Shown here: positions 1 through 64,000 of the stretch, in pieces
Numbering within the stretch: the first letter of the stretch is position 1
Layout: every line of letters starts with the position of its first letter
Assembly: GCA_022600195.1 (NCBI GenBank)
Contig: JAHZKX010000026.1
Location: 62,001-126,000 of the forward strand
DNA length: 64,000 nt
From: Planctomycetota bacterium
GTDB taxonomy: Bacteria; Planctomycetota; Planctomycetia; Planctomycetales; Planctomycetaceae
Direction: 5' to 3'
Position numbers and translations under genes: made by a program
Notes under the pieces: generated by a model
The model's input: the letters and a program-made list of their open reading frames with translations, nothing else
What the model was told of the DNA's origin: nothing
Databases searched by the model: none

Positions 1-510
1 ACCGGTCAGCTTGAGGAAGTAATAGGCTTTGCCTTCGACTGCGAGAATCACGCCTAACATCCGAGAATCAGGGACAGCTTTTGTTTTTCTGAGGAAGGGA
101 GGTCCGATCGATTTGTTATAGGTGCCACTCAGGTCGGCGAAGACATATTTTCCCAATTTGGATTCGCCTTGTGTGACTTTCACTTTCCGATCTTTGCCGG
201 CAGCAAACTGACCCACCCAGCGTGAGATATTAGCAGCCATTCCGCCACCGGTTCCGCCGAACGACGAGATGACAAGTTCGGCTGGTTCTTTATCTCCTTT
301 GACCGCTGGAATTTCAAATTGTGCGAGTCGAAGACTGTTTGACGGGGGAGCACTTTTCCAGTTCGCGGGAACTTTGAGTGTGATGTCTTTGATTTTGACT
401 TCATTCGTTTTCGTGGACTCATCTGCCGCCTGGACTGTGCAGGCATAAATGGCCAGTGAAAGACCCAGAACGGAATACAATACTCTTCGGAACGTGTTGG
501 GTGAGATCAT
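1..510 (-). CDS. Secreted hypothetical protein, 3' end outside window
   Basis: This reading frame runs without a stop from an ATG at 508-510 to the left edge of the window, so only the first 170 codons are visible. The N-terminus (MISPNTFRRVLYSV, then a hydrophobic run ending ACTVQA) is a typical Sec signal peptide. The mature part has an alternating beta-type pattern and no motif I recognise for an enzyme. It ends in the phrase LAVEGKAYYFLKLTG, which resembles small planctomycete periplasmic proteins of unknown function. It is transcribed in the same direction as the AAA ATPase gene upstream, but about 195 bases separate them, so a shared transcript is uncertain. The gene is real by codon pattern and signal peptide; its role is unknown. 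Confidence 0.7.
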   Translation of the reverse strand, partial: MISPNTFRRVLYSVLGLSLAIYACTVQAADESTKTNEVKIKDITLKVPANWKSAPPSNSLRLAQFEIPAVKGDKEPAELVISSFGGTGGGMAANISRWVGQFAAGKDRKVKVTQGESKLGKYVFADLSGTYNKSIGPPFLRKTKAVPDSRMLGVILAVEGKAYYFLKLTG

Positions 511-705
511 AAATATCCTCAGCTTGAAATAAGGTGTGCGCATAAAACTGTGTGTAATTGTCCCGCATTCAGCGTGGATTTTCAACTCGTTGATTCAAGA
601 AATAGCTTTTCGCCTGAAATTTTGAAAAAGTAACAGAAGTTCTGCTTAGATGTTGCGAAAAATCAACATTCAGGACGGGGATTGACGCGGCATTCGAATG
701 TGTAT

Positions 706-2193
706 TCAGTTAGCGGAGACACAACGATCTTTAGCCCAGTTTCGCAATTCGGTGATGCGTTCTTTCATTAAAACAGCGAGAGGTTTTGTTTTCTGAATTT
801 CGGAGGCAATGTGACGGTCTTCCAGTTCTGCATTTTCAGAAAACGCGGCGAAGAGACCGGACATGACTACCTGCTCCAGCTCGGAGCCCGTAAATTCCTT
901 TGCGGTGGCAGCCAGGGAACGAATGTCAAACTGATCTGCGTCCCGGTTTCGTCGTTGGAGATGAATTTTGAGAATTTGTTCGCGGGCGATGGAGTCGGGC
1001 AGGTCTACAAAAAAGACTTCATCGAAGCGTCCTTTTCGCATGAGTTCCGGGGGTAGTGCGGAGATGTCATTTGCGGTGGCGATGATAAAGATTGGATGTC
1101 GATGATCCTGCATCCAGGCGAGCAGTGTTCCAAACATGCGCTTGGACAATCCGCCGTCGGCTGACGAGGAAGAAGCCGAGGCAAATGCTTTTTCAATTTC
1201 ATCGATCCATAAGATGACCGGTGCCATCGATTCTGCCTGTGAGAGTGCCTGTCGTAACTGACTTTCACTTTCACCAATAAATTTCTGCTAAAGCATGCCC
1301 GGGTCTAAGCGCAGCAAAGGCATATTCCAGTCGGAGGCGACCATTTTGGCACACAAGCTTTTTCCGGAGCCGGGCACGCCCAGCATGAGCACTCCCCTCG
1401 GCGGTTCCAGTCCATACTCTTGTGCTTTTCTGGAAAAGCCGCCACGGCGCAGTTTCAGCCAGTCTTTTAATTTCCCGAGTCCACCAACCTGATCCGGTTT
1501 GACGTCAACGCCGATGGATTCCAGGCAGCCTGTCGAACCGAGCAAGGTTCTTTTGGCTTCGATGATGTGTGGTAAATCTGTCACATTGAGATCATTGTCC
1601 TGAAGAATGGCCGAGCTGATAACGCGTTCGACTTCACTGCAACTGAGTCCGCGCATCGTGAGTACCAGTTGTTCCATTTCCCTTCGCGTGAGTTTGGTGG
1701 TAATTTCTTCATGGCTCTCCTGCCTGATTTTGATGAAGGTCTGTTTGATGACGGCAGATAATTCATCGGTGGTTGGCCAGCCCAGTTCATAACGAACAGT
1801 GAAACGTTTGATCTCGTCGGGCAGGGGAAAGGCATCGATCAGAATGAGCGTTGATTTTTTAGTTCGGCAGGTTTCCATGAGATCGCGCATCATGCGATTG
1901 ACGACGTTGTCCCGACAATAGGCGCCGAGATCCTTGAATACAAAAATATCTTCATCTGTATTTTGGTGTATGAAACTGAGCGACTGTTCCGGCTTCCCTC
2001 CCGGGACTGTTGCTGATTTGAGGGTGGTGCCTTCGGTTTTGCACAGGCCATTCGTTGCCGACCATTCAAAGAGCGGCTTTTTTAAATTCCGTGCGACCTC
2101 TTGAACGACTTTCAACGCGCGTTGTTCATCCAGCGTTTCGATGGAGATAAAGGGATTTCCTGATCGAATCAGCAGATCCAGTGAATTCGACAT
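706..2193 (-). pseudogene. Ycf46-like AAA ATPase broken by an in-frame TAG
   Basis: The frame encodes a two-part protein of the Ycf46/SpoVK-like AAA class. An N-terminal domain (LIRSGNPFISIETLDEQRA) is followed by a AAA module with Walker A GVPGSGKS, Walker B ILWIDEIEKA, sensor-1 FIIATANDI and the arginine-finger stretch ELMRKGRFDEVFFVDLP. A TAG codon at 1288-1290 interrupts it in the same frame, between LDPGML and QKFIGESE, where related proteins usually have an aromatic residue; TAT or TAC to TAG is a single change. No frameshift is present and both halves are otherwise intact. The first half keeps Walker A but loses Walker B. Re-initiation at the ATG at 1225-1227 would give a piece without Walker A. 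The chosen start is ATG 2193, preceded by GAGGAA; a TTG lies one codon earlier. This is either a fresh nonsense mutation or a base-call error. Confidence 0.75.
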
Positions 2194-2262
2194 CAATTTC
2201 GTTCCTCGAGAGACACAGTGGTTGAAAACGACAACGGGAATAGAGTGTCAATGGATCACAGT

Positions 2263-3984
2263 TTAGCGTGATGTTTTTAATAAATTATAAAATTGTTTCC
2301 AGGTTTTTGTATTGGCGACATCTTTTTTGGTGAGTCCGGCTCGACGCGCCTGATAGACGCCGTATTGCATGACTTCCAGACCTCTCACACTGTGGGCATC
2401 GGTATTAATTACGATCGGAATTCCGAGTTCTTTGGCTTTGGCGGCATGAATGTCATCAATATCCAGACGCATGGGATGCGCATTGATTTCCATCATCGTG
2501 CCATGATCGGCTGCCGCTTTGAGGACCTCGCTGTAATTGAGATCCGCGCCAGGGCGTTTGCCGATCAATCGTCCTGATAGATGTCCAATGATTGAAACAT
2601 GTGGGTTCCGAATGGCGTTGAGTAAGCGTTGTGTGATTTGTTTCTGAGGTTGTTTCAATCCGTAATGCAAAACGGCAATGACCCAGTCTGCTTCACTCAG
2701 CACATCATCGGGCAAATCCATGGTACCATCTTCGAGAATATCACATTCGATGCCTTTCATAATTTGAATGCCGGAGATTTGTGACTGTACTTTTTCGATC
2801 TCCTTCCAATGGGCACGCAATCGTGTGGCATCCAGACCGTTGGCCATGGTAACGCGTTTGGAGTGGTCGGTGATGGCGATGTATTGTAAACCATTGGATT
2901 TGGCACCTTCCGCCATTTCAAGGATCGAAGCCGTTCCATCGGTGGCCGTTGTGTGCATGTGCAAGTCGCCACGAATCTGTTCGAGTTCAACCAGCTCGGG
3001 CAATTTATTTTTCTCGGCGGCTTCGAATTCCATTCTGTTCTCGCGAATTTCGGGTGGAATCCAGGGGAGATCGAGGGTCTGAAAGACTTCTTCCTCGGTC
3101 CTGCCTGATACGAGTTCTTCCTCACGAAACAGGCCATATTCGTTGAGTTTGAGGCCTCTTTCCTGTGAGCGGCGTCTGAGGACAATATTGTGTTCTTTCG
3201 AGCCGGTAAAGTAGAGGAGGGCGGCGCCGTACGATTCTTCGGGGACCACGCGTAAATCCATTTCCAATCCGGAATTCAAGCGGACGCGCTGTTTTGTCTC
3301 GCCGCGGGCCAGGACTTCTTTCACGAGCTCATGGTTTTCCAGGGCATCCATGACTTCGTTTGGCTGACTGGAAGTGACAAGAATATCCAGGTCGCCCACT
3401 GATTCTTTACGACGGCGACAGCTGCCCGCTTCGGAAATCTGCAGCACTGATTTCAGAGTGTCCAGGTCGTGAATGATTTCGTCTGACTGCGCTTTCGCAT
3501 CGGCGAGTCTGACGCGGTTTCCCGCCTGACTGAGATGTTCGAGTCCAGCGAGGATGATTTGTTCTGTTTTTTTGCCGAAGCCTTTTTGTTCGGCGATGAC
3601 ACCGTTTTCGGCAGCCGCTTTGAGGTCGTCGAGAGAGTGAATCGAGAGTTCCGAAAAAAGAAAGGCGACTTTTTTGGGACCGATGCCGGGAATATCGAGC
3701 ATGCGAACTACGTCAGCTGGGATTTCCTCTTTGAGTTCTTCAAGTTGAGGTAAGGTTGCTGTTTCGACGATGGTTTCAATTTTTAATGCGAGGTCTTTTC
3801 CGATGCCTGGCAACTCCAGTAATTCTTTTGGATTATTCCTGGCGATGTCCTGAATCGAATCGGGAAGCCCTGAGAGTGTGCGGGCTGCGTTGCGATAGGC
3901 GCGCAAACGAAACGGATTGGCTCCCTGAATTTCCAGTAAGTCTGCCAGTTCCTCAAACTGGCGTGCCACTTCTGCGTTTTGCAT
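2263..3984 (-). CDS. polX: DNA polymerase/3'-5' exonuclease PolX
   Basis: A family X DNA polymerase fused to a PHP domain, 573 residues, the normal bacterial PolX length. Helix-hairpin-helix motifs appear at about residues 57-62 (LPGIG) and 98-104 (IPGIGPK). The nucleotidyltransferase signature is GSCRRR at 187-192 followed by GDLDILV at 197-203, with a third acidic site in LEMDLRVV near 240. The PHP metallo-exonuclease starts at [12 protein letters not shown] (339-350) and continues with AITDHS, LEDG and NTDAHS-type metal ligands. These enzymes fill short gaps in base-excision repair and proofread through the PHP domain. The usual Tyr of GSYRRR is Cys here, a mild variation. The gene starts at an ATG 65 bases upstream-side of the broken AAA gene, so the two could share a transcript. 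Confidence 0.93.
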
Positions 3985-4089
3985 ATTCCGATTCCAAATT
4001 TACAAACTTACCAAATGTCTGGCTTACGATATGGTTGGAACGATTTCATTCCTTCTCATCCTACTATAACCATAACGGGATTGGCGCAT

Positions 4090-4123
4090 AAAAAAAGTGC
4101 AAGGCACGAATGCTCTTGCACTT
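4090..4123 (-). terminator. Rho-independent terminator of the Cys-rich protein gene
   Basis: A perfect 9-bp stem (4095-4103 against 4115-4123) encloses an 11-base loop. Read on the minus strand it is followed by a run of seven T residues. It lies 26 bases past the stop codon of the exported-protein gene at 4149. Confidence 0.8.
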
Positions 4124-4148
4124 AATGGATTCTAAAAAACGTCAGCCG

Positions 4149-5342
4149 TTATTTACTGGCGATTTTCTGGGAATCGGTGATTGCAAACCAACCCGAATTC
4201 GAGGGAACATTCTGCTTGGCGATAACGGGAGCAGAAAAATGAGCCCTGATGGTTAATCGCTCTGATCTGGTTGCCGATTTCCATGTGATTTTCTGGTCCA
4301 GATTCAGAGGCTGTACTCTGAGTTGCGGGATCCCTGTTTCCTGTTCTGCTTTGGGAGTTTTCTCAGCAGGTTTCTTGGTAGGAGCCGCTTTTTTCTGGGG
4401 GATGGTCGTCTTGGGAATTTTTCCATCCGGAGTTACTTTGAACGCGTCAGTTTTTGTACCAGATGGTCCGAACAGGTCTTCTGATTTTTTATCGGTACCG
4501 ATTTTTGGTTTTTCTGTACCGAAATTATTCGGTGGCAGTGTTGAACCGGGAGTCGTTTTTTCTATTGCATCTCGTTTGAGAGGTTGTTTAAAGAGATCTT
4601 CGGCATCACTTTTGGGCATTGGTTTTTTTTCATAGCTACGTGCGCCAAAGCCGGAATCTTCCACATTCGATTTTGTTTTACCGGGAATCATTGGCTCATC
4701 GGCAAATGTTTTCGGCGGTGTGTTTTCGACATCACGTGGCACAGGAACTTTCTTGCCCGAGTTCGGATCGGGAATGGGAGAGCCCGTGGTGGGAGCGGAA
4801 CTAGCGGAATTATAATTGACTCCGCATTGACCGGTGCTACAACCTCCCGATGCACAATTACCAGTAGAACAGCCGCTGAGACCACAGGGAGAACAGCAAC
4901 CCGGTCCATAAGCGGCACCAGCAAATTGATAGGAATTCCCGCCGGAAAAGCTGCCGTAGTTCACACCAACAACTTGTGGGTTGTTGAGGAGATACCAGCG
5001 ATAAGCGGCGCGCGAAGTGCGTCGGGCCTGTGCTCTGTTTCTGGCAGGTGAGTAGTAGGTTGTTCTTGGTCCATAGTATGTTGTCGTGGGTCCATAGAAT
5101 GATGTGTTAGTTGCCCCGGCCATGGCAACCCCACCATAGTTGGAAGTATAGGAACGGGGTACAGGTGCGTAACCAGCCTGGTATGCCCTTGGACCATTTT
5201 GGGCGGGCCCAAACAGGGCGTTGAATGTCCAGGGAACGGCACCCGCGTTGGATTCGGAGAGGGAAACCATGCCGATGGTCAGCAAGCAACCGGCCATCAG
5301 ACAAACTTTTTTCAGATTCATGTTTTTGATCAGACTCATCAT
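4149..5342 (-). CDS. Exported Cys/Gly-rich planctomycete protein
   Basis: A 397-residue exported protein that I cannot assign to a family. The start at 5342 is chosen because AAAAAGG lies 8 bases upstream and it is followed by a signal peptide (hydrophobic run ending SESNAGA). A GTG at 5378 would add 12 residues. The first part is rich in Tyr, Gly and Pro (YYGPRTTYYSPARNR). Around residues 145-172 sits a cluster of seven cysteines in short Gly/Ser-spaced repeats (CGLSGCSTGNC, CSTGQC). The middle is low-complexity, Lys/Pro-rich and probably disordered. The last 60 residues (LRVQPLNLDQKITWKSATRSERL) look folded. The cysteine cluster suggests disulfide bonding or metal binding at the cell surface, but that is inference. 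A clear terminator follows. Confidence 0.75.
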   Translation of the reverse strand: MMSLIKNMNLKKVCLMAGCLLTIGMVSLSESNAGAVPWTFNALFGPAQNGPRAYQAGYAPVPRSYTSNYGGVAMAGATNTSFYGPTTTYYGPRTTYYSPARNRAQARRTSRAAYRWYLLNNPQVVGVNYGSFSGGNSYQFAGAAYGPGCCSPCGLSGCSTGNCASGGCSTGQCGVNYNSASSAPTTGSPIPDPNSGKKVPVPRDVENTPPKTFADEPMIPGKTKSNVEDSGFGARSYEKKPMPKSDAEDLFKQPLKRDAIEKTTPGSTLPPNNFGTEKPKIGTDKKSEDLFGPSGTKTDAFKVTPDGKIPKTTIPQKKAAPTKKPAEKTPKAEQETGIPQLRVQPLNLDQKITWKSATRSERLTIRAHFSAPVIAKQNVPSNSGWFAITDSQKIASK

Positions 5343-6017
5343 CCATTCGACCTTTTTAATGTAGCTAGACAATGGCACGACCCGGGGGCAGTGAGCTATG
5401 CCGAAAGAAGACGCAGTCCATTACGCCAAATTCTCTATTCTTCTGGTTCAACCGGAAGCGTAAATCAGCTAATCCATTAGTTACTCTTTTGTACCCTTAG
5501 GATCGTACCGATGTCAATGATTTGGATTGTTGGTTGGGTCGGATAAACTAAGTTTTTAAGCGATAATTCATAAGAATTCTCAATTGTATCCAATTTATCC
5601 AAACGCCAGATTTTCAGGTTTATAGCTGATTTTAAGGTGTACATGGTTCTCTATGGGTTTTCGAGCAGTTGAAAGATCAATGAATGATGATAAGTTGATG
5701 TGTTGTAATGACTTACTTAACGAGAACGAAATTGGAATTCCGTCAGCGATGCCTGTGTCGGGTCAGAATGCAGTTTCCACATTGGATCTGAAGAGCCGAG
5801 GTGAGTTCCTCTACCCTGAAAATCAATAAAATGTTAAATTTCGGGACCTGAAGCCAGTCCTTTCGATCCTGAATCCAGCCTCTTCAGATCCAGAGTTAAG
5901 TTTCTGTCATTTCTTGCAGGAAAAATTGTCACTCTCATGAGAGATCGTTCTGAAAATTTATTTTCAGTGAACCGATTCCGCTTGCGGGATCTTTGTGGGA
6001 GGAGATGCGCGCTGCGT
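5343..6017. other. Divergent intergenic region with a 12-bp inverted repeat
   Basis: This spacer of about 675 bases separates two divergent genes and must hold both promoters, though no strong consensus promoter stands out. A perfect 12-bp inverted repeat (ggatctgaagag at 5784-5795, its complement at 5880-5891) is separated by 84 bases just upstream of the TPR lipoprotein gene. I see no credible gene here. Confidence 0.5.
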
Positions 6018-7058
6018 ATGGGTCGAAGTTGGATCCGGCGCTGGTTGAGTCTGGCGCTTCTGTTGGGCATGTGTGCCGGGTGTAGCAGCTGGAAACAGAA
6101 GATGGCTGTGCTGGATAATGAATCTCAGGATCTTGTGGAACAGGTACGGGTTGCTTCTGAGAGCGGTCGTCAGGAACAGGCGGCGGAATTGTTGCAGCAG
6201 GCTGTAGCTTCGAACCCGAATAATGCGGGAGTCCGGAAACAGCTCTCTGAATTTTTAATTAACAATGGCTATTCGGAAGAGGCCATTCAACAGTTAAAAA
6301 AGACGATGGTGCTGACCCCAGATGATCCGAAACCTTATATTGATCTGGCTTATTTATTGCGTGAGAAAAAACAGTATACCGATTCACTCAAAAATCTGGA
6401 GCTGGGTTTAACTCTGGATCCTGTTAATATACGTGCCCTGCTACTCAAGGGTGAGCTGGAAGAATTGGCAGGCCTGAATTCCGCAGCCGTCGAGACCTAT
6501 CATCGTGTCCTGCAGGTGGAGCCATATAATCTGGTTTCCCGATTGAAGCTTGCCGAGCTGCAAATCAAGATAGGGGAACCGAACCGTGCGACACCCATCC
6601 TGCGTCCGATCTGTCACAATACCGCAGCCACAATCGAGCAGCGCGCAGAAGCACGCTGGTTACTGGGGGTCGCCTATGGTGCAGAGCAGCGCTGGAACGA
6701 TTCGGTTAAATCCCTGGAACTGGCGTTGAAGAATCGAACAGACGCCACTGCCGATGACTGGTATCGTATGGCTTATGCCAGTCTACAGGCGAATGAAATG
6801 GAGAAAGTGTATCAGTCGGTCACTCAGGCTTTATCACTCAACCCACAACATTCGGAAACGAATCGCCTGTCAAGTTATCTGACGCAGCAGGTGAATCAGT
6901 TGAATATCCAACAGGCTTCGCTGTATACACCCCTGAAAAAGCCTGGATTCATCGGGCAGTCAGCACCGCGGATTCCCCTCGAAACATTACAGCCCCCTTC
7001 CGGCTGGCAGAAGACCTCCAAACTTTCCATTTCCTCAGACAGTTACAAAATTCAATAA
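6018..7058 (+). CDS. TPR-repeat lipoprotein
   Basis: A 346-residue tetratricopeptide-repeat protein. The start at 6018 is preferred over an upstream ATG at 5937. It gives a compact signal sequence (basic MGRSWIRRW, hydrophobic run, then MCAGCSSW), and a GGGAGGAG ribosome site lies about 12 bases upstream. The Cys after AG suggests a lipoprotein, with Cys rather than Leu at the -3 position. Helical TPR units follow from about residue 40 to 300. They have the usual spacing of hydrophobic and small residues (for example PDDPKPYIDLAYLLREK and DPVNIRALLLKGELEELAG). TPR proteins scaffold other proteins; the partner cannot be deduced from the neighbourhood. The 35 C-terminal residues are Pro/Ser-rich and probably unstructured. 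Confidence 0.85.
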   Translation: MGRSWIRRWLSLALLLGMCAGCSSWKQKMAVLDNESQDLVEQVRVASESGRQEQAAELLQQAVASNPNNAGVRKQLSEFLINNGYSEEAIQQLKKTMVLTPDDPKPYIDLAYLLREKKQYTDSLKNLELGLTLDPVNIRALLLKGELEELAGLNSAAVETYHRVLQVEPYNLVSRLKLAELQIKIGEPNRATPILRPICHNTAATIEQRAEARWLLGVAYGAEQRWNDSVKSLELALKNRTDATADDWYRMAYASLQANEMEKVYQSVTQALSLNPQHSETNRLSSYLTQQVNQLNIQQASLYTPLKKPGFIGQSAPRIPLETLQPPSGWQKTSKLSISSDSYKIQ

Positions 7059-7447
7059 TTGGATCATGATTCCGATTTCCTGCTGATGTATTTCGTTTCA
7101 TCCTTTGGTAGCAGTGAGTGATTCTCAGAACCAGGGTACGTTCTGATTGAACTCGCGTGTTTTGTCAGTGGGAAATCAAATGTCTGGCCCGCGTCTCAGG
7201 AAAAAAAGAGAGCCGTCTGGTTCTGAATCAGTAAATAATCACTAATTCCCGGTCTTAAAGGGAGTTAATGCGAGGAAAATGCCGTAATTATGTTATTTTG
7301 ATACTTGAAAAAAGAATCCTCATGACTAAATGTTATAAGCACGTTCATTTGTTATAGTATTGACCAGGAATGACGTTTGATGATGCCTTGAAGAAACTTG
7401 TGTGAAATCTGAATTTCACTTGAGACATAGCGACGAAAGAGTGAAAG
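7059..7447. other. Long leader region upstream of folE2
   Basis: A spacer of 389 bases with no convincing gene. Its 3' third holds the possible folE2 promoter and TGTTATA repeats described separately. The first part shows no clear terminator for the TPR gene. Confidence 0.5.
7305..7365 (+). promoter_or_regulatory. Possible folE2 promoter with paired TGTTATA operator-like repeats
   Basis: TTGAAA at 7305-7310 is followed, 16 bases on, by TAAATG as a weak -10. Immediately downstream the heptamer TGTTATA occurs twice, at 7331-7337 and 7350-7356, exactly 19 bases apart. The heptamer resembles half of the Zur/Fur-type palindrome ATGTTATAnnATAACAT. FolE2-type enzymes are often zinc-repressed in other bacteria, so a Zur operator is plausible. 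The same heptamers also fit an extended -10 (TGnTATAAG and TGnTATAGT), so they may simply be promoter elements. Confidence 0.35.
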
Positions 7448-8452
7448 ATGTTTGAATTTGTTTCCGATGTACTTAACCTCAAGCAAATGGGGGCTGTCGA
7501 TCAGGCTGGAAATCCGCTTTCCTCTTCTGAATCCGTTGGTTCTTCCCTGCCCTCAATGATGCCCGATGTGGCGAATGAGACGACTCCTCAAACGGGAGGC
7601 AAGCTTGATCGTGTTGGTATGTCTGGTGTGGAGCTTGTTCTCAGACTTCGCGATGCTTCAGGAGAAATCTTTCGTACACCGGCGCGGGCGGATGCTGCCG
7701 TCAGCCTGGATGATGAAAACGTCAAGGGCATTCATATGTCCCGGCTGTTTCTGAGTTTGAATCAGCGTCTGGCCGATGCCGAGCTTTCATTGCCTTTAGT
7801 GAATGGCATTCTGAAAGATTTTGTGCAAACTCATCAGGATATGAGTGCGAACAGTTTTTTAACGCTGTCGTATGAGCACTCGCTGAAACGGCCGGCCTTG
7901 CTCTCCGATCATGCGGGCTGGCGTGCCTATCCCATTAAGATACATAGTGCGTACCGCGACGGAGTCTTTCAGCATCAGATGCAGGTTCGCCTGACCTATT
8001 CGAGTGCCTGTCCCTGTTCGGCGGCATTATCGCGGCAGCTCATTCAGCAGGCATTTGAGAAAGCCTTTGGTGAGCGTAGCGAAATTTCTCATGATGAGGT
8101 CTTTCAGTGGCTGGGAACCCAGGAAGCGATTCTGGCGGTGCCTCACAGTCAGCGAAGCCACGCGGATGTTTTGGTGGGGTTAGACGGCGAACTGGAAGAT
8201 TTTCCGATCGAATCTCTGATTGATTATCTCGAACATGTAATTGCCACGCCGGTCCAGACCGCGGTGAAACGTGAAGATGAGCAGGAGTTTGCCCGTTTGA
8301 ATGGTGCGAACCTGATGTTCTGCGAAGACGCGGCCCGCAAAGTGAAGGCGGCGTTAGAACAATATGAAGGTGTCCAGGATTTTCGCGTGGAGATCAATCA
8401 TCTGGAAAGCCTGCATCCCCACGATGCCGCCGCGGTTGCGACGCGCTCGTAA
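7448..8452 (+). CDS. folE2: GTP cyclohydrolase IB (FolE2)
   Basis: This enzyme opens GTP to 7,8-dihydroneopterin triphosphate, the first step of folate and some queuosine-type pathways. It replaces the zinc enzyme FolE with a protein that can use other metals. The family marks are clear: NVKGIHMSRLF near 91-101, SFLTLSYEHSLKRPA, SACPCSAAL with the metal/active-site Cys at about 188, and VPHSQRSHADV around 231-241. The length of 334 residues is slightly above the usual 260-310 because of an N-terminal extension rich in Ser and Pro. ATG 7448 is preceded by AAAGAG. It stands alone between a TPR lipoprotein and a DUF1080 gene, behind a long leader. Confidence 0.93.
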   Translation: MFEFVSDVLNLKQMGAVDQAGNPLSSSESVGSSLPSMMPDVANETTPQTGGKLDRVGMSGVELVLRLRDASGEIFRTPARADAAVSLDDENVKGIHMSRLFLSLNQRLADAELSLPLVNGILKDFVQTHQDMSANSFLTLSYEHSLKRPALLSDHAGWRAYPIKIHSAYRDGVFQHQMQVRLTYSSACPCSAALSRQLIQQAFEKAFGERSEISHDEVFQWLGTQEAILAVPHSQRSHADVLVGLDGELEDFPIESLIDYLEHVIATPVQTAVKREDEQEFARLNGANLMFCEDAARKVKAALEQYEGVQDFRVEINHLESLHPHDAAAVATRS

Positions 8453-8673
8453 CGCACTGAGACTGAAAACTCTCTCTGCTCGCTCCTTCCAGCGACGATA
8501 CCGTGCCGACTTTTGATTCCGGTCAAAGGACAACCGTAGTGGGTATGAACACTCTGTTCTATTTTTGGCTGAATAGGGACTTTTTTCGTGTTCCTTCTTG
8601 CGGAGAGTTGTTGGATGCCATAATTTAGTTTTATTAAAGAAATTACTTTTCGTTCTAGATCAGGAAAGCTCCA

Positions 8674-9519
8674 ATGCATTTGAAAAGACAACTCATGATA
8701 TCCTGCTTCTGTCTGGCTGCAGTTTTTGCTGTCAATGTAGAAGCCGGTGAAAAAGTGGTGGCTCCCAAGGATGGTGTGATCAAGCTGTTTAATGGCAAGA
8801 ACCTGGATGGTTTGTATGTCTGGAATCGTGGTACGGCCTACGAAGATCCGCGTAAGATCTTTACAGTGAAAGATGGCATGCTGCATATTTCCGGCGATGG
8901 ATATGGTGGTTTGATCACGAAGAAAGACTATCGCGATTACCACATGGTGATTGAATTCAAATGGGGTGAAAAGACGTGGGGCGCTCGTAAAGACCGTACC
9001 CGTGATTCCGGCGTATTGTTTCATTGTCATGGTCCCGATGGTGGATATGGAAACACGTGGATGGCATCGATTGAAGCACAAATCATTGAAGGGGGCGTGG
9101 GTGATATTCTGGTCTTAACGGGCAAAGACCCCAAGACCGGCGAACCGATTCCGACTTCACTGACGACCACGATTACCAAAGACCGAGATGGTGAGAAGGT
9201 CTGGAAAAAAGGGGGCGAGGAAATCACGTTGAGTTCGGGGCGCATCAACTGGTGGGGCCGTGATCCTGACTGGGCGGACAAAATCGGATTCCGTGGCAAA
9301 GATGATGTCGAAAGTCCCTTAGGCGAATGGACACGCATGGACGTCATCTGTGATGGTGGTAACATTAAATATCTGGTGAATGGTATCGTTGTGAACGCTG
9401 GTTCCGACGCCAAACCCGATCATGGTAAATTGCTGGTCCAGACCGAAATGGCAGAGATGTGGGTCCGAAAATGGGATCTGTATCCACTGGGCAAAGCACC
9501 CAAGTATAAGAAGGACTAG
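8674..9519 (+). CDS. Secreted DUF1080 (3-keto-disaccharide hydrolase-type) protein
   Basis: A 281-residue exported protein with signal peptide (MHLKRQLMISCFCL, cleavage near VEAG). It carries one DUF1080 concanavalin-like domain: IKLFNGKNLDGLYVW at the start, MLHISGDGYGGLIT, YHMVIEFKWG, and DSGVLFHCHGPDGGYGNTWM around residues 110-130. It ends in the usual WDLYPLGKAP. Members of this family, very numerous in planctomycetes, are thought to act on 3-keto-glycosides or bind polysaccharides in the periplasm. AGGAAAG lies 7 bases before the ATG. It is a single-gene unit closed by a strong terminator. Confidence 0.9.
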   Translation: MHLKRQLMISCFCLAAVFAVNVEAGEKVVAPKDGVIKLFNGKNLDGLYVWNRGTAYEDPRKIFTVKDGMLHISGDGYGGLITKKDYRDYHMVIEFKWGEKTWGARKDRTRDSGVLFHCHGPDGGYGNTWMASIEAQIIEGGVGDILVLTGKDPKTGEPIPTSLTTTITKDRDGEKVWKKGGEEITLSSGRINWWGRDPDWADKIGFRGKDDVESPLGEWTRMDVICDGGNIKYLVNGIVVNAGSDAKPDHGKLLVQTEMAEMWVRKWDLYPLGKAPKYKKD

Positions 9520-9542
9520 AAGTCTGATTGAATTAAGTTGAG

Positions 9543-9578
9543 CCCTGTTATGGCGTGCTGCCATAACAGGGTTTTTTT
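9543..9578 (+). terminator. Rho-independent terminator after the DUF1080 gene
   Basis: A perfect 12-bp stem (9543-9554 with 9560-9571) with a five-base loop is followed by seven T residues at 9572-9578. It begins 24 bases after the DUF1080 stop codon. Confidence 0.92.
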
Positions 9579-9819
9579 GTGCGCGGTGTGGTTTCTCTAA
9601 TCGCTGTTGGGCGAGCCAACGGTGACACCTGGCTGTTAGAAGTTGGGAAAAAGTACTACCACGAAAAACACGAAAAGTATTGAGTCGGGTGGCCTCGAAT
9701 GAAATTCGGGGTTGTTGTTTAACAACAGAAAACTGTCAGGAAATATGGTCGATTGAGATAGAAAGAATCGATCTCTCATTAACGAAAACAGGACACTCTC
9801 TATTGATTGTTCTGCTGTT

Positions 9820-9872
9820 CTGTCAGATTCCTGCTTGCTGCGCTCGGCCCGAATAGCATTCGGGCCTACCCC
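9820..9872. repeat. Degenerate intergenic repeat, left copy
   Basis: The stretch starting ctgtcagattcctgcttgct matches 10563-10615 at roughly three quarters of positions. It contains a perfect 9-bp hairpin, ggcccgaat/attcgggcc at 9846-9866, that overlaps the stop codon of the orphan gene. The two copies lie in direct orientation on either side of that gene. Confidence 0.6.
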
Positions 9873-10405
9873 TGTTGATCACTTTCTAATTCGTTCAATA
9901 AGTTAACCATATTTGATTCATTAGCATAATACGTTGTCCTTTCAATCGCGTCGGCTAAATATGGTTTCATTTTTTGCAGCCAGTCTGGTCGAGCTTGAAT
10001 CACGTGCCAACAGAATGCATCAACTTCCCGGAAGCACTCATCATATATCAGGTCTTCAATAGCCTTGATGATTGGCTCTTCATTCAGAGTGAAAACAGCT
10101 GATAAAGCTGGCTTATATACTGGGTGATTTAAATCGACCAGTAATTCTAGCAGTTGGCGAGCACACTTATCGGCAGTGGGAGAACCTATATGCTCAATCA
10201 CGCTCACAATGCCAATATCGTATTTTGTTAGTTGAATTTTTCTGATCGAATTAATTACTTCATACGGATGTTGGCAAAGCCAGTTTTGAATGGAGAGTAT
10301 TTTCTCATCTTTGCCTTCGTGAGAATTGCCGTCATCGCATGACATAAACAATGTTTGAAGTGCTTGAGTTTTTTTCTGAGCTTCTTCGTCAATATTATTT
10401 ATCAC
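9866..10405 (-). CDS. Hypothetical helical protein
   Basis: A 179-residue soluble, largely helical protein with no signal peptide or membrane segment. It has a weak HEAT-like rhythm (IVSVIEHIGSPTADKCARQLLELLVDL, split by Pro at VYKPALSAV). I do not recognise the family. The start at 10405 is GTG; an in-frame ATG lies at 10343-10345. It is AT-richer than neighbouring genes and is bracketed by two copies of a degenerate intergenic repeat, suggesting an accessory gene. A role in immunity, SMI1-like or otherwise, cannot be supported from the sequence. Confidence 0.6.
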   Translation of the reverse strand: MINNIDEEAQKKTQALQTLFMSCDDGNSHEGKDEKILSIQNWLCQHPYEVINSIRKIQLTKYDIGIVSVIEHIGSPTADKCARQLLELLVDLNHPVYKPALSAVFTLNEEPIIKAIEDLIYDECFREVDAFCWHVIQARPDWLQKMKPYLADAIERTTYYANESNMVNLLNELESDQQG

Positions 10406-10813
10406 GGCTGGGTGACCTGTATTCTAAAGTCGGATCGCTTCGAATGAACTTCGAAGTCGTCTTCAGGGGATAGGAAGCTATTAATGTGTTCGTCTGAATG
10501 TTAATTCATCTCTCAATCTCTGTCGAACTGAAAATCGGATCTTTGTGGATCGTTCTATTTCACTGTCAGATCCCTGCTCGCTGCGATTGGTCCTGATTTT
10601 ATTCGGGCTTATCTCTTTTTCTGATGTATTCCTGTGTTGCCAGTCCATTTTTCGTTACCCTAGGGGGTGCTCCTGGTGATGCACTTTCTGACGGTAGTCA
10701 GTTCGGCATCCGTTTGGTTTATTTTGTTTCTGGAACCTTTGTTTGCTCTACTCACTTCAACCCAAATGAGAATTGTCGGGTTGAGTAATTTTTTCAATTA
10801 TGGAGACCTTACC
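10406..10813. other. Intergenic region with repeat copy
   Basis: About 408 bases without a convincing gene. It holds the right-hand copy of the degenerate repeat (10563-10615). An open GTG frame from 10667 runs into the DUF4198 gene but lacks a ribosome site, so I read it as noncoding. Other short matches to the 9.66-9.82 kb spacer (a cctcgaatgaaattcggg-like string near 10438) suggest both spacers descend from one repeat family. Confidence 0.45.
10563..10615. repeat. Degenerate intergenic repeat, right copy
   Basis: Direct-orientation partner of 9820-9872. The hairpin seen in the left copy is eroded here (ttggtcctgat/attcgggct), so this copy looks older or no longer under constraint. Confidence 0.55.
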
Positions 10814-11545
10814 ATGCTTCGAAAAATCTCATTAGCCTGTGCGATCAATCTTGCCGTATTATTCTCATCGGCGTCGGCCCATTATCTATGGATCAATGTC
10901 GATACAAAATCTGGCGATCGGGGTACAGCCAACTTGTTTTTCGAAGGGGGGCCCGGTCCCGGTGATGGTAAATATTTAGATCCCTTCATCGAACGAGGTA
11001 CCACCTGGGTTCATACAATTAAAAACAATAAACCGATACCGTTGAAAATGTCGGTTGTCAAAAAACCTGGCAAGCGTTGGTTAGCAAGCGAGCTGCAAGT
11101 TTCTGCTCCGCGAAGCATCGACAGTTTCTGCAAATGGGGCGTTTACCGTTATGGCAAAACCGATGTGCTGTTGCACTATTACGGCAAGCACATTGAAGCG
11201 GATTCGTTAAAAGACAAAAACTCATTGGCGCGGGCCAGGCAATTAGACCTGGATATCGTACCAACGTTTTCAGATGATAGCGTAGAAATTCAAGTTCTCT
11301 GGAAAGGTAAGCCGGCTGCCGGGCGTCCGTTTAAATTACGGGGCGCCGGCGGGTTGAATAAGAATCTCACCACCGACGAAGAGGGCCGCGTGCGTTTCAA
11401 GCCGTTGGCCAGTGGTTTTCATTCGATGAGAACCAGCGTCGATGAACCAGAGCACAGCGGTACTTTTGAAGGAAAAGAGCACGACATCGCCCGGCATCAT
11501 AGTTCATTGACAGTGAACCTAACTGTCGCGAAAAAAAGCAATTAA
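10814..11545 (+). CDS. Secreted DUF4198-type protein
   Basis: A 243-residue exported protein of the DUF4198/COG5266 type, often annotated as a nickel-uptake-associated periplasmic protein. The start at ATG 10814 has TGGAGA upstream. It opens with a clean signal peptide (MLRKISLACAINLAVLF, cleavage at SASA) directly before the hallmark HYLWINVD. Later features are GKHIEADS, an Ig-like stretch (VEIQVLWKGKPAAGRPFKL), the TDEEGRVRFKPL turn found in carboxypeptidase-regulatory-like folds, and a His-rich tail (HSGTFEGKEHDIARHHSS). The His residues fit metal binding, but the transported ion is unproven. No transporter genes lie beside it. Confidence 0.8.
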   Translation: MLRKISLACAINLAVLFSSASAHYLWINVDTKSGDRGTANLFFEGGPGPGDGKYLDPFIERGTTWVHTIKNNKPIPLKMSVVKKPGKRWLASELQVSAPRSIDSFCKWGVYRYGKTDVLLHYYGKHIEADSLKDKNSLARARQLDLDIVPTFSDDSVEIQVLWKGKPAAGRPFKLRGAGGLNKNLTTDEEGRVRFKPLASGFHSMRTSVDEPEHSGTFEGKEHDIARHHSSLTVNLTVAKKSN

Positions 11546-11964
11546 CGCCACGACTGTAACATCCAGTCCTGACCTCGTTATTGTCTCTCCTCTTTATTGT
11601 TCTGATCGGCGTAGAGGACGTAGATGTGAGCGTTGCTATCGTTCGCGAGCGTGAGGCGAAGCTGGAGTGAATCAAATAGTGGAAAACGGGATTGCTCATG
11701 GAGACGATCTGCGCAGAACACACGCTGACCTATGGAAAACGCTCCAATTGGCCCCTTCCCGGATCGCTCGGGTTGGAAGACGGGAAAAATGTCAACAAAT
11801 ACATACACGTTAGCCTTTGGGGAGGTGGTGGCGTTACAATATCGAAGGTTACGAGTCTGGATCGGTTCCAGGCTCAACCCATATGGGAAATCCCGGCTAG
11901 TGATGATCGCTGTGCGCAACTATAGCCTGTTTCGATGACAGCCGATCTCCCAAAGAGGACACGC
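11546..11964. other. Intergenic region carrying a gene relic
   Basis: About 419 bases between two plus-strand genes. It contains the 61-bp relic listed at 11600-11660. Otherwise short overlapping open frames on both strands show no ribosome sites or family resemblance. AGAGG at 11954-11958 serves the next gene. Confidence 0.5.
11600..11660 (-). pseudogene. Relic of a paralogue of the GH43/32-like gene
   Basis: This 61-bp stretch matches the 3' end of the GH43/32-like gene (13025-13085) at 55 of 61 positions, in the same orientation. Translated on the minus strand it gives LTLANDSNAHIYVLYADQN against VTLAKDSNAHIYALYADQN. The stop codon is not conserved, so the frame runs on eight codons. Upstream the similarity fades at once, and no other part of the enzyme is present. 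Confidence 0.65.
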
Positions 11965-12846
11965 ATGCACGCTGAATTGAGATGTCTCGCAATTCTATCG
12001 CTATTGGCCTGCGTGGGGTGCGGCCCGGCTACATCCAAAGAACCCGATGGGCCTTTGCAGTTGCATCTCGCGTCGAACGAGGATGGCAGTCTCAAACAGG
12101 TGACCCTCAACGGGCAGAACATTGGCAATGATGACAACTCGTTTCGAAAATTCGAGAGTGCCGTTGCAGAATTCACCCAGAACAAGGCGAGAGCAGAGGC
12201 TAGCGAATGGATGGTTGATATCGAGGCCGACGAACAGCTCCGGTTTGAGTTTGTCCATCGCGCAATCGCTTTATGCGCCGGTCATCATGACGAGAAAACG
12301 GAAGAATGGGTTAACCGAATTAAGAAAGTCCGACTGGTCATGCCGGAGTCAGATTCCAAACCCGCTGCCCCGCGTGAGTTTTTCATTCACGTCCCACCAC
12401 AGAGGGGCACCCCGTCCAATGGTACCTTTCCTGATATCGAGGTGCGATTGACGGCGAACGCCGATGGCTCACTAAAGGTGCTGCAGCTGGGACAGGTTAA
12501 GTTGGGAAACGACAATCAGGCATTCGATGGGCTGAATCACGAAATCCTGAAAATTATCGGCAAACCGGGGAATCCGATAATCAAAGACCTCGCAGTCGTG
12601 ATTGATGCCGACATGGCATTGCGATATCAGCACGTCATCCGGGCGGTCAAGGCGTGTAGTGGGCGACCCCACCCCAAAGGATGGATCGTCTACATCGAGA
12701 ATTTGAAATTCACTGGCATCGGAAATACAAGTGACGATCTTCAGTCGCCGGTCCTATTCGAACAGGTTTTGGAAGTCAACGAGCCCAAAAACGGGAAACC
12801 AATAAGAAAGCGGATCGAGGAACCTGCAATCGACATTCCGCGATAA
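11965..12846 (+). CDS. Lipoprotein with two ExbD/TolR-like periplasmic repeats
   Basis: A 293-residue predicted lipoprotein: signal MHAELRCLAILSLLACVGC, with AGAGG 7 bases before ATG 11965. The mature part contains two homologous segments. The first includes NEDGSLKQVTLNGQNIGNDD and EWMVDIEADEQLRFEFVHRAI. The second includes NADGSLKVLQLGQVKLGNDN and DLAVVIDADMALRYQHVIRAVKAC. This V.I.AD..L.Y..V..A pattern is that of the periplasmic domain of ExbD/TolR, which binds peptidoglycan or partners in proton-driven energy transduction. Here the usual single transmembrane anchor is replaced by a lipid anchor and the domain is duplicated. No ExbB or TonB gene is near. The assignment is by pattern only. 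Confidence 0.65.
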   Translation: MHAELRCLAILSLLACVGCGPATSKEPDGPLQLHLASNEDGSLKQVTLNGQNIGNDDNSFRKFESAVAEFTQNKARAEASEWMVDIEADEQLRFEFVHRAIALCAGHHDEKTEEWVNRIKKVRLVMPESDSKPAAPREFFIHVPPQRGTPSNGTFPDIEVRLTANADGSLKVLQLGQVKLGNDNQAFDGLNHEILKIIGKPGNPIIKDLAVVIDADMALRYQHVIRAVKACSGRPHPKGWIVYIENLKFTGIGNTSDDLQSPVLFEQVLEVNEPKNGKPIRKRIEEPAIDIPR

Positions 12847-13020
12847 ACGACGACATACGTCAAATCAAAGCACCGACGGGCCGGCGACGCACCTGCACCG
12901 AATCCCCTCTGACTGCCGATCCGACAGTTGAACCAAGCTGGAAAAAACTCCGCATTTCGCGAACATTGCTGTGAGCGAAATGGGTTTGCGCCCGTGACAA
13001 TGTGGAATAGCACAAGTCGC

Positions 13021-14562
13021 TCAGTTCTGATCGGCGTAGAGCGCGTAAATGTGAGCGTTGCTATCTTTCGCGAGTGTGACGCGAATTGAGAATGGTTCGG
13101 TGAAGGCAATGTCGGCGCTGTTTTTGGTGGGCCAGATGATTTTCTGGCGTGTGCCGTTTCTGTTGAGTTTCGCAGCGTACTTGCCGGAATAGTTGGCGAT
13201 TGGTTTGCCTTGGTCATCGATCAGCTCGACGATCGGCGGGGTTCCGGCATTCGCATGGTCAATATTGGCGATCAGGCGGACTCCCTTCTGTTTGGGATGG
13301 ATCGTGGTGGTGTTAAAAACTGCCTTGGCGCTTTGGTCGACTCGCGATAAATAACCGAAGCCGTCGCGTCGCATCTTCACCACTCCGACGCCGCCACGCG
13401 GTGGGAACTTCGGGGCCACTGTCAGATCCCAGGCTCCGTAGTAGATATAGGTTTCGTCGCCGACATGAGCGAAGCCCTGTCCCTGGAGCAGCCCGCCTAC
13501 GTCCCACTCGCCCACTGCCCCGGCCTTGATGAGCACGTAGTCGCGGATCGGTTCGCGGAAGTGGATGCCATTGTTGCTGATATTGAGGCCGAGATCGATG
13601 ATGCGATCTTTCCACTCGGGACCGCCCCTCCAGATACCGTAGACGCCGAGCAGCACGTTGTTACGATGCCAGACCGACGAGGGTAAATGCGCTTCCTCAT
13701 CTTCGGCGGGTTTACCGGGAATGCCGATGGCGGTGCCGCGCATAAAACCGAACGCGGGTGCCTCCTGCCAATGAATCAGATCTGGCGAGCGGTAGGTTGT
13801 CATCACCCGCCCGGCCACTTTGCCATCAGGCTGATAGACCCAGGGAGTGACCTGTTGACCGGCGAGGTGATACATTCCCTTCCAGCGAAACAGTCCGCCC
13901 TGCTCGAAATGCACAGGTGGCATGGTGCGGTACTCATCTTTGATCTGGCCGTTCTGGAACTCCATCTTCGTCGCACCTCGCCAACGCAACCCGTCTGCGC
14001 TGTAGAACGCGACCGATGTGGCGACGTTTTGCTTTCTCTCGGCCAGACGAGTCTGCACATTCATCATCATCTTGAAGCGGCGTGACGGATCGGGATCGTC
14101 GGCTTCGTGGAGCACGATCAAGTGGATGGTGCAGGCGTCCGGAGGGTCGACGGCGACCAGATTGTTGTTGGTGTTGCCGCGATAATTGACCAGCCCGAGA
14201 TTCGGTTTGGTCCAATGAATGCCGTCGTTACTCTCTGCGTAGGCAACGCGCAGACCTGCGTACGCCCTCTTGAAAACAGTATCATCGAGGGCGACGTACC
14301 AGAGTTTAAATTTTCCTTCGTGCTCGATCATCGAACCGTAGAACTGCACGCCGCCTTCATCGCAAGATCCTTTTTTACCGATGGGGATCAGCGGATTGTT
14401 CGGGTGCTTCTGCGGCGGCGTCATCGTCAGCTTGAGGTTCGATTTCCACGGGATGCTGTGGTCGTCAAAAGAGAACAGGCTGATGTCGTCTTCAGTCGAA
14501 TCTTCCGCATGTACCGAGGCAGTCAGGGTCAGTGCGATCACGAACAGCAGTAAGCGACTCAT
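13021..14562 (-). CDS. Secreted GH43/GH32-like beta-propeller protein
   Basis: A 513-residue exported protein. ATG 14562 is preceded by GGGAGC at 8 bases and starts a good signal peptide (MSRLLLFVIALTLTASVHAE). The body resembles the five-bladed propeller of glycoside hydrolase families 43/32: GVQFYGSMIEHEGKFKLWYVA, RVAYAESNDGIHWTKPNLGL, FYSADGLRWRG, TTYRSPDLIHWQEA and GDETYIYYGAWDL. A C-terminal beta-sandwich (about residues 410-513) ends in AHIYALYADQN. It probably acts on or binds polysaccharide outside the cytoplasm; catalytic acids cannot be fixed by eye. The gene is visibly GC-richer than its neighbours. A 61-bp relic of a paralogue lies 1.4 kb away, beyond the ExbD-like gene. Confidence 0.8.
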   Translation of the reverse strand: MSRLLLFVIALTLTASVHAEDSTEDDISLFSFDDHSIPWKSNLKLTMTPPQKHPNNPLIPIGKKGSCDEGGVQFYGSMIEHEGKFKLWYVALDDTVFKRAYAGLRVAYAESNDGIHWTKPNLGLVNYRGNTNNNLVAVDPPDACTIHLIVLHEADDPDPSRRFKMMMNVQTRLAERKQNVATSVAFYSADGLRWRGATKMEFQNGQIKDEYRTMPPVHFEQGGLFRWKGMYHLAGQQVTPWVYQPDGKVAGRVMTTYRSPDLIHWQEAPAFGFMRGTAIGIPGKPAEDEEAHLPSSVWHRNNVLLGVYGIWRGGPEWKDRIIDLGLNISNNGIHFREPIRDYVLIKAGAVGEWDVGGLLQGQGFAHVGDETYIYYGAWDLTVAPKFPPRGGVGVVKMRRDGFGYLSRVDQSAKAVFNTTTIHPKQKGVRLIANIDHANAGTPPIVELIDDQGKPIANYSGKYAAKLNRNGTRQKIIWPTKNSADIAFTEPFSIRVTLAKDSNAHIYALYADQN

Positions 14563-15502
14563 GGGGTGCTCCCGGGTTGTATTGAACGGCACTATCGATG
14601 TAGGCAGTGACGAACAGAGTGATTTACATTTCAGTGTAACAGTATCCGCAGCATTAGTTTAATGCAGAGTCGGTACAGGTGCTACTCAACGGCCACGCGA
14701 CCTGGGCTGCTCAGAGTATGGAATTGAATGCCGCTCATTCTTTGATTCATCGCTTGCAGTGCTCTCTGTGCACTTACGGATTATCAGCTCGGGCTTTCTG
14801 TGGCTATTGGATATCATTCTTGTTGAATTCGCTGGTGGTTATTCTCGGTTGGGTCGGGGATCTGTGGGTGAATTTTGCATAGTTGATTTTGCTCTGCGTG
14901 ATGACACATGGGTCGCGCCCCTACAAATTACTTGAGGTCAGCCTTACATGATTTGCTTGTTCTCGTTTTCTATTCTGTTTTTGTTACTAACGGCGGCTAG
15001 CGCCGTGCCGCTCAGATATTTGTTGTTGGTGGCTGGTTTGACTGAGGATGATTTTTGTGATCGGCGTGGGGCAGTCAAGTTGAGTATGGTGTTCGAACGG
15101 TGGTTGATAGCTGTCGAACCGTGGTTGAACGATGGTTCAAACGCGTCGAAGCGTGACCGAAGCGTGTCGATAACATACGAGATATTGGGAACCGGTGGCG
15201 ATTTTTCAGGTGAACGTTTTCAAAACAAAGGGACTTTTATAGTAGTGAGAAATTCAGTATTCGCTTTAAGCAGTGTGCAAAAAACTCATCTCGCGCGCGA
15301 CGCTTATAACGCATATTAGGGATGGAAAACGGGGTGTCAATCGGGAATGTTAGAGCACCTGAAAATCGGGAAGAGTGCCGTTTTTGAAAGATTTGAACGG
15401 GTCAAGGCAGAATGTGTTTGCTGAACTGAGAACAGAAGTGAATGGGGATACGTTGTGAACAAAGAGCAGCGATGAAGAGAGTGAGGTCAAATTGAAGGGT
15501 GG
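14563..15502. other. Large gene-poor region
   Basis: About 940 bases without a gene I can support. An open frame at 14948-15319 begins with a hydrophobic run but then passes through low-complexity DNA (GTGGTTGA twice and gaagcgtg-type words at about 15095-15170), and has no ribosome site. A phrase near 14910 (gggtcgcgcccctacaaatt) resembles decayed intergenic repeats. The region ends the five-gene operon. Confidence 0.5.
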
Positions 15503-16789
15503 TTACAAGGCGACTTCGGTTTCATCGGGTGTGGCGAGTTCGGGTAGTTCCTGTTGCATGATTGTGAACATTTCCGCGACTTCAGGTTTGAAAACATCGC
15601 CGATGAGGATATCGACGAGATTCGTTTTGAATTGTGGATATTGGCGAAGGAAAGTGCCAAAGCTGAAGCCGGGAGCGTAGAAGGCATAAACAAGTTTGCG
15701 GAAATTATCGAGTCCATTTCGATAGCCGGGATACCATTGGCTGAGGCGACTGACTGAGAAATCCTGTGCATCGAAGGCATCGTTGATGGCGTCGGCGATG
15801 AGTTCACCAGACTTCAAAGCCAGAAAGACGCCGCTGGAATAAACGGGATCGATGAAGCCAAGCGCATCGCCGGCCAGCATCCAGCCGGGGCCGACCGGTT
15901 GAGTGGTGTGGTAGGAGAAATCTTTTGTCGTCATAAATTCGGTAACGGGTTGGGCCTCGGTCAGACGTCTTTTAATGCCGATGCAGCGTTCGACTTCAGC
16001 ATAGAAAATTTCTTCACTGTTGCCACGTTCTTTGGAGAACATGTAATCCATGTCTCCGGTACAGCCGATGCTGACGACATTATCGGGAAGTGGAATGTAC
16101 CAGAACCAGGAACGTTTTCCTTCGGTTTGTAAAATGAGGGTGGCGCCTTCGTCGATTCCAGAATCACGGTGTGCATTTTTAAAGTGTGCCCAGACGGTCC
16201 CTTTTTTCAATACAGGGTCTGCGACTTTGAGTTTGAGTCGATTGGAGATGAATCCTGTTTGCCCGCTGGCATCCACGACCAGCTTCGCGTGGATGTCGAG
16301 AGTTTCCTTTGAACTGAGTTTCAGTTTGACGCCAGTGACTTGTTCTCCTTCGTTGAGAAGTTCAAGAACCTGGGCTCCGGTTTGGATGGTTGCTCCCTGA
16401 TTGCGGGCATTGTTGACGAGCATCTGATCGAATTCGGCTCTTAAGACCTGCCAGGTTTGGGAGCTTTCATGCTCTTTGTATTTGTTGAAGTAGAAGGGCA
16501 TTGTTTCGGTGCCTTCTTCCGTAACAAACTGGACGCTGAATTTTTTTGGGAAAGCTGTTTGCTTGAGTTGGTCGATGAGTCCGAGGCGTTTTAATTGCCA
16601 ATAGGTTTCGGGTATTAAAGATTCGCCTACGTGGAAGCGTGGAAACCGGGCGCGATCAACGACGAGCACTTTTCGTCCCTGTTCTGCCAGAAGTGCTCCT
16701 ACCGTTGAGCCAGCAGGACCTGCGCCGATTATGATAACATCATATTCCGAATCGAGGTTCGCCTGTTCATTCAGGTTTGTCTGCTTCAT
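15503..16789 (-). CDS. Flavin-dependent halogenase-like FAD enzyme
   Basis: A 428-residue FAD enzyme. The dinucleotide fold is at residues 17-28 (VIIIGAGPAGST), followed by the E-rich VVDRARFPRFHVGES. Two signatures of flavin-dependent halogenases are present: WFWYIP at 228-233 fits WxWxIP, and FIDPVYSSG at 312-320 fits FxxPxxSxG. FPKK at 80-83 is placed where such enzymes carry the lysine that handles hypohalous acid. GWMLAGDALGFIDP is the FAD-ribose region. Related geranylgeranyl-reductase-like oxidoreductases share the fold, so halogenation is a prediction. It is the last gene of a five-gene operon, 57 bases after the chorismate-lyase-like gene, an arrangement pointing to an aromatic substrate. 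AAAGG lies 6 bases before the ATG. Confidence 0.75.
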   Translation of the reverse strand: MKQTNLNEQANLDSEYDVIIIGAGPAGSTVGALLAEQGRKVLVVDRARFPRFHVGESLIPETYWQLKRLGLIDQLKQTAFPKKFSVQFVTEEGTETMPFYFNKYKEHESSQTWQVLRAEFDQMLVNNARNQGATIQTGAQVLELLNEGEQVTGVKLKLSSKETLDIHAKLVVDASGQTGFISNRLKLKVADPVLKKGTVWAHFKNAHRDSGIDEGATLILQTEGKRSWFWYIPLPDNVVSIGCTGDMDYMFSKERGNSEEIFYAEVERCIGIKRRLTEAQPVTEFMTTKDFSYHTTQPVGPGWMLAGDALGFIDPVYSSGVFLALKSGELIADAINDAFDAQDFSVSRLSQWYPGYRNGLDNFRKLVYAFYAPGFSFGTFLRQYPQFKTNLVDILIGDVFKPEVAEMFTIMQQELPELATPDETEVAL

Positions 16790-16846
16790 GAAGGGCCTTT
16801 AGTATTACGAGTCTAAATCTAATTTCGAGCAGCATTTTATTTGGGT

Positions 16847-17443
16847 TTATAGCAGACGCGCGGAAATTTCCAAGAGGTCAATTGCGGGTTGCTGGTTACA
16901 AAAAATAGTTGCCAGACGTCCATAGGTAATTTCGCCTGGCTGAATCTTCATTACTTTGGCCAGTCCGGGGCCTGCGGTAATTCGCAGAACCGCTCCTAAA
17001 TCAACATGACGCAGGACATTGTGATTGATGAGCACCCGTCCCAGCGGGATATCTCCTGCGAGGATTTCGTCCTTGACGGCCTGGGTGACATAATCAAAAT
17101 TGAACCTGACGATTCCAAACTGAACGACATCATCGGTACCCGTTTTGGATAAGAGAATGATTCTACTATAAATATTTTCGTCCAGTCGTTGATCCAGCAC
17201 GGTCACATCAACGGGAGATTGATGATAATCTTCCATTGTCACAGTCATATGATGATTGTGAGCCAGCAGTGTTTTATAGGGGTCTGGCAGTGAGGCTGAG
17301 GAAACGTGTTCCGCCTTTTCAAACAGTGGTTGTTCGTTCGGAAACAATTTGACAAGAGCATCGAGTTCGTCTTGTGGGTTCACTTGAGAATGATTTCTTT
17401 TTGCTGGAGTTGATCTTTCGAGGATGATCGTGGTGAGTTTCAA
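16847..17443 (-). CDS. Chorismate pyruvate-lyase-like protein (DUF98)
   Basis: A 198-residue soluble protein resembling the DUF98/Rv2949c family. Its characterised member removes pyruvate from chorismate to give 4-hydroxybenzoate. The core pattern is visible: [22 protein letters not shown], then [19 protein letters not shown] near 130-150, then [25 protein letters not shown] at the end. In the family the Arg/Leu-Gly stretch and the late Glu bind the product. Length matches the mycobacterial enzyme. The start is TTG at 17443 (or GTG at 17383), with no good ribosome site. It lies only 20 bases after the radical SAM gene, so translation may be coupled. Its position between a radical SAM enzyme and a halogenase-like flavoprotein suggests that it supplies an aromatic acid. 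Confidence 0.7.
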
Positions 17444-17463
17444 TCAAATACAACGATAAAAAA

Positions 17464-18774
17464 TTATGTGTATCGAACCATGCGGTGTTCTGGTTCGAAG
17501 TATTCTGTCAGTAGGCTGTCGGCCTGAAGGAGGCCTTTGCGTGTGAGTTTTACTTGAGTGTCATCAAAGGTGAGGTAGCCTGCATTTTGCTGATTTTCCA
17601 ATGCTTCGGAAAATTCTTCTGTTAATTTGACGCCGAACTTATCATAAAAAGGCTGAGTCAAAACGCGGCCTTCTTTGAGTTGCAACACAAATTCGCGGAT
17701 GAGACGTTGGTGTTCTGTCGGTTCGAGTGCACGATTGATGGGCAGTTTTCCTGATTCCACCGTTTCCAGATAGTCTTCCAGTCGATCGAGGTTTTGATAA
17801 TGAACGCCTTGCAGATGTCCAAAGGAAGAGACGCCCGTAGCGATGAGATCATTGCCGCGAAATAAGTTATCGCGATAAACGAAGCGATCTGTCTCGGGGT
17901 TTTTCACCAGTTCGTTTCCGCTTGCCAGATGATAACCTTTCGATAGTAGTTTTTCGATGGCTTCATTCATCCAGCGTCGTTTGGTGGCCCAGTTGGCAAT
18001 GGGCGAAGTAATGCCCATCTCTTTGATTTCCTTGGAAATGATCGTGTTGTGTGGTAGTTCCATCTGATAGATGGTGATGTTTTCTGGCGACAGTTCTATT
18101 GCTTTTTCGACAGACTCGGTCCAGTTTTCGTCCGTTTCCCCCATCATGCCTGCAATCAGGTCGATATTGACTTGAGGAAAGCCGACTTGTTGAATCCAGT
18201 CGTATGCCTTGAAGACTTCGGGAGTCAGGTGAGCGCGTCCGTTGGCTTCGAGTAAAGTATCGTTAAAACTTTCGATGCCCAATGAGATGCGTGTAATACC
18301 GATTTCTTTGAGTGTTTGCACTTTTTCAAGATTGAGTGTGCCCGGCTCACATTCAAAAGTGACTTCCTGCGCGGTTTCCCATGAGAGCAGGCTGGAGAGT
18401 CGGTCGCGCAGTGAAAGTAATTGTTTGGAGCTTAGGTAGGAAGGAGTTCCCCCGCCGAAATAGGTGAAATCGAGCGTGCGATCTTTAATGGCTTCGACGT
18501 TGCTGAGGAGTTCGAATTCGCGTTCTAGCGCCTGGACATAGCGATCGATGGTTTTGGCGTTCTGTTTTTCATAGACACGGAAATAACAGAATTTGCATCG
18601 TTTGCGGCAGAAGGGGATATGGATATAAAGCCCCATTGGAATACTGGCATCCGGGCTTTGATGCAATACTTCATGAATTCGGGTGACGTATTCCTGTTTC
18701 CACAGTGAAAAAGGAGGGTAGTTCGAAACAAAGTAACTGCCAACTTCGGTTGTACCTGTCGTTTCCAGATCCAT
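17464..18774 (-). CDS. HemN-like radical SAM protein
   Basis: A 436-residue radical SAM enzyme with a HemN-type core: [19 protein letters not shown] at 50-68, the iron-sulfur cysteines being C56, C60 and C63. [30 protein letters not shown] and [17 protein letters not shown] follow. The C-terminal HemN-like domain (about 320-436) contains LKEGRV and [13 protein letters not shown]. The family includes oxygen-independent coproporphyrinogen oxidase, HemW haem chaperones and class C methyltransferases; motifs alone do not separate them. A second, more HemW-like copy exists at 29140-30342, so this one is likely a specialised paralogue serving the operon. It is preceded by the propeller gene (88-base gap) and followed by the chorismate-lyase-like gene (20 bases). 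Confidence 0.85.
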
Positions 18775-18862
18775 AATTCTCTCAAACTTTGATTGTATTT
18801 TTAGCCAGCAAACACACGATTAACACTACATTTTGTGTTTACGTATTCTCTACTTCTTATTG

Positions 18863-20086
18863 TCACTTCTTTCCGAAACAATACAAGGCACCATTTCGGG
18901 ATTCTGTCCCAATGATCAGATGTCCGGAGCCAATTGCCGGTGAAGCGGTGACGTCGCTTCCTAAATTCTTTTTCCAGAGCATCTTTCCATTTTGCAGGTT
19001 GAGTTCGTACAGATTGCCATCAGATGAGCCGATGAAGACACGATTTCCGACAATCACCGGCGAGCTGTCAACCCGGCCGCGTGTACCGTATTTCCAGACC
19101 GGTTTTCCAGTTTTCCTCTCGACACAATGAATCTGTTTGTCTCGCCCGCCGGCGACGACATATTCATCCGTGATGGCTGCTGAGGAATGGTAGGGCAATT
19201 CTTTAATGGGGTCATTGTAACGCCATTCCACTTTCTGGGTTTTCCAGTTCACCGCGATGATTTCACTGGCATATGTTCCGACATACAGACTCTCGCCCAT
19301 CAACGCGGGTGATGCAATCAGGTAGGTTGCTAACGGCATCTGGCTGTGTTGCTGGCCTGTTTTGATATCAATCACACGTAGCTGCTCATCGCAACCGGTG
19401 ACAAACGTGAAATTGTCTACAATGGCCGGTGAGCAATTCACATAGCCGTCTGTTTCAAATTTCCAGGCCAGTGATCCATCGGACTCATTCAAACAATAAA
19501 GAAAATTATCGTAGCCACCAAACAGGATTTTTCCGTTGGTGATGTTGGCGCTGCTGATAATTTCGGCGTCGGTTTTAAATTGCCAGAGTTTTTTCCCTGT
19601 CAGGCGATCAATGGCATGGAAGATCCCATCTTCATCGCCCAGGTAAACGCCTTTGTCAGTGACCAGCGGAGATGCTTTAAAACCGGGAGCGAATTGATCG
19701 GGGTTTGGGTCATCGATGGAACGGTATTTCCAGACTGGTTTCCCTGTTTTTAATTCGAGACATTCCACGTAGCCATTCAAGCCAGCCATATAAACGCGAT
19801 CGCCGACAATTGCTGCGGTAGATGCGATTCCGTCGGATGAGGTATGTTGCCAGAGAAGTTCCAGTTTGTCAGGCAGTGATGATTTGGCAATTCCCTGTTG
19901 CAGATTGCCATTTCGAAAGGAAGCCCAGTTGCCTGGTTTACTTTCGGTTTCAGACACGTTGATGCTTGTGTTATTCTCAGGTTTTTCCGCGGCGCGTGTA
20001 TTAAAAGTAATAATGACACAGGTGATCAAAACTGCGAAAACCCCGAAGGATAAAGCCTGTTTTTTGAGATCGCTTAAAATGCGCAT
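18863..20086 (-). CDS. PQQ-like beta-propeller protein, membrane-anchored
   Basis: A 407-residue BamB/PQQ-type propeller. An N-terminal hydrophobic segment ([15 protein letters not shown], about residues 14-28) acts as signal or anchor. Repeated blades show the tryptophan-docking pattern: [51 protein letters not shown] and [12 protein letters not shown]. No catalytic Ca/PQQ residues or haem motif can be recognised, so it is more likely a binding or scaffold propeller than a dehydrogenase. Its start overlaps the end of the iron alcohol dehydrogenase gene by 13 bases, which argues for co-translation. Role in the operon is unknown. Confidence 0.88.
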
Positions 20087-21273
20087 TCGTACAATTCCCT
20101 TAACGAGGATTCATCAACGGGTCGTGGATTAAAATTACCCGTCCACTGTCGAGAGGCTTCTTCAGCGAGCTGATCTATCAGACTGGAGTCGACATTACAT
20201 TCGGTGAGTGAAGTAGGAGCCCCTGCAGTTGCAATTAATGATTGAATATGTTCTGCCAGTAAATCGGCGCCTGCAGGATCGTGTTGTTCACATAAGCCGA
20301 TGTCCGCAGCGAGAACTGAATAATATTCGCCGACCAGTTCTGCATTAAATCGAATGACGTGCGGCAGCATAATTCCAATGGCAACACCATGTGTCAGATC
20401 AAAATGGGCAGAGAGCGGATTTGCCAGTGCGTGCGTTGCACCCAGCATGGAGTTTTCGATGGCAGCGCCTGCGAAGTGTGCTCCCAACTGCATATTTCCG
20501 CGTGCGGTCAGATCGTCGGGGGTTTCAAGCACTTTCGGAAAACTGTTTGCCAAGAGTGACCAGGCGCGACGGCTGAAGAGTTGTGAAATTTCATTTCGTG
20601 GTTTCGTGACGAATGTTTCGAGGGCATGGCTTAAAGCGTCGATGCCAGTGACATGTGTCACGGAGCGGGGCATGGTGAGTGTTAATTCGGGATCGAGAAT
20701 GGCAATTTTGCAGGCGGCTTTTTTATCGCCACAGGCCATTTTCATGTGAGTTTCCGGATGCGCGATGACGGCAAACGACTGTGCTTCGCTCCCCGTTCCT
20801 GCGGTGGTCGGGACGGCAATCAAGGGGAGCATTGGTTTGGCTGCTTTACCGACTCCCCAGTAGTCCTGCATCTGTCCGCCGTTGGTCAGGAGGAAGTTGA
20901 TGCCCTTGGCACAATCCATGCTGCTGCCGCCACCCAGGCCGACGATCAGATCGATCTGGTGGTTGCGTGCGACCTGAAGACCTCGTTCGACATCTTCTGT
21001 TGTGGGATTTGGGTGGACATCATCAAAGATGGTGGTTTGAAGATTCGCGTTTTCCAGAGAGGCCACCGCGCGTGCTTCATGGCCGACTTCAGCAAGTCCT
21101 TTGTCTGTTACCAGGAGAACGCGTTTTGCTCCCAGTTCTGAAGAGAGTTCTCCCAGTCGGTCTAAAGATCCAGCACCAAAGATAATTCGCGTACTGGGTG
21201 CATAATCAAAGGTAGAAAGAGGGGGCCCTGCTTCCTGTTGAGTGTTTAGACTGGCTGACGATTTCGAATCCAT
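20074..21273 (-). CDS. Iron-containing alcohol dehydrogenase
   Basis: A 399-residue group III (iron-type) alcohol dehydrogenase. It has [15 protein letters not shown] at the N-terminus, the NAD-binding [15 protein letters not shown] near 108-122, [16 protein letters not shown], and metal ligands within [33 protein letters not shown] and [13 protein letters not shown]. Such enzymes reduce aldehydes or oxidise short or aromatic alcohols with NAD(P). It is the first gene of the minus-strand operon; the 365-base spacer before it should contain the operon promoter. An aldehyde or alcohol step in aromatic metabolism would fit the downstream genes, but a general redox role is equally possible. Confidence 0.9.
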
Positions 21274-21638
21274 GAGAATGATGTTTTCCTTACGTGATCT
21301 ATCCTGTTCATCGAGCGAATTGAAAATTTACGCGGATGAAACTTTCATGCTTAACTCGTTTCCCTGCTTGTGAAAGAAAATCGAAGTTGTTTGTCATTAT
21401 GTGGTGTGAAATTTCAGGTAGGTTTAGCCGGTGCGTTAGAATTCAATCGCTGGTCTTCCATTTCGCTTCTCTCTCCATCTAACACCGTAGAAGTACAACA
21501 GGCATCGCTTTAATAAAACGAAGCGAGTCACTGTAGTATAATTCTGATCGAAATGGGCGGAGAATTCCAGTAGTCAGCGATGATTTATAGGGAGTTCGGC
21601 GGTCTTAACAGGAGTATTATTCATAATTTAGGGGAATC
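21274..21638. other. Spacer upstream of the five-gene operon
   Basis: 365 bases between two minus-strand genes. AAGGAAA before the dehydrogenase ATG is the only clear signal for the operon. A TATAAT-like string sits at about 21537 on the plus strand but leads to no gene. No structured RNA is obvious. Confidence 0.4.
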
Positions 21639-22241
21639 TTAGTCTAAATATAATCTGTTATTGTGGATATAAACTTCCACTGCACGCGGGGTCATAAACC
21701 GGACACTTTCATTTTCGTGAACTCGTTTTCTGATATCGGTCGAGGAAATATCCATTCCGGGCATTGTGGCCCAGATGATTTTGGCGAGGACAATTTTCCC
21801 AAACTTTTGAGTCAGCTCTGATAGATCTGGTAGACTAATGTTGGGTCGATTGACGCCAATCAGAGTTGCGAGCTCTAAAATTTCCTCTGGTTCACGCCAG
21901 GTATGCAGATCTCGGACGGAATCTGCTCCGACAATTAAGAAGAATTCATCATTGGGGTGTGATGTTTTCAGCTGGCGAAGCGTTTCCACCGTATAGCTGG
22001 GACCTTCCCTGTGGAGCTCGAGGTCTTTGAGGATGAATGCCGGATGGCCGGCGATGGCAAATTCGAGCATCTCTCGCCTTTGTTTTCCAGTCGAAATCCC
22101 TTTGCTCTCCTTATGAGGCGGGCTTCCCGCTGGAATCAACCAGATTTCATCCAGTTTGCATTGTTCGCGACATTGTTCTGCAAGCAGAAGATGTCCAAAG
22201 TGCACAGGATCAAAAGTACCGCCAAATATTCCGATACGCAT
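21639..22241 (-). CDS. nadD: Nicotinate-nucleotide adenylyltransferase
   Basis: NadD joins nicotinate mononucleotide and ATP to form deamido-NAD, the penultimate step of NAD synthesis in the cytoplasm. The 200-residue sequence has the nucleotidyltransferase motif GIFGGTFDPVHFGHLLLAE at residues 4-22, IWLIPAGSPPHK at 33-44, FFLIVGADSVRDLHTWREPEEIL and the C-terminal ISSTDIRKRV. Length and motifs are standard. It is divergent from priA with a 143-base shared promoter region. Confidence 0.95.
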   Translation of the reverse strand: MRIGIFGGTFDPVHFGHLLLAEQCREQCKLDEIWLIPAGSPPHKESKGISTGKQRREMLEFAIAGHPAFILKDLELHREGPSYTVETLRQLKTSHPNDEFFLIVGADSVRDLHTWREPEEILELATLIGVNRPNISLPDLSELTQKFGKIVLAKIIWATMPGMDISSTDIRKRVHENESVRFMTPRAVEVYIHNNRLYLD

Positions 22242-22384
22242 CAGTAAATCGTTTCTATCAATCAGCTGTGCTGAAAGAATCTTTTTTATCGAATTCTCGA
22301 TAGTCGAGTTTGATCGTTGAGTTCACTCGTTCAAAGAGTTACAAATCGAAGTAACCCTTTTCTTTAGTATATCCTGCTGAGTAT

Positions 22385-24718
22385 ATGAGTAAACCGAAGC
22401 AACAGAGCCTATTTGAAGAAGATGAACTTCCAGAAAATCCCATGCCCTGGGAGCGGGAGTCTGCGCAGGATCTCTATCTTGCGAAAGTGGTTTTGAATCG
22501 TCCTCTGGATCGGGAGTTTCATTACCTGGTTCCTGAAAGTATGCGAGCTCAGCTGAGTGCAGGCTATCGAGTGCAGGTTCCCTTTGGGCGGGGAAATCAA
22601 TTGATTTCCGGTTATTGTGTTGGTGTGGGTCCTGCCGAGAAAGATCAGCCCAGCGTTCGCTTGAAGACGATTGAAGCGATCCTGGACAGCCGACCGCTAT
22701 TCGATACCAAAATGTTGAAACTGACGCGTTGGATTGCAGAGCGCTACTTGTGTAGTTGGGGGCAGGTGTTGGAGTGTGTGGTTCCCGCGGGGGTCAAAAA
22801 TCAGGCGGGTACCCGGATGGTGACGGTGTTTGAATTAGCTCAGACCGATCTTGCTTCCGGTGATGAATTGGCTGAAGTCATCGAAAAGCTGCCAGTCAAG
22901 CAGCGTGCTGTTTACGATGTTCTGAGATCTGCTGAGAAACCGCTGACATTGGACGAATTGACTCAGGTGGCGAACTGTGGTTCCGGTCCGATTCAGTCGC
23001 TTAAAAAGAAATCATTGATAAAAAACTTACAAAAACGCGTCCAACAATTTGGGAATGGTTATGACGCAGCGCAAGAATTGATAAAAAAAGAAGAGGATTT
23101 AGAACTTAACTCTGATCAATGTCAGGCGTTGGATCAGATTCTGGCTGCGATTCGCGATCAGCAGGGTAAGACGTTTTTGCTGCATGGTGTGACGGGTAGT
23201 GGAAAAACAGAAGTCTATATTCAGGCGATCCGTGAAGTCGTCAGCTATGGCCAACAGGCGATTGTGCTCGTTCCGGAAATCAGTCTGACCCCGCAGGCGA
23301 TTCAACGTTTTCGTTCGCGTTTTGAATCGGTGGCGGTTTTGCATAGTCATTTGAGTGACAGTGATCGACATTTTCACTGGCAGAATATCGCAGCCGGGAG
23401 AGTGCAAGTCATAGTGGGAGCGCGCAGTGCTGTGTTTGCGCCAGCGCCGCATCTGGGTTTAATCGTAATTGATGAAGAACATGAGACTTCATTCAAGCAG
23501 GAAACGGCACCGCGTTATCATGCCCGCGAAGTCGCCCGCAAACGTTCAGAGCTGGAGAGCATTCCTCTGATTCTGGGGTCAGCCACGCCGACTCTGAATT
23601 CGTGGTTACGGGTGATCGAGAAAAAAGAGACGTTGATATCCATGCCCAGTCGCGTCAATAACCTTCCGATGCCTGGTGTGAATATCATTGATGTGCGTAA
23701 TGATGTACAGATCAGGAGGAACGAATCGATCGGGCGGGTTCTGTTTACCGGGATGCAGCATGCATTGGAGACGGGCGGACAAGTCATCCTGTTTTTGAAT
23801 CTGCGTGGCTATTCTCCGGCGCTCTGGTGCAAGTCCTGTGGGAATTCGGTCAAATGTCCTCATTGTGAAGTCTCTTTGACCTGGCATCGGGATAAGAATC
23901 TGGCGGTCTGCCATAGCTGTGATTTTTCGAGTAAGCCTCCGACGCACTGTTCCGGTTGTGGTGCACCGGGGCTGCGCTTTATCGGTGCGGGTACACAACG
24001 TCTGGAAGAAGAGGTCAAAGCCAAGTTTCCCGGTTACTCCTGCAAGCGAATGGACAGTGATACCATGCGCGGTGTAGGCAGCCATGCCAAGGTTCTGAAT
24101 GCATTTGCTGCAGGGGATGTTGATATCCTGCTGGGAACTCAGATGATCGCTAAAGGACTGGACTTTCCAAATGTGACTCTGGTGGGTGTGGTTGATGCCG
24201 ATACGATGTTGCATCAGCCCGATTTGTTTGCCTCGGAACGAACATTCCAATTAATTGCGCAAGTCGCAGGCCGTACGGGGCGGGGAATGCAGGGGGGGCG
24301 TGTCTTTGTGCAAACCGCATCACCAACCGAGCCGGCGATATTGAAAGCGGCAGAGCATGATTTTCTGGGATTTGCCCAACTCGAACTGGGACATCGAAAA
24401 GAGATGCAGGCTCCCCCTTATTCACATTTTGCACGTGTCATATTGCGTGGTCCGCAGGAAGAACGTGTGTTGGCTTTTGCGAGAGAATTATCTCGGGTAT
24501 TACTTGAAGCCGCGTCTGAGAAAAAACTGGACATCCAAATATTAGGACCTGCTCCCGCTCCGATTATCAGGCTTAAAAAGAATTTCCGCTATCATTTTCA
24601 GTTAGCTGCTGTGAATGTAGAAGAAATCCTACAGCTTTGGCAGGAAATCGCTGGTAAGTTGCCACACGAAAAAGGAATTGATTACATCATCGACGTTGAT
24701 CCGGTTAACATGCGATAA
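22385..24718 (+). CDS. priA: Primosomal protein N' (replication restart helicase)
   Basis: PriA recognises stalled forks and D-loops and reloads the replisome. The 777 residues show the N-terminal 3'-DNA-binding domain (AKVVLNRPLDREFHYLVPE, about 32-50), helicase Walker A GVTGSGKTEVY, the DEEH box in LIVIDEEHETSFKQE, LGSATPTL, and the zinc-binding insertion with paired cysteines (CKSCGNSVKCPHC, CHSCDF, CSGCGAPG). Helicase motifs V and VI follow: LLGTQMIAKGLDFPNVTLVGVVDAD and IAQVAGRTGRG. The C-terminal domain ends in IDVDPVNMR. The gene is intact and of typical length. Confidence 0.96.
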   Translation: MSKPKQQSLFEEDELPENPMPWERESAQDLYLAKVVLNRPLDREFHYLVPESMRAQLSAGYRVQVPFGRGNQLISGYCVGVGPAEKDQPSVRLKTIEAILDSRPLFDTKMLKLTRWIAERYLCSWGQVLECVVPAGVKNQAGTRMVTVFELAQTDLASGDELAEVIEKLPVKQRAVYDVLRSAEKPLTLDELTQVANCGSGPIQSLKKKSLIKNLQKRVQQFGNGYDAAQELIKKEEDLELNSDQCQALDQILAAIRDQQGKTFLLHGVTGSGKTEVYIQAIREVVSYGQQAIVLVPEISLTPQAIQRFRSRFESVAVLHSHLSDSDRHFHWQNIAAGRVQVIVGARSAVFAPAPHLGLIVIDEEHETSFKQETAPRYHAREVARKRSELESIPLILGSATPTLNSWLRVIEKKETLISMPSRVNNLPMPGVNIIDVRNDVQIRRNESIGRVLFTGMQHALETGGQVILFLNLRGYSPALWCKSCGNSVKCPHCEVSLTWHRDKNLAVCHSCDFSSKPPTHCSGCGAPGLRFIGAGTQRLEEEVKAKFPGYSCKRMDSDTMRGVGSHAKVLNAFAAGDVDILLGTQMIAKGLDFPNVTLVGVVDADTMLHQPDLFASERTFQLIAQVAGRTGRGMQGGRVFVQTASPTEPAILKAAEHDFLGFAQLELGHRKEMQAPPYSHFARVILRGPQEERVLAFARELSRVLLEAASEKKLDIQILGPAPAPIIRLKKNFRYHFQLAAVNVEEILQLWQEIAGKLPHEKGIDYIIDVDPVNMR

Positions 24719-24890
24719 CCAGAGATCTGACCAGCAAGATCCGCTTCCTTCGTCAGCTTCAGCGTTTCAAGATTGCAATCGGTGGGAATAGTGGTTTGAA
24801 TGGGAGTGTTGTGTTTCCGCATTGATTTGATCTGTCATCAAAGACTCAGACGCGAAATTATCTAATTTAATTCTACGAGGAAGATCCAGA

Positions 24891-27800
24891 ATGATCGCCC
24901 CCGAAACAGAGCATCGATTTCGATCATGGTTGGCTGTTCCTTTAATTTGCCTGCCGTTGGTCTTTCAGGTCTTCACATTGCAGGCACAAGAACCGAAGAA
25001 TTCTTCTTATGGTATTCAGGAACGAGTTTCGTGGACCACATCGCGGATAAAAGGGACTCCCGAACCCTCGTTACCTTATGAGACTGAGCGTGCCTTTCCC
25101 AATCTGAAATTTAATCAACCACTGGCGATTGCGACTGCACCTAGCCAAAAACGTTTTTTTGTTGCAGAGAGAAAAGGGAAGATATTTTCATTTCCCTATG
25201 AAGATCAAAAGACTTCACAAACAGATCTGTTCTTTGATCTCAAAGAGCGTGTCAAAGATCTTAATGAAATTTATGGTATCACATTTCATCCCCAGTTCGA
25301 GAAGAATCGCTTTGTTTACATTTGTTATGTATTAAAAGCCGGTTTGCAGGAAGGGACACGCGTTTCCCGATTTAAGGTTTCGGAAACGGATCCGCCCCGA
25401 TGTGATCCGAACTCGGAAGAGATAATAATCAACTGGTTATCCGGCGGTCATAATGGAGGCTGTCTACGATTTGGTCCTGATGGTTATCTTTACATTTCGA
25501 CCGGTGACGGGGGACCGGCTTCGCCTCCCGATATTCATAATTCCGGTCAGGATGTCGGCAATCTTCTATCCTGTGTGTTACGTATCGACGTCAATCGTGT
25601 GGGGAAAGATCGCTTTGGCAAAGATCGACTCTATTCCATTCCTTCAGATAACCCGTTTGTCAATGAACCGGGGGCGCGACCAGAAATCTGGGCCTTTGGT
25701 TTTCGTAATCCCTGGAAGATGTGTTTTCATCCTGAGAATGGTGATTTATGGGTAGGCGATGTGGGTTGGGAATTGTGGGAACTGGTGTATCGCGTGGAGA
25801 AGGGGGGGAATTATGGCTGGAGCATTCGGGAAGGGCGTCAACCGGTTAAGCCTGGAATGAAAATCGGTCCGACTCCGATTCTTCCGCCGACGGTTGAGCA
25901 TTCGCATCGTGAAGCGCGTTCGATTACCGGCGGTTATTTTTATGGTAGTTCCCGATTAAAAGGGTTGCAGGACACTTACGTCTATGGAGACTACTCAACC
26001 GGCAAACTGTGGGGGCTTCGCTATGGGGATCAACGTGTCAATTGGCATCAGGAGCTGGCCAACTCGAAGCTGAAAGTCACGGCTTTTGCCATCGATGATA
26101 CCGGCGAAGTTTATATCGTTGATATTCAAGGCGGCGGCTTTCACCGTCTTATTCCGATTACGAAATCAGAACACAATCCGGATTTTCCGACTCAGCTCAG
26201 CCAGACGGGGTTATTTCAGTCAACGGCTGCACATGAACTTGCGCCGGGGGTGATTCCCTATTCCATCAATGCTCCTGCCTGGGCCGATCATGCGACTGGA
26301 GAGAGGTTTGTCGCTTTGCCTCCGGAGACGACCATCGCAATCTCGAAAAAAGGAATATGGAATTTTCCGAAAGACAGTGTTTTGATGAAAACGATTTCAT
26401 TAGAGACCGAACTTGGAAATCCACAATCAGCGCGTCGACTGGAAACGCAGTTGTTGCATTTTAATGGTGCACGCTGGATGGGATACTCTTACCGTTGGAA
26501 TGAAGAACAGACTGACGCTACTCTGGTTGCTTCTGAGGGAGAGACGCTGAAGTTTGAGGTCAGCACACAGACAAAACCTGTTAAGAAACATCAAACAGAG
26601 TGGCATATTCCCAGCCGTACCGAATGTGCGGTCTGTCATACGCCTTATCAGAACCACCTTTCAGTATTGTCCTTTGAAGAAGCACAATTGAATCGTAGCC
26701 AGAAGTACGGCGATGTCGTCGATCATCAATTACGGACTCTGGCGCATATCAAAGTATTACCGGAGTCGGTCTGGACGGATTCGAAAGGGACCAAGTCCCA
26801 TTATCTGGTTGATCCTTACGAATCCTCTGCTGCATTAACATTGCGTGCGCGATCTTATCTGCACGCGAACTGTCGGCACTGTCATCGAAATAATGGGGGG
26901 GGCGGTTCCACAATAGAGCTTGATGCCTCTTTAAAACCTGACAGAATGAAAGCGGTTGGAGTGACACCGACGCAGGGGAAATTCGGAATTCAGGATGCAC
27001 AAGTGATTTCGCCCGGCGATCCCTTTCGTTCGGTATTGCTCTATCGGATGAGTAAACTCGGAAAGGGACGGATGCCTTACTCTGGTTCCTCTCTCGTGGA
27101 CCCGAGGGGGACAAGATTGATCAGCGATTGGATCGCAAGTTTTCCACCGAGATCCGATTACCGTTCTGGTACTGTTTCAAGATTACGAAACCGCCAAGAA
27201 AATCTATTGCATGAATCCATTCAGATTGCAGATCAGGATTATGTGAATCAGAAACTTCAGGAAATTCTGGGGAGTACCAGTGGTGCCCTGTATTTACTGG
27301 ACTCGTTCGAACGAATAGCCATGTCAGACGAAATGAAAGATCAGATCGTTTTACTGGCGACTCAGGGAGGAAACCCTCTTGTTCAAGATTTATTCGAGCG
27401 ATTCCTGCCGGAAGATCAGAGAATCAAGCGCCTGGGAGTCAAGTTTGATCAGAGTGCCTTGTTGTCTGTAGAGGGAGATTCACGCGAAGGGAAAAAACTG
27501 TTTTTTGAAATGGCGGGGCTGCAGTGTCGGAATTGTCATCGTGTTCATCAACATGGGAAAGAACTTGGTCCCGATCTCACGCAGATTGGTAAAAGGCTCT
27601 CACGAGCGGAGTTGCTTGAGAATATCATTCAGCCATCTAAAAAGATTGATGAAAAGTATTACACTTATGTGATCGAAACCCGTTCTGGGAAATTACACAC
27701 TGGTCTGCTGATCAAAAAAGATAAATCTGGTTTGACTATCAAGGATGCGAAAAATGAAACAGTTCAGATCTCTCATGATGAGATCGAAAATGTTGTAATC

Positions 27801-27893
27801 CAGAAGAAATCCATCATGCCCGATCAGTTATTACGTGATCTGACGATCGAACAGGCCTCTCACCTGCTGGCTTATCTTGAATCCTTGAAATAA
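24891..27893 (+). CDS. Secreted PQQ-type sugar dehydrogenase fused to c-type haem domains
   Basis: A 1000-residue exported fusion. After a signal peptide (cleavage near LQAQ) comes a six-bladed glucose/sorbosone dehydrogenase domain (about 65-440), with FAVERKGKIFSF, YGITFHPQFEKN, GGHNGGCLRFGPDGYLYISTGDGG, EIWAFGFRNPWKMCFHP and VGWELWELVYRVEKGGNYGW. A middle domain follows. Three CxxCH haem sites lie near residues 579 (CAVCH), 661 (CRHCH) and 879 (CRNCH). The last belongs to a C-terminal cytochrome-type domain with GPDLTQIGKRLSRAELLENIIQPSK, a planctomycete/verrucomicrobial hallmark. It likely oxidises a sugar or polyol in the periplasm and passes electrons to its own haems. Transcribed alone downstream of priA. 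Confidence 0.9.
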   Translation: MIAPETEHRFRSWLAVPLICLPLVFQVFTLQAQEPKNSSYGIQERVSWTTSRIKGTPEPSLPYETERAFPNLKFNQPLAIATAPSQKRFFVAERKGKIFSFPYEDQKTSQTDLFFDLKERVKDLNEIYGITFHPQFEKNRFVYICYVLKAGLQEGTRVSRFKVSETDPPRCDPNSEEIIINWLSGGHNGGCLRFGPDGYLYISTGDGGPASPPDIHNSGQDVGNLLSCVLRIDVNRVGKDRFGKDRLYSIPSDNPFVNEPGARPEIWAFGFRNPWKMCFHPENGDLWVGDVGWELWELVYRVEKGGNYGWSIREGRQPVKPGMKIGPTPILPPTVEHSHREARSITGGYFYGSSRLKGLQDTYVYGDYSTGKLWGLRYGDQRVNWHQELANSKLKVTAFAIDDTGEVYIVDIQGGGFHRLIPITKSEHNPDFPTQLSQTGLFQSTAAHELAPGVIPYSINAPAWADHATGERFVALPPETTIAISKKGIWNFPKDSVLMKTISLETELGNPQSARRLETQLLHFNGARWMGYSYRWNEEQTDATLVASEGETLKFEVSTQTKPVKKHQTEWHIPSRTECAVCHTPYQNHLSVLSFEEAQLNRSQKYGDVVDHQLRTLAHIKVLPESVWTDSKGTKSHYLVDPYESSAALTLRARSYLHANCRHCHRNNGGGGSTIELDASLKPDRMKAVGVTPTQGKFGIQDAQVISPGDPFRSVLLYRMSKLGKGRMPYSGSSLVDPRGTRLISDWIASFPPRSDYRSGTVSRLRNRQENLLHESIQIADQDYVNQKLQEILGSTSGALYLLDSFERIAMSDEMKDQIVLLATQGGNPLVQDLFERFLPEDQRIKRLGVKFDQSALLSVEGDSREGKKLFFEMAGLQCRNCHRVHQHGKELGPDLTQIGKRLSRAELLENIIQPSKKIDEKYYTYVIETRSGKLHTGLLIKKDKSGLTIKDAKNETVQISHDEIENVVIQKKSIMPDQLLRDLTIEQASHLLAYLESLK

Positions 27894-28094
27894 CTGATTA
27901 TGGAATCACTGTTCTTTATACTTACGAGTGCTGAATCATATAAAAAAGTCTGGTTTTTAATTCACATTTCCATATAATTCAGGTAAGTCGCTTTTGAGTT
28001 CCCTCCTCTGACTGCCACCCTAGACGCTCTAAAAAGAAATGTTCCCACCTGTTCTGGCCGTTGCCTAAAAATCATTTGATCATTGAGTAAAAAA

Positions 28095-29132
28095 ATGACA
28101 ATACAATTTGATTGTCCCTATTGCACATCCACCTTGAAAGTACCAGATGCGACAGCTGGTAAGCAGGGAGATTGTCCGCGTTGTGGCACGAAGCTGGTGA
28201 TTCCCAATCCGCTTGCAGAGGGAGCACAAGGCGCGTCGGTGTCTCCTGCAGAAAATGAGATACCTCCGGCCCCACAACCAGCTGTTGAACCGTCGCCTAC
28301 ACCAGAGCAATCGGTTGTTCAGGCTGACGACTCAGCCGTGGAGCCTGCTGAATCGAGACCGATGACGAGTATGACCTCACTTTATTTACGTAAGCGACGG
28401 TCATCGAATCTGGGCGGTATTCTACTTTTTGTCTTTTTCTTTAGTCTGATGCTGGGAATCGCGGGGTATTTTTACTGGTTCTATGGTCCCCGTCTCGAAG
28501 GGCATCTGGTAGCAGCTCGGTTAAATTCTGAAACGGCAAAGCTGGAGCAACGGTTGCAGTCCTCAGGGTTAGAACTGTCTGACGAAATGATTCAAGCGGT
28601 CAATCTAAGTCTGAAAACAGTTCCCCGGCGCGTGAAGAGCGATTTATTGGAGATGTTATTTTATGGGGCCGAAAAGGGAGGCTTGAATATCCGATTGAAG
28701 CCGGGTGCGAAGACAGAACTGGTTCGTGTAGATCTGATGGGTGATCCTGCACTGATGGATTACATCAGCAAAAATGGGGTGGAGTTGGATCAGCCCCGGC
28801 TCGTAGAATTTCAAACTGAACTGAAACGGTTTTATACCGACTGGTACCAATTCCTGGAAACAGGGGAAGCCATGCCGGACCTGATTCACTATCGAAACAA
28901 GGTGGGCTTGAATTCCATGATGGGAGGCCTGGGTTATCATATAGAAGCCCGTGTGAATAATAAAATTTATCCCTGTGTGCACGATGATTTTCAAGGGGGC
29001 CTGTATTTTCTGGTACCTAAGGGGACATTACAATTCAATATTCTGGGACGCAAAATGGAGAATGGATGGACGCCGTTTCCTGGAAAGTACGTCGTTCAAG
29101 TCACTCAGCAATATCCAAGTTCGTCTGAATAA
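28095..29132 (+). CDS. Zinc-ribbon membrane protein
   Basis: A 345-residue protein of unknown role. It opens with an MJ0042-like zinc ribbon (FDCPYCTSTLKVPDATAG then GDCPRCGTKLVIP, four Cys in two CxxC pairs). A Pro/Glu-rich linker and one transmembrane helix (GGILLFVFFFSLMLGIAGYF, about residues 110-130) follow, then a 210-residue extracytoplasmic domain. The domain ends GRKMENGWTPFPGKYVVQV. This layout, cytoplasmic ribbon plus external domain, recurs in planctomycetes. ATG 28095 is chosen; a TTG four codons earlier is also open, and neither has a clear ribosome site. It converges on the hemW-like gene with a seven-base gap. Confidence 0.8.
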   Translation: MTIQFDCPYCTSTLKVPDATAGKQGDCPRCGTKLVIPNPLAEGAQGASVSPAENEIPPAPQPAVEPSPTPEQSVVQADDSAVEPAESRPMTSMTSLYLRKRRSSNLGGILLFVFFFSLMLGIAGYFYWFYGPRLEGHLVAARLNSETAKLEQRLQSSGLELSDEMIQAVNLSLKTVPRRVKSDLLEMLFYGAEKGGLNIRLKPGAKTELVRVDLMGDPALMDYISKNGVELDQPRLVEFQTELKRFYTDWYQFLETGEAMPDLIHYRNKVGLNSMMGGLGYHIEARVNNKIYPCVHDDFQGGLYFLVPKGTLQFNILGRKMENGWTPFPGKYVVQVTQQYPSSSE

Positions 29133-29139
29133 ATGTGGT

Positions 29140-30342
29140 TTACAGAAAATCAACCACCACTGAATCAGCCAGCAGACAGCCTGCTGGCGTCAATCGGACG
29201 TGAGTTGCTGTTTCCTCCAGAAAACCTGCAGCGACATATTTCTGGATTGCTGCCTGCGATAAGTCGTAGAGATCAAAACCATAACGAGCAGCAAACTCAG
29301 AGACGTTGATACCGGCGCGGCGTCTTAAACTGAAAATGATCGCTTCGCGAGCACGATTCTCAGGCGACAATTCTTCCTGATCTGCGATGGGTGATTCTCC
29401 CGCATTGATTCGTTTCAACCAGGTCACGACACTCCGGTGGTTTTGTCGGCGGATCCCATTCAGATAACTGGCAGCGCCAGGACCAAAACCAAAATAGGGA
29501 TGTCCGGTCCAGTAAACTTCATTGTGTCGACATTCATATCCGGTGCGGGCAAAGTTAGAAATTTCGTAATGCTGTAAAGCATTAGATTCCAGATATTCCA
29601 GCGACCATTCATACATGACGCCCGCGAGATCTTCCTCGGGTAAAATAAAGGCACCTGCTTTCTGTTGGCTCCAGAATGGGGTTCCCTTTTCAATGGTCAA
29701 TCCATAAGTCGAAATGTGTGGAATGTTGAGTTGCACTGCAGCAGCGAGAGACGTTTTCCAGCATTCCAGTGTCTGGCCGGGGACGGCAAAAATGAGATCG
29801 AGACTGACATTTTCAATTTGAGATTGCAGGGCTTGCACAATATCAAAAATCTGTTGAGGTTCGTGGTCTCTTTCCAGAAACTTTAGGACTTGTGCATCGA
29901 AGGATTGCACACCCAGACTGACGCGGTTCACGCCGGATTGTTTCAGGAAGTCAATTTTTTCATCAGTCAAATTCAGCGGATTGGCTTCAATACTGAATTC
30001 ATAATCATCTGCTAAATGAAAATGAGAGGAAACGGCATCCAATAATCTTTGTAGTTGATCAATGCTGAGATGCGTAGGTGTGCCACCACCTAGAAACAGG
30101 GTCTTCAGTTCGATCCCATCGCCGAGGTCAGACAATTGCTGTTCCATCGCTTCCAGATAGGCATCGATCAGATGATCTTTTTGTGCAACGAGTGTGAAGT
30201 CGCAATAGCCGCATCGATGCAGGCAGAAGGGGATATGAAAATAAGCAGAGCTGGGAATTTCCTGTTGTAACACAAGCATGAATCCGCTGGCAGTGTCGTC
30301 GTGCTGAAGTTTATTGAGAGAGGACTTCGCTAAACGGCGCAT
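29140..30342 (-). CDS. hemW: HemW-like radical SAM haem chaperone
   Basis: A 400-residue HemN/HemW-type radical SAM protein: SAYFHIPFCLHRCGYCDFTLV carries the CxxxCxxC cluster ligands, and the CDF ending is typical of HemW. FLGGGTPTHLSIDQL, FSIEANPLNL, RVSLGVQSFDAQVLKFLERDH, VSLDLIFAVPGQTLECW and YGLTIEKGTPFW follow, with the C-terminal HemN domain ending LLADSVVVDFL. HemW proteins bind and hand over haem; older annotation calls them coproporphyrinogen oxidase. ATG 30342 overlaps the end of the preceding phosphomutase-like gene by 32 bases, implying an operon. Confidence 0.88.
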   Translation of the reverse strand: MRRLAKSSLNKLQHDDTASGFMLVLQQEIPSSAYFHIPFCLHRCGYCDFTLVAQKDHLIDAYLEAMEQQLSDLGDGIELKTLFLGGGTPTHLSIDQLQRLLDAVSSHFHLADDYEFSIEANPLNLTDEKIDFLKQSGVNRVSLGVQSFDAQVLKFLERDHEPQQIFDIVQALQSQIENVSLDLIFAVPGQTLECWKTSLAAAVQLNIPHISTYGLTIEKGTPFWSQQKAGAFILPEEDLAGVMYEWSLEYLESNALQHYEISNFARTGYECRHNEVYWTGHPYFGFGPGAASYLNGIRRQNHRSVVTWLKRINAGESPIADQEELSPENRAREAIIFSLRRRAGINVSEFAARYGFDLYDLSQAAIQKYVAAGFLEETATHVRLTPAGCLLADSVVVDFL

Positions 30343-31765
30343 CACTGAAACTCAATGCAGCCAGGACATGAGCCAAAGTTAAAATCGCATCGCATGTGGG
30401 AACCGTCTCCTGGAACCAATGATATCCAGTCTGACTTCCCACGTAAACGGCCTGCAGTTTCTGCATTTGAAGATAAGAATCTGCCAGCGTTCCATTGTGC
30501 GTGTGAATGTTCCATCCGGGTGGGATGTCTGTGATTTTTTCCTGAGTTTCCTGGTCCAGAACAAATACTTTCTCTGCATGTTCGGCTGCCATTGCTTTCA
30601 TTAAGAACTGTGAAACCAGATGGTGTGGCAGGAGAGAACCTGTTTGATCAAAAAATGCACAGCAACGACTGTCATCGTCAATCATCATTCCCAGATCAAA
30701 GTCTCCAGATTGTAAATGGCGGCTCAATTTAAGCACATCCGGATCTGATGAGTTGAGCAAGTCACGCTTTTGATGGGGAATGTCTATCCAGGAGAGCTGG
30801 CAGGGGAGTTTTTCAAATAGCGAATTGAGCGTCTCTCTCACCAATCTTAAGGAGCAGGCGATTGAAATTTTCAGAGGCCTTAGTGCATGGAAATGTTTAC
30901 TGTACTGGGCGCGATAGGATTCCAGTGGATGAAATGTTCGTTGTGAGCCGGGCTGTCGTGAAGCTCTGCCAAATCCGATTCGGATGATGTCCTGGATTTT
31001 TTCCAAACCATGTCCTATAGAAACGGGCTGTGAATTCTCTATCAGAAAGTCGAGCCCTGTATTTGAAGGTCCACATTGTGATCCTGTGACCATGATGGCG
31101 CCTTGTGCCTGTAAATGAGTCATCGCGAATGAGAGCATCGCGGGTACGGTCAGCCCGAGGTCAATCACCCTGCAGCCATTTCTACGCAGAGCGCTGGCAA
31201 CGCCTGTAATGATGTCGGGTGAAGAAGGGCGTTCGTCAAAGCCGATGACCACACTGGGGCCTCGACTTTTCTCCGAATTGAAAAGTGGACGTGTCTGATC
31301 TCTTTTAGGAATCGCATGTGGCGCTGTTTTCTGAGGCGCGATGCCTTTTAATGGCAATGATTCCCAGAGCATATTTGAAAAGGCACCGGCGATGTGTGCT
31401 GCTTGAGTACGATTGATTTCGTTCAGATAAACGCCGCGCACGCCTTCGTCGGTAAACAGGTCGTGAGTGGAGACGCTCTTTATTTGTGTTTGCTGCAGTC
31501 GTTTGACCGTTTGAGGTGATAGATTTCCCGTTTGATCCCGGTGAGGACATTCACGGCATTTTGGATTAAAGGCTGCTAATCGCGACAGATGGATTGCTTT
31601 TGAAATGGGATAGTCTTCTCCCGGACACTGAAAAAACAGTTCGGCTGTCTGCATTAATACTGGCAGTGGCTGTTGTGGAGGGAGGGGTGACAAACCGGGA
31701 ATCGGTATCTCTGAGGTTTCTTTGTTTCCAGTGTGAGATTCTGATTTCAGTGAAATAGTATTCAT
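30311..31765 (-). CDS. Truncated, divergent phosphohexomutase-like protein
   Basis: A 484-residue protein related to alpha-D-phosphohexomutases. Numbering is from ATG 31765; a TTG at 31900 would lengthen it by 45 residues. Recognisable parts are VVIGFDERPSSP (173-183), the phosphoserine loop rewritten as TGSQCGPSNTGLDF (227-240) in place of TASHNP, and the metal loop MIDDDSRCCAFFDQTG (361-376) in place of DGDxDR. The domain-3 ending is ILTLAHVLAALSFSDAPFSEVL. The chain stops there, so domain 4 with the substrate-phosphate loop (RxSGTEP) is missing. The N-terminus adds about 100 residues, including CRECPHR (70-76) that looks metal-binding. Catalysis as a standard mutase is doubtful. It is co-transcribed with the hemW-like gene. 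Confidence 0.75.
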   Translation of the reverse strand: MNTISLKSESHTGNKETSEIPIPGLSPLPPQQPLPVLMQTAELFFQCPGEDYPISKAIHLSRLAAFNPKCRECPHRDQTGNLSPQTVKRLQQTQIKSVSTHDLFTDEGVRGVYLNEINRTQAAHIAGAFSNMLWESLPLKGIAPQKTAPHAIPKRDQTRPLFNSEKSRGPSVVIGFDERPSSPDIITGVASALRRNGCRVIDLGLTVPAMLSFAMTHLQAQGAIMVTGSQCGPSNTGLDFLIENSQPVSIGHGLEKIQDIIRIGFGRASRQPGSQRTFHPLESYRAQYSKHFHALRPLKISIACSLRLVRETLNSLFEKLPCQLSWIDIPHQKRDLLNSSDPDVLKLSRHLQSGDFDLGMMIDDDSRCCAFFDQTGSLLPHHLVSQFLMKAMAAEHAEKVFVLDQETQEKITDIPPGWNIHTHNGTLADSYLQMQKLQAVYVGSQTGYHWFQETVPTCDAILTLAHVLAALSFSDAPFSEVLSQ

Positions 31766-31940
31766 CTCCCAATGGATTTGTTTCTTCAATTTGCAGGAAC
31801 CTCGGGTAGCGTCACTCGAATTCAATTGCAAAATCGAGTGTAATATCAGATAAACAATCTCGGAGGCGATATCCCTGGATGGCTTAAATTCGAGCGTCAA
31901 TTTACGTTATCCCAATGTTTCAGGTCAATAAGAGTTATTT

Positions 31941-32975
31941 ATGAGCCAGCATGTCACCGAACTTCTATTAAATCCTGCCCGGTATGAATTTGGTCCGATT
32001 GTTGTCCTGTATGGTGATGATCGGTATATGAAGCAGGAGGCAATTAAGGCGATCGAGCCCCTGGTACTGGGAGAAGACGAAGATACGAGTATCACTCGGT
32101 TCGATGGAATTCGACTAGCGAAAGAGAACGATGTCTCTACCTCGGCTCTACCTTCTACCCTGTTTGACGAGCTGAAAACCGTTTCCATGTGGGGAGATAA
32201 GCGTCTGGTGATCGTAGACGAAGCGGAAAAATTCGTGAGTGCTTTTCGTGGTATGTTAGAAAAATATCTGGATGCTCCCTCGAAGAGTTCGCTGTTGATT
32301 CTGGATGTGAAATCGTGGAGCAAAGCGACACGATTAGCCAAGCGCGTGGCAAAGATCGGGTTGGATTTCGAGTGTAAAGAGCTCAAAGGGGGGCAACTGG
32401 CAAAATGGATTTGCGAGACGGCTACTCAATTGCACCAAAAGCAGATCTCACGCGATGCGGCGTTATTGTTGATCGAACTGGTGGGAACTCAATGTGGACA
32501 AATACATCAAGAATTAGAAAAGTTATCGACATTTGTCGGCGAGCAGCCTCGGATTGGCCCCGATGATATACGGGCTGTGGTGGGTGGTTGGAAGGCAGAG
32601 ACCACCTGGGCCATGACCGGAGCCATTCGTGATGGCAACATCGGCAATGCACTGAAGTACCTGGATAACCTGCTAGTCGCTGGTGAAGCACCACAAAAAA
32701 TTCTGGGCGGATTGACTTTTGTGTGGCGAAAATACTTTAAAGCCGCTCAGCTGGCAGTGCAGGGTACCCCTTTAAAACAAGCGTTAAAAGAAGCTGGTGT
32801 CTTTCCGCGCGAAATCGATAGTTCAGACCGTTATCTGCGCCGATTAAGTCGTCAGCGTGCAGAAAAAATCAGCCATTGGTTGCTTGAAGCGGATCTTAAT
32901 CTCAAAGGGAACAGCCGTCTTGCGCCGCGGTTAGAGTTAGAACAGCTTCTCTTTCGGCTCAGTGGTAAACCTTAA
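31941..32975 (+). CDS. holA: DNA polymerase III subunit delta
   Basis: The delta subunit of the clamp loader opens the beta clamp. The 344 residues match HolA in length and layout. They begin IVVLYGDDRYMKQEAIKAIEP and continue with the motif-like STLFDELKTVSMWGDKRLVIVDEAEKF. The helical domain II includes DAALLLIELVGTQCGQIHQELEKLSTFVG, and the C-terminal collar domain includes LLEADLNLKGNSRLAPRLELEQLLFRLSG. Delta lacks a Walker A motif, and none is seen. AAGAG precedes the ATG. It diverges from the phosphomutase-like gene. Confidence 0.9.
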   Translation: MSQHVTELLLNPARYEFGPIVVLYGDDRYMKQEAIKAIEPLVLGEDEDTSITRFDGIRLAKENDVSTSALPSTLFDELKTVSMWGDKRLVIVDEAEKFVSAFRGMLEKYLDAPSKSSLLILDVKSWSKATRLAKRVAKIGLDFECKELKGGQLAKWICETATQLHQKQISRDAALLLIELVGTQCGQIHQELEKLSTFVGEQPRIGPDDIRAVVGGWKAETTWAMTGAIRDGNIGNALKYLDNLLVAGEAPQKILGGLTFVWRKYFKAAQLAVQGTPLKQALKEAGVFPREIDSSDRYLRRLSRQRAEKISHWLLEADLNLKGNSRLAPRLELEQLLFRLSGKP

Positions 32976-33206
32976 TCGCGAGAATTTAATGGGTTCAAAA
33001 AACCGGTGACCACTGGTGATATCCACAAACTACCTTTCAAAATTCTTTATTTCTGGCCGGAATGAATCTTGCCTTGAATATGGCACAGGGGTATAACTCA
33101 GCGTTGATAAGGTTTTTGCGAAGCTCATTGACACTGTTTTAACCTTGCAGTGATTGTTAAAGTTTCGTAATTCTATTGGGATCGCAGACGCACATTGAGG
33201 TGAAGC

Positions 33207-33632
33207 ATGTCGTCCGAACTCGTGGGTCCAGGTGATGATGCATCCAGCATTTATGAGGAAGCTCCTCTGGAAGCGGATCGTCACAAATGGATCGAAAGCC
33301 AAAAGAATGGCTCTGATCTCGGCAAACTCGCTATTTCCGATTGGTATACAAACCACTGGTACTATTTTTGTATTGGGAAAAGGATTGAGCATCTATTGGG
33401 TAATCGCTGCTGGCAGGAATTCAGTGAAACTCATTTTGGGTTTTTGAAATCCCTTCAGTTAGAAGATGATCTACTGGCAGACCGAATTCTTGATCGTATA
33501 TTTTTGATGCGAATGGAAAATCTTGACATCATTATTTGGGCCAGAGAATGGAACTTAGAGCTTGAGCGTGTGATGGATATTCTCGAATTAATTGATATCA
33601 ACTCCGCTCGTCTTGAACCAGTTTTATCCTGA
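33207..33632 (+). CDS. Small hypothetical protein upstream of murJ
   Basis: A 141-residue acidic soluble protein with no signal peptide. A strong ribosome site (TTGAGGTG) precedes ATG 33207. The middle is rich in aromatics (WYTNHWYYFCIGKRIEHLLGN, then RCWQEFSETHFGFL). The end is helical (LEDDLLADRILDRIFLMRM, REWNLELERVMDILELIDI). I do not recognise the family. It ends 15 bases before murJ, so the two are probably co-transcribed and may be functionally linked to envelope assembly. Confidence 0.75.
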   Translation: MSSELVGPGDDASSIYEEAPLEADRHKWIESQKNGSDLGKLAISDWYTNHWYYFCIGKRIEHLLGNRCWQEFSETHFGFLKSLQLEDDLLADRILDRIFLMRMENLDIIIWAREWNLELERVMDILELIDINSARLEPVLS

Positions 33633-33647
33633 TTCAAATAGTGAATA

Positions 33648-35324
33648 ATGGATGATTCGAAACCACCTCCGCCCTCTCAGGAAGATCAATCTCAGGTGGT
33701 TGCCGTCGAGCGTTTGCGCGGTCTGTTCCGAGGTCTTCGCGTTGTCAGCCTGTTGACCCTGTTGAGTCGTATTCTTGGTATGGTCCGGGATATCGGCATG
33801 GCGACGTTGTTCGGCAATGGTCCGATCATGGATTCCTTTTCCGTTGCTTTCAAATTACCCAATCTCATGCGGCGACTGTTGGGTGAAGGTGCCCTTTCAA
33901 CGGCATTTCTTCCGACCTATATTCGGGAGCATGAACAAAATGGTCGCGCGTCTTCCTGGCAGTTGGTTACGGCGGTTCTGTTCTGGTTGATGGTTTTTTC
34001 CACTTTAGTGGTAGCAGCTGGTGAAACGCTTCTCATTATTTTGAGTACCACGGGAGATCCGGGATCGGAAGCACAACTTTTGTATTGGTTATCTGGCCTG
34101 CTGTTACCCTATTTGATTTTGATTTGCCTGGCTGCTCAGATCAACGCCACATTACACGCACTCAATCATTTTTCCGTTCCTGCACTCCTCCCCACAATTT
34201 TGAATCTCTTCTGGATGGCAGGCATCTGGCTGATCGCGCCGTTCTTTGCTGAGCCACATACAAAAATTACCGTCATTTGCGTTTCGATTCTTGCGGGAGG
34301 CGTCTTTCAATTATTATTGCCATTATTGAAATTGTTTCAAATGGGTTATCGTCCCCGGATGAACTGGCAGAGAGGATTTACACAGGTTCAAACCATCGCA
34401 GCGATCATGGCACCGATTGTTGTGGGATTATCCATCACGCAACTCAATACGTTGATTGACAGTCTTCTGGCGTGGGGAATGGCTCAACCGGAAGGAGTGC
34501 ACGCTGATGCCTCTGCTCTGAGTCTTCCCTTCTGGCAGATCTTTGAGTCGGGAACAGCCTCCGCGCTCTATTTTGGTCAAAGGATGTATCAGTTTCCTTT
34601 GGGAGTATTCGGTGTGGCGCTGGGAACGGTTCTGTATCCCCGGCTTTCCAGGCACGCAGAAAGAAAAGAGGGAGACTTATTACGTCAGGATTTATTGTTG
34701 GGACTGCAACTGGTACTGGGAGTGGGATTGCCTGCCAGCATGGGGCTGTTTTTAATGGCAGAACCATTAGCATTGCTCTTGTTTCAATATGGTGACTTTA
34801 ACGTATTTGACGCATTACAGACTGCTGAAATGATTCGCTACTATGGCATCGGCGTTTTTGCTTTTATGGCAGTGCTGATCCTGAATCGTGGGTTCTATGC
34901 GATTGGTGATACGCGCACTCCGGTCAAGATTGGTGTGTTGATTGTGCTTTGTAATCTCAGCTTGAATTTGGTTCTGATCTGGTGGCTGAAGGGGAAAGGT
35001 CTCGCGCTGGCGACTTCTTTGTCTGCGATGATTCAGGCTGGTTTGAGTCTCTGGCTCATCAGAGAAAAAGTGGGGGCGCTTGACCTTACAAAAATCCTGG
35101 ACACCTTCCTGCGGAGCTCCCTGGCAACGATTTTGATGGCGGTAATCATCATTCTGGAATTGCAGATGATTTCCGCTGCGGACGACTTTTTATATCGTTT
35201 GATGCGTGTTTTTATTCCCGTGTTTTCCGCAGTCGCTTTGTATTTGCTGTTAGCACGCATGTTGGGGTTAGATGAAATCATGACACTGATGCGTTCTGTT
35301 AAGAAACCGGTCGACAAGGAGTAG
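33648..35324 (+). CDS. murJ: Lipid II flippase MurJ (MviN family)
   Basis: MurJ moves lipid II across the inner membrane for peptidoglycan synthesis. The 558 residues contain about 14 hydrophobic helices with the family phrases LTLLSRILGMVRDIGMATLFGNG, DSFSVAFKLPNLMRRLLGEGALSTAFLPTY, ALYFGQRMYQFPLGVFGVALGTVLYPRLS and NRGFYAIGDTRTPVKIGVL. Arg residues in the first loop and the charged cavity are retained. A Pro/Gln-rich stretch of about 20 residues precedes the first helix. Presence of murJ agrees with the finding that many planctomycetes make peptidoglycan. Confidence 0.94.
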   Translation: MDDSKPPPPSQEDQSQVVAVERLRGLFRGLRVVSLLTLLSRILGMVRDIGMATLFGNGPIMDSFSVAFKLPNLMRRLLGEGALSTAFLPTYIREHEQNGRASSWQLVTAVLFWLMVFSTLVVAAGETLLIILSTTGDPGSEAQLLYWLSGLLLPYLILICLAAQINATLHALNHFSVPALLPTILNLFWMAGIWLIAPFFAEPHTKITVICVSILAGGVFQLLLPLLKLFQMGYRPRMNWQRGFTQVQTIAAIMAPIVVGLSITQLNTLIDSLLAWGMAQPEGVHADASALSLPFWQIFESGTASALYFGQRMYQFPLGVFGVALGTVLYPRLSRHAERKEGDLLRQDLLLGLQLVLGVGLPASMGLFLMAEPLALLLFQYGDFNVFDALQTAEMIRYYGIGVFAFMAVLILNRGFYAIGDTRTPVKIGVLIVLCNLSLNLVLIWWLKGKGLALATSLSAMIQAGLSLWLIREKVGALDLTKILDTFLRSSLATILMAVIIILELQMISAADDFLYRLMRVFIPVFSAVALYLLLARMLGLDEIMTLMRSVKKPVDKE

Positions 35325-35438
35325 TTTTCCTGTTGGTCTCAATGAACCAAGCCAACAAGAGGAACCAAGCCAACAGGAGATCAAGACACATGTTCGATTT
35401 TCTCGTCTGGTGTTAATATGTTGGTTGGAATCAGAATA

Positions 35439-35470
35439 AGAAAAGCCTTCCAGAGAGTTCCGGAAGGCTT
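35439..35470 (-). terminator. Terminator of the DUF1559 gene
   Basis: A perfect 9-bp stem (35443-35451 with 35462-35470) is followed on the minus strand by TTTTCTT. It lies 43 bases past the DUF1559 stop codon, between convergent genes. Just left of it, a 15-base phrase (gaaccaagccaacaa-like) occurs twice in tandem at 35344-35380. Confidence 0.7.
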
Positions 35471-35512
35471 AACTGAAATTGATTTAATCTGTTTTTAAGT
35501 AATGACACTGAT

Positions 35513-36607
35513 TTAGAATTCACCGATAACTTCACCGCCGCTGCGGGTACTCAAAGCACGGTAGGTATCCAGATCAATATTCTCACTGATTGAGCGTGTA
35601 GAACCATCCATCAGCAGGACATGTACGATGCCGATGTGATAGCTGCGGGCAGTGACAGCAGCATAAGTCGGGCTGGTACATGACTTGGCTTCCCGGCAGG
35701 ATGTGTAGTCACCTGCGTTTAAGGCACCGCTGGCACCTGGTACAGAAATTTTGGTATTGGGAGTCAGAGTGGTGGTAAAACCTGTCTGGTGAACGCGACC
35801 ATCGACCCATTCTGTATGTCCACTGTTGCCTTTGTTTGAACCGCCGCCACTGATTAAGGAGTCGATTCCGCTGGCAACACTGGGAGTAGTAGATGTACCG
35901 GTATCCCCATCTCGATTATAGGCAGTAAACGCTTTGACTTCGGCGAAACAGAGTGTGTTACTCATACCATCTGTGAAATCGCGTGGCTTCGTTTTGCTGT
36001 TCGGATAAAACGCACCATCGCCACCACTCAGGTTGGAATTGGTAAAGACCCGCCATGTTCCACCATTGTATCCATAGCTGACTGGATAGTGTTCCGGTGC
36101 ACCGGCGGAAGTCAGGCGTGTCTTGTCATTTACTTCGCTGGGACACATGAAGAAAGGAGTCCGCGTATAAGCAATGCTGAGGTCGGCTTGGTTATCGTAG
36201 GTTTTAGTAAAATCGATTTTGTTAAACAGATTCGCGCCATCTGCATAGGGGAGAATACGTGCATGAATTGACCACTGACCCCCTTCGGTGTATCCACCGG
36301 CCCCATCAGGACCGACGCAGAAGGCAGGCGGGAATACTGTGAACGCACTTTGGTAATTGTGTAATGCCAGCCCAATTTGCTTCAGATTATTTTTGCATTG
36401 ACTGCGACGAGCCGCTTCACGTGCCTGCTGCACTGCAGGCAGCAGGAGCGCAATAAGAATCGCGATGATGGCGATGACCACCAGAAGCTCAATGAGTGTA
36501 AATCCGAGATTGCGTTTCCCGTGTTTCCCGTGTTTCCCGTGTTTCCCGTGTTTCCCGTGTTTCCCGTGTTTCCCGTGTTTCCCGTTTTGTTGCGTGTGTT
36601 GCCCCAT
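35513..36607 (-). CDS. DUF1559 prepilin-like protein with GKH repeat
   Basis: A 364-residue planctomycete DUF1559 protein. ATG 36607 follows an ideal TAGGAGGT site at 9 bases. The type IV prepilin signal [20 protein letters not shown] and the family phrase [24 protein letters not shown] follow. The C-terminal H-X9-DG motif is [12 protein letters not shown]. Such proteins form pseudopilin-like surface structures. The oddity is the leader: before the cleavage site come seven exact Gly-Lys-His units and one Gly-Lys-Arg, encoded by a 9-bp tandem repeat, making the cytoplasmic leader unusually long and strongly basic. Copy-number change would keep the frame. Confidence 0.9.
36512..36583. repeat. 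9-bp tandem repeat inside the DUF1559 leader
   Basis: Seven perfect copies of gtgtttccc (36521-36583) are preceded by one variant copy, gcgtttccc (36512-36520). On the minus strand they encode (GKH)7 and GKR, immediately before the prepilin cleavage region. Perfect identity of the units points to recent expansion by slipped-strand replication. Confidence 0.95.
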
Positions 36608-36980
36608 TTCTTTTCTACCTCCTAAAAGAGATGCTGGCAACGTGCAAACAGATACTACGAGTATCTGAATGGGAAGGCCGTCTTGCCGTGATTTCAGTAA
36701 ACTGTTTTTGCTTGACAAAGAGTCTTTATTGACACTGAGTCTCAAAGTCAGTATGTTAGCCGGAAGATGAGGTGCTGGCAAGTTTGAAGGACATGTAATT
36801 CTCACATTTTTTTATGTGAAAAATAGAGTTATTGTGAATTTGTCTGCGAATTCATGCTTTTTGAGGCTTCATTATTGATTGACCCGTTCATCTCAAGTCA
36901 GAAGCGTCTCATTATCAGGAAGTGGTTTGAAGCGTCGTGATGAGGCTATGGCACCCTGAAATTCAGTTAGAAAAAGAAAT
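36608..36980. other. Divergent promoter region of DUF1559 gene and hemP
   Basis: 373 bases between divergent genes. On the plus strand TTGACA at 36729-36734 and TATGTT at 36752-36757, 17 bases apart, form a good vegetative promoter for hemP with a leader of about 215 bases. A second TTGACA lies 25 bases upstream. No Fur-type palindrome is evident. Confidence 0.45.
36729..36757 (+). promoter_or_regulatory. Predicted sigma-70-type promoter of hemP
   Basis: A perfect -35 (TTGACA) and a four-of-six -10 (TATGTT) lie at optimal 17-base spacing. The predicted start is near 36764. Confidence 0.4.
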
Positions 36981-37163
36981 ATGAGTGATCCGAAAAAAGA
37001 AGAATCCATTCCAGTCAACCCAGATGTCAAAGCGGAAATCGCTGCAGAAGTCATTTCCTCTGAAGTGATTCTCAAAGGGAATTCTGAGGTGTTAATTCAG
37101 CATGGAGACTCAATATACCGCTTGCGAATCACCCAAAACGGGAAACTGATCCTTTGTAAGTAG
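36981..37163 (+). CDS. hemP: HemP-like small protein
   Basis: A 60-residue protein whose second half matches the hemin-uptake protein HemP family. ISSEVILKGNSEVLIQHGD is followed by YRLRITQNGKLILCK, against the family pattern SxxLf.G..e..I.H.G..Y.LR.T..gKLILtK. The fold is a small beta barrel. In proteobacteria hemP is Fur-controlled and sits with hemin receptor and transport genes; here no such genes are adjacent, and the name does not prove uptake. Its lone position resembles other planctomycetes, where it may serve iron or haem regulation. It converges on a lipoprotein-like gene. Confidence 0.8.
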   Translation: MSDPKKEESIPVNPDVKAEIAAEVISSEVILKGNSEVLIQHGDSIYRLRITQNGKLILCK

Positions 37164-37234
37164 CATTCCCCATCATAGTTCTGGAGTGTTATTACAAGAG
37201 TGATATGAGAGTCTCTCAGGAACGTCTGGATGCC

Positions 37235-37798
37235 CTATTGTGAAAAAGCAACCTGCAGGCTCTCAAGAATGTCCTGTTCCAGAGTCGGATCACGTCCGAG
37301 AGGAATCCACCCTGGAGTGGAACTACGTTCTTGTACCAGATTGAGATCACGCCTCAGGCTGAGTTCCTGTTGAAACGTTGCGCCGCCCGGTGCACTTGAT
37401 GTTTGAGTGTGAACATCTTCAATTTCCTTGAAAGCTTCAATTCCCAGCAAATAGCCCCCTTCTATGGGGGTCACACTGACAAAAACTCTGCGTCGGATCG
37501 ATTGCAGGCTACTTTCCAGGCGATTATCGAAGCCTACGGAATCGCCGTGCCAGGGTTCTAATAAATTGGATCCCACTTTGTACCCTGTTTCAATCCTGCC
37601 ATCCAGCTTGTTTTCTCTGGCGATCGTAAATTTATAGGTGTGGATCGTATCGACCACCCGCTCCCAAACGACATCTTGGTTGGTTCCCGAAATTTGAATC
37701 GGATTCGACGGAGTCGCTGGCGCAGCATGAAATCCACTCGATGCACAACTGGTACATAAAGTACATAACATGATAAATTTTATGAGGTTACAAATCAT
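37235..37798 (-). CDS. Hypothetical planctomycete lipoprotein
   Basis: A 187-residue exported protein with a short signal (MICNLIKFIMLCTLCTSC). The Cys after TS could be lipid-modified, although Cys rather than Leu occupies -3. The mature part looks like a two-layer alpha/beta domain: QDVVWERVVDTIHTYKFTIARENKLDGRIET, then RRRVFVSVTPIEGGYLLGIEAFKEIED. The tail has RDLNLVQERSSTPGWIPLGRDPTLEQDILESL. This phrase set resembles conserved planctomycete proteins of unknown role, possibly outer-membrane-assembly or DUF3568-like. No operon partner. Confidence 0.7.
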   Translation of the reverse strand: MICNLIKFIMLCTLCTSCASSGFHAAPATPSNPIQISGTNQDVVWERVVDTIHTYKFTIARENKLDGRIETGYKVGSNLLEPWHGDSVGFDNRLESSLQSIRRRVFVSVTPIEGGYLLGIEAFKEIEDVHTQTSSAPGGATFQQELSLRRDLNLVQERSSTPGWIPLGRDPTLEQDILESLQVAFSQ

Positions 37799-38094
37799 AT
37801 CCGGGTGTCGTCACTCAGACTGCTTTACGAAATCTCGATGCCGGAACAGGCTAAATCAGAGGGTTCAATCGTTAATTGATTTGGCTGGGAAGGTGAAAGG
37901 GGATTGGCTGACTCTTTGTCAAACAGCCGCGAAGTTTCCCAGATTGATAATTTTGGGGCAAGATCACTTTGAAAATCCATTTGTAATGTTTGTTCAATAA
38001 GTTCCCAAGCCTACTCTCAGAAAAGAATTCTGTTTAGAATAATTGTTTGAAGTGATTGTCCTAAAACGTTTTAACCACTTTACAGGTAAGCACC

Positions 38095-39405
38095 ATGGAA
38101 TACTTTGCAGACGTACCCCAAATTGAATACGAAGGCCCTCAGAGCAAAAATCCACTTGCGTTTAAACATTACAATCCTGAAGAGAAACTGGAAGGCCAGT
38201 CGATGCGGGATCTCTTCCGATTCAGTATCTGCTACTGGCATACATTCCGAGGAACGGGAAGTGATCCGTTTGGGTCTGCAACACTTCAACGTCCGTGGGA
38301 TGATGGTTCGAATTCCATTGAGAATGCTCTTAAGCGGGTGGATGTGGCTTTTGAATTCTTTGAAAAATTACAAGCCCCTTATTACTGTTTCCACGACAAA
38401 GATGTTTCTCCTGATGGCGAAACTCTAAAAGAGGCGAACGAAAATTTTGATCAGATCGCCGATAAGTTATTGGAATCTCAAGAGCGCACCGGCATTAAGC
38501 TCTTATGGGGAACTGCCAACATGTTTTCGCATCCGCGTTTCATGCATGGTGCTGCCACCAGCCCTAATGCCGATGTCTTTGCCTATGCTGCAGCTCAGGT
38601 CAAAAAAGCGATGGAAGTAACTCATCGGCTGGGCGGAGAAAATTATGTGTTCTGGGGTGGCCGTGAAGGCTATATGAATTTGTTCAATACCGATATGAAA
38701 CGTGAACTGGATCATTTAGCGCGATTCATGCATATGGCGGTAGAGCATGCTCAGAAAATTGGATTCCAAGGACAGTTTCTGTTTGAACCCAAACCAAAAG
38801 AGCCAACGAAACATCAGTATGATTTTGACGCTGCAGCCTGCCTGAATTTCTTGCGTGCTAATGATTTGATGGATCATGTCAAACTGAATATCGAAACGAA
38901 CCATGCGACCCTTGCTGGTCATACCATGATGCATGAACTGGTTTACTCTTCGCTGCAGGGAGCCTTGGGAAGTATTGACGCCAACACCGGAGATTTATTG
39001 CTTGGCTGGGACACCGATCAGTTTCCCACCGATATTTATTTGACGACTCAATGTATGTTGGCGATTTTCGATCAGGGGGGGGTGGCTCCCGGTGGTGTCA
39101 ATTTTGATGCCAAAGTTCGGCGCGAAAGCTTTGAGCCGATCGATTTATTTTATGCACATATTGGTGGTATGGATGCTTTTGCTCGCGGTGCGAAAATCGC
39201 GGCACAGATTCGTAAAGATGGTGTTCTTTCTGATTTTGTTGCCAAACGTTATGCCAGTTACGATGAAGGCATCGGGAAACAAATCGAATCGGGCAGTGTA
39301 TCCTTTTCCGATCTGGAAACTTATATGCTGGAGAAAGGTGATTCTGCCCCTAATTTGAGCGGTCGTCAGGAATGGATCGAAAATGTTATCAATGATTATC
39401 TCTGA
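38095..39405 (+). CDS. xylA: Xylose isomerase
   Basis: This cytoplasmic TIM-barrel enzyme interconverts D-xylose and D-xylulose (and glucose and fructose). The 436-residue length fits class II isomerases. Key segments are [13 protein letters not shown] with the catalytic His, [60 protein letters not shown] with metal-binding Glu and Lys, [16 protein letters not shown], and [20 protein letters not shown] with the metal Asp and His set. The gene stands alone, without xylulokinase in the window, and is closed by a good terminator. Confidence 0.96.
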
Positions 39406-39438
39406 TCGATAAATGTCTTTCAATTTCGAAGTGAAAAT

Positions 39439-39477
39439 AACTCTTTGCATTCGTTGAATACAGGGAGTTGTTTTTTT
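39439..39477 (+). terminator. Rho-independent terminator after xylA
   Basis: A 14-bp stem with one C-A mismatch (39439-39452 with 39456-39469) and a GTT loop is followed by a run of seven T residues at 39471-39477, 33 bases after the xylA stop. Confidence 0.8.
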
Positions 39478-39680
39478 GTTTACCCTGACGTAATTTTATC
39501 TCTGCGCACTGCGAAATTCGGGAGTATGCTTTATTCAGGGAATTAATCCCTGTTTTTTTAAGCATGGTTGTATCGATTTTGCCGCTTATGAAATCTATTC
39601 TGATTCGGTATGACAGAACGAATTCGAGCGTGTTGTTATTGAAGAGCCTCTTGATATCACAAAAATTATGAGGAAGAGAG

Positions 39681-39845
39681 ATGATTAATTCAATTATGGA
39701 TACCTGCCGTGAGTATTCCACTTTTTATGCCAACTACCTGAATAAGAGGTGGGATAATATTTCACCGATGGAATACGGCCTGGTTCTGGTAGCGATCGCA
39801 GTCATTGGCTGGTTACTCATGAAAAATGGCGCGCGTAAAATCTGA
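39681..39845 (+). CDS. 54-residue single-span membrane protein
   Basis: An ATG at 39681, directly after the purine-rich site AGGAAGAGAG, opens 54 codons ending in TGA at 39843-39845. The product starts polar (MINSIMDTCREYSTFYANYL) and has one confident membrane helix (YGLVLVAIAVIGWLLMKN, residues 32-49). It closes with a basic GARKI, so the C-terminus should face the cytoplasm. I do not recognise a family. Flp-type pilins are similar in size, but the required G/FxxxEY processing pattern is only vaguely echoed in SPMEYGLVLVAI. The ribosome site and coherent membrane segment make it a credible small protein. Confidence 0.6.
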   Translation: MINSIMDTCREYSTFYANYLNKRWDNISPMEYGLVLVAIAVIGWLLMKNGARKI

Positions 39846-40199
39846 GCAATCATTTTTTAAATGCCTGCGCGAATTTGATGCTGGTGAAAAGCCCAGTTTC
39901 GCCTCCCAGAATGTCTGGACGTTCCTCTCTCAGAATTCCTCTTGCCTGCTTTTAGAAAATGACTAAGATTCCCGTCCTTCCTGAGGGAGTTTGTTTGAAT
40001 TGATCCAAAAAGAACGCCCTGTTTTTTGTTTTTTTTGAAAATCGATGCAATCAGTCAGTCCACTGAATGCCGATGAATTCAACAACCATCGGGATATTAA
40101 TATTTTATTATATTAAATATGTCTGAGAGATGGTGGATTTTTTATTTTTGACTCAATTCACCCGTCGACGATGGCATAGACTACACATACAATAGAGCT

Positions 40200-40384
40200 A
40201 GATAGTATTCTGTCGTTTCAATTTCCGTCGGAGGATCCTAAACCTATGCATGGACCGGAATCAATAGTGGTGAGTGCTTAGCACTACCCGATTCGCCGTC
40301 CTTCTTGCAGCGACCCCACCGTCGCAACGTAATGACAGTGATACGATAAAAGTCGTGACCTCAGCGAGGCACGGCTTTTTTTTT
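40200..40384 (+). ncRNA. Candidate small noncoding RNA
   Basis: A stretch of about 185 bases shows consecutive hairpins. GGT/ACC plus AGTGC/GCACT form an 8-bp stem at 40269-40288. GCGAC/GTCGC encloses the C-rich loop CCCACC at 40310-40325, and a strong terminator ends the run at 40384. A TACAAT -10 at 40188-40193, with a poor -35 (TCGACG) 17 bases upstream, would start it near 40200. No protein frame with a ribosome site fits. It matches no riboswitch, 6S, SRP, tmRNA or RNase P consensus that I know. The 5' end is an estimate. Confidence 0.4.
40351..40384 (+). terminator. Strong Rho-independent terminator
   Basis: Stem AGTCGTG/CACGGCT (one G-T pair) stacked on CCTC/GAGG with an AGC loop, followed by eight T residues at 40377-40384. 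It lies 150 bases before the kinase start, with no coding gene immediately upstream; the nearest stop is 500 bases away. Confidence 0.85.
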
Positions 40385-40531
40385 AGATGGTGGAAATTTG
40401 CACTCAACCAGCGGCATGGGAATAGACCAGTTCTCAAAGAAAGTGTATTCCGTTCTTGAAGCCTGTCGTCGGACTTGGCACAATCTAAGAGCTCGAGCCC
40501 GTCGTTGAATTATGTAAGAGTGATCTATTAT

Positions 40532-42727
40532 ATGAACGTGTCTAAGTCTTCTCTCGGCAAATCTTTTTCCCAGTCATTTCTGAAATCATTTTCCCGTTCA
40601 AAACTTTTTTTGAAAGGTAATTTGTGGGTCTGGCCGATTCTCGGAACGATATTATTATTAATCGTCGGATTCATTGTACGATCAGTCGTTGAACAGTCGA
40701 GTAAGCAGACCGTCTCAGATAATCTGGTGACGATACTCAATGCAGACGTAGCCGCACTGAGTATCTGGCTGGAGCGTGAAGAATCGACGGCTGAAGTGCT
40801 GGCAAATGAATCTCGGATTCAAGAATTGGCGAAAGAACTCGTCACGATTGATCAAGAGAACCCCGATAATAATCAAGCCTTGTTGCGTTCAAAGTCCTTA
40901 ACAGATCTTCGGAATGAGTTCGAATCGGAGTTGGAGCATCTGGGATATTTGGATGTCGGTCTCTTCAACCTCAATGGAAAGGTTTTAGCGTCCACTCGCG
41001 ATGAACCAATTGGTCGCGCAGACTTGCCGATTCAGAAATCAGCACTGGATAAAGTGCGTCAAGGAGAAGCCACCGTCACGCGTCCCTTTGAGAGTGTCTT
41101 CGCGCGCAAGGACGATTCGGGAGTCTTAAAAGCCAGTTTGCCTACGATGATAGCCATGGCGCCCATTAAAGATGAATCGGGGGAAATCATTGCGGCTTTG
41201 GCTTTATTGATTCAGCCTGAAGTCAATTTTACTCGTATCCTGTCTGTTGCCAGGGCAGGGGAAACGGGAGAAACATATGCCTTTGATAAAAAAGGTGTTA
41301 TGTTGTCTCAAAGTCGGTTTGATGAAGATTTGAAGCAGATTGGATTAATACCAGACCGCGACGATTCCCACTCGATTCTGAATATTCAAATTCGTGATCC
41401 AGAGGTCAATATGGTCAGCGGAAATCGTCCGGCTTTAAGACTTGCAGATCGACCTTTGACTCAGATGGCCTCCGCCGCTGTACAGAATCAGAGTGGCGTA
41501 GATGTGGACGGATACAGAGATTACCGCGGAGTTCCTGTAGTAGGAGCGTGGACATGGCTGCCCGAATTTGAAATGGGGGTTGCGACTGAGATGGATATGA
41601 CAGAAGCATATCGCCCCATTTATCTGCTGCGGTATAGTTTTTGGGGACTCTTTGGTTTGTTGGCAATGGGGTCTGTTGCCATCTTTATCTTTACCGTGAT
41701 CCTTGCGAAAAAAGAACAGGAAACCCGTAGTGCCGTAATTAAAGCAAAACAATTGGGTCAGTATTCGCTCGATGAAAAACTGGGTGAAGGTGGCATGGGA
41801 GTAGTCTATCGCGGACATCATGCCATGCTGCGGCGACCAACGGCGATCAAACTATTGAATATTGAAAAAACAACGGATGAAGCCGTTGCCCGTTTTGAGC
41901 GCGAAGTGCAGATGACCAGTCAACTGAATCATCCGAATACAATTGCCATTTATGATTACGGTCGCACGCCGGAAGGTGTGTTTTATTATGCGATGGAATT
42001 ACTGGAAGGCATTGATCTCGATGATCTGGTCAAAAAATTTGGTGCCCTGCCCGAAAGTCGCGCGATTCATCTTTTGAAACAGATTGCCGGTTCGTTGTCT
42101 GAAGCTCATGATCGGGGAGTCATTCACCGGGATGTGAAACCGGCTAATATCTTTTTGACGCATCGGGGAGGCGTTTACGATTTCATCAAACTTCTGGATT
42201 TTGGTCTGGTGAAGGCCGTCGATGGCAGAGAACAGGCATCCTTGACTTCCGCTAACGCCATGGCGGGTACACCCATGTATCTTTCTCCCGAGGGGATCAA
42301 TACTCCCGACAAAGTGGATGCCCGCAGTGACCTCTATGCCTTTGGGGCTGTCGCCTTTTATCTGCTGACTGGAACAACTGTGTTTGACGGTGATTCGGTC
42401 ATTGAAATCTGTATGAAGCATACTCGGGAACAGCCCGAAACTCCTTCCAAGCGATTAGGGAAACCTGTGTCCGAGGGTCTGGAGCAAATCATTATGCAAT
42501 GTCTTGAAAAAGATCCTGCCAGACGACCTGAGTCAGCGGGAGAACTCGTCCAGCAGCTTTCTGAATGTCAGTTAGACGAGAAGTGGACGATTCAGGATGC
42601 CAGAGAATGGTGGAAACAGAATATGGTTCTTGGTGCCACGCTGATTCAATCGTCTCCTGAGATAGAACCTGCGACCAGATCCACGCCCGATGCGACCTTG
42701 ATTGTTAATCTATCGAAAGAAGAGTAG
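40532..42727 (+). CDS. CACHE-sensor Ser/Thr protein kinase
   Basis: A 731-residue membrane receptor kinase. The start at ATG 40532 is preferred over a TTG at 40475. A Ser/Phe/Lys-rich N-terminus precedes membrane helix one (VWPILGTILLLIVGFIV). An extracytoplasmic double-CACHE-type sensor of about 310 residues follows (for example LGYLDVGLFNLNGKVLAST and FEMGVATEMDMTEAYRPI). Helix two is near 366-393. The Hanks kinase domain runs from about 412 to 676: glycine loop LGEGGMGVVYRG, AIKLL lysine, HRDVKPANIFL catalytic loop, DFGLVK and a SPE-like LSPEG. All catalytic residues are present. It probably senses a small periplasmic ligand; targets are unknown. Confidence 0.93.
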   Translation: MNVSKSSLGKSFSQSFLKSFSRSKLFLKGNLWVWPILGTILLLIVGFIVRSVVEQSSKQTVSDNLVTILNADVAALSIWLEREESTAEVLANESRIQELAKELVTIDQENPDNNQALLRSKSLTDLRNEFESELEHLGYLDVGLFNLNGKVLASTRDEPIGRADLPIQKSALDKVRQGEATVTRPFESVFARKDDSGVLKASLPTMIAMAPIKDESGEIIAALALLIQPEVNFTRILSVARAGETGETYAFDKKGVMLSQSRFDEDLKQIGLIPDRDDSHSILNIQIRDPEVNMVSGNRPALRLADRPLTQMASAAVQNQSGVDVDGYRDYRGVPVVGAWTWLPEFEMGVATEMDMTEAYRPIYLLRYSFWGLFGLLAMGSVAIFIFTVILAKKEQETRSAVIKAKQLGQYSLDEKLGEGGMGVVYRGHHAMLRRPTAIKLLNIEKTTDEAVARFEREVQMTSQLNHPNTIAIYDYGRTPEGVFYYAMELLEGIDLDDLVKKFGALPESRAIHLLKQIAGSLSEAHDRGVIHRDVKPANIFLTHRGGVYDFIKLLDFGLVKAVDGREQASLTSANAMAGTPMYLSPEGINTPDKVDARSDLYAFGAVAFYLLTGTTVFDGDSVIEICMKHTREQPETPSKRLGKPVSEGLEQIIMQCLEKDPARRPESAGELVQQLSECQLDEKWTIQDAREWWKQNMVLGATLIQSSPEIEPATRSTPDATLIVNLSKEE

Positions 42728-42779
42728 GCGTGCGAATGATGAAACCTGAAACGATTTTAAAACGGCACTTTTGAGTGTG

Positions 42780-44090
42780 TCATTTTTTGCTTGTTTCCAG
42801 CGGGACAAAATTGGGGGGATCGGTGCTTGTGTCGGAGGGAGAACCGGCTCGATTTGCCAGTATCCCTGGTGCTGCCGTCTGGCTATGGTCGGTTCCAGCG
42901 TAGACACCGAAATCGTTGAAGAAAAATTTCTTGGCAATCCGATACACCCAGCTCTTTTCTGGTACTTCATTTCCAGGTGAGTACTGTGATGTGCGCGTTT
43001 CGAGATTTTCCAGTTCCTGGAGTGCCTGTTTGCGCGCTGTGGAATCTTTGGCTCCATGTTTATTGACCAGGTCGATCAGCAAGTCAGGACGTTCGAGAAT
43101 TATGCAACCACGTGTATTTTGCTGCACAACCTGTCGGAAATCTTTCAAAAATTCCGATTGTACAAATTTTTCTTTCAAAGTTTTTGTTTCATCGTGAATG
43201 GATTCCGTGGCAAACTGGATGACAGGACACGGTTCAATATCTCCCCAGGGGTTGATATGGTGGCTGAGTCCCGTTGCGGCAGGGCAGAGGGCGGCACCAT
43301 CGTGATCAAAATAGGCGTCGATCACGGCAATTGGTTTTCGGCAACGAATATCCACGACAAATTTTCGGGCCCGTAATTGTTCTTCCGGCGAAAGTGCTAA
43401 TTCCGGGTTTGGTTCCGGTCCTGCTACTCGATAGATGTGATACCAGCAATACATCACACCCATTTCAATGAGCTTATCAACCCACTCTTCGGTAAGTAGA
43501 TCATCAATGTTGGACTTACACAAACTGGTGCAGACTCCCGTGAGCAATTTGTTATTCAGACAATTTTGTATGCCCTGCATTGTCTTTTCATAGACATCAT
43601 TGCGTCCTCTGCGGAGATTGCTGATTATCTCATTGCCTTCCACACTGATCAGCGGAGTGGCGTTACCCAGCTTGCGAAGCTTTTTGGCAATTTCATCTGT
43701 AATAAACTGGCCGTTTGTAAAAATCTGAAAATAACAGTCGGGATGTCGTTCCAGAATCTCCAGTAACTGAGGATGCATAAAAGGCTCTCCCCCCAGTATT
43801 CCGAAAAAAGAATTACCCATTTCCTTCGCTTCGGTAATGAGTTTAGACATTGCTTCGACATCAATTTTTTCCTGCTTGGCTGCAACATCAACCCAACAAC
43901 CCTGACAGCGCAGGTTACAACTATTAATGACCGAGATATAAAGAAAGGGAGGGAAGAATTCACCGCGTTTCAGACGCTTTTTATGCTTGTGGACTGAAAG
44001 TGCGCCTTTGAATCCAAAATTGTAAGCCAACTTCCAGACGAGGCGTTTATCTGTCTCCAGCAAGACGCGTTTGGCCATTTTGAAATACAT
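42780..44090 (-). CDS. Radical SAM protein with C-terminal extra cluster region
   Basis: A 436-residue radical SAM protein of the MoaA/SPASM-like type. The start is ATG 44090; a TTG at 44132 is open too. The core motif is INSCNLRCQGCWVD, followed by GILGGEPFMHPQLLEIL, FTNGQFIT, PLISVEGNE and VMYCWYHIYRVAGPEPNPE. The C-terminal part has further cysteines (IRCRKP, ALCPAATG, EPCPVIQFA, GCIILERP) that may bind an auxiliary cluster. The N-terminus is basic (HKHKKRLKRGEFFPPFLY). The substrate is unknown; no small peptide precursor is visible next to it. It converges on the sensor kinase gene with 52 bases between. Confidence 0.85.
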   Translation of the reverse strand: MYFKMAKRVLLETDKRLVWKLAYNFGFKGALSVHKHKKRLKRGEFFPPFLYISVINSCNLRCQGCWVDVAAKQEKIDVEAMSKLITEAKEMGNSFFGILGGEPFMHPQLLEILERHPDCYFQIFTNGQFITDEIAKKLRKLGNATPLISVEGNEIISNLRRGRNDVYEKTMQGIQNCLNNKLLTGVCTSLCKSNIDDLLTEEWVDKLIEMGVMYCWYHIYRVAGPEPNPELALSPEEQLRARKFVVDIRCRKPIAVIDAYFDHDGAALCPAATGLSHHINPWGDIEPCPVIQFATESIHDETKTLKEKFVQSEFLKDFRQVVQQNTRGCIILERPDLLIDLVNKHGAKDSTARKQALQELENLETRTSQYSPGNEVPEKSWVYRIAKKFFFNDFGVYAGTDHSQTAAPGILANRAGSPSDTSTDPPNFVPLETSKK

Positions 44091-44406
44091 AAAGGGTCTC
44101 AGTTCTGTAGGAGTAGCCAAATTGGTGAACAAAATTGTTCAACACAGTCAATTCTACTCATTAGGGAGTCTGGAAGCACCTGTATCCATGAAAAAATACT
44201 CAGAATTAATGCATAGTACACAAACATTACAGTACTCACTGTGAATTGCATGAATTTCATGCTATAAAGCATTGTTCTGAAATTTCTTTTTTTGACTTTG
44301 GAGTATAATTCCTATAGTTTCTAAATTTAAATAAAGACAGTATCAGTCGCTCAAACTGAAAATTCTAAATTTTTGATTCAAAATGGTAAAGAGCCAGAGG
44401 CAATTG
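44091..44406. other. Divergent promoter region of radical SAM gene and nagA
   Basis: 316 AT-rich bases with no gene. A TATAAT at 44304-44309 with a TTGACT eleven bases before it lies 100 bases upstream of nagA; the spacing is too short for a normal pair, so only the -10 is likely used. A small hairpin (gcatg/catgc) is at about 44248-44262. Confidence 0.4.
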
Positions 44407-45573
44407 ATGGAGCTAGTTGGACGTAGATACGATACAGACGAAGCGGTCAGTATCAAGGTCAAAGAAGATAAAATTGCTTCTATAGATGTGTTGCCTGATT
44501 CTGAAGCAGCAGGTCTCCCCTTTATTGCCCCTGCTATGTTTGACCTGCAGATCAATGGTCACGGAGGCACCTGGTTTAATAAAGAGGGGCTCACGGTTGA
44601 AGAAGTCTGTCAGGTATTAGAAAAGCATTACCAGTATGGCATTACGAGACTCTGTCCGACTTTGATCACCAGTTCGTATGAAACGTACGTTAGTGGTTTT
44701 ACCGCGATTCGAGCAGCTTGTGAAGAATTTGACTGGGTGGATCAAATGGTTCCCGGCTGTCATCTGGAGGGGCCCTATATTTCTCCAATCCAAGGCCCAC
44801 GTGGTGCGCATCCTTTGGATCAGGTGCGTGCGGCTGACTGGGATGAGTTTTCCAGATTACAGGAGATTTCGGGAAATCGGATCCGTTTGATCACATTGGC
44901 TCCCGAAGTGGATGGTGCGATTCCCTTTATTAAGAAGGCTGTTGCTTCGGGCGTTGTCGTCTCGATTGGTCATACTGCAGCCGAGTCTGAGCAAATCCTG
45001 GAAGCGGTAGATGCAGGGGCACGGTTAAGTACGCATCTTGGAAATGGGGCACATGGGACCTTGCGTCGGCATCCCAATTATATTTGGGATCAACTGGGAG
45101 AACCTCGGTTGATGGCCAGTATTATCACTGACGGTCACCATCTTCCAGCCAGCGTCGTCAGAACGATTATTAAAACTAAAGGTGTCGAGAATACGATAAT
45201 CACCTGCGATGCCTCCGGATTGGCGGGTTCCCCTCCCGGTATTTATGAGCAGGGTTCAGTCGAAATGGAGGTTCTTGAGGATGGTCCAATCGTCATTGCC
45301 GGTCAGCGTCAGTTACTCGCTGGTTCAGGCGTGGAGACAGATACCTGTATGACAACGGCCATTGATATGGCAGGAATTACACTACAGGAATCCCTGGATA
45401 TGGCAGGGTTGAATCCTGCACGATTGTTGGGCTTCGAGCAGATCAGGCTCGAAGTAGGTTCAAAGGCCGATCTCATTTTATTCCATTATGAAGGGGCCGG
45501 TTCGCGTATGAATCTTCAAACAACATTAGCATGTGGAACCGTGAAATTTGGAACGCTGCTGGTCAATTCCTGA
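44407..45573 (+). CDS. nagA: N-acetylglucosamine-6-phosphate deacetylase
   Basis: NagA removes acetate from GlcNAc-6-phosphate, in amino-sugar catabolism and wall recycling. The 388 residues show the amidohydrolase barrel: FDLQINGHGGTWFN, CHLEGPYISPIQGPRGAHP with the metal Glu, VVSIGHTAAES and STHLGNGAHGTLRRHPNY with metal His residues. ITDGHHLP, and TCDASGLAGSPPG with the catalytic Asp, follow. The first strand has QINGH rather than HxH, as in one-metal NagA types. ATG 44407 follows AGAGG at 8 bases. The gene stands alone; no nagB is in the window. Confidence 0.9.
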   Translation: MELVGRRYDTDEAVSIKVKEDKIASIDVLPDSEAAGLPFIAPAMFDLQINGHGGTWFNKEGLTVEEVCQVLEKHYQYGITRLCPTLITSSYETYVSGFTAIRAACEEFDWVDQMVPGCHLEGPYISPIQGPRGAHPLDQVRAADWDEFSRLQEISGNRIRLITLAPEVDGAIPFIKKAVASGVVVSIGHTAAESEQILEAVDAGARLSTHLGNGAHGTLRRHPNYIWDQLGEPRLMASIITDGHHLPASVVRTIIKTKGVENTIITCDASGLAGSPPGIYEQGSVEMEVLEDGPIVIAGQRQLLAGSGVETDTCMTTAIDMAGITLQESLDMAGLNPARLLGFEQIRLEVGSKADLILFHYEGAGSRMNLQTTLACGTVKFGTLLVNS

Positions 45574-45946
45574 ATCTGTTCTGATTAAAACGAATTCTCC
45601 TCTCGACTAACAGAAAAAATAAAGAATATTTTTCTGCTCGCGTGTTCACTGATTCCATTTGGTCAATTCTGATGTTATAATCCCTCATGATTCTTCCCTA
45701 CCGGAACAATTCAAGGGGAGAATTTTGTATCTATTTCAGGGCCCTCGTTTTATCATATTATTGGCTCTTAGTAAGTATTGAGATGACATACGGCTATTAG
45801 ATTTTTGCGTAAGTAATTCATTTTTTTTTAATAATTTTGAAATTGAGCAGAGAAATATCGCCAGATATTCCCGGTTCTGTTTCTTTTCGTTTTACTACTA
45901 AGTCTAATTTAGAGCCCCATGTGCATCTGCAGATCATGGATCGCGA
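45574..45946. other. AT-rich leader of a kinase gene
   Basis: 373 bases without a gene. An AT-rich hairpin (cagaaaaa/tttttctg) occurs at about 45610-45640 but lacks a T run. An extended -10 (TGTTATAAT, 45673-45681) could start a leader of about 260 bases for the kinase. Confidence 0.4.
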
Positions 45947-47440
45947 ATGATTTTTTTTAATAAGAAGTCACCGAAGAAAAAGCTGAGCGAACAGATAGTT
46001 GAATTACAACTGGTTTCGCAACAAGAAATGGATTCCTGCCTGCATGAGCTCCAGGATCATTCCACCAATGACAAGAAATTGATTCGGCTGTTAGAGCGTA
46101 AAAATCTGATCACATCATTTCAGGCCGGTCGTTTAAAAAATAAAGAACTCGAAGGTCTGGTACTCGGTGGTAACAAGCTGATGTATCAAAACGCTTCTGG
46201 GAGTTTTGCGCGTGTCTATCGTGCTGCTTCTCTGATTGACGGTCGTATGTTGGGTATTAAAGTTCTCCGACAGCGTTGGGCTCAAGATCCTGAAACGGTC
46301 AAGATGTTTCATCGGGAAGCGGAAGTCTGTAAGCAGTTTCAACACAAAAATATCGTACCAATTTACGATGTAGGTGTTGAAGATAATATTCATTATTTCA
46401 CAATGGATTTTGTGGAAGGTGGAAATCTGCGTGATTTCATTACGATCCGCAAAAAATTATCTCCACTGGAATCGATCAACTATGTGATCGATATTTGTGA
46501 AGGTCTGAAATATGCCAACGAGCTGGGATATACGCACCGTGATATGAAACCAACGAATGTGTTGATGTCGATTCAGGGTGTGGCAAAATTAATTGACTTC
46601 GGATTAGCAGGTGAAGACGACGCGAAAGGTGCCGGCGAAGCACATCAACGGGCTGTCGAGTATGGTACCCTGGAGAAATCAACGGGCGCACCACGGAATG
46701 ATCCGCGGAGTGATCTCTATTTCGTGGGGACGATTTTTTACGAACTGCTTAGTGGGAAACCACCTTTTCCGCGCACCAAAGATATTGAAGAGCGAAAAAA
46801 ACCTTCGCGATATTCACAAATTCCCTTGATCACATCACTAGAGCCTGATTTACCTGATTCTGTCGTCAATATCGTGGAAAAATTGATGGCCTATCAACCG
46901 AGCCAACGTTATCAATCGGCGACAGAAGTGATTCAGGATCTGATGCAAGTGCGTAATCAACTAGATACTTCCGGATCAAATGGGAGTACCTCAATTACAC
47001 CCGATTCATCAATTTCTACCGGGCAGGAAATAAAGATTGCGATTGCATCTCCGACGGTATTATGTATTGAAAATCGGTCCAAGCATCAGGATGTCCTGCG
47101 GGATTACCTGACAAAACATGGTTACCGTGTCTTGATTTTAAGTGACGTCGAACGGGCATTGAATCGCATTAAAGAGAATCCCCCCGACTGTGTCGTTTTT
47201 ATGGAAGACTCCATTGGTCCAGGAGCCATCGAAGCGTTTCATAAAGCATTGCAGTTGGATTCTGATCTGTCTGCAGTTCTGGTGCTTTCCGAAAAGAATG
47301 CAAAGGCTAAAAAATTATTGAAGAAAACAGATCGCACCCGCATTCTCGTACAACCGATCAAGATTCGGAATTTACGATCAAAAATTCAGAAAGTCCTGCA
47401 GCACCAGCTTAATGATTCTGCAGAATTAACCGCTTATTGA
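45947..47440 (+). CDS. Ser/Thr kinase fused to a receiver-like domain
   Basis: A 497-residue cytoplasmic protein. A short helical N-terminus (LVSQQEMDSCLHELQDH, LLERKNLITSFQAGRL) of a kind found on many planctomycete kinases precedes a Hanks kinase domain at about 70-345. Its motifs are GSFARVYRA, GIKVLRQRW, YTHRDMKPTNVLMS and IDFGLAGEDD. After a Ser/Thr-rich linker comes a receiver-like fold (about 369-480): TVLCIENRSKHQDVLRDYL, NPPDCVVFMEDSIGPG, AVLVLSEKN and ILVQPIKI. Where a true receiver has the phospho-Asp (PDLVLLD), this one reads PDCVVFM, so phosphorylation seems lost. No membrane helix is visible. Confidence 0.88.
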   Translation: MIFFNKKSPKKKLSEQIVELQLVSQQEMDSCLHELQDHSTNDKKLIRLLERKNLITSFQAGRLKNKELEGLVLGGNKLMYQNASGSFARVYRAASLIDGRMLGIKVLRQRWAQDPETVKMFHREAEVCKQFQHKNIVPIYDVGVEDNIHYFTMDFVEGGNLRDFITIRKKLSPLESINYVIDICEGLKYANELGYTHRDMKPTNVLMSIQGVAKLIDFGLAGEDDAKGAGEAHQRAVEYGTLEKSTGAPRNDPRSDLYFVGTIFYELLSGKPPFPRTKDIEERKKPSRYSQIPLITSLEPDLPDSVVNIVEKLMAYQPSQRYQSATEVIQDLMQVRNQLDTSGSNGSTSITPDSSISTGQEIKIAIASPTVLCIENRSKHQDVLRDYLTKHGYRVLILSDVERALNRIKENPPDCVVFMEDSIGPGAIEAFHKALQLDSDLSAVLVLSEKNAKAKKLLKKTDRTRILVQPIKIRNLRSKIQKVLQHQLNDSAELTAY

Positions 47441-47537
47441 ACTGTGGATGTCATTTCCCGACAGGGCTGATTCAAAATCAGCCCGCTCTGAATTGATACA
47501 GCCTGACCAACCAGCTGACGAAATTTTACTGTGTCAC

Positions 47538-48554
47538 TCATTCATATTTGGGGATATTCGGCTCAGGTATTTCTTCGATCAGGCGTGCAATAATATCTTC
47601 AGTGACCAGTCCTTCAGCTTGCGCCTGAAAGTTAGTTGAAATGCGGTGTCTGAGCACCGGGACTGCCACGCGTCGGATATCACTCAGAGAAACACTGGCA
47701 CGCCCTGCCATCGCTGCAATCGCTTTCCCGCCCGCGATTAAATATTGCCCTGCACGCGGACCGGCTCCCCAGTCAACCATTTGTTTGATAAAGGGCAGTG
47801 CAGATCCATCAGAAGGCCGCGTTGCCCGTACCAGACGAGTGACGTAGTTAATCGTCATCGGGCCAACTTCAATCATATTAATTTGCCGTTGTAGATAAAC
47901 TATGGATTTTGCCGAAAGAACTTTTCGAATTTCCGGTTTCTCGCTGTTGCTGGTTGAAGTCAGAATTTTTTCTTCTTCTTCCAAATTCGGGTATTCAACC
48001 TTGATATTGAACATAAACCGGTCCAGTTGCGCTTCGGGCAGGGGGTAGGTTCCTTCCTGTTCAATCGGATTTTGTGTAGCAATGACGAAAAAAGGGTCCG
48101 GTAAATCGTAAGTAGTCTGTCCGACAGTTACCTGATGTTCCTGCATCGACTGTAAGAGAGCCGCCTGTGTTTTGGGAGGCGTTCGATTGATTTCATCCGC
48201 GAGTAAAATATTCGTAAATACAGGCCCCTGGACGAATCGAAACGCACGTCGACCGGAATCCTCTTCTTCGAGAACATTGGTGCCTGTGATATCAGAGGGC
48301 ATCAAGTCGGGAGTAAACTGAATGCGTTTAAACTCGCAATCAAGAAGGCGGGCAATCGTACTTACCAGTAAAGTTTTGGCCAGACCGGGAACTCCGACAA
48401 GGAGGCAATGCCCACCTGTGAAAATGGCAGCCATAATCTGCTCTATGACATCATCCTGCCCGATAATGACTTTATGCAATTCGTCTACCATGACATCATG
48501 ATGGCGGTTTAACTTTTCGAGAAAGTCGTCGAAGTCACGTTTTTCGTTAGCCAA
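47538..48554 (-). CDS. MoxR-family AAA ATPase
   Basis: A 338-residue MoxR ATPase: Walker A LLVGVPGLAKTLLVST, Walker B ILLADEINRTPPKTQAALLQSMQE, sensor-1 FVIATQNPIEQEGTYPLPEAQLDRFMF and the C-terminal lid with RATRPSD, GAGPRAGQYLI and DIRRVAVPVLRHRI. MoxR proteins act as chaperones that help metal insertion or complex assembly, often with DUF58 and von Willebrand-type proteins. Those partners are not in the window, but a DUF4159 gene, a frequent companion, is divergently placed. The start appears to be TTG 48554; no in-frame ATG lies close. Confidence 0.92.
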   Translation of the reverse strand: MANEKRDFDDFLEKLNRHHDVMVDELHKVIIGQDDVIEQIMAAIFTGGHCLLVGVPGLAKTLLVSTIARLLDCEFKRIQFTPDLMPSDITGTNVLEEEDSGRRAFRFVQGPVFTNILLADEINRTPPKTQAALLQSMQEHQVTVGQTTYDLPDPFFVIATQNPIEQEGTYPLPEAQLDRFMFNIKVEYPNLEEEEKILTSTSNSEKPEIRKVLSAKSIVYLQRQINMIEVGPMTINYVTRLVRATRPSDGSALPFIKQMVDWGAGPRAGQYLIAGGKAIAAMAGRASVSLSDIRRVAVPVLRHRISTNFQAQAEGLVTEDIIARLIEEIPEPNIPKYE

Positions 48555-48918
48555 TGTTTTTCCATTCTCTTAAGAATAAAGAAGTCAACAATAATGAAGT
48601 CAACTGGATTGTAGACAGCGAGCCAGTATGATGCGGTCAATATCACCTGGTGTCTGTTCTGAATCAGGTGGAAATACTTTATCAGGAAACAATATTATAA
48701 TCATCTTAAAAGGCAAGAGAAACAGAGACCCCTTACTTGCTGTTGTAAAACTGGTACAATGTTCAAAACAACCAAAAAAGTAAAGAAATTACTAAAATTA
48801 CTGAAAAATCGGTAAGTATGGATATTTGATAAACTAGAATCATCTTCATATCAGATCTAGATCGTGTGGGCATCAGCTATTGTCTAAATGAATAGTCTCA
48901 GGATAGAAAGAAAATCCA
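48555..48918. other. Divergent promoter region of MoxR and DUF4159 genes
   Basis: 364 AT-rich bases with no gene. On the plus strand an extended -10 (TGGTACAAT, 48752-48760) with TTACTT 16 bases upstream is a fair promoter for the DUF4159 gene, leaving a leader of about 150 bases. Confidence 0.4.
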
Positions 48919-51378
48919 ATGAGTCGGTTTCATCATCGAGTAATGCATTTGGCACTGCACTGGATATTGACGCTTGCGGTTAGCATTTCAATTTGTCTGC
49001 AATTTTGCGCAACCGCAGCTGCACAGGAACTCTCAGCAAAATCCGTTGCCGATTCGATCGAGCGGGGTCGGGAATTTCTGTTGAAGAAGCAGAATGACAA
49101 TGGTTCCTGGTCTGCCCCCAGTGCAAATTTCAATGTGGGTGTGAGCAGTCTGGCATTGATGGCCCTGGTTAATTGTGGAATGACTGCCGATGATGAACCG
49201 GTTCAGAGAGCACTGAAATATTTGCGCACGCTTCGCGCTTCCGAACCAAAAGGGACCTATCAGGTTAGTCTTGTGATTATGGCACTGGCAGCTGCCAAGG
49301 ATGGAAAACGAGATTTGACATTAATCCAATCGCTCGTCATTCGTCTGGAAAAAACTCAGGTAAAAAAGGGGGGTGATGCAGGTGGCTGGGGTTATGGGTC
49401 TGGAATGCTGATTGGGGGAGGAGGTTCAGCAGATAGAAGTAACAGTCAATATGCAGTACTGGCGTTGAGGGATGCAGTACATGCTGGAGTACCTGTCGAT
49501 CTGAAAACATGGAAACTGATCAAGCAGTATTGGGGTACGCAACAAAGTCCAGATGGAGGGTGGGGCTATAATTCAGGAGGAGGAAAAAGTAGGGGCAGTA
49601 TGACGGTAGCTGGTATTGCCACGATGGTGATTGTGAATTCCATGCTGGGAGATGAGCTGGAAATCAATGCGGATGGGAGCCCCAACTGTTGCAAGAAAAA
49701 AGTATCCGATGAATCGATAGAACGTGCAGTGCGCTGGATGGCCAATCATTTTTCTGTAGGCAGTAACCCCGGTGTCGGTAACTGGCTGCTCTATTATCTG
49801 TATGGACTCGAGCGGGCGGGCCGACTGAGTGGAACGCGATTTTTTGGTAAACACGACTGGTACCGGGAAGGAGCCGCTTTTCTGATACAACGACAATCAG
49901 CCAGGGATGGTTCCTGGAAGGGCACAGGGCAAATTGAAGGCAATCCTATTTTGGGAACCAGTTTTGTTTTGTTGTTTCTTTCCAAAGGATTAGCACCAGT
50001 ATTGATTAATAAGCTGGAGTACAAAACGAATCAGCAGGCCGCTCCCAACCCAAAAGCAGTTCCCAATTGGAATCGTCACCAAAATGATATCCTGAATTTA
50101 ACAGATGCCTTATCGGGCCGACCCGATTGGCCAAAGCTTTTAACCTGGCAGACTGTTAATTTGGAACTGGCCATCCAGGCGGGCAATGTGCAGGTCCTCA
50201 GGCAGGCGCCGGTTCTCTATCTCAGTGGTCTGGATAATCCTAATTTTGGCGAAAAGGAAATCGCCATGCTGAAGCAGTATGTGGAACAGGGTGGCTTTAT
50301 TTTTGCTGTAGATAATTGCAATGGTGCCGGTTTTGATCGAGGATTTCGCGACTTGATAAAAAGTATGTATCCAGAGGGCGAAGCACAACTCAAAAGGCTG
50401 ACAGCCGAACATCCGGTTTTTCGCTGTGAATATTTACTGGATGCAGAAAGTGTCGAACTTTATGGAGTGGATATCGGCTGCCGCACGTCCATTATTTACT
50501 CTCCTGATGATTTAGCTTGTTTGTGGGATAAATGGATGAAATTCCCCCCCAGAGAACGTTCGGCTAATGCCAAATCCATGATTACGCGTGCGGTGAGAGT
50601 GGGAACCAATGTCATTGCTTACGCTACCGGTCGCGAACCACCGAATAAACTAGATCAGGAGGAACTGGCCAATACGGGAGGCATGCAGGATCAGATTGAA
50701 CGCGGTTTTTTACAGATCGCAAAAATTCGTCATAACGGTACCTGGGATGCAGCACCAAGGGCATTGCGCAATTTATTAAAGGCTCTGAACCAGAAAGCAG
50801 GTATGATTGCTTCCACAAAATCAAAAAATTTGCCTGCCAGTGATCCGAATCTGATGAGATATCCATTGTTGTATATGCACGGCCGTAGCCAGTTCAGCTT
50901 CTCAAAAACAGAACAGGCCACACTGAAAAAAGCTCTTGAAAATGGTGCTGTTCTGTTTGCAGATTCCTGTTGTGGTTCTCCTCCTTTTGATCGGAGCTTT
51001 CGACAAATGATTCGAGAAATGTTTCCCACAAAACAATTGAAACGGATTCCCGTCAATCATCCGCTGTTTTCAGAACAAACCGGTTATGATGTACGCAAAG
51101 TGAGACGTCGTCAGATGGAAGTGAATGATGTCAACCAACCTCTCAGAGCGAAAACGATTGTGGTTGAGCCACTGCTGGAGGGGATCGAAATCGATGGGCA
51201 TCTTGCGGTGATCTATAGTAAGTACGATATCAGTTGTGCTCTGGAACAGCAGGCGTCGGTTGCCTGCTCAGGTTATATTCCTCAGGATGCTGTCAATCTG
51301 GCTCTGAATATCGTACGCTATGCATTACTTCAGGATATTTCTTTCGAAGATCAGGTAGAAGCAATCAAGGTCGATTAA
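48919..51378 (+). CDS. Exported prenyltransferase-repeat protein with two DUF4159 domains
   Basis: An 819-residue exported protein (signal peptide ending CATAAAQ). Residues 35-370 carry alpha-toroid repeats of the squalene-cyclase/prenyltransferase type: GREFLLKKQNDNGSWSA, GTYQVSLVIMALAAAKDG, YWGTQQSPDGGWGYNSGG and AAFLIQRQSARDGSWKG. The DxDD cyclase acid motif is absent, so it is probably a binding module. Two DUF4159 domains follow. The first is near 430-560 (PVLYLSGLDNPNFGEKEIAML, GGFIFAVDNCNGAGFDRGFRDL), the second near 649-800 (YPLLYMHGRSQFSFSKTE, GAVLFADSCCGSPPFDRSFR). DUF4159 has a glutamine-amidotransferase-like fold. The protein is typical of planctomycete MoxR loci; its duty is unknown. 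Confidence 0.88.
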   Translation: MSRFHHRVMHLALHWILTLAVSISICLQFCATAAAQELSAKSVADSIERGREFLLKKQNDNGSWSAPSANFNVGVSSLALMALVNCGMTADDEPVQRALKYLRTLRASEPKGTYQVSLVIMALAAAKDGKRDLTLIQSLVIRLEKTQVKKGGDAGGWGYGSGMLIGGGGSADRSNSQYAVLALRDAVHAGVPVDLKTWKLIKQYWGTQQSPDGGWGYNSGGGKSRGSMTVAGIATMVIVNSMLGDELEINADGSPNCCKKKVSDESIERAVRWMANHFSVGSNPGVGNWLLYYLYGLERAGRLSGTRFFGKHDWYREGAAFLIQRQSARDGSWKGTGQIEGNPILGTSFVLLFLSKGLAPVLINKLEYKTNQQAAPNPKAVPNWNRHQNDILNLTDALSGRPDWPKLLTWQTVNLELAIQAGNVQVLRQAPVLYLSGLDNPNFGEKEIAMLKQYVEQGGFIFAVDNCNGAGFDRGFRDLIKSMYPEGEAQLKRLTAEHPVFRCEYLLDAESVELYGVDIGCRTSIIYSPDDLACLWDKWMKFPPRERSANAKSMITRAVRVGTNVIAYATGREPPNKLDQEELANTGGMQDQIERGFLQIAKIRHNGTWDAAPRALRNLLKALNQKAGMIASTKSKNLPASDPNLMRYPLLYMHGRSQFSFSKTEQATLKKALENGAVLFADSCCGSPPFDRSFRQMIREMFPTKQLKRIPVNHPLFSEQTGYDVRKVRRRQMEVNDVNQPLRAKTIVVEPLLEGIEIDGHLAVIYSKYDISCALEQQASVACSGYIPQDAVNLALNIVRYALLQDISFEDQVEAIKVD

Positions 51379-51427
51379 GTATGAAACGAAAAGATCTGAC
51401 TTCTGGTGTGGGGATAGAGGGACGGTG

Positions 51428-51829
51428 ATGAACGAACTGGAAGAGCACCATAAAAATATTACAAAAGGTGCCAGGATTGTAGGGGCCATTTTCGGCTGTG
51501 TGTTTGTTTGCATTGGTTTCCTGGTTCTCGGGTTTTTATGGTCGCAGCCGTTTGGTGGTTTTGGTTCGCCTCCGTTGTTCTTTCGACTTTTCGGGTCTTT
51601 GGTTGCTATTCCTTTTGTCGCCCTTGGTGGATTTACAGCTTATTCATCTATCATGGGTATCGGTATTCCGAAATCAAATTTGATTTCTTCATCGGCGATA
51701 AGCACAAAGCAAGGCTCATATACATGTCCCAAATGTAATGCGCCGCTTTCTGATAATGTTGATGTCTCTCCCCACGGAGATGTGAAATGCGCGCACTGTG
51801 ATAGTTGGTTCAATATTCATCATGAATAA
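51428..51829 (+). CDS. Small membrane protein with C-terminal zinc ribbon
   Basis: A 133-residue protein with two membrane helices (IVGAIFGCVFVCIGFLVLGFL and FGSLVAIPFVALGGFTAYSSI) and a cytoplasmic zinc ribbon (YTCPKCNAPLS then VKCAHCDSWFNIH, two CxxC pairs). ATG 51428 is preceded by GAGGGACGG. No family name can be given. It begins 49 bases after the DUF4159 gene and probably shares its transcript. It converges on the glycosyltransferase gene with an eight-base gap. Confidence 0.75.
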   Translation: MNELEEHHKNITKGARIVGAIFGCVFVCIGFLVLGFLWSQPFGGFGSPPLFFRLFGSLVAIPFVALGGFTAYSSIMGIGIPKSNLISSSAISTKQGSYTCPKCNAPLSDNVDVSPHGDVKCAHCDSWFNIHHE

Positions 51830-51837
51830 CCAGAGAA

Positions 51838-52653
51838 CTACGCAGCTTTGCGAATTGTTTCTGGCGCGGTATCAGCAGGTAATGCTGCAAAAGGTGCTTT
51901 GATCGATGGCCTGAGATAGCTCCAGTAAATGGAGCAAAGCTCAAAGAAGGCTTTAAGGAAATCGTGAGGTTTTACCTTCGAGCCCGCTACGTCCATCCAT
52001 TTTGTCAGCGGTAGTTCATAAACGGTCTCTTCAAGTGAAGGGCATTGAAAGAACTTTTCCAGCTGCCGCGCGCGAGCCAGAAGTTCCACATCGAAAATCC
52101 AGTTTGTCAAAAAAGGAGTGGCAAACAGAGTCTGACATTCCGGCGTCACTCGAAAGAGTTTGGCTCCACATTGTGAATCATAAATGGGAAGTTTCAATAC
52201 CACAGAAGCAGCGGTGGCAAAAATGCGGCCCAGATAGTGTCGCAATTGCTGGCGTTCAATCTGCCTGCCTAATAATTTAACGCGTGCGCCGATGACCAAA
52301 GATAATTGAGGAATCTGGTCGAGTTGTTTGGCGAATTCCGGAATCATATCCAAAGGTGTGGCCAGATCGGCATCCCAGAAACCGACATAATCAACGTTCG
52401 CTTTCATCGCGTGCTGCATGCCTTGTCTGACGGCTTCTGCTTTTCCCTGGTTATGGGAAAGGTGGAGCACATCGAATTTATTCGGGTCGCTGGCTTTTAA
52501 ATCATCCAGAATGAACGCCGTCCGATCACTGCTGCCATCATTGACGAATAAGAAACGATGGTTTTCATGCAAGATCGCATGCTTGCGAAACTGGAGGACT
52601 TCTAAACGTTGCTCTTCATTGAAACAGGGAATGATGATGGTCACGTTTGACAT
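51838..52653 (-). CDS. Family 2 glycosyltransferase
   Basis: A 271-residue GT2 enzyme of the polyprenyl-phosphate glycosyltransferase type. It has VTIIIPCFNEEQRL at residues 4-17, FLFVNDGSSDRTAFIL, VDYVGFWDADLATPL with the DxD-like metal site, and VIGARVKLLGR. YDSQCGAKLFRV is the conserved QCGxKxF phrase typical of dolichyl-phosphate glucosyltransferase relatives. A late weakly hydrophobic region may touch the membrane; no firm transmembrane pair is seen. It likely loads a sugar onto a lipid carrier. It is a single gene. Confidence 0.88.
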   Translation of the reverse strand: MSNVTIIIPCFNEEQRLEVLQFRKHAILHENHRFLFVNDGSSDRTAFILDDLKASDPNKFDVLHLSHNQGKAEAVRQGMQHAMKANVDYVGFWDADLATPLDMIPEFAKQLDQIPQLSLVIGARVKLLGRQIERQQLRHYLGRIFATAASVVLKLPIYDSQCGAKLFRVTPECQTLFATPFLTNWIFDVELLARARQLEKFFQCPSLEETVYELPLTKWMDVAGSKVKPHDFLKAFFELCSIYWSYLRPSIKAPFAALPADTAPETIRKAA

Positions 52654-52774
52654 AGGTGAGTTGAAACCCCGGCTGATTTTAAAAGCAGTTATCGTATGGT
52701 CGAACTGTTGGATTTTGAGACCGGGGTGTACCAGAAAAACGGTTTTATGTCAAAACCGGATTGCGAAGACATAA

Positions 52775-52811
52775 AAAAACAGAAGCCTGATTTTATCGGG
52801 CTTCTGTTTTT
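52775..52811 (-). terminator. Terminator after the propeller gene pair
   Basis: A 13-bp perfect stem (52775-52787 with 52799-52811) has A runs on one side and T runs on the other, so it can end transcription in both directions. It lies 26 bases after the stop of the downstream propeller gene on the minus strand. Confidence 0.85.
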
Positions 52812-52837
52812 GAATTCAAAAAGGTCGTAACCTCTTG

Positions 52838-54610
52838 CTAATCAGTCACTTTAATCGAATAAAGCTGAGATCGATCGGAAACATACATTTTGCCATTGGC
52901 AAAGGTAGGAGTGCTATAGATTGAAGAGTTGAACGTTTTTTCTTCCAGCAGTTTCTTTTCCTTGCTGGCTTGCAGAATAATCAACATTCCGTCTTCGTTT
53001 CCAATAAACACCTTACCATCCACGACCATTGGGGAACCCCAGCAGGCTGCGAACATATCGTATTCCCAATATCGTTTCCCGGTTGCGAAATCCAGGCAGT
53101 GGATGAACCCGCTCAGGTCGGGAGCATATACCAGCCCATCAGCGACAGCTACGGTCGACATGGTTCGCCGGAATAGCAACTCACCTTTCTTACCGGTGAT
53201 TTTTCCATCAACGTCTTCTCCACCATAATGCCAGATCTGTCCCGAGGTAGGATTGTCTTTCCAACCTTCTTTACCATCAGAAATCTGAGGACTGATGTCA
53301 CCGGTTTTGGTGGCATCGATGCGGTAAATATGACCCACCCCTTCACCATGTTCGGGGTCTTGTCCAACTCCCAGGATGACACTGTTATCGTAAAAAACGG
53401 GCGTACTGATGATGGCGTTACGTGTGCCACGGCCTCCCAGTTCCCATTTCGAATCTTTAGGGTTCAAATCAAATTTCCAGATCAGTTTGGCGTTGCCGTC
53501 ACCATCCCCTTCCGGAGTGAAGGCATACAGCCATCCGTCACCGCCGGGGAAGTAGACCTGGGCCTTGCCATTCACTACGCCGATCGCAGGTGAAGACCAT
53601 TGACCGTGTAGAATTTGGTCGAAAGGTGTATTATCTTCCCAAACGACCTCCCCCGTATTTTTATTGACGGCTAAAAAGCAGGGAGCCCGGGGAGCAGGAA
53701 CTTCCAGGTGTGCTTCATCAACTCCATTGGAAGTCAGCAGGAAGACATAATCCCCGTGAACGACAGGTGAGCTGGTTGCCAGATTGTGAGGAAATACGCC
53801 GAGGTCTTCGATCATATCAAGTGACCAGATAATATCAGCATCTTGTTTGTCAGTATCTTTTTCCTCTTTGAACGGGCCATCATTTTCGTTGTCGTAAAAC
53901 CCGTCTGCATCCAGACACATCAATTCACAGCGGTTTGTAACAACCCACAAGCGATCTCCTATAACGCAGGGAGCAGCACAGATTCCCTGTTCTGGCCAGT
54001 CGTTTACGCGGCCTTGAGGAAGTTTTTCACGCGAGAGTTGCCATTTGAAATCACCAGTCTTTTCATCAAAACAAAGGACAACACCGAGATCGTCTTCATA
54101 CTTCGGACGATATTTTCCGCCGTTGTTGGTTCCCACATAGACCTGACCATTGGCAACAACAGGGTTCCCATAAGTTTGTGAACCAAGCTTGGAAACCCAG
54201 AGAACGTTTTCGCCTTTTTCGTCACCTTCACCGGGAGTGAAGTCGATCGAAACTCCTGTGGTTTTATTGACCATATTGCGTGAAGGATCACCACCCCACA
54301 TCGGCCAGTCACCTGTGATGACTGATTTTTTGCTGGCTGGTGCCTTTTTATCGGTTTTGGATGTGACCGGATTTCCGTCAGCATCCAAAACCGGTTCCGA
54401 TTTTTTATCGTCTGGTTCGGAACCAGGAATGTTAACGCCCGCTTCACCTGTTGTAGAACCTGCCTCACCCAGTGGTGCAGAGCCTCCCAGGTCGGTGGGG
54501 GTATCAGTTGATACAGATTCTTTTGTTGAACTGGAGTCACAGCCAGTTGCAATTAATGCAAAGCAAGCCAGTGAGTTAAAAAGGGCAAATCGAAATAGAA
54601 ACTTTTTCAT
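52838..54610 (-). CDS. PQQ-like beta-propeller lipoprotein
   Basis: A 590-residue lipoprotein: [24 protein letters not shown] with the lipid Cys at 24. A disordered linker rich in Ser, Thr and Pro (about 25-95) follows, then a PQQ-type propeller. Blades include [56 protein letters not shown] and [19 protein letters not shown]. There is no haem motif. Its ATG shares one base with the stop codon of the preceding propeller gene (TAATG), so the two are translationally coupled and probably make partner proteins. Confidence 0.9.
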
Positions 54611-56850
54611 TATTTATCCTCAGAGACAATGATGTTATCGAAGTAAGCATCCGCTAGACGGTAAAGATAAAGCCCTGGACTGCCCTTCGTATTGGCATGT
54701 GGGTCTGAGGCTTCTATGCTCCACTCTTTTGGTTCCGGTTTTTTACGAGGCCATACTTTACCTTTTACAGTTGCATGGCCATCCTTGATATCGACTTTGA
54801 GTTTCAATGTATACCAGACATCCGGGTCGGAGCGAAATCGAACTTCCTTTGTCATTCTCTTATGTGGTGCCCAGCTTTGAATGGCCAGCTTACTGGAATT
54901 CCCTTTGAGAATCAGGTTATAACGATTCACTGTGACACCCATGCTGGCCAGTTTTCGTTTTTGTTCTTTAAGAATGACATCCGCCTGAACCGTGTATCCC
55001 TTAGGTGCCAACTGACTCATATCCGAAGGACCGAGCCAGATGGTTGCACTGGGGCGACCCTTTCCAGGACTGGCTTTGAGTGCCGTCGTACCGTCAACTT
55101 CATTGGGTTGTAGCTTCAAAAACGCATTCACCCAGGTTGGTGGGACCTGCTTGCCTTTAAATCCTTCGAGATCATACTTCCAGGGAAGGGGTGGGAAGAC
55201 ACGAACTCGTGAGACGGCGGTCGCGTCTCCGACTTTCACGGAAACGGTTCCCGCAGCCGGTGATTTCAAATCGGCAGGAGCCGTCAAGCTGAGGCCAGCG
55301 ACTTTGGCAGATTCGAGACCCTTGCCAGGAGTGATCTTGGCATCGACCTTTTTAATGAACCTGCCATTTTCATCATAAGCCAGAACTTCGTAGTCGATTT
55401 TCTCTCCTTGAGTCACAGCGACCTCAAAGGGAACTAACTGAATTGAAGCAATCTTCTCCTGTTTCGGTTTTTCAGCTTGCAAGGCGGGAACGGAACCACT
55501 GTCCGATTTTTTGGCTGTATCACCGATGCAGATTGTTCTGTCACGGGTGACGAAATAAATACGACCATCGGCGATCGCCGGAGAAGCATAGATTTCATCG
55601 AGACCTTTATCCACGCGGGCTTGAAGCTGGACGTGTGAGAGTTCTTCACATTTTTCACGGCTCGGCTTGAGGATATGAATGTTTCCATTCACTTCCATGA
55701 CATACAGTTTCCCATCTGCCCAGACAGGAGAACCTTTACCGACGGTACCGAGATTATAAGTCCAGAGCTCTTTCCCGGATTTACTATCGTAGGCATACAT
55801 GCGACCGGTGTCAGCGACGACGTATAGGATTCCGTCTTTGACGAGCACACTTGCATAACCGGCTTTGACGCCATCCACACGCCAGACACTACCTGTTTTT
55901 GAGATATCATCGCCACGTTTCGATGCATCAATACATTGGATTCGACCAAATTCGACATTGTCGATGTTGTCTTCACCATGAGCTATATAGACTAAGTTTC
56001 CATCAGCGACAGGTGAGCAATTCAATCCGCGTTTGGACATTTTGAAGCCCCAGAGTTTTTCTCCGGTTCTGGCGTTCATAGCGTAACAGCCACCATCACT
56101 GTTGCCGGCAATCATCATGCGCACGCCATCAATGACGGTCACTATGGGTACAGAAAAGTTTGTGTCATAAGGTTTACCACCTGGAGCAGCCGTCCAAAGC
56201 AGTTTTCCGGTTTTTTTATCGAACGCATAGTAAGTCTGTTTTGGGGGAGGAACAGCAGTCTTACCCCAGTTGAGTTGCAGAAAACTGACAATCACGCGGT
56301 TTTCATCAACAATGGGTGTTTGTGTTCGACCTCCATAACCTGAGATTTTTCCAAAGTCTTCAGCCAGTGAAGTTTCCCAGAGTACTTTGCCTTTGGGGGA
56401 GTAACACCGAAACAGGCCACTGACAGAGTGAACGAAAACATTTCCGGTTTCAGGATCGCCGGCCATACTGGCCCAGCCAATGCGAGGTGAGGGGATGTCG
56501 GTTTGAAAGACATTGAACTCATCTTTCCAGAGTTCTTCACCTGTCTTGGCATCCCAGCAGACGACCTGTTCTCTGGCGTTAATCTTATCTTTGGGATCTG
56601 TGACATCATGGTGCGTTCGACAATTCAGATAAACACGACCATCTAAAATAATCGGAGCCGAGCGTCCGCCAATATCTGATTTCCAGATGACATTTTTGCC
56701 GTCCAGCGACCAGGTATCGACTAAATTGGTTTCACGGGAGATGCCATTATGCTCTGGACCGCGCCAGTGTGCCCAATCGGCGGCAGTGACAAATGTGGCG
56801 GTGAAAAACAGCATAACGGAGCCAACAAGCACCATGTTCATTCTTCGCAT
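54610..56850 (-). CDS. Exported PQQ-like beta-propeller protein with C-terminal lectin-like domain
   Basis: A 746-residue exported protein with signal peptide ([16 protein letters not shown], cleavage near VTAA). Residues 25-440 form a PQQ-type propeller opening with [23 protein letters not shown]. Blade ends include [41 protein letters not shown] and [12 protein letters not shown] beta-sandwich linker (about 480-560) precedes a concanavalin-like C-terminal domain resembling DUF1080 ([39 protein letters not shown]). AGGAT lies before the ATG. It is the first gene of a two-gene operon. Confidence 0.88.
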
Positions 56851-57117
56851 AGAAGATCCTCACTGTTCATTTATGGATTGTGGTATCACTGATGAAGGAC
56901 TGCAAACCCTTGTATAGGTTTACCATCTCAGCTCTTAAGGTGGGAGGGTTCATCCCTTACCTATAATACAGTATTGAACTTGTCTAGCTATTGCAATGGT
57001 CTCATCTGATCTCTCAACCAGATTTAAAAAGTGGTATAATCCTTTATAATTAAGTTGATTTCGATCATAATCAAGTGTTTGGCACTTCTCCTATATACGT
57101 ATCTCAGTGCAATTTGA

Positions 57118-58125
<1,008 letters not shown>

Positions 58126-58377
58126 ATGAAAATTTGGTGAGGAATGGGAATCTTGTAATAAGATTGATGCGAATTGGCGATGGTTTTGCTACAATACCCG
58201 ACTTGTTTTTGATGAAAGTTCGCATATCTCACATCGTCAGAACAATCGCAGTTTTCACGAATCAATAACAGGATGGCAGATTTTTCCGAACTTCAATCGG
58301 GGAAATTGTGTCACTTTTCTTTTCCAGATTACCGATAGTGTGAATTTACTTTATATTAAATGAGACGAGGTGTATCA

Positions 58378-59583
58378 GTGCAATTAACGGGAAATGCCAG
58401 CAGTCAGGAAACGATTGCGCTATTCGAGAAATATGTCATTCCCAATTATGGTCGGTATCCGATCAGTCTGGTACGCGGCGAAGGCAGTTATGTCTGGGAC
58501 GCCGAAGGGAAACGCTATCTCGATCTATTTCCCGGTTGGGGCTGTAATATTCTCGGTTATTCTCCCGAACCGGTTGTTGCCGCCATTCAGGATCAGGTTT
58601 CACGACTGATTCACGTTCCTAACACGTGGTACACTGAAGCTCAGGGAAAATTTGCTGAATTTCTATGCACGCGTAGTTTCGGTAAAGCCTTTTTCTGCAA
58701 CAGCGGTGCCGAGGCTGTAGAGGGTGCCATCAAACTGGCTCGGCTGCACTTCGATGGGAAACGTCCCAAAATTATTACCTGCGAAAATGGTTTCCATGGC
58801 CGAACGTTTGCGGCGGTGACAGCCACAGCACAACCGAAATATCATGCCGGACTGGGTCCTTTAGTCGCCGGTTTTCGTTATGCCCCTTATAATGATCTGC
58901 AAGCGATTGCCGATCTGGTCGATGATGAAACCTGTGCCATTATGGTAGAGCCGATTCAGGGAGAAGGTGGTGTGAATATTCCGGATCAGGAATATCTCGC
59001 CGGTTTAAGGCAACTGGCGGATGAAGCCAACTGTCTGCTGATTTTTGATGAAGTACAAACCAGTATGGGGCGAACCGGAACCTGGTTCGGTTATCAGCAG
59101 TGGGGCGTTCAACCCGATATCATGACGATGGCCAAAGGCATCGCCGCGGGAGTGGCAGCCGGCGCGGTCATTGCCACCGAAGAAGTTGCCCCCAGTTTAA
59201 AACCCGGGATGCACGCCAGCACCTTTGGTGGGAATCCCCTGGCGATGGCAGCGGGACTGGCCACCGGTCAGATGATTGAAGAACAAAATCTGCTCGAAAA
59301 CTGTCAAACCATGTCAAATCAGTTTCAGCAGTTCTTTGAACAACTGCAAGCAGAATTACCAATCATTCGAGAAGTGCGTGTTCGCGGCATGATGGTGGGA
59401 GTTGATTTGAATATCCCCTCCGGTCCAGCCGTTGGAAAATGTATGGATCGCGGACTGCTCATCAATTCCACACATGATACGGTCGTGCGTTTACTGCCTC
59501 CTTTGAATGTGACGTCGGAACAAGTTGAAGAAGGCTGCGAACTTATCGCAACCGTGCTTCGTGAAATGGCGGAGGAAGATTAA
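58378..59583 (+). CDS. argD: Acetylornithine aminotransferase
   Basis: A 401-residue PLP class III aminotransferase. It has [22 protein letters not shown] at the start, [39 protein letters not shown], the [18 protein letters not shown] cofactor loop, and [20 protein letters not shown]. The Schiff-base lysine lies in [14 protein letters not shown], and [14 protein letters not shown] closes the domain. It converts N-acetylornithine in arginine synthesis. GTG 58378 is chosen since GAGGTG stands 6 bases before it; an ATG at 58360 lacks such a site. argF follows, consistent with this assignment. Confidence 0.9.
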
Positions 59584-59625
59584 CGCCGACAGCGTTTCTG
59601 GTGAAACAATTTGATCTATTCACAT

Positions 59626-59676
59626 ATTCCTGTTCGAATCTTAATGAAGAATCGAACAGGAATTACTGTTTTTAAC
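59626..59676 (+). terminator. Long hairpin between argD and argF
   Basis: A 17-bp stem with one A-A mismatch (59626-59642 with 59647-59663) and an AATG loop, followed by tactgttttt. It sits 43 bases after argD and ends 36 bases before argF. It may be a partial terminator or attenuator that sets argF expression, or an mRNA-stability element. Confidence 0.7.
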
Positions 59677-59698
59677 AAGACATTGATTGAGATATCGC

Positions 59699-60616
59699 AT
59701 GAGACACTTAGTTACTTTAAACGATTTGCAATCGTCAGAAATAATCGAAATATTTGCCCTGGCTCAGGAACTGAAGGACAAACGAAGCGCTGGAGAACGT
59801 CCCCAGTTATTGCAGGGACGGACAATGACCCAGGTGTTTGAAAAACCTTCACTAAGAACGCGGCTCAGTTTTGAGTCGGCGATGTGTGAATTGGGCGGGG
59901 GGGCCAGTTTCTTCACGTGTAAAGAAGCGGGCCTGGATGGTCGCGAGTCGGTAGAAGATGTGGCACGAGTTATCGGCAGGTATTCCGATGTTGTGACGTT
60001 AAGAACATTTTCGCACGATTTGATTAAGCAGTTCGCTCAAAATTCATCGGCATCTGTCATCAATGCGCTGTCTGATTTGAGTCATCCCTGTCAGGCACTC
60101 ACGGACCTGTTCACAATTCAGGAAGTCGCCGGCGATTTATCTCAGCAGAAACTGGTTTATGTGGGCGATGGTAACAATGTCGCGTATTCGCTTGCTAATT
60201 GCTGTGCGAAACTGGGAGTTCCGTTTGTCGTCTCCTCTCCGGATGGATTTGAGTTATCACCGAATTTTGTGAAGTCATTACAGGAAAATCAAACTGGTTC
60301 AACATTGGAAGTGGAGACAGACCCTCAGAAAGCAGTCGCGGGAGCTACCGTTATCTACACGGACGTCTGGGCCAGCATGGGACAGGAATCTGAAACCGAA
60401 AGACGCAAAAAGATTTTTGCCGATTATCAGGTAAACTCCAGTCTGATGTCCGCCGCTGCGAAGAACTGTCAATTCATGCATTGCCTGCCAGCCAAACGCG
60501 GCCTGGAAGTGACTGATGAAGTACTCGACAGTCAGCAGAGTATCGTCTTCCAGCAGGCAGAAAACCGAAAGCATTTAGCAAAAGGTCTCTTGGTCTGGCT
60601 GCTGCAACAACAATAA
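59699..60616 (+). CDS. argF: Ornithine carbamoyltransferase
   Basis: ArgF joins carbamoyl phosphate and ornithine to citrulline. The 305 residues begin MRHLVTLNDLQSSEI. The carbamoyl-phosphate site is FEKPSLRTRLSFE (residues about 46-58), with Leu where many have Thr. LSDLSHPCQALTDLFT is the His-Pro-Cys region, LVYVGDGNNVAYSL the ornithine-side domain start, and FMHCLPAKRGLEVTDEVLD the C-terminal catalytic segment. Length and motifs are those of anabolic enzymes. It lies downstream of argD behind a long intercistronic hairpin. Confidence 0.95.
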   Translation: MRHLVTLNDLQSSEIIEIFALAQELKDKRSAGERPQLLQGRTMTQVFEKPSLRTRLSFESAMCELGGGASFFTCKEAGLDGRESVEDVARVIGRYSDVVTLRTFSHDLIKQFAQNSSASVINALSDLSHPCQALTDLFTIQEVAGDLSQQKLVYVGDGNNVAYSLANCCAKLGVPFVVSSPDGFELSPNFVKSLQENQTGSTLEVETDPQKAVAGATVIYTDVWASMGQESETERRKKIFADYQVNSSLMSAAAKNCQFMHCLPAKRGLEVTDEVLDSQQSIVFQQAENRKHLAKGLLVWLLQQQ

Positions 60617-60697
60617 TACGGTCTGTCTTCTTTCGCTAGAAATGAAAGCCAGGTACGTACCAGCGGTATGAATCATTGGAGAAGTCTTCAGCGATGA

Positions 60698-62167
60698 CTA
60701 TTTATTGAATACTTCGTTGATGACGTCTTTATAAAAGACCGAGAACATCAGCCAGGCCATCAGCAGAGTCAGAATTAAATTCAGCGACTGACCACACACA
60801 TAGAGAATCAGAGGTTTTCCCCCTTTGAGGAATTTTGTCAGTTCGCGGAAGTTGGTTTCCAGTCCGATACTGATAAATGCCAGACAGAAGAACCAGCCTC
60901 GAAATACCTTGGATGATTCTTTTACCATTGTCGGAACAATGATTTCACCACCTTGCATAGAAACATAGAGCAGAGAGAAAACAGATGATGCAAGCACGAA
61001 GCCCAGTACAAATTTAGGAAAGCGATACCAGATTTCCCAGGCGTTGGGTTTCACTTGCGAATCTTTACCTTCGACACAAGTCACCCAGTACACGGCCACG
61101 CCGAATGCGGTGACACCAATTAAAATGTTTTGAATCATCTTGATGGTAATGGCGATTTGTTCTGCTTGTTCTCCCAGAATCGCTCCCGAGGCAGCAACCG
61201 CGCCGGTGGAGTCTATCGTGCCTCCCATCCAGGCACCTCCGAGAATGGGACCAATCCCCAATAATTTAATCACGATGGGCATCAGTATCATCATGAAAAC
61301 CGTGAAACTTAACGAGAGGCCAATCGCAAACGAAAGCTCTTCCTTTTTCGCTTTACAAGATGCTGCGGTGGCAATCGCTGCGGATACACCACACACGGAC
61401 ATGTCAGCCGAGATCACCATGTTCAATGACTTCGATTCCAGTTTGAGGATCTTCTGACCGAAAATATAAGTGCTGATCAGCACTATCGGTGTTACAATCC
61501 AGGCGACACAAATTCCTGGTACCCCCAATATCAACAAGCGGCTGAATAAGACACTGGCTCCCATGATCACCAGTCCTGTTTTGATATACAGCTCTGTTTT
61601 CAAGGCAGGTTTCATCCATTTAGGAGTACCTATCGTATTACTGATTACCAAGCCTATCATCAGTGCCCAGAGTGCATACTCCAGGTTGTAGCGTTTCGCG
61701 ACGACCTGACCGGTGAGGACATAAGCCAGTGTTGCCAACAAAAATACACCCAGGAAACCAATGGCAAATTTTAGAACGGATTGCCCCATTACTTTGATGC
61801 CAATTGCGAAAACGCACAGGCTGATCAGAAACACAACACAGATGGGAATCAGTAGACTGCTTTTCTCGGGGGGAAATAGAGAGTCCCGGGGAGATTCATT
61901 CCACTTGCCCGGTTTGGCCAGCCAGGATTTCAGCGGGCTATGTACTTCCAGTTTTTCACCCGCTGCTTGAGCTTCAGTCAGTTGTTCTGAAAAATTTTCC
62001 GGCAAATTGAGATAGAAAGCCAGGAAACAGATTAAAAGCAGGGCGCCGCCAATCCAGACAGCCCACCAGTCTTCACTGGTTTTCATTTCAGACCAGGTCG
62101 AGCGCCTGGGTTCTGCGACCACAAACTCATTCTGCTCTGGTTCGGGAGTGGGCGCGTTTTCTGGCAT
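60698..62167 (-). CDS. YeiH-type putative sulfate exporter family membrane protein
   Basis: A 489-residue polytopic protein of the PF03601/YeiH family. The family core includes [70 protein letters not shown] and [39 protein letters not shown] lies near the end. Roughly 11-12 membrane helices are visible. Family members are usually near 340 residues; this one has an extra N-terminal part of about 130 residues with two or more helices ([19 protein letters not shown] and [19 protein letters not shown]). Transport of sulfate or sulfite is only a family label. Confidence 0.85.
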
Positions 62168-62343
62168 GATTCTTCTCGGAGCTAAGAGACATTGGTGGGT
62201 TCACTTTGAAACTAAGAACCATAGCTTACAGAATCGATGGGCAATCGAAAAGCGTAAGCCTGCTACTTGCTTCCAGAATTCGGGCGCAGCAATTCAGCGC
62301 TGAAAAAGAGAGCGTCCGTCGCCTGACTCTTTAAGAGCTGCAC

Positions 62344-64000
62344 TTAATGAGGGGCAACATTTGAAATCATTGCCTGCTTGGCTGGCTTTGCTGCCGCGGG
62401 CGCGTTCACTGCTTGCTCCAATTTTTCAAGCAAATACGATTGCGAGTACAGGTCGGGAATGACAATTGGCTTTTCAAGTTGATTCGCGGGATAGATCACG
62501 GTCAATGGTATGCTAATGCTATTAAGCTCATCCAGCTTTTCTTTGATTATTGGTGAATAGTCTGTGTAATCTGCATACATAGTAACGATATTATGCTTTT
62601 TGATCAGCTCAAGCGTTTCTTCAGTATTCAAAGCATACTTTTCATTAGTTTTACATGTCAGGCACCAGTCAGCAGAAAAGTCGATTAGTACTATTTTGTT
62701 TTCAGCTCTCAATTTTTCCAACTCTGTCGCATTGAAGGGAACCCAGGGCAATTCATGCGCTGATTTCTGGCTTGTTTCGTAACCGAACAGACAAATGGCT
62801 GTCGTTAAGAGGAGCGCGGATGCACGCACAATCATCTTTTTTTGTTTTGATGAGTTGTGTTCGTACAGACTGCCAATCATCCAAAGGCCTGTTGTAATTC
62901 CCAACAACATGATCAAAACGGGAATTGTCAGCGATTCGTCCATAGTGGAAATGATAAAGATCACAGCGCCCATCAGCACGATGCCCGAGAACTCTTTAAA
63001 TCGCACCATCCACATTCCCGGTTTGGGAAGATGAGAGATTGCTTTGGGGAATATGCTGAATATCAGATAAGGTGATGCCATCCCCACTCCCATCACTATC
63101 CAGACGAGATAGGTAATATCTGGAGTCTGACTGACAGACCAGGCAAGAACCGGTCCCAGGAACGGGCCACTACAGGGAGTTGCCAGCAGGGTTGCCAGGA
63201 TGCCTGTGAAAAAAGCACCCGTTAGTCCCTCCTTCTGTTCTCCGCTGGCAGCAGAACCGATGACACCCGGTACAGAAATTTCGAAAACGCCCAGCATGCT
63301 CAGCCCCATCGCATACACGATACAGGCCATGACCACATTGAATTTTGTACTTTGAAATAAACCACCCCAGCCCAGTCCGGCAAAGACAGCCAGGGAAGCC
63401 AGAGCAATAAATACTGCGATGACTCCCAACGAGTAGAAAATATTTAACAGGAAGATCCGCATCCGGCTTTCGCCAGCCTGCTGCACGAAACTCATGACTT
63501 TAATGGCAACCACTGGTAGTACACAGGGCATCACATTCAGAATCAGCCCACCCAGAAAGGCGAAAAAGAGATTGAGTGCGAGTGAACGGTTATCCGCAAC
63601 GGTATTAGAATCAAATTGCGAATCATCGTCGCTACCACCCTTCAATTCTTCGATCGAAGACAGCGCAACCGGCGTGGCATTTGTCAAATTTCCTAACTGA
63701 AATTCCACCGGCAATGGAGGACGACAACTTCCCTCGTTACAGATCTGATACTTCAGCTTGCCTTCTACGCCAATTTCTTTGGCTCCCGGAATCCGCTCGA
63801 AGACGCGGGACCAGACTACTTTGTCATAATGCGTACGTTGAGTGTATTCATCATGCACTTCGACTTTCGGTTCCGGGTTGGCAGTAAACTGTCTGGAAAC
63901 AGGTTTCAAACCCTCCAGCTTGAAAATTTCAATATGTGTCGGTAGCCCTGCTTGCTTTTTATCCTGATCCAACGCAAACGTATGAAATTCTTTTTCCAGA
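62344..64000 (-). CDS. dsbD: DsbD-like thiol:disulfide interchange protein, 5' end outside window
   Basis: The frame is open to the right edge of the window, so the N-terminus is missing; 551 codons are visible. Order of parts: a DsbD-alpha-like beta domain (about first 120 residues, ending KLKYQICNEGSCRPPLPVEF), then an eight-helix transmembrane domain. That domain holds the two electron-carrying cysteines in LNVMPCVLPVVAIKVM and LLATPCSGPFLGPVLAW. A C-terminal thioredoxin domain has FSADWCLTCKTNEKYAL. The protein carries reducing power from cytoplasmic thioredoxin to the periplasm, for disulfide repair and cytochrome c maturation, which suits the many c-type haem proteins of this organism. 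Confidence 0.92.
   Translation of the reverse strand, partial: LEKEFHTFALDQDKKQAGLPTHIEIFKLEGLKPVSRQFTANPEPKVEVHDEYTQRTHYDKVVWSRVFERIPGAKEIGVEGKLKYQICNEGSCRPPLPVEFQLGNLTNATPVALSSIEELKGGSDDDSQFDSNTVADNRSLALNLFFAFLGGLILNVMPCVLPVVAIKVMSFVQQAGESRMRIFLLNIFYSLGVIAVFIALASLAVFAGLGWGGLFQSTKFNVVMACIVYAMGLSMLGVFEISVPGVIGSAASGEQKEGLTGAFFTGILATLLATPCSGPFLGPVLAWSVSQTPDITYLVWIVMGVGMASPYLIFSIFPKAISHLPKPGMWMVRFKEFSGIVLMGAVIFIISTMDESLTIPVLIMLLGITTGLWMIGSLYEHNSSKQKKMIVRASALLLTTAICLFGYETSQKSAHELPWVPFNATELEKLRAENKIVLIDFSADWCLTCKTNEKYALNTEETLELIKKHNIVTMYADYTDYSPIIKEKLDELNSISIPLTVIYPANQLEKPIVIPDLYSQSYLLEKLEQAVNAPAAAKPAKQAMISNVAPH

Follow-up and report, generated by a model that had tools for sequence, protein, structure and literature searches.

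Marine bmp clusters, whose products are brominated phenols and pyrroles, combine a chorismate lyase with a flavin halogenase. A halogenase-like FAD protein is also found in flexirubin and aryl polyene clusters, and in the biosynthesis of D-alanylgriseoluteic acid the genes ehpF and ehpG stand together among the phenazine genes. The locus described here lies on the planctomycete contig JAHZKX010000026.1, in an analysed stretch of 64,000 nt (the window). A review (PMC12078418) places planctomycetes among the phyla in which the largest proportion of genes lacks a known function, counts only five compounds or compound classes from them, and notes genetic tools for Planctopirus limnophila.

The gene group occupies positions 15503–21273 on the minus strand. 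The first gene (20074..21273) encodes an iron-containing alcohol dehydrogenase (ADH; Pfam PF00465 at 4.3e-56, and PF25137) and is followed by genes for a BamB/PQQ-type beta-propeller (18863..20086; PF13570, PF13360 and PF01011 above cut-off), a HemN-like radical SAM protein (rSAM; 17464..18774), a small chorismate-lyase-like protein of DUF98/UbiC fold (D98) and a flavoenzyme of the PltA/Bmp2/CndH halogenase type (the FAD protein; 15503..16789). An earlier, sequence-only reading of this DNA gave five minus-strand reading frames with a 13-base overlap and then gaps of 88, 20 and 57 bases, which is correct for the frames as listed. The listed frame of D98 extends to a TTG at 17443. Since its relatives begin at a Met/Val-Asn-Pro conserved in the alignment, the start was moved to GTG at 17383, the most likely position judging from these sequences, so that the gene would span 16847..17383, encode 178 aa and leave 80 bases to rSAM. 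A GH32-like gene downstream (13021–14592) was considered as a further member and set aside, a 24% match to it in locus L048 being taken as chance.

The predicted model of D98 (pLDDT 93.4) has the DUF98 structure 2nwi as its top fold match (E 1.9e-8, TM 0.67/0.74), and UbiC (1fw9) is also matched, at rank 34 (E 2.1e-4). Ranks 4–33, above UbiC, are ligand-sensing domains of GntR/HutC regulators; the modelled fold is one common to lyases and to these domains, which counts against the lyase reading. The active-site residues Arg76, Gly90 and Glu155 of UbiC (mature numbering) align with Arg74, Gly90 and Glu172 of D98, and these are invariant in all 23 aligned D98 rows. Pairwise BLAST of D98 against UbiC gives no match, and hhalign a probability of only 69.5%. 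Pfam PF01947 is absent from the window's own genome (0/1) and is touched by 3 of 30 members of the D98 family, with a best E of 0.0081. The label DUF98, proposed earlier, is supported by the predicted fold of the window's protein but not by Pfam; the structure-based search bears out the description as chorismate-lyase-like. D98 thus shares with the UbiC and DUF98 (Rv2949c-like) lyases a predicted fold and the aligned Arg/Gly/Glu, but differs from them in scoring below the gathering cut-offs of both PF01947 and PF04345, and its lyase role is a predicted one: it is a candidate chorismate lyase, which would form 4-hydroxybenzoate.

The flavoenzyme contains all three of the motifs picked out earlier (WFWYIP, FIDPVYSSG and FPKK). 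In an alignment of 43 sequences, the second Lys of FPKK, WxWxIP and FxxPxxSxG show conservation of 95% or more. The halogenase set of GxGxxG (here GAGPAG), active-site Lys, WxWxIP and FxxPxxSxG is complete, and Lys83 is invariant. The C-terminal region can be aligned to PltA. Among PDB sequences the protein matches the halogenase-side entry 8zop with 203.9 bits, against 61.8 for 3oz2 on the geranylgeranyl-reductase side; in the fold search halogenases take ranks 1–12 and 20–34, 3nix stands at rank 13 and 3oz2 at rank 45, and nothing but halogenases and the related 3nix appears in the top 20. These bit scores and ranks rule out a geranylgeranyl reductase and support the earlier assignment to the halogenase type. 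With PltA, Mpy16, Bmp2, ChlB4 and FasV the protein shares the fold over its whole length (TM to query 0.83–0.86) as well as the Lys, WxWxIP and FxxPxxSxG, but it is only 27–30% identical to them, has no carrier-protein gene seen beside it and is near-universal in its order. It scores below the NCBIfam cut-offs for CmlS (194.5/900 bits) and for the GG-red superfamily (127.5/158.8 bits). Its motifs favour halogenation as the reaction, of which motifs are no proof. The tree of FAD sequences, built without an outgroup (the Streptomyces halogenase L297 is not in it), tests planctomycete subfamilies only. Part of the FAD matches counted below come from a second subfamily in this tree, whose members all lie away from the operon. 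Outside planctomycetes, a search confined to plasmid records gave 194 matches, all below 60% identity.

The rSAM protein has the features of the HemN family, a CxxxCxxC motif at residues 56/60/63 and a HemN_C domain, and an alignment of 60 sequences of the phylum shows 122 positions conserved at a level of 95% or more. It falls below the curated NCBIfam scores for HemN (190.6/324.95 bits), HemW (182.1/205.4), HutW (205.8/400) and STM4012 (202/380). One of its two PDB relatives at 1e-6 is NocN (E 2.6e-25), and it is this sequence relation that suggests that rSAM may transfer a methyl group to an aromatic carbon. In the ADH, Asp212, His216, His281 and His295, the usual metal-ligand positions, are conserved among 41 aligned sequences. 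The N-terminus of the propeller is hydrophobic and, by eye, signal-like; the protein scores below the NCBIfam PQQ-dehydrogenase cut-offs (TIGR03300 205.7/285.2 bits, TIGR03075 94.1/480.05 bits).

Within the order, D98 was detected in 116 of 120 genomes (E ≤ 1e-3), rSAM in 117 (E ≤ 1e-100) and the FAD protein in 118 (E ≤ 1e-60), i.e. in 96.7–98.3%, and each occurs in 46 of the 47 sampled genera. This near-universality argues against a niche secondary metabolite, and the gene set appears to be fundamental to the order, part of its core metabolism. A neighbourhood comparison shows that the five genes do travel together, as had been supposed: the order ADH-propeller-rSAM-D98-FAD is kept in 11 of 38 sampled neighbourhoods within the order; of 40 loci sampled in other families and classes, 11 keep it too. 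The FAD gene is near D98 in only 16 of the 38. The grouping exceeds chance: when the window is counted with these neighbourhoods, the five families are shared by 16–30 loci and the next family by 5. When the sample was widened to 78 stretches, of which 40 surround dispersed copies, a further family, of about 470 aa, occurred in 16. Some loci are the same place entered in two of the sampled sets (e.g. L044 and L139, L076 and L187), so that these two sets are not independent.

Among 254 planctomycete genomes, D98 is found in 58, rSAM in 79 and the FAD protein in 82; the p values for their co-occurrence ignore shared ancestry. All 58 genomes with D98 also carry rSAM and FAD, and 170 have neither of the latter. 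Both are present in 77 genomes, and because 19 of these are without detected D98, they may use another starting acid, or D98 may be too diverged. The same genomes bear on a role in C1 metabolism. For tetrahydromethanopterin, a precursor role of 4-hydroxybenzoate has been proposed in methanogens, and the genes could supply the aryl part of this cofactor in planctomycetes. Methenyl-H4MPT cyclohydrolase (PF02289) does occur in 44 of the 58 D98 genomes, but the other 14, which have D98, rSAM and FAD, are without it (E ≤ 1e-20), and 3 of 47 genomes with PF02289 are without D98. Since the genes occur without the marker enzyme, this role was rejected as extremely improbable.

Outside the window's order, in other families and classes, the five lie within a cluster with about ten more gene families, among them an EhpF-like adenylating enzyme, an aldehyde dehydrogenase, a PaaK-like ligase, a 4HBT thioesterase, a glycosyltransferase, an ABC/FtsX exporter and a sodium symporter. 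The sequence-only reading had proposed that the operon may make a halogenated or otherwise modified hydroxybenzoate. The chorismate-lyase-like fold, the halogenase-type flavoenzyme and the tight spacing speak for a free-standing secondary-metabolite operon with a halogenated hydroxybenzoate as its product; given the presence in nearly all sampled genera of the order and the larger cluster in other classes, such a self-contained operon is improbable. The earlier list of parts stands, but the pathway extends beyond five genes. Genomes of the order mostly encode the extra genes at other places, and co-occurrence is then the ground for counting them as members, a weak guide when nearly all genomes have most of the core genes: the aldehyde dehydrogenase and the PaaK-like ligase are each found in 118 of the 120 genomes and the glycosyltransferase in 114, that of the window's genome being only 38% identical to the query.

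The small AMP-binding ligase has EhpF as its best PDB relative (5.7e-37). Of 11 loci examined in the order, 7 have it directly before an aldehyde dehydrogenase, and in the window's genome this pair is on another contig (G000:C7). The arrangement resembles that of EhpF/EhpG, a likeness that rests on the EhpF sequence and the pairing; an aromatic substrate is assumed here. The labels LuxC/LuxE for the dehydrogenase and the ligase were dropped: the only Pfam families assigned are Aldedh and AMP-binding, and the solved relative of the ligase is EhpF. Flexirubin and aryl polyene clusters have in common with the planctomycete cluster a PaaK-like ligase, which here resembles FlxY (133.9/520 bits), a 4HBT thioesterase and the halogenase-like protein, but neither a ketosynthase nor a carrier protein is present among the ten conserved cluster genes scanned with Pfam. 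An aryl polyene cluster was dropped as an identity, the scanned genes being for a glycosyltransferase, ligases, transporters and a thioesterase. The pairing of a chorismate lyase(-like) protein with a halogenase-type flavoprotein is shared with the bmp clusters; the ten scanned genes differ in having no carrier-protein/thioesterase fusion and no P450, and the planctomycete cluster has the HemN-like protein and a reductive module instead.

Overall, the five genes probably, though by no means certainly, belong to an ancient pathway, near-universal in the order and scattered in other classes, which starts from chorismate and yields a modified aromatic compound for export. Gene content, conservation, clustering, predicted folds and conserved active-site positions are what the analysis shows, and a scheme can be drawn from them. 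D98 would convert chorismate to 4-hydroxybenzoate and pyruvate, and the PaaK-like ligase, encoded elsewhere in the genome, would turn the aryl acid into a thioester. The FAD protein could then halogenate or hydroxylate the activated phenol, much as PltA/Bmp2-type enzymes act on carrier-bound rings, and rSAM might add a ring carbon in the manner of its relatives NosN/NocN, the weakest step. The EhpF-like enzyme and its adjoining aldehyde dehydrogenase, both encoded elsewhere, would reduce the carboxylate to the aldehyde, the operon's ADH would take this to the benzylic alcohol, and glycosylation by the glycosyltransferase and export by the ABC/FtsX system would follow. No step here falls to the propeller, a point against the scheme. 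The fuller version, in which about 15 families produce a reduced, ring-modified, glycosylated and exported 4-hydroxyphenyl compound, perhaps halogenated and C-methylated, and in which the pathway already existed in early planctomycetes, was kept in several classes and is maintained as near-essential in the order, is tentative and falls somewhat short of an even chance.

The same genes could instead serve an aryl lipid, in which 4-hydroxybenzoate is joined to a lipid, the ligase, aldehyde dehydrogenase and ADH reduce a fatty acid, and the FAD protein makes a chlorinated part. The halogenases closest in fold to the FAD protein act on aromatic rings, and EhpF works in an aromatic (phenazine) pathway; both speak against this. 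On the other side, a product of the alichondrichlorin type would need a chorismate lyase and a halogenase, and an exporter with an FtsX permease is within the cluster. Alichondrichlorin itself, a 4-hydroxybenzoic acid ester of a chlorinated fatty acid from Alienimonas chondri (family Planctomycetaceae), is on record with its genes unknown, and a chlorinated fatty acid is on record from Rhodopirellula baltica (PMC12078418). A compound of a single strain need not account for an order-wide trait, and the aryl lipid is unlikely. A new quinone or redox cofactor with 4-hydroxybenzoate as ring precursor, its ring hydroxylated by the FAD protein and C-methylated by the HemN-like one, would suit the near-universality in the order, and polyprenyl-synthase-like and squalene-hopene-cyclase-like genes do lie between rSAM and D98 in two loci (L262, L263) and near rSAM in a third (L249). 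Planctomycetales, however, generally produce menaquinones (PMC7716856), and a glycosyltransferase and an exporter are ill-suited to a membrane quinone, which makes this quite unlikely.

In the literature listings on planctomycete chorismate lyases, halogenases and radical SAM/4-hydroxybenzoate, judged by title and opening of the abstract, no description of the gene set turned up; it is apparently undescribed so far. Its genes are candidates for alichondrichlorin. As conserved genes with readable chemistry in nearly every sampled genome of the order, they make planctomycete aromatic metabolism testable. To have genes for a halogenase-type enzyme and for a radical SAM protein of HemN-like type in the core set would be unusual, and if the reading with about 15 families is true, a radical SAM and halogenase-type pathway would be part of core physiology.

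All five genes lie on the minus strand, and the open reading frames, spacing and motifs of the sequence-only reading are all borne out. Pfam and NCBIfam place the first among the iron alcohol dehydrogenases (20074–21273), the second among the BamB/PQQ-like propellers (18863–20086), the third among the HemN-like radical SAM proteins (rSAM, 17464–18774) and the last in the FAD-dependent halogenase superfamily (FAD, 15503–16789). The fourth product, the chorismate-lyase-like protein D98, has no NCBIfam family and reaches no Pfam family above cut-off; judging from relatives, it most likely starts at the GTG at 17383. We infer that the genome (6.58 Mb) belongs to Gimesia, since the three closest named D98 relatives are Gimesia MAGs (97%, 91% and 88% identical). 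The alcohol dehydrogenase gene adjoins that of the PQQ-like propeller, and its best-scoring model (320.7 of 550 bits) is ErcA, a regulatory ADH-like protein linked to PQQ-dependent ethanol oxidation. Downstream of the operon, 13021–14592 encodes a 523 aa protein with weak GH32/glycoside-phosphorylase likeness.

By sequence and predicted structure the FAD protein is of the halogenase type, a putative halogenase. A PDB search at 1e-30 yields ten relatives, of which nine are halogenases and the tenth is 3nix. It does not group with the geranylgeranyl reductases, an outcome that would have spoken against the earlier proposal, since the first fold matches of its model (pLDDT 88.4) are FasV, PltA, ChlB4, Bmp2, Mpy16 and CndH, and a reductase-like structure appears only at rank 45. 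Of the three families counted, rSAM retains the most positions, 122 being conserved in 95% or more of 60 sequences. HemN and the methyltransferase NocN are the two solved proteins related to it at 1e-6. NocN/NosN act on an aromatic acid.

For D98, an AlphaFold2 model built on 48 sequences (pLDDT 93.4) best matches the DUF98 protein AF1396 (2nwi; E 1.9e-8, ranks 1–3), followed by ligand domains of GntR/HutC regulators (ranks 4–33) and by product-bound UbiC (1fw9; rank 34, E 2.1e-4). Fifteen positions are invariant in an alignment of 23 diverse members, and Arg 76, Gly 90 and Glu 155 of UbiC (counted without the first Met), its active-site residues, align to the invariant Arg74, Gly90 and Glu172 of the window protein. 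PF01947 is touched by 3 of 30 relatives (best E 0.0081) and PF04345 by one of ten from outside the order (E 0.33). Against chorismate-lyase likeness, however, stand a direct BLAST of D98 with UbiC, which gave no match, and a profile comparison of the two, at 69.5% probability.

The gene set is near-universal in the Planctomycetales yet patchy in the phylum, as counts in the two sets of genomes establish. Of 120 genomes of the order, 116 carry D98 at E ≤ 1e-3, 117 carry rSAM at E ≤ 1e-100 and 118 carry FAD at E ≤ 1e-60; each of the three is represented in 46 of the 47 genera. Among 254 planctomycete genomes, each at least 90% complete, the counts are 58 (D98), 79 (rSAM) and 82 (FAD), or 31, 52 and 55 in the 227 outside the window's family. 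All 58 D98 genomes have both rSAM and FAD. These two share 77 genomes, with two further genomes for rSAM and five for FAD; 170 have neither, and D98 was not detected in 19 of the 77.

Within the order, 38 D98 neighbourhoods, picked from the 116 for long contigs and diversity, have rSAM nearby in 25 and FAD in 16, and 11 hold all five genes in identical order and strand. The next commonest neighbour family reaches five loci; one further family reaches 16 of 78 stretches, a set that includes dispersed copies. Among 80 named loci, the best of 221, the complete ordered set is seen in 14 and rSAM-D98-FAD without the full set in a further 13, and 22 have D98 alone, contig ends and true dispersal being counted together. 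The FAD tree of the order has two subfamilies. One is a clade of 25 rows that includes the window protein and every one of the 16 co-located copies; the other, of 13 rows, holds dispersed copies together with second copies from two same-genus genomes. Part of the matches in the 118 FAD-positive genomes therefore belong to the second subfamily. A second FAD homologue, about 45% identical, is present in four genomes of the window's genus; in the tree it is joined by eleven dispersed copies found in other genera.

A larger cluster is seen in other families and classes. Around phylum matches there, 40 stretches were fetched (some genomes giving two), and 11 have the exact order ADH-propeller-rSAM-D98-FAD. 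Recurrent extra genes, counted as non-overlapping ORFs in single-linkage families and assigned by Pfam from nine proteins of one locus (L238) and one of another (L237), encode a glycosyltransferase and a thioesterase (18 of 40 loci each), an FtsX permease (17), an aldehyde dehydrogenase (15), a symporter (14), a small AMP-binding enzyme and an ABC ATPase (13 each), a PaaK-like ligase (12), a 182-aa membrane protein (11) and DUF3311 (9). Symporter, thioesterase, ABC and FtsX genes adjoin the core in some loci of the order (L067, L071, L076, L179), as does DUF3311 (L044, L048, L067, L071). The aldehyde dehydrogenase and PaaK-like ligase each occur in 118 of the 120 order genomes and the glycosyltransferase in 114, including the window's own (contigs C7, C3 and C26, respectively; its glycosyltransferase shares just 38% identity with the query). 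Outside the order, two families of the same class (L262, 10091–13818, and L263) have squalene-hopene cyclase-like, polyprenyl synthase-like and further radical SAM genes, as scanned in the L262 proteins, separating rSAM from D98; in a genome from a different class (L249), these three families are found close to rSAM. In L262–L264, three loci that are not from the order, the gene after rSAM encodes a conserved protein of 360–380 aa.

In 7 of the 11 loci fetched, the gene for the small ligase comes before that for the aldehyde dehydrogenase, small ORFs intervening in two of them. The small ligase's best solved relative is EhpF, which together with EhpG reduces a carboxylate. In Proteus mirabilis BL95, ehpF (AMP-binding) and ehpG (aldehyde dehydrogenase) adjoin among phenazine genes (PMC11278526), and the EhpR paper has EhpF-O, minus EhpJ, carrying phenazine-1,6-dicarboxylic acid onward (PMC3175449).

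The genes likely specify a pathway in which chorismate would be converted to 4-hydroxybenzoate, which would be activated, its ring tailored by FAD and rSAM, its carboxylate reduced to an alcohol, and the product glycosylated and then exported. A literature search, judged by titles and abstract openings, found nothing on this gene set; the set may overlap the genes postulated for strain 10988. The proposal of a halogenated-hydroxybenzoate operon is upheld in part. The larger and more interesting fact, beyond the five genes, is what would be an order-wide pathway with relatives in other planctomycete classes.
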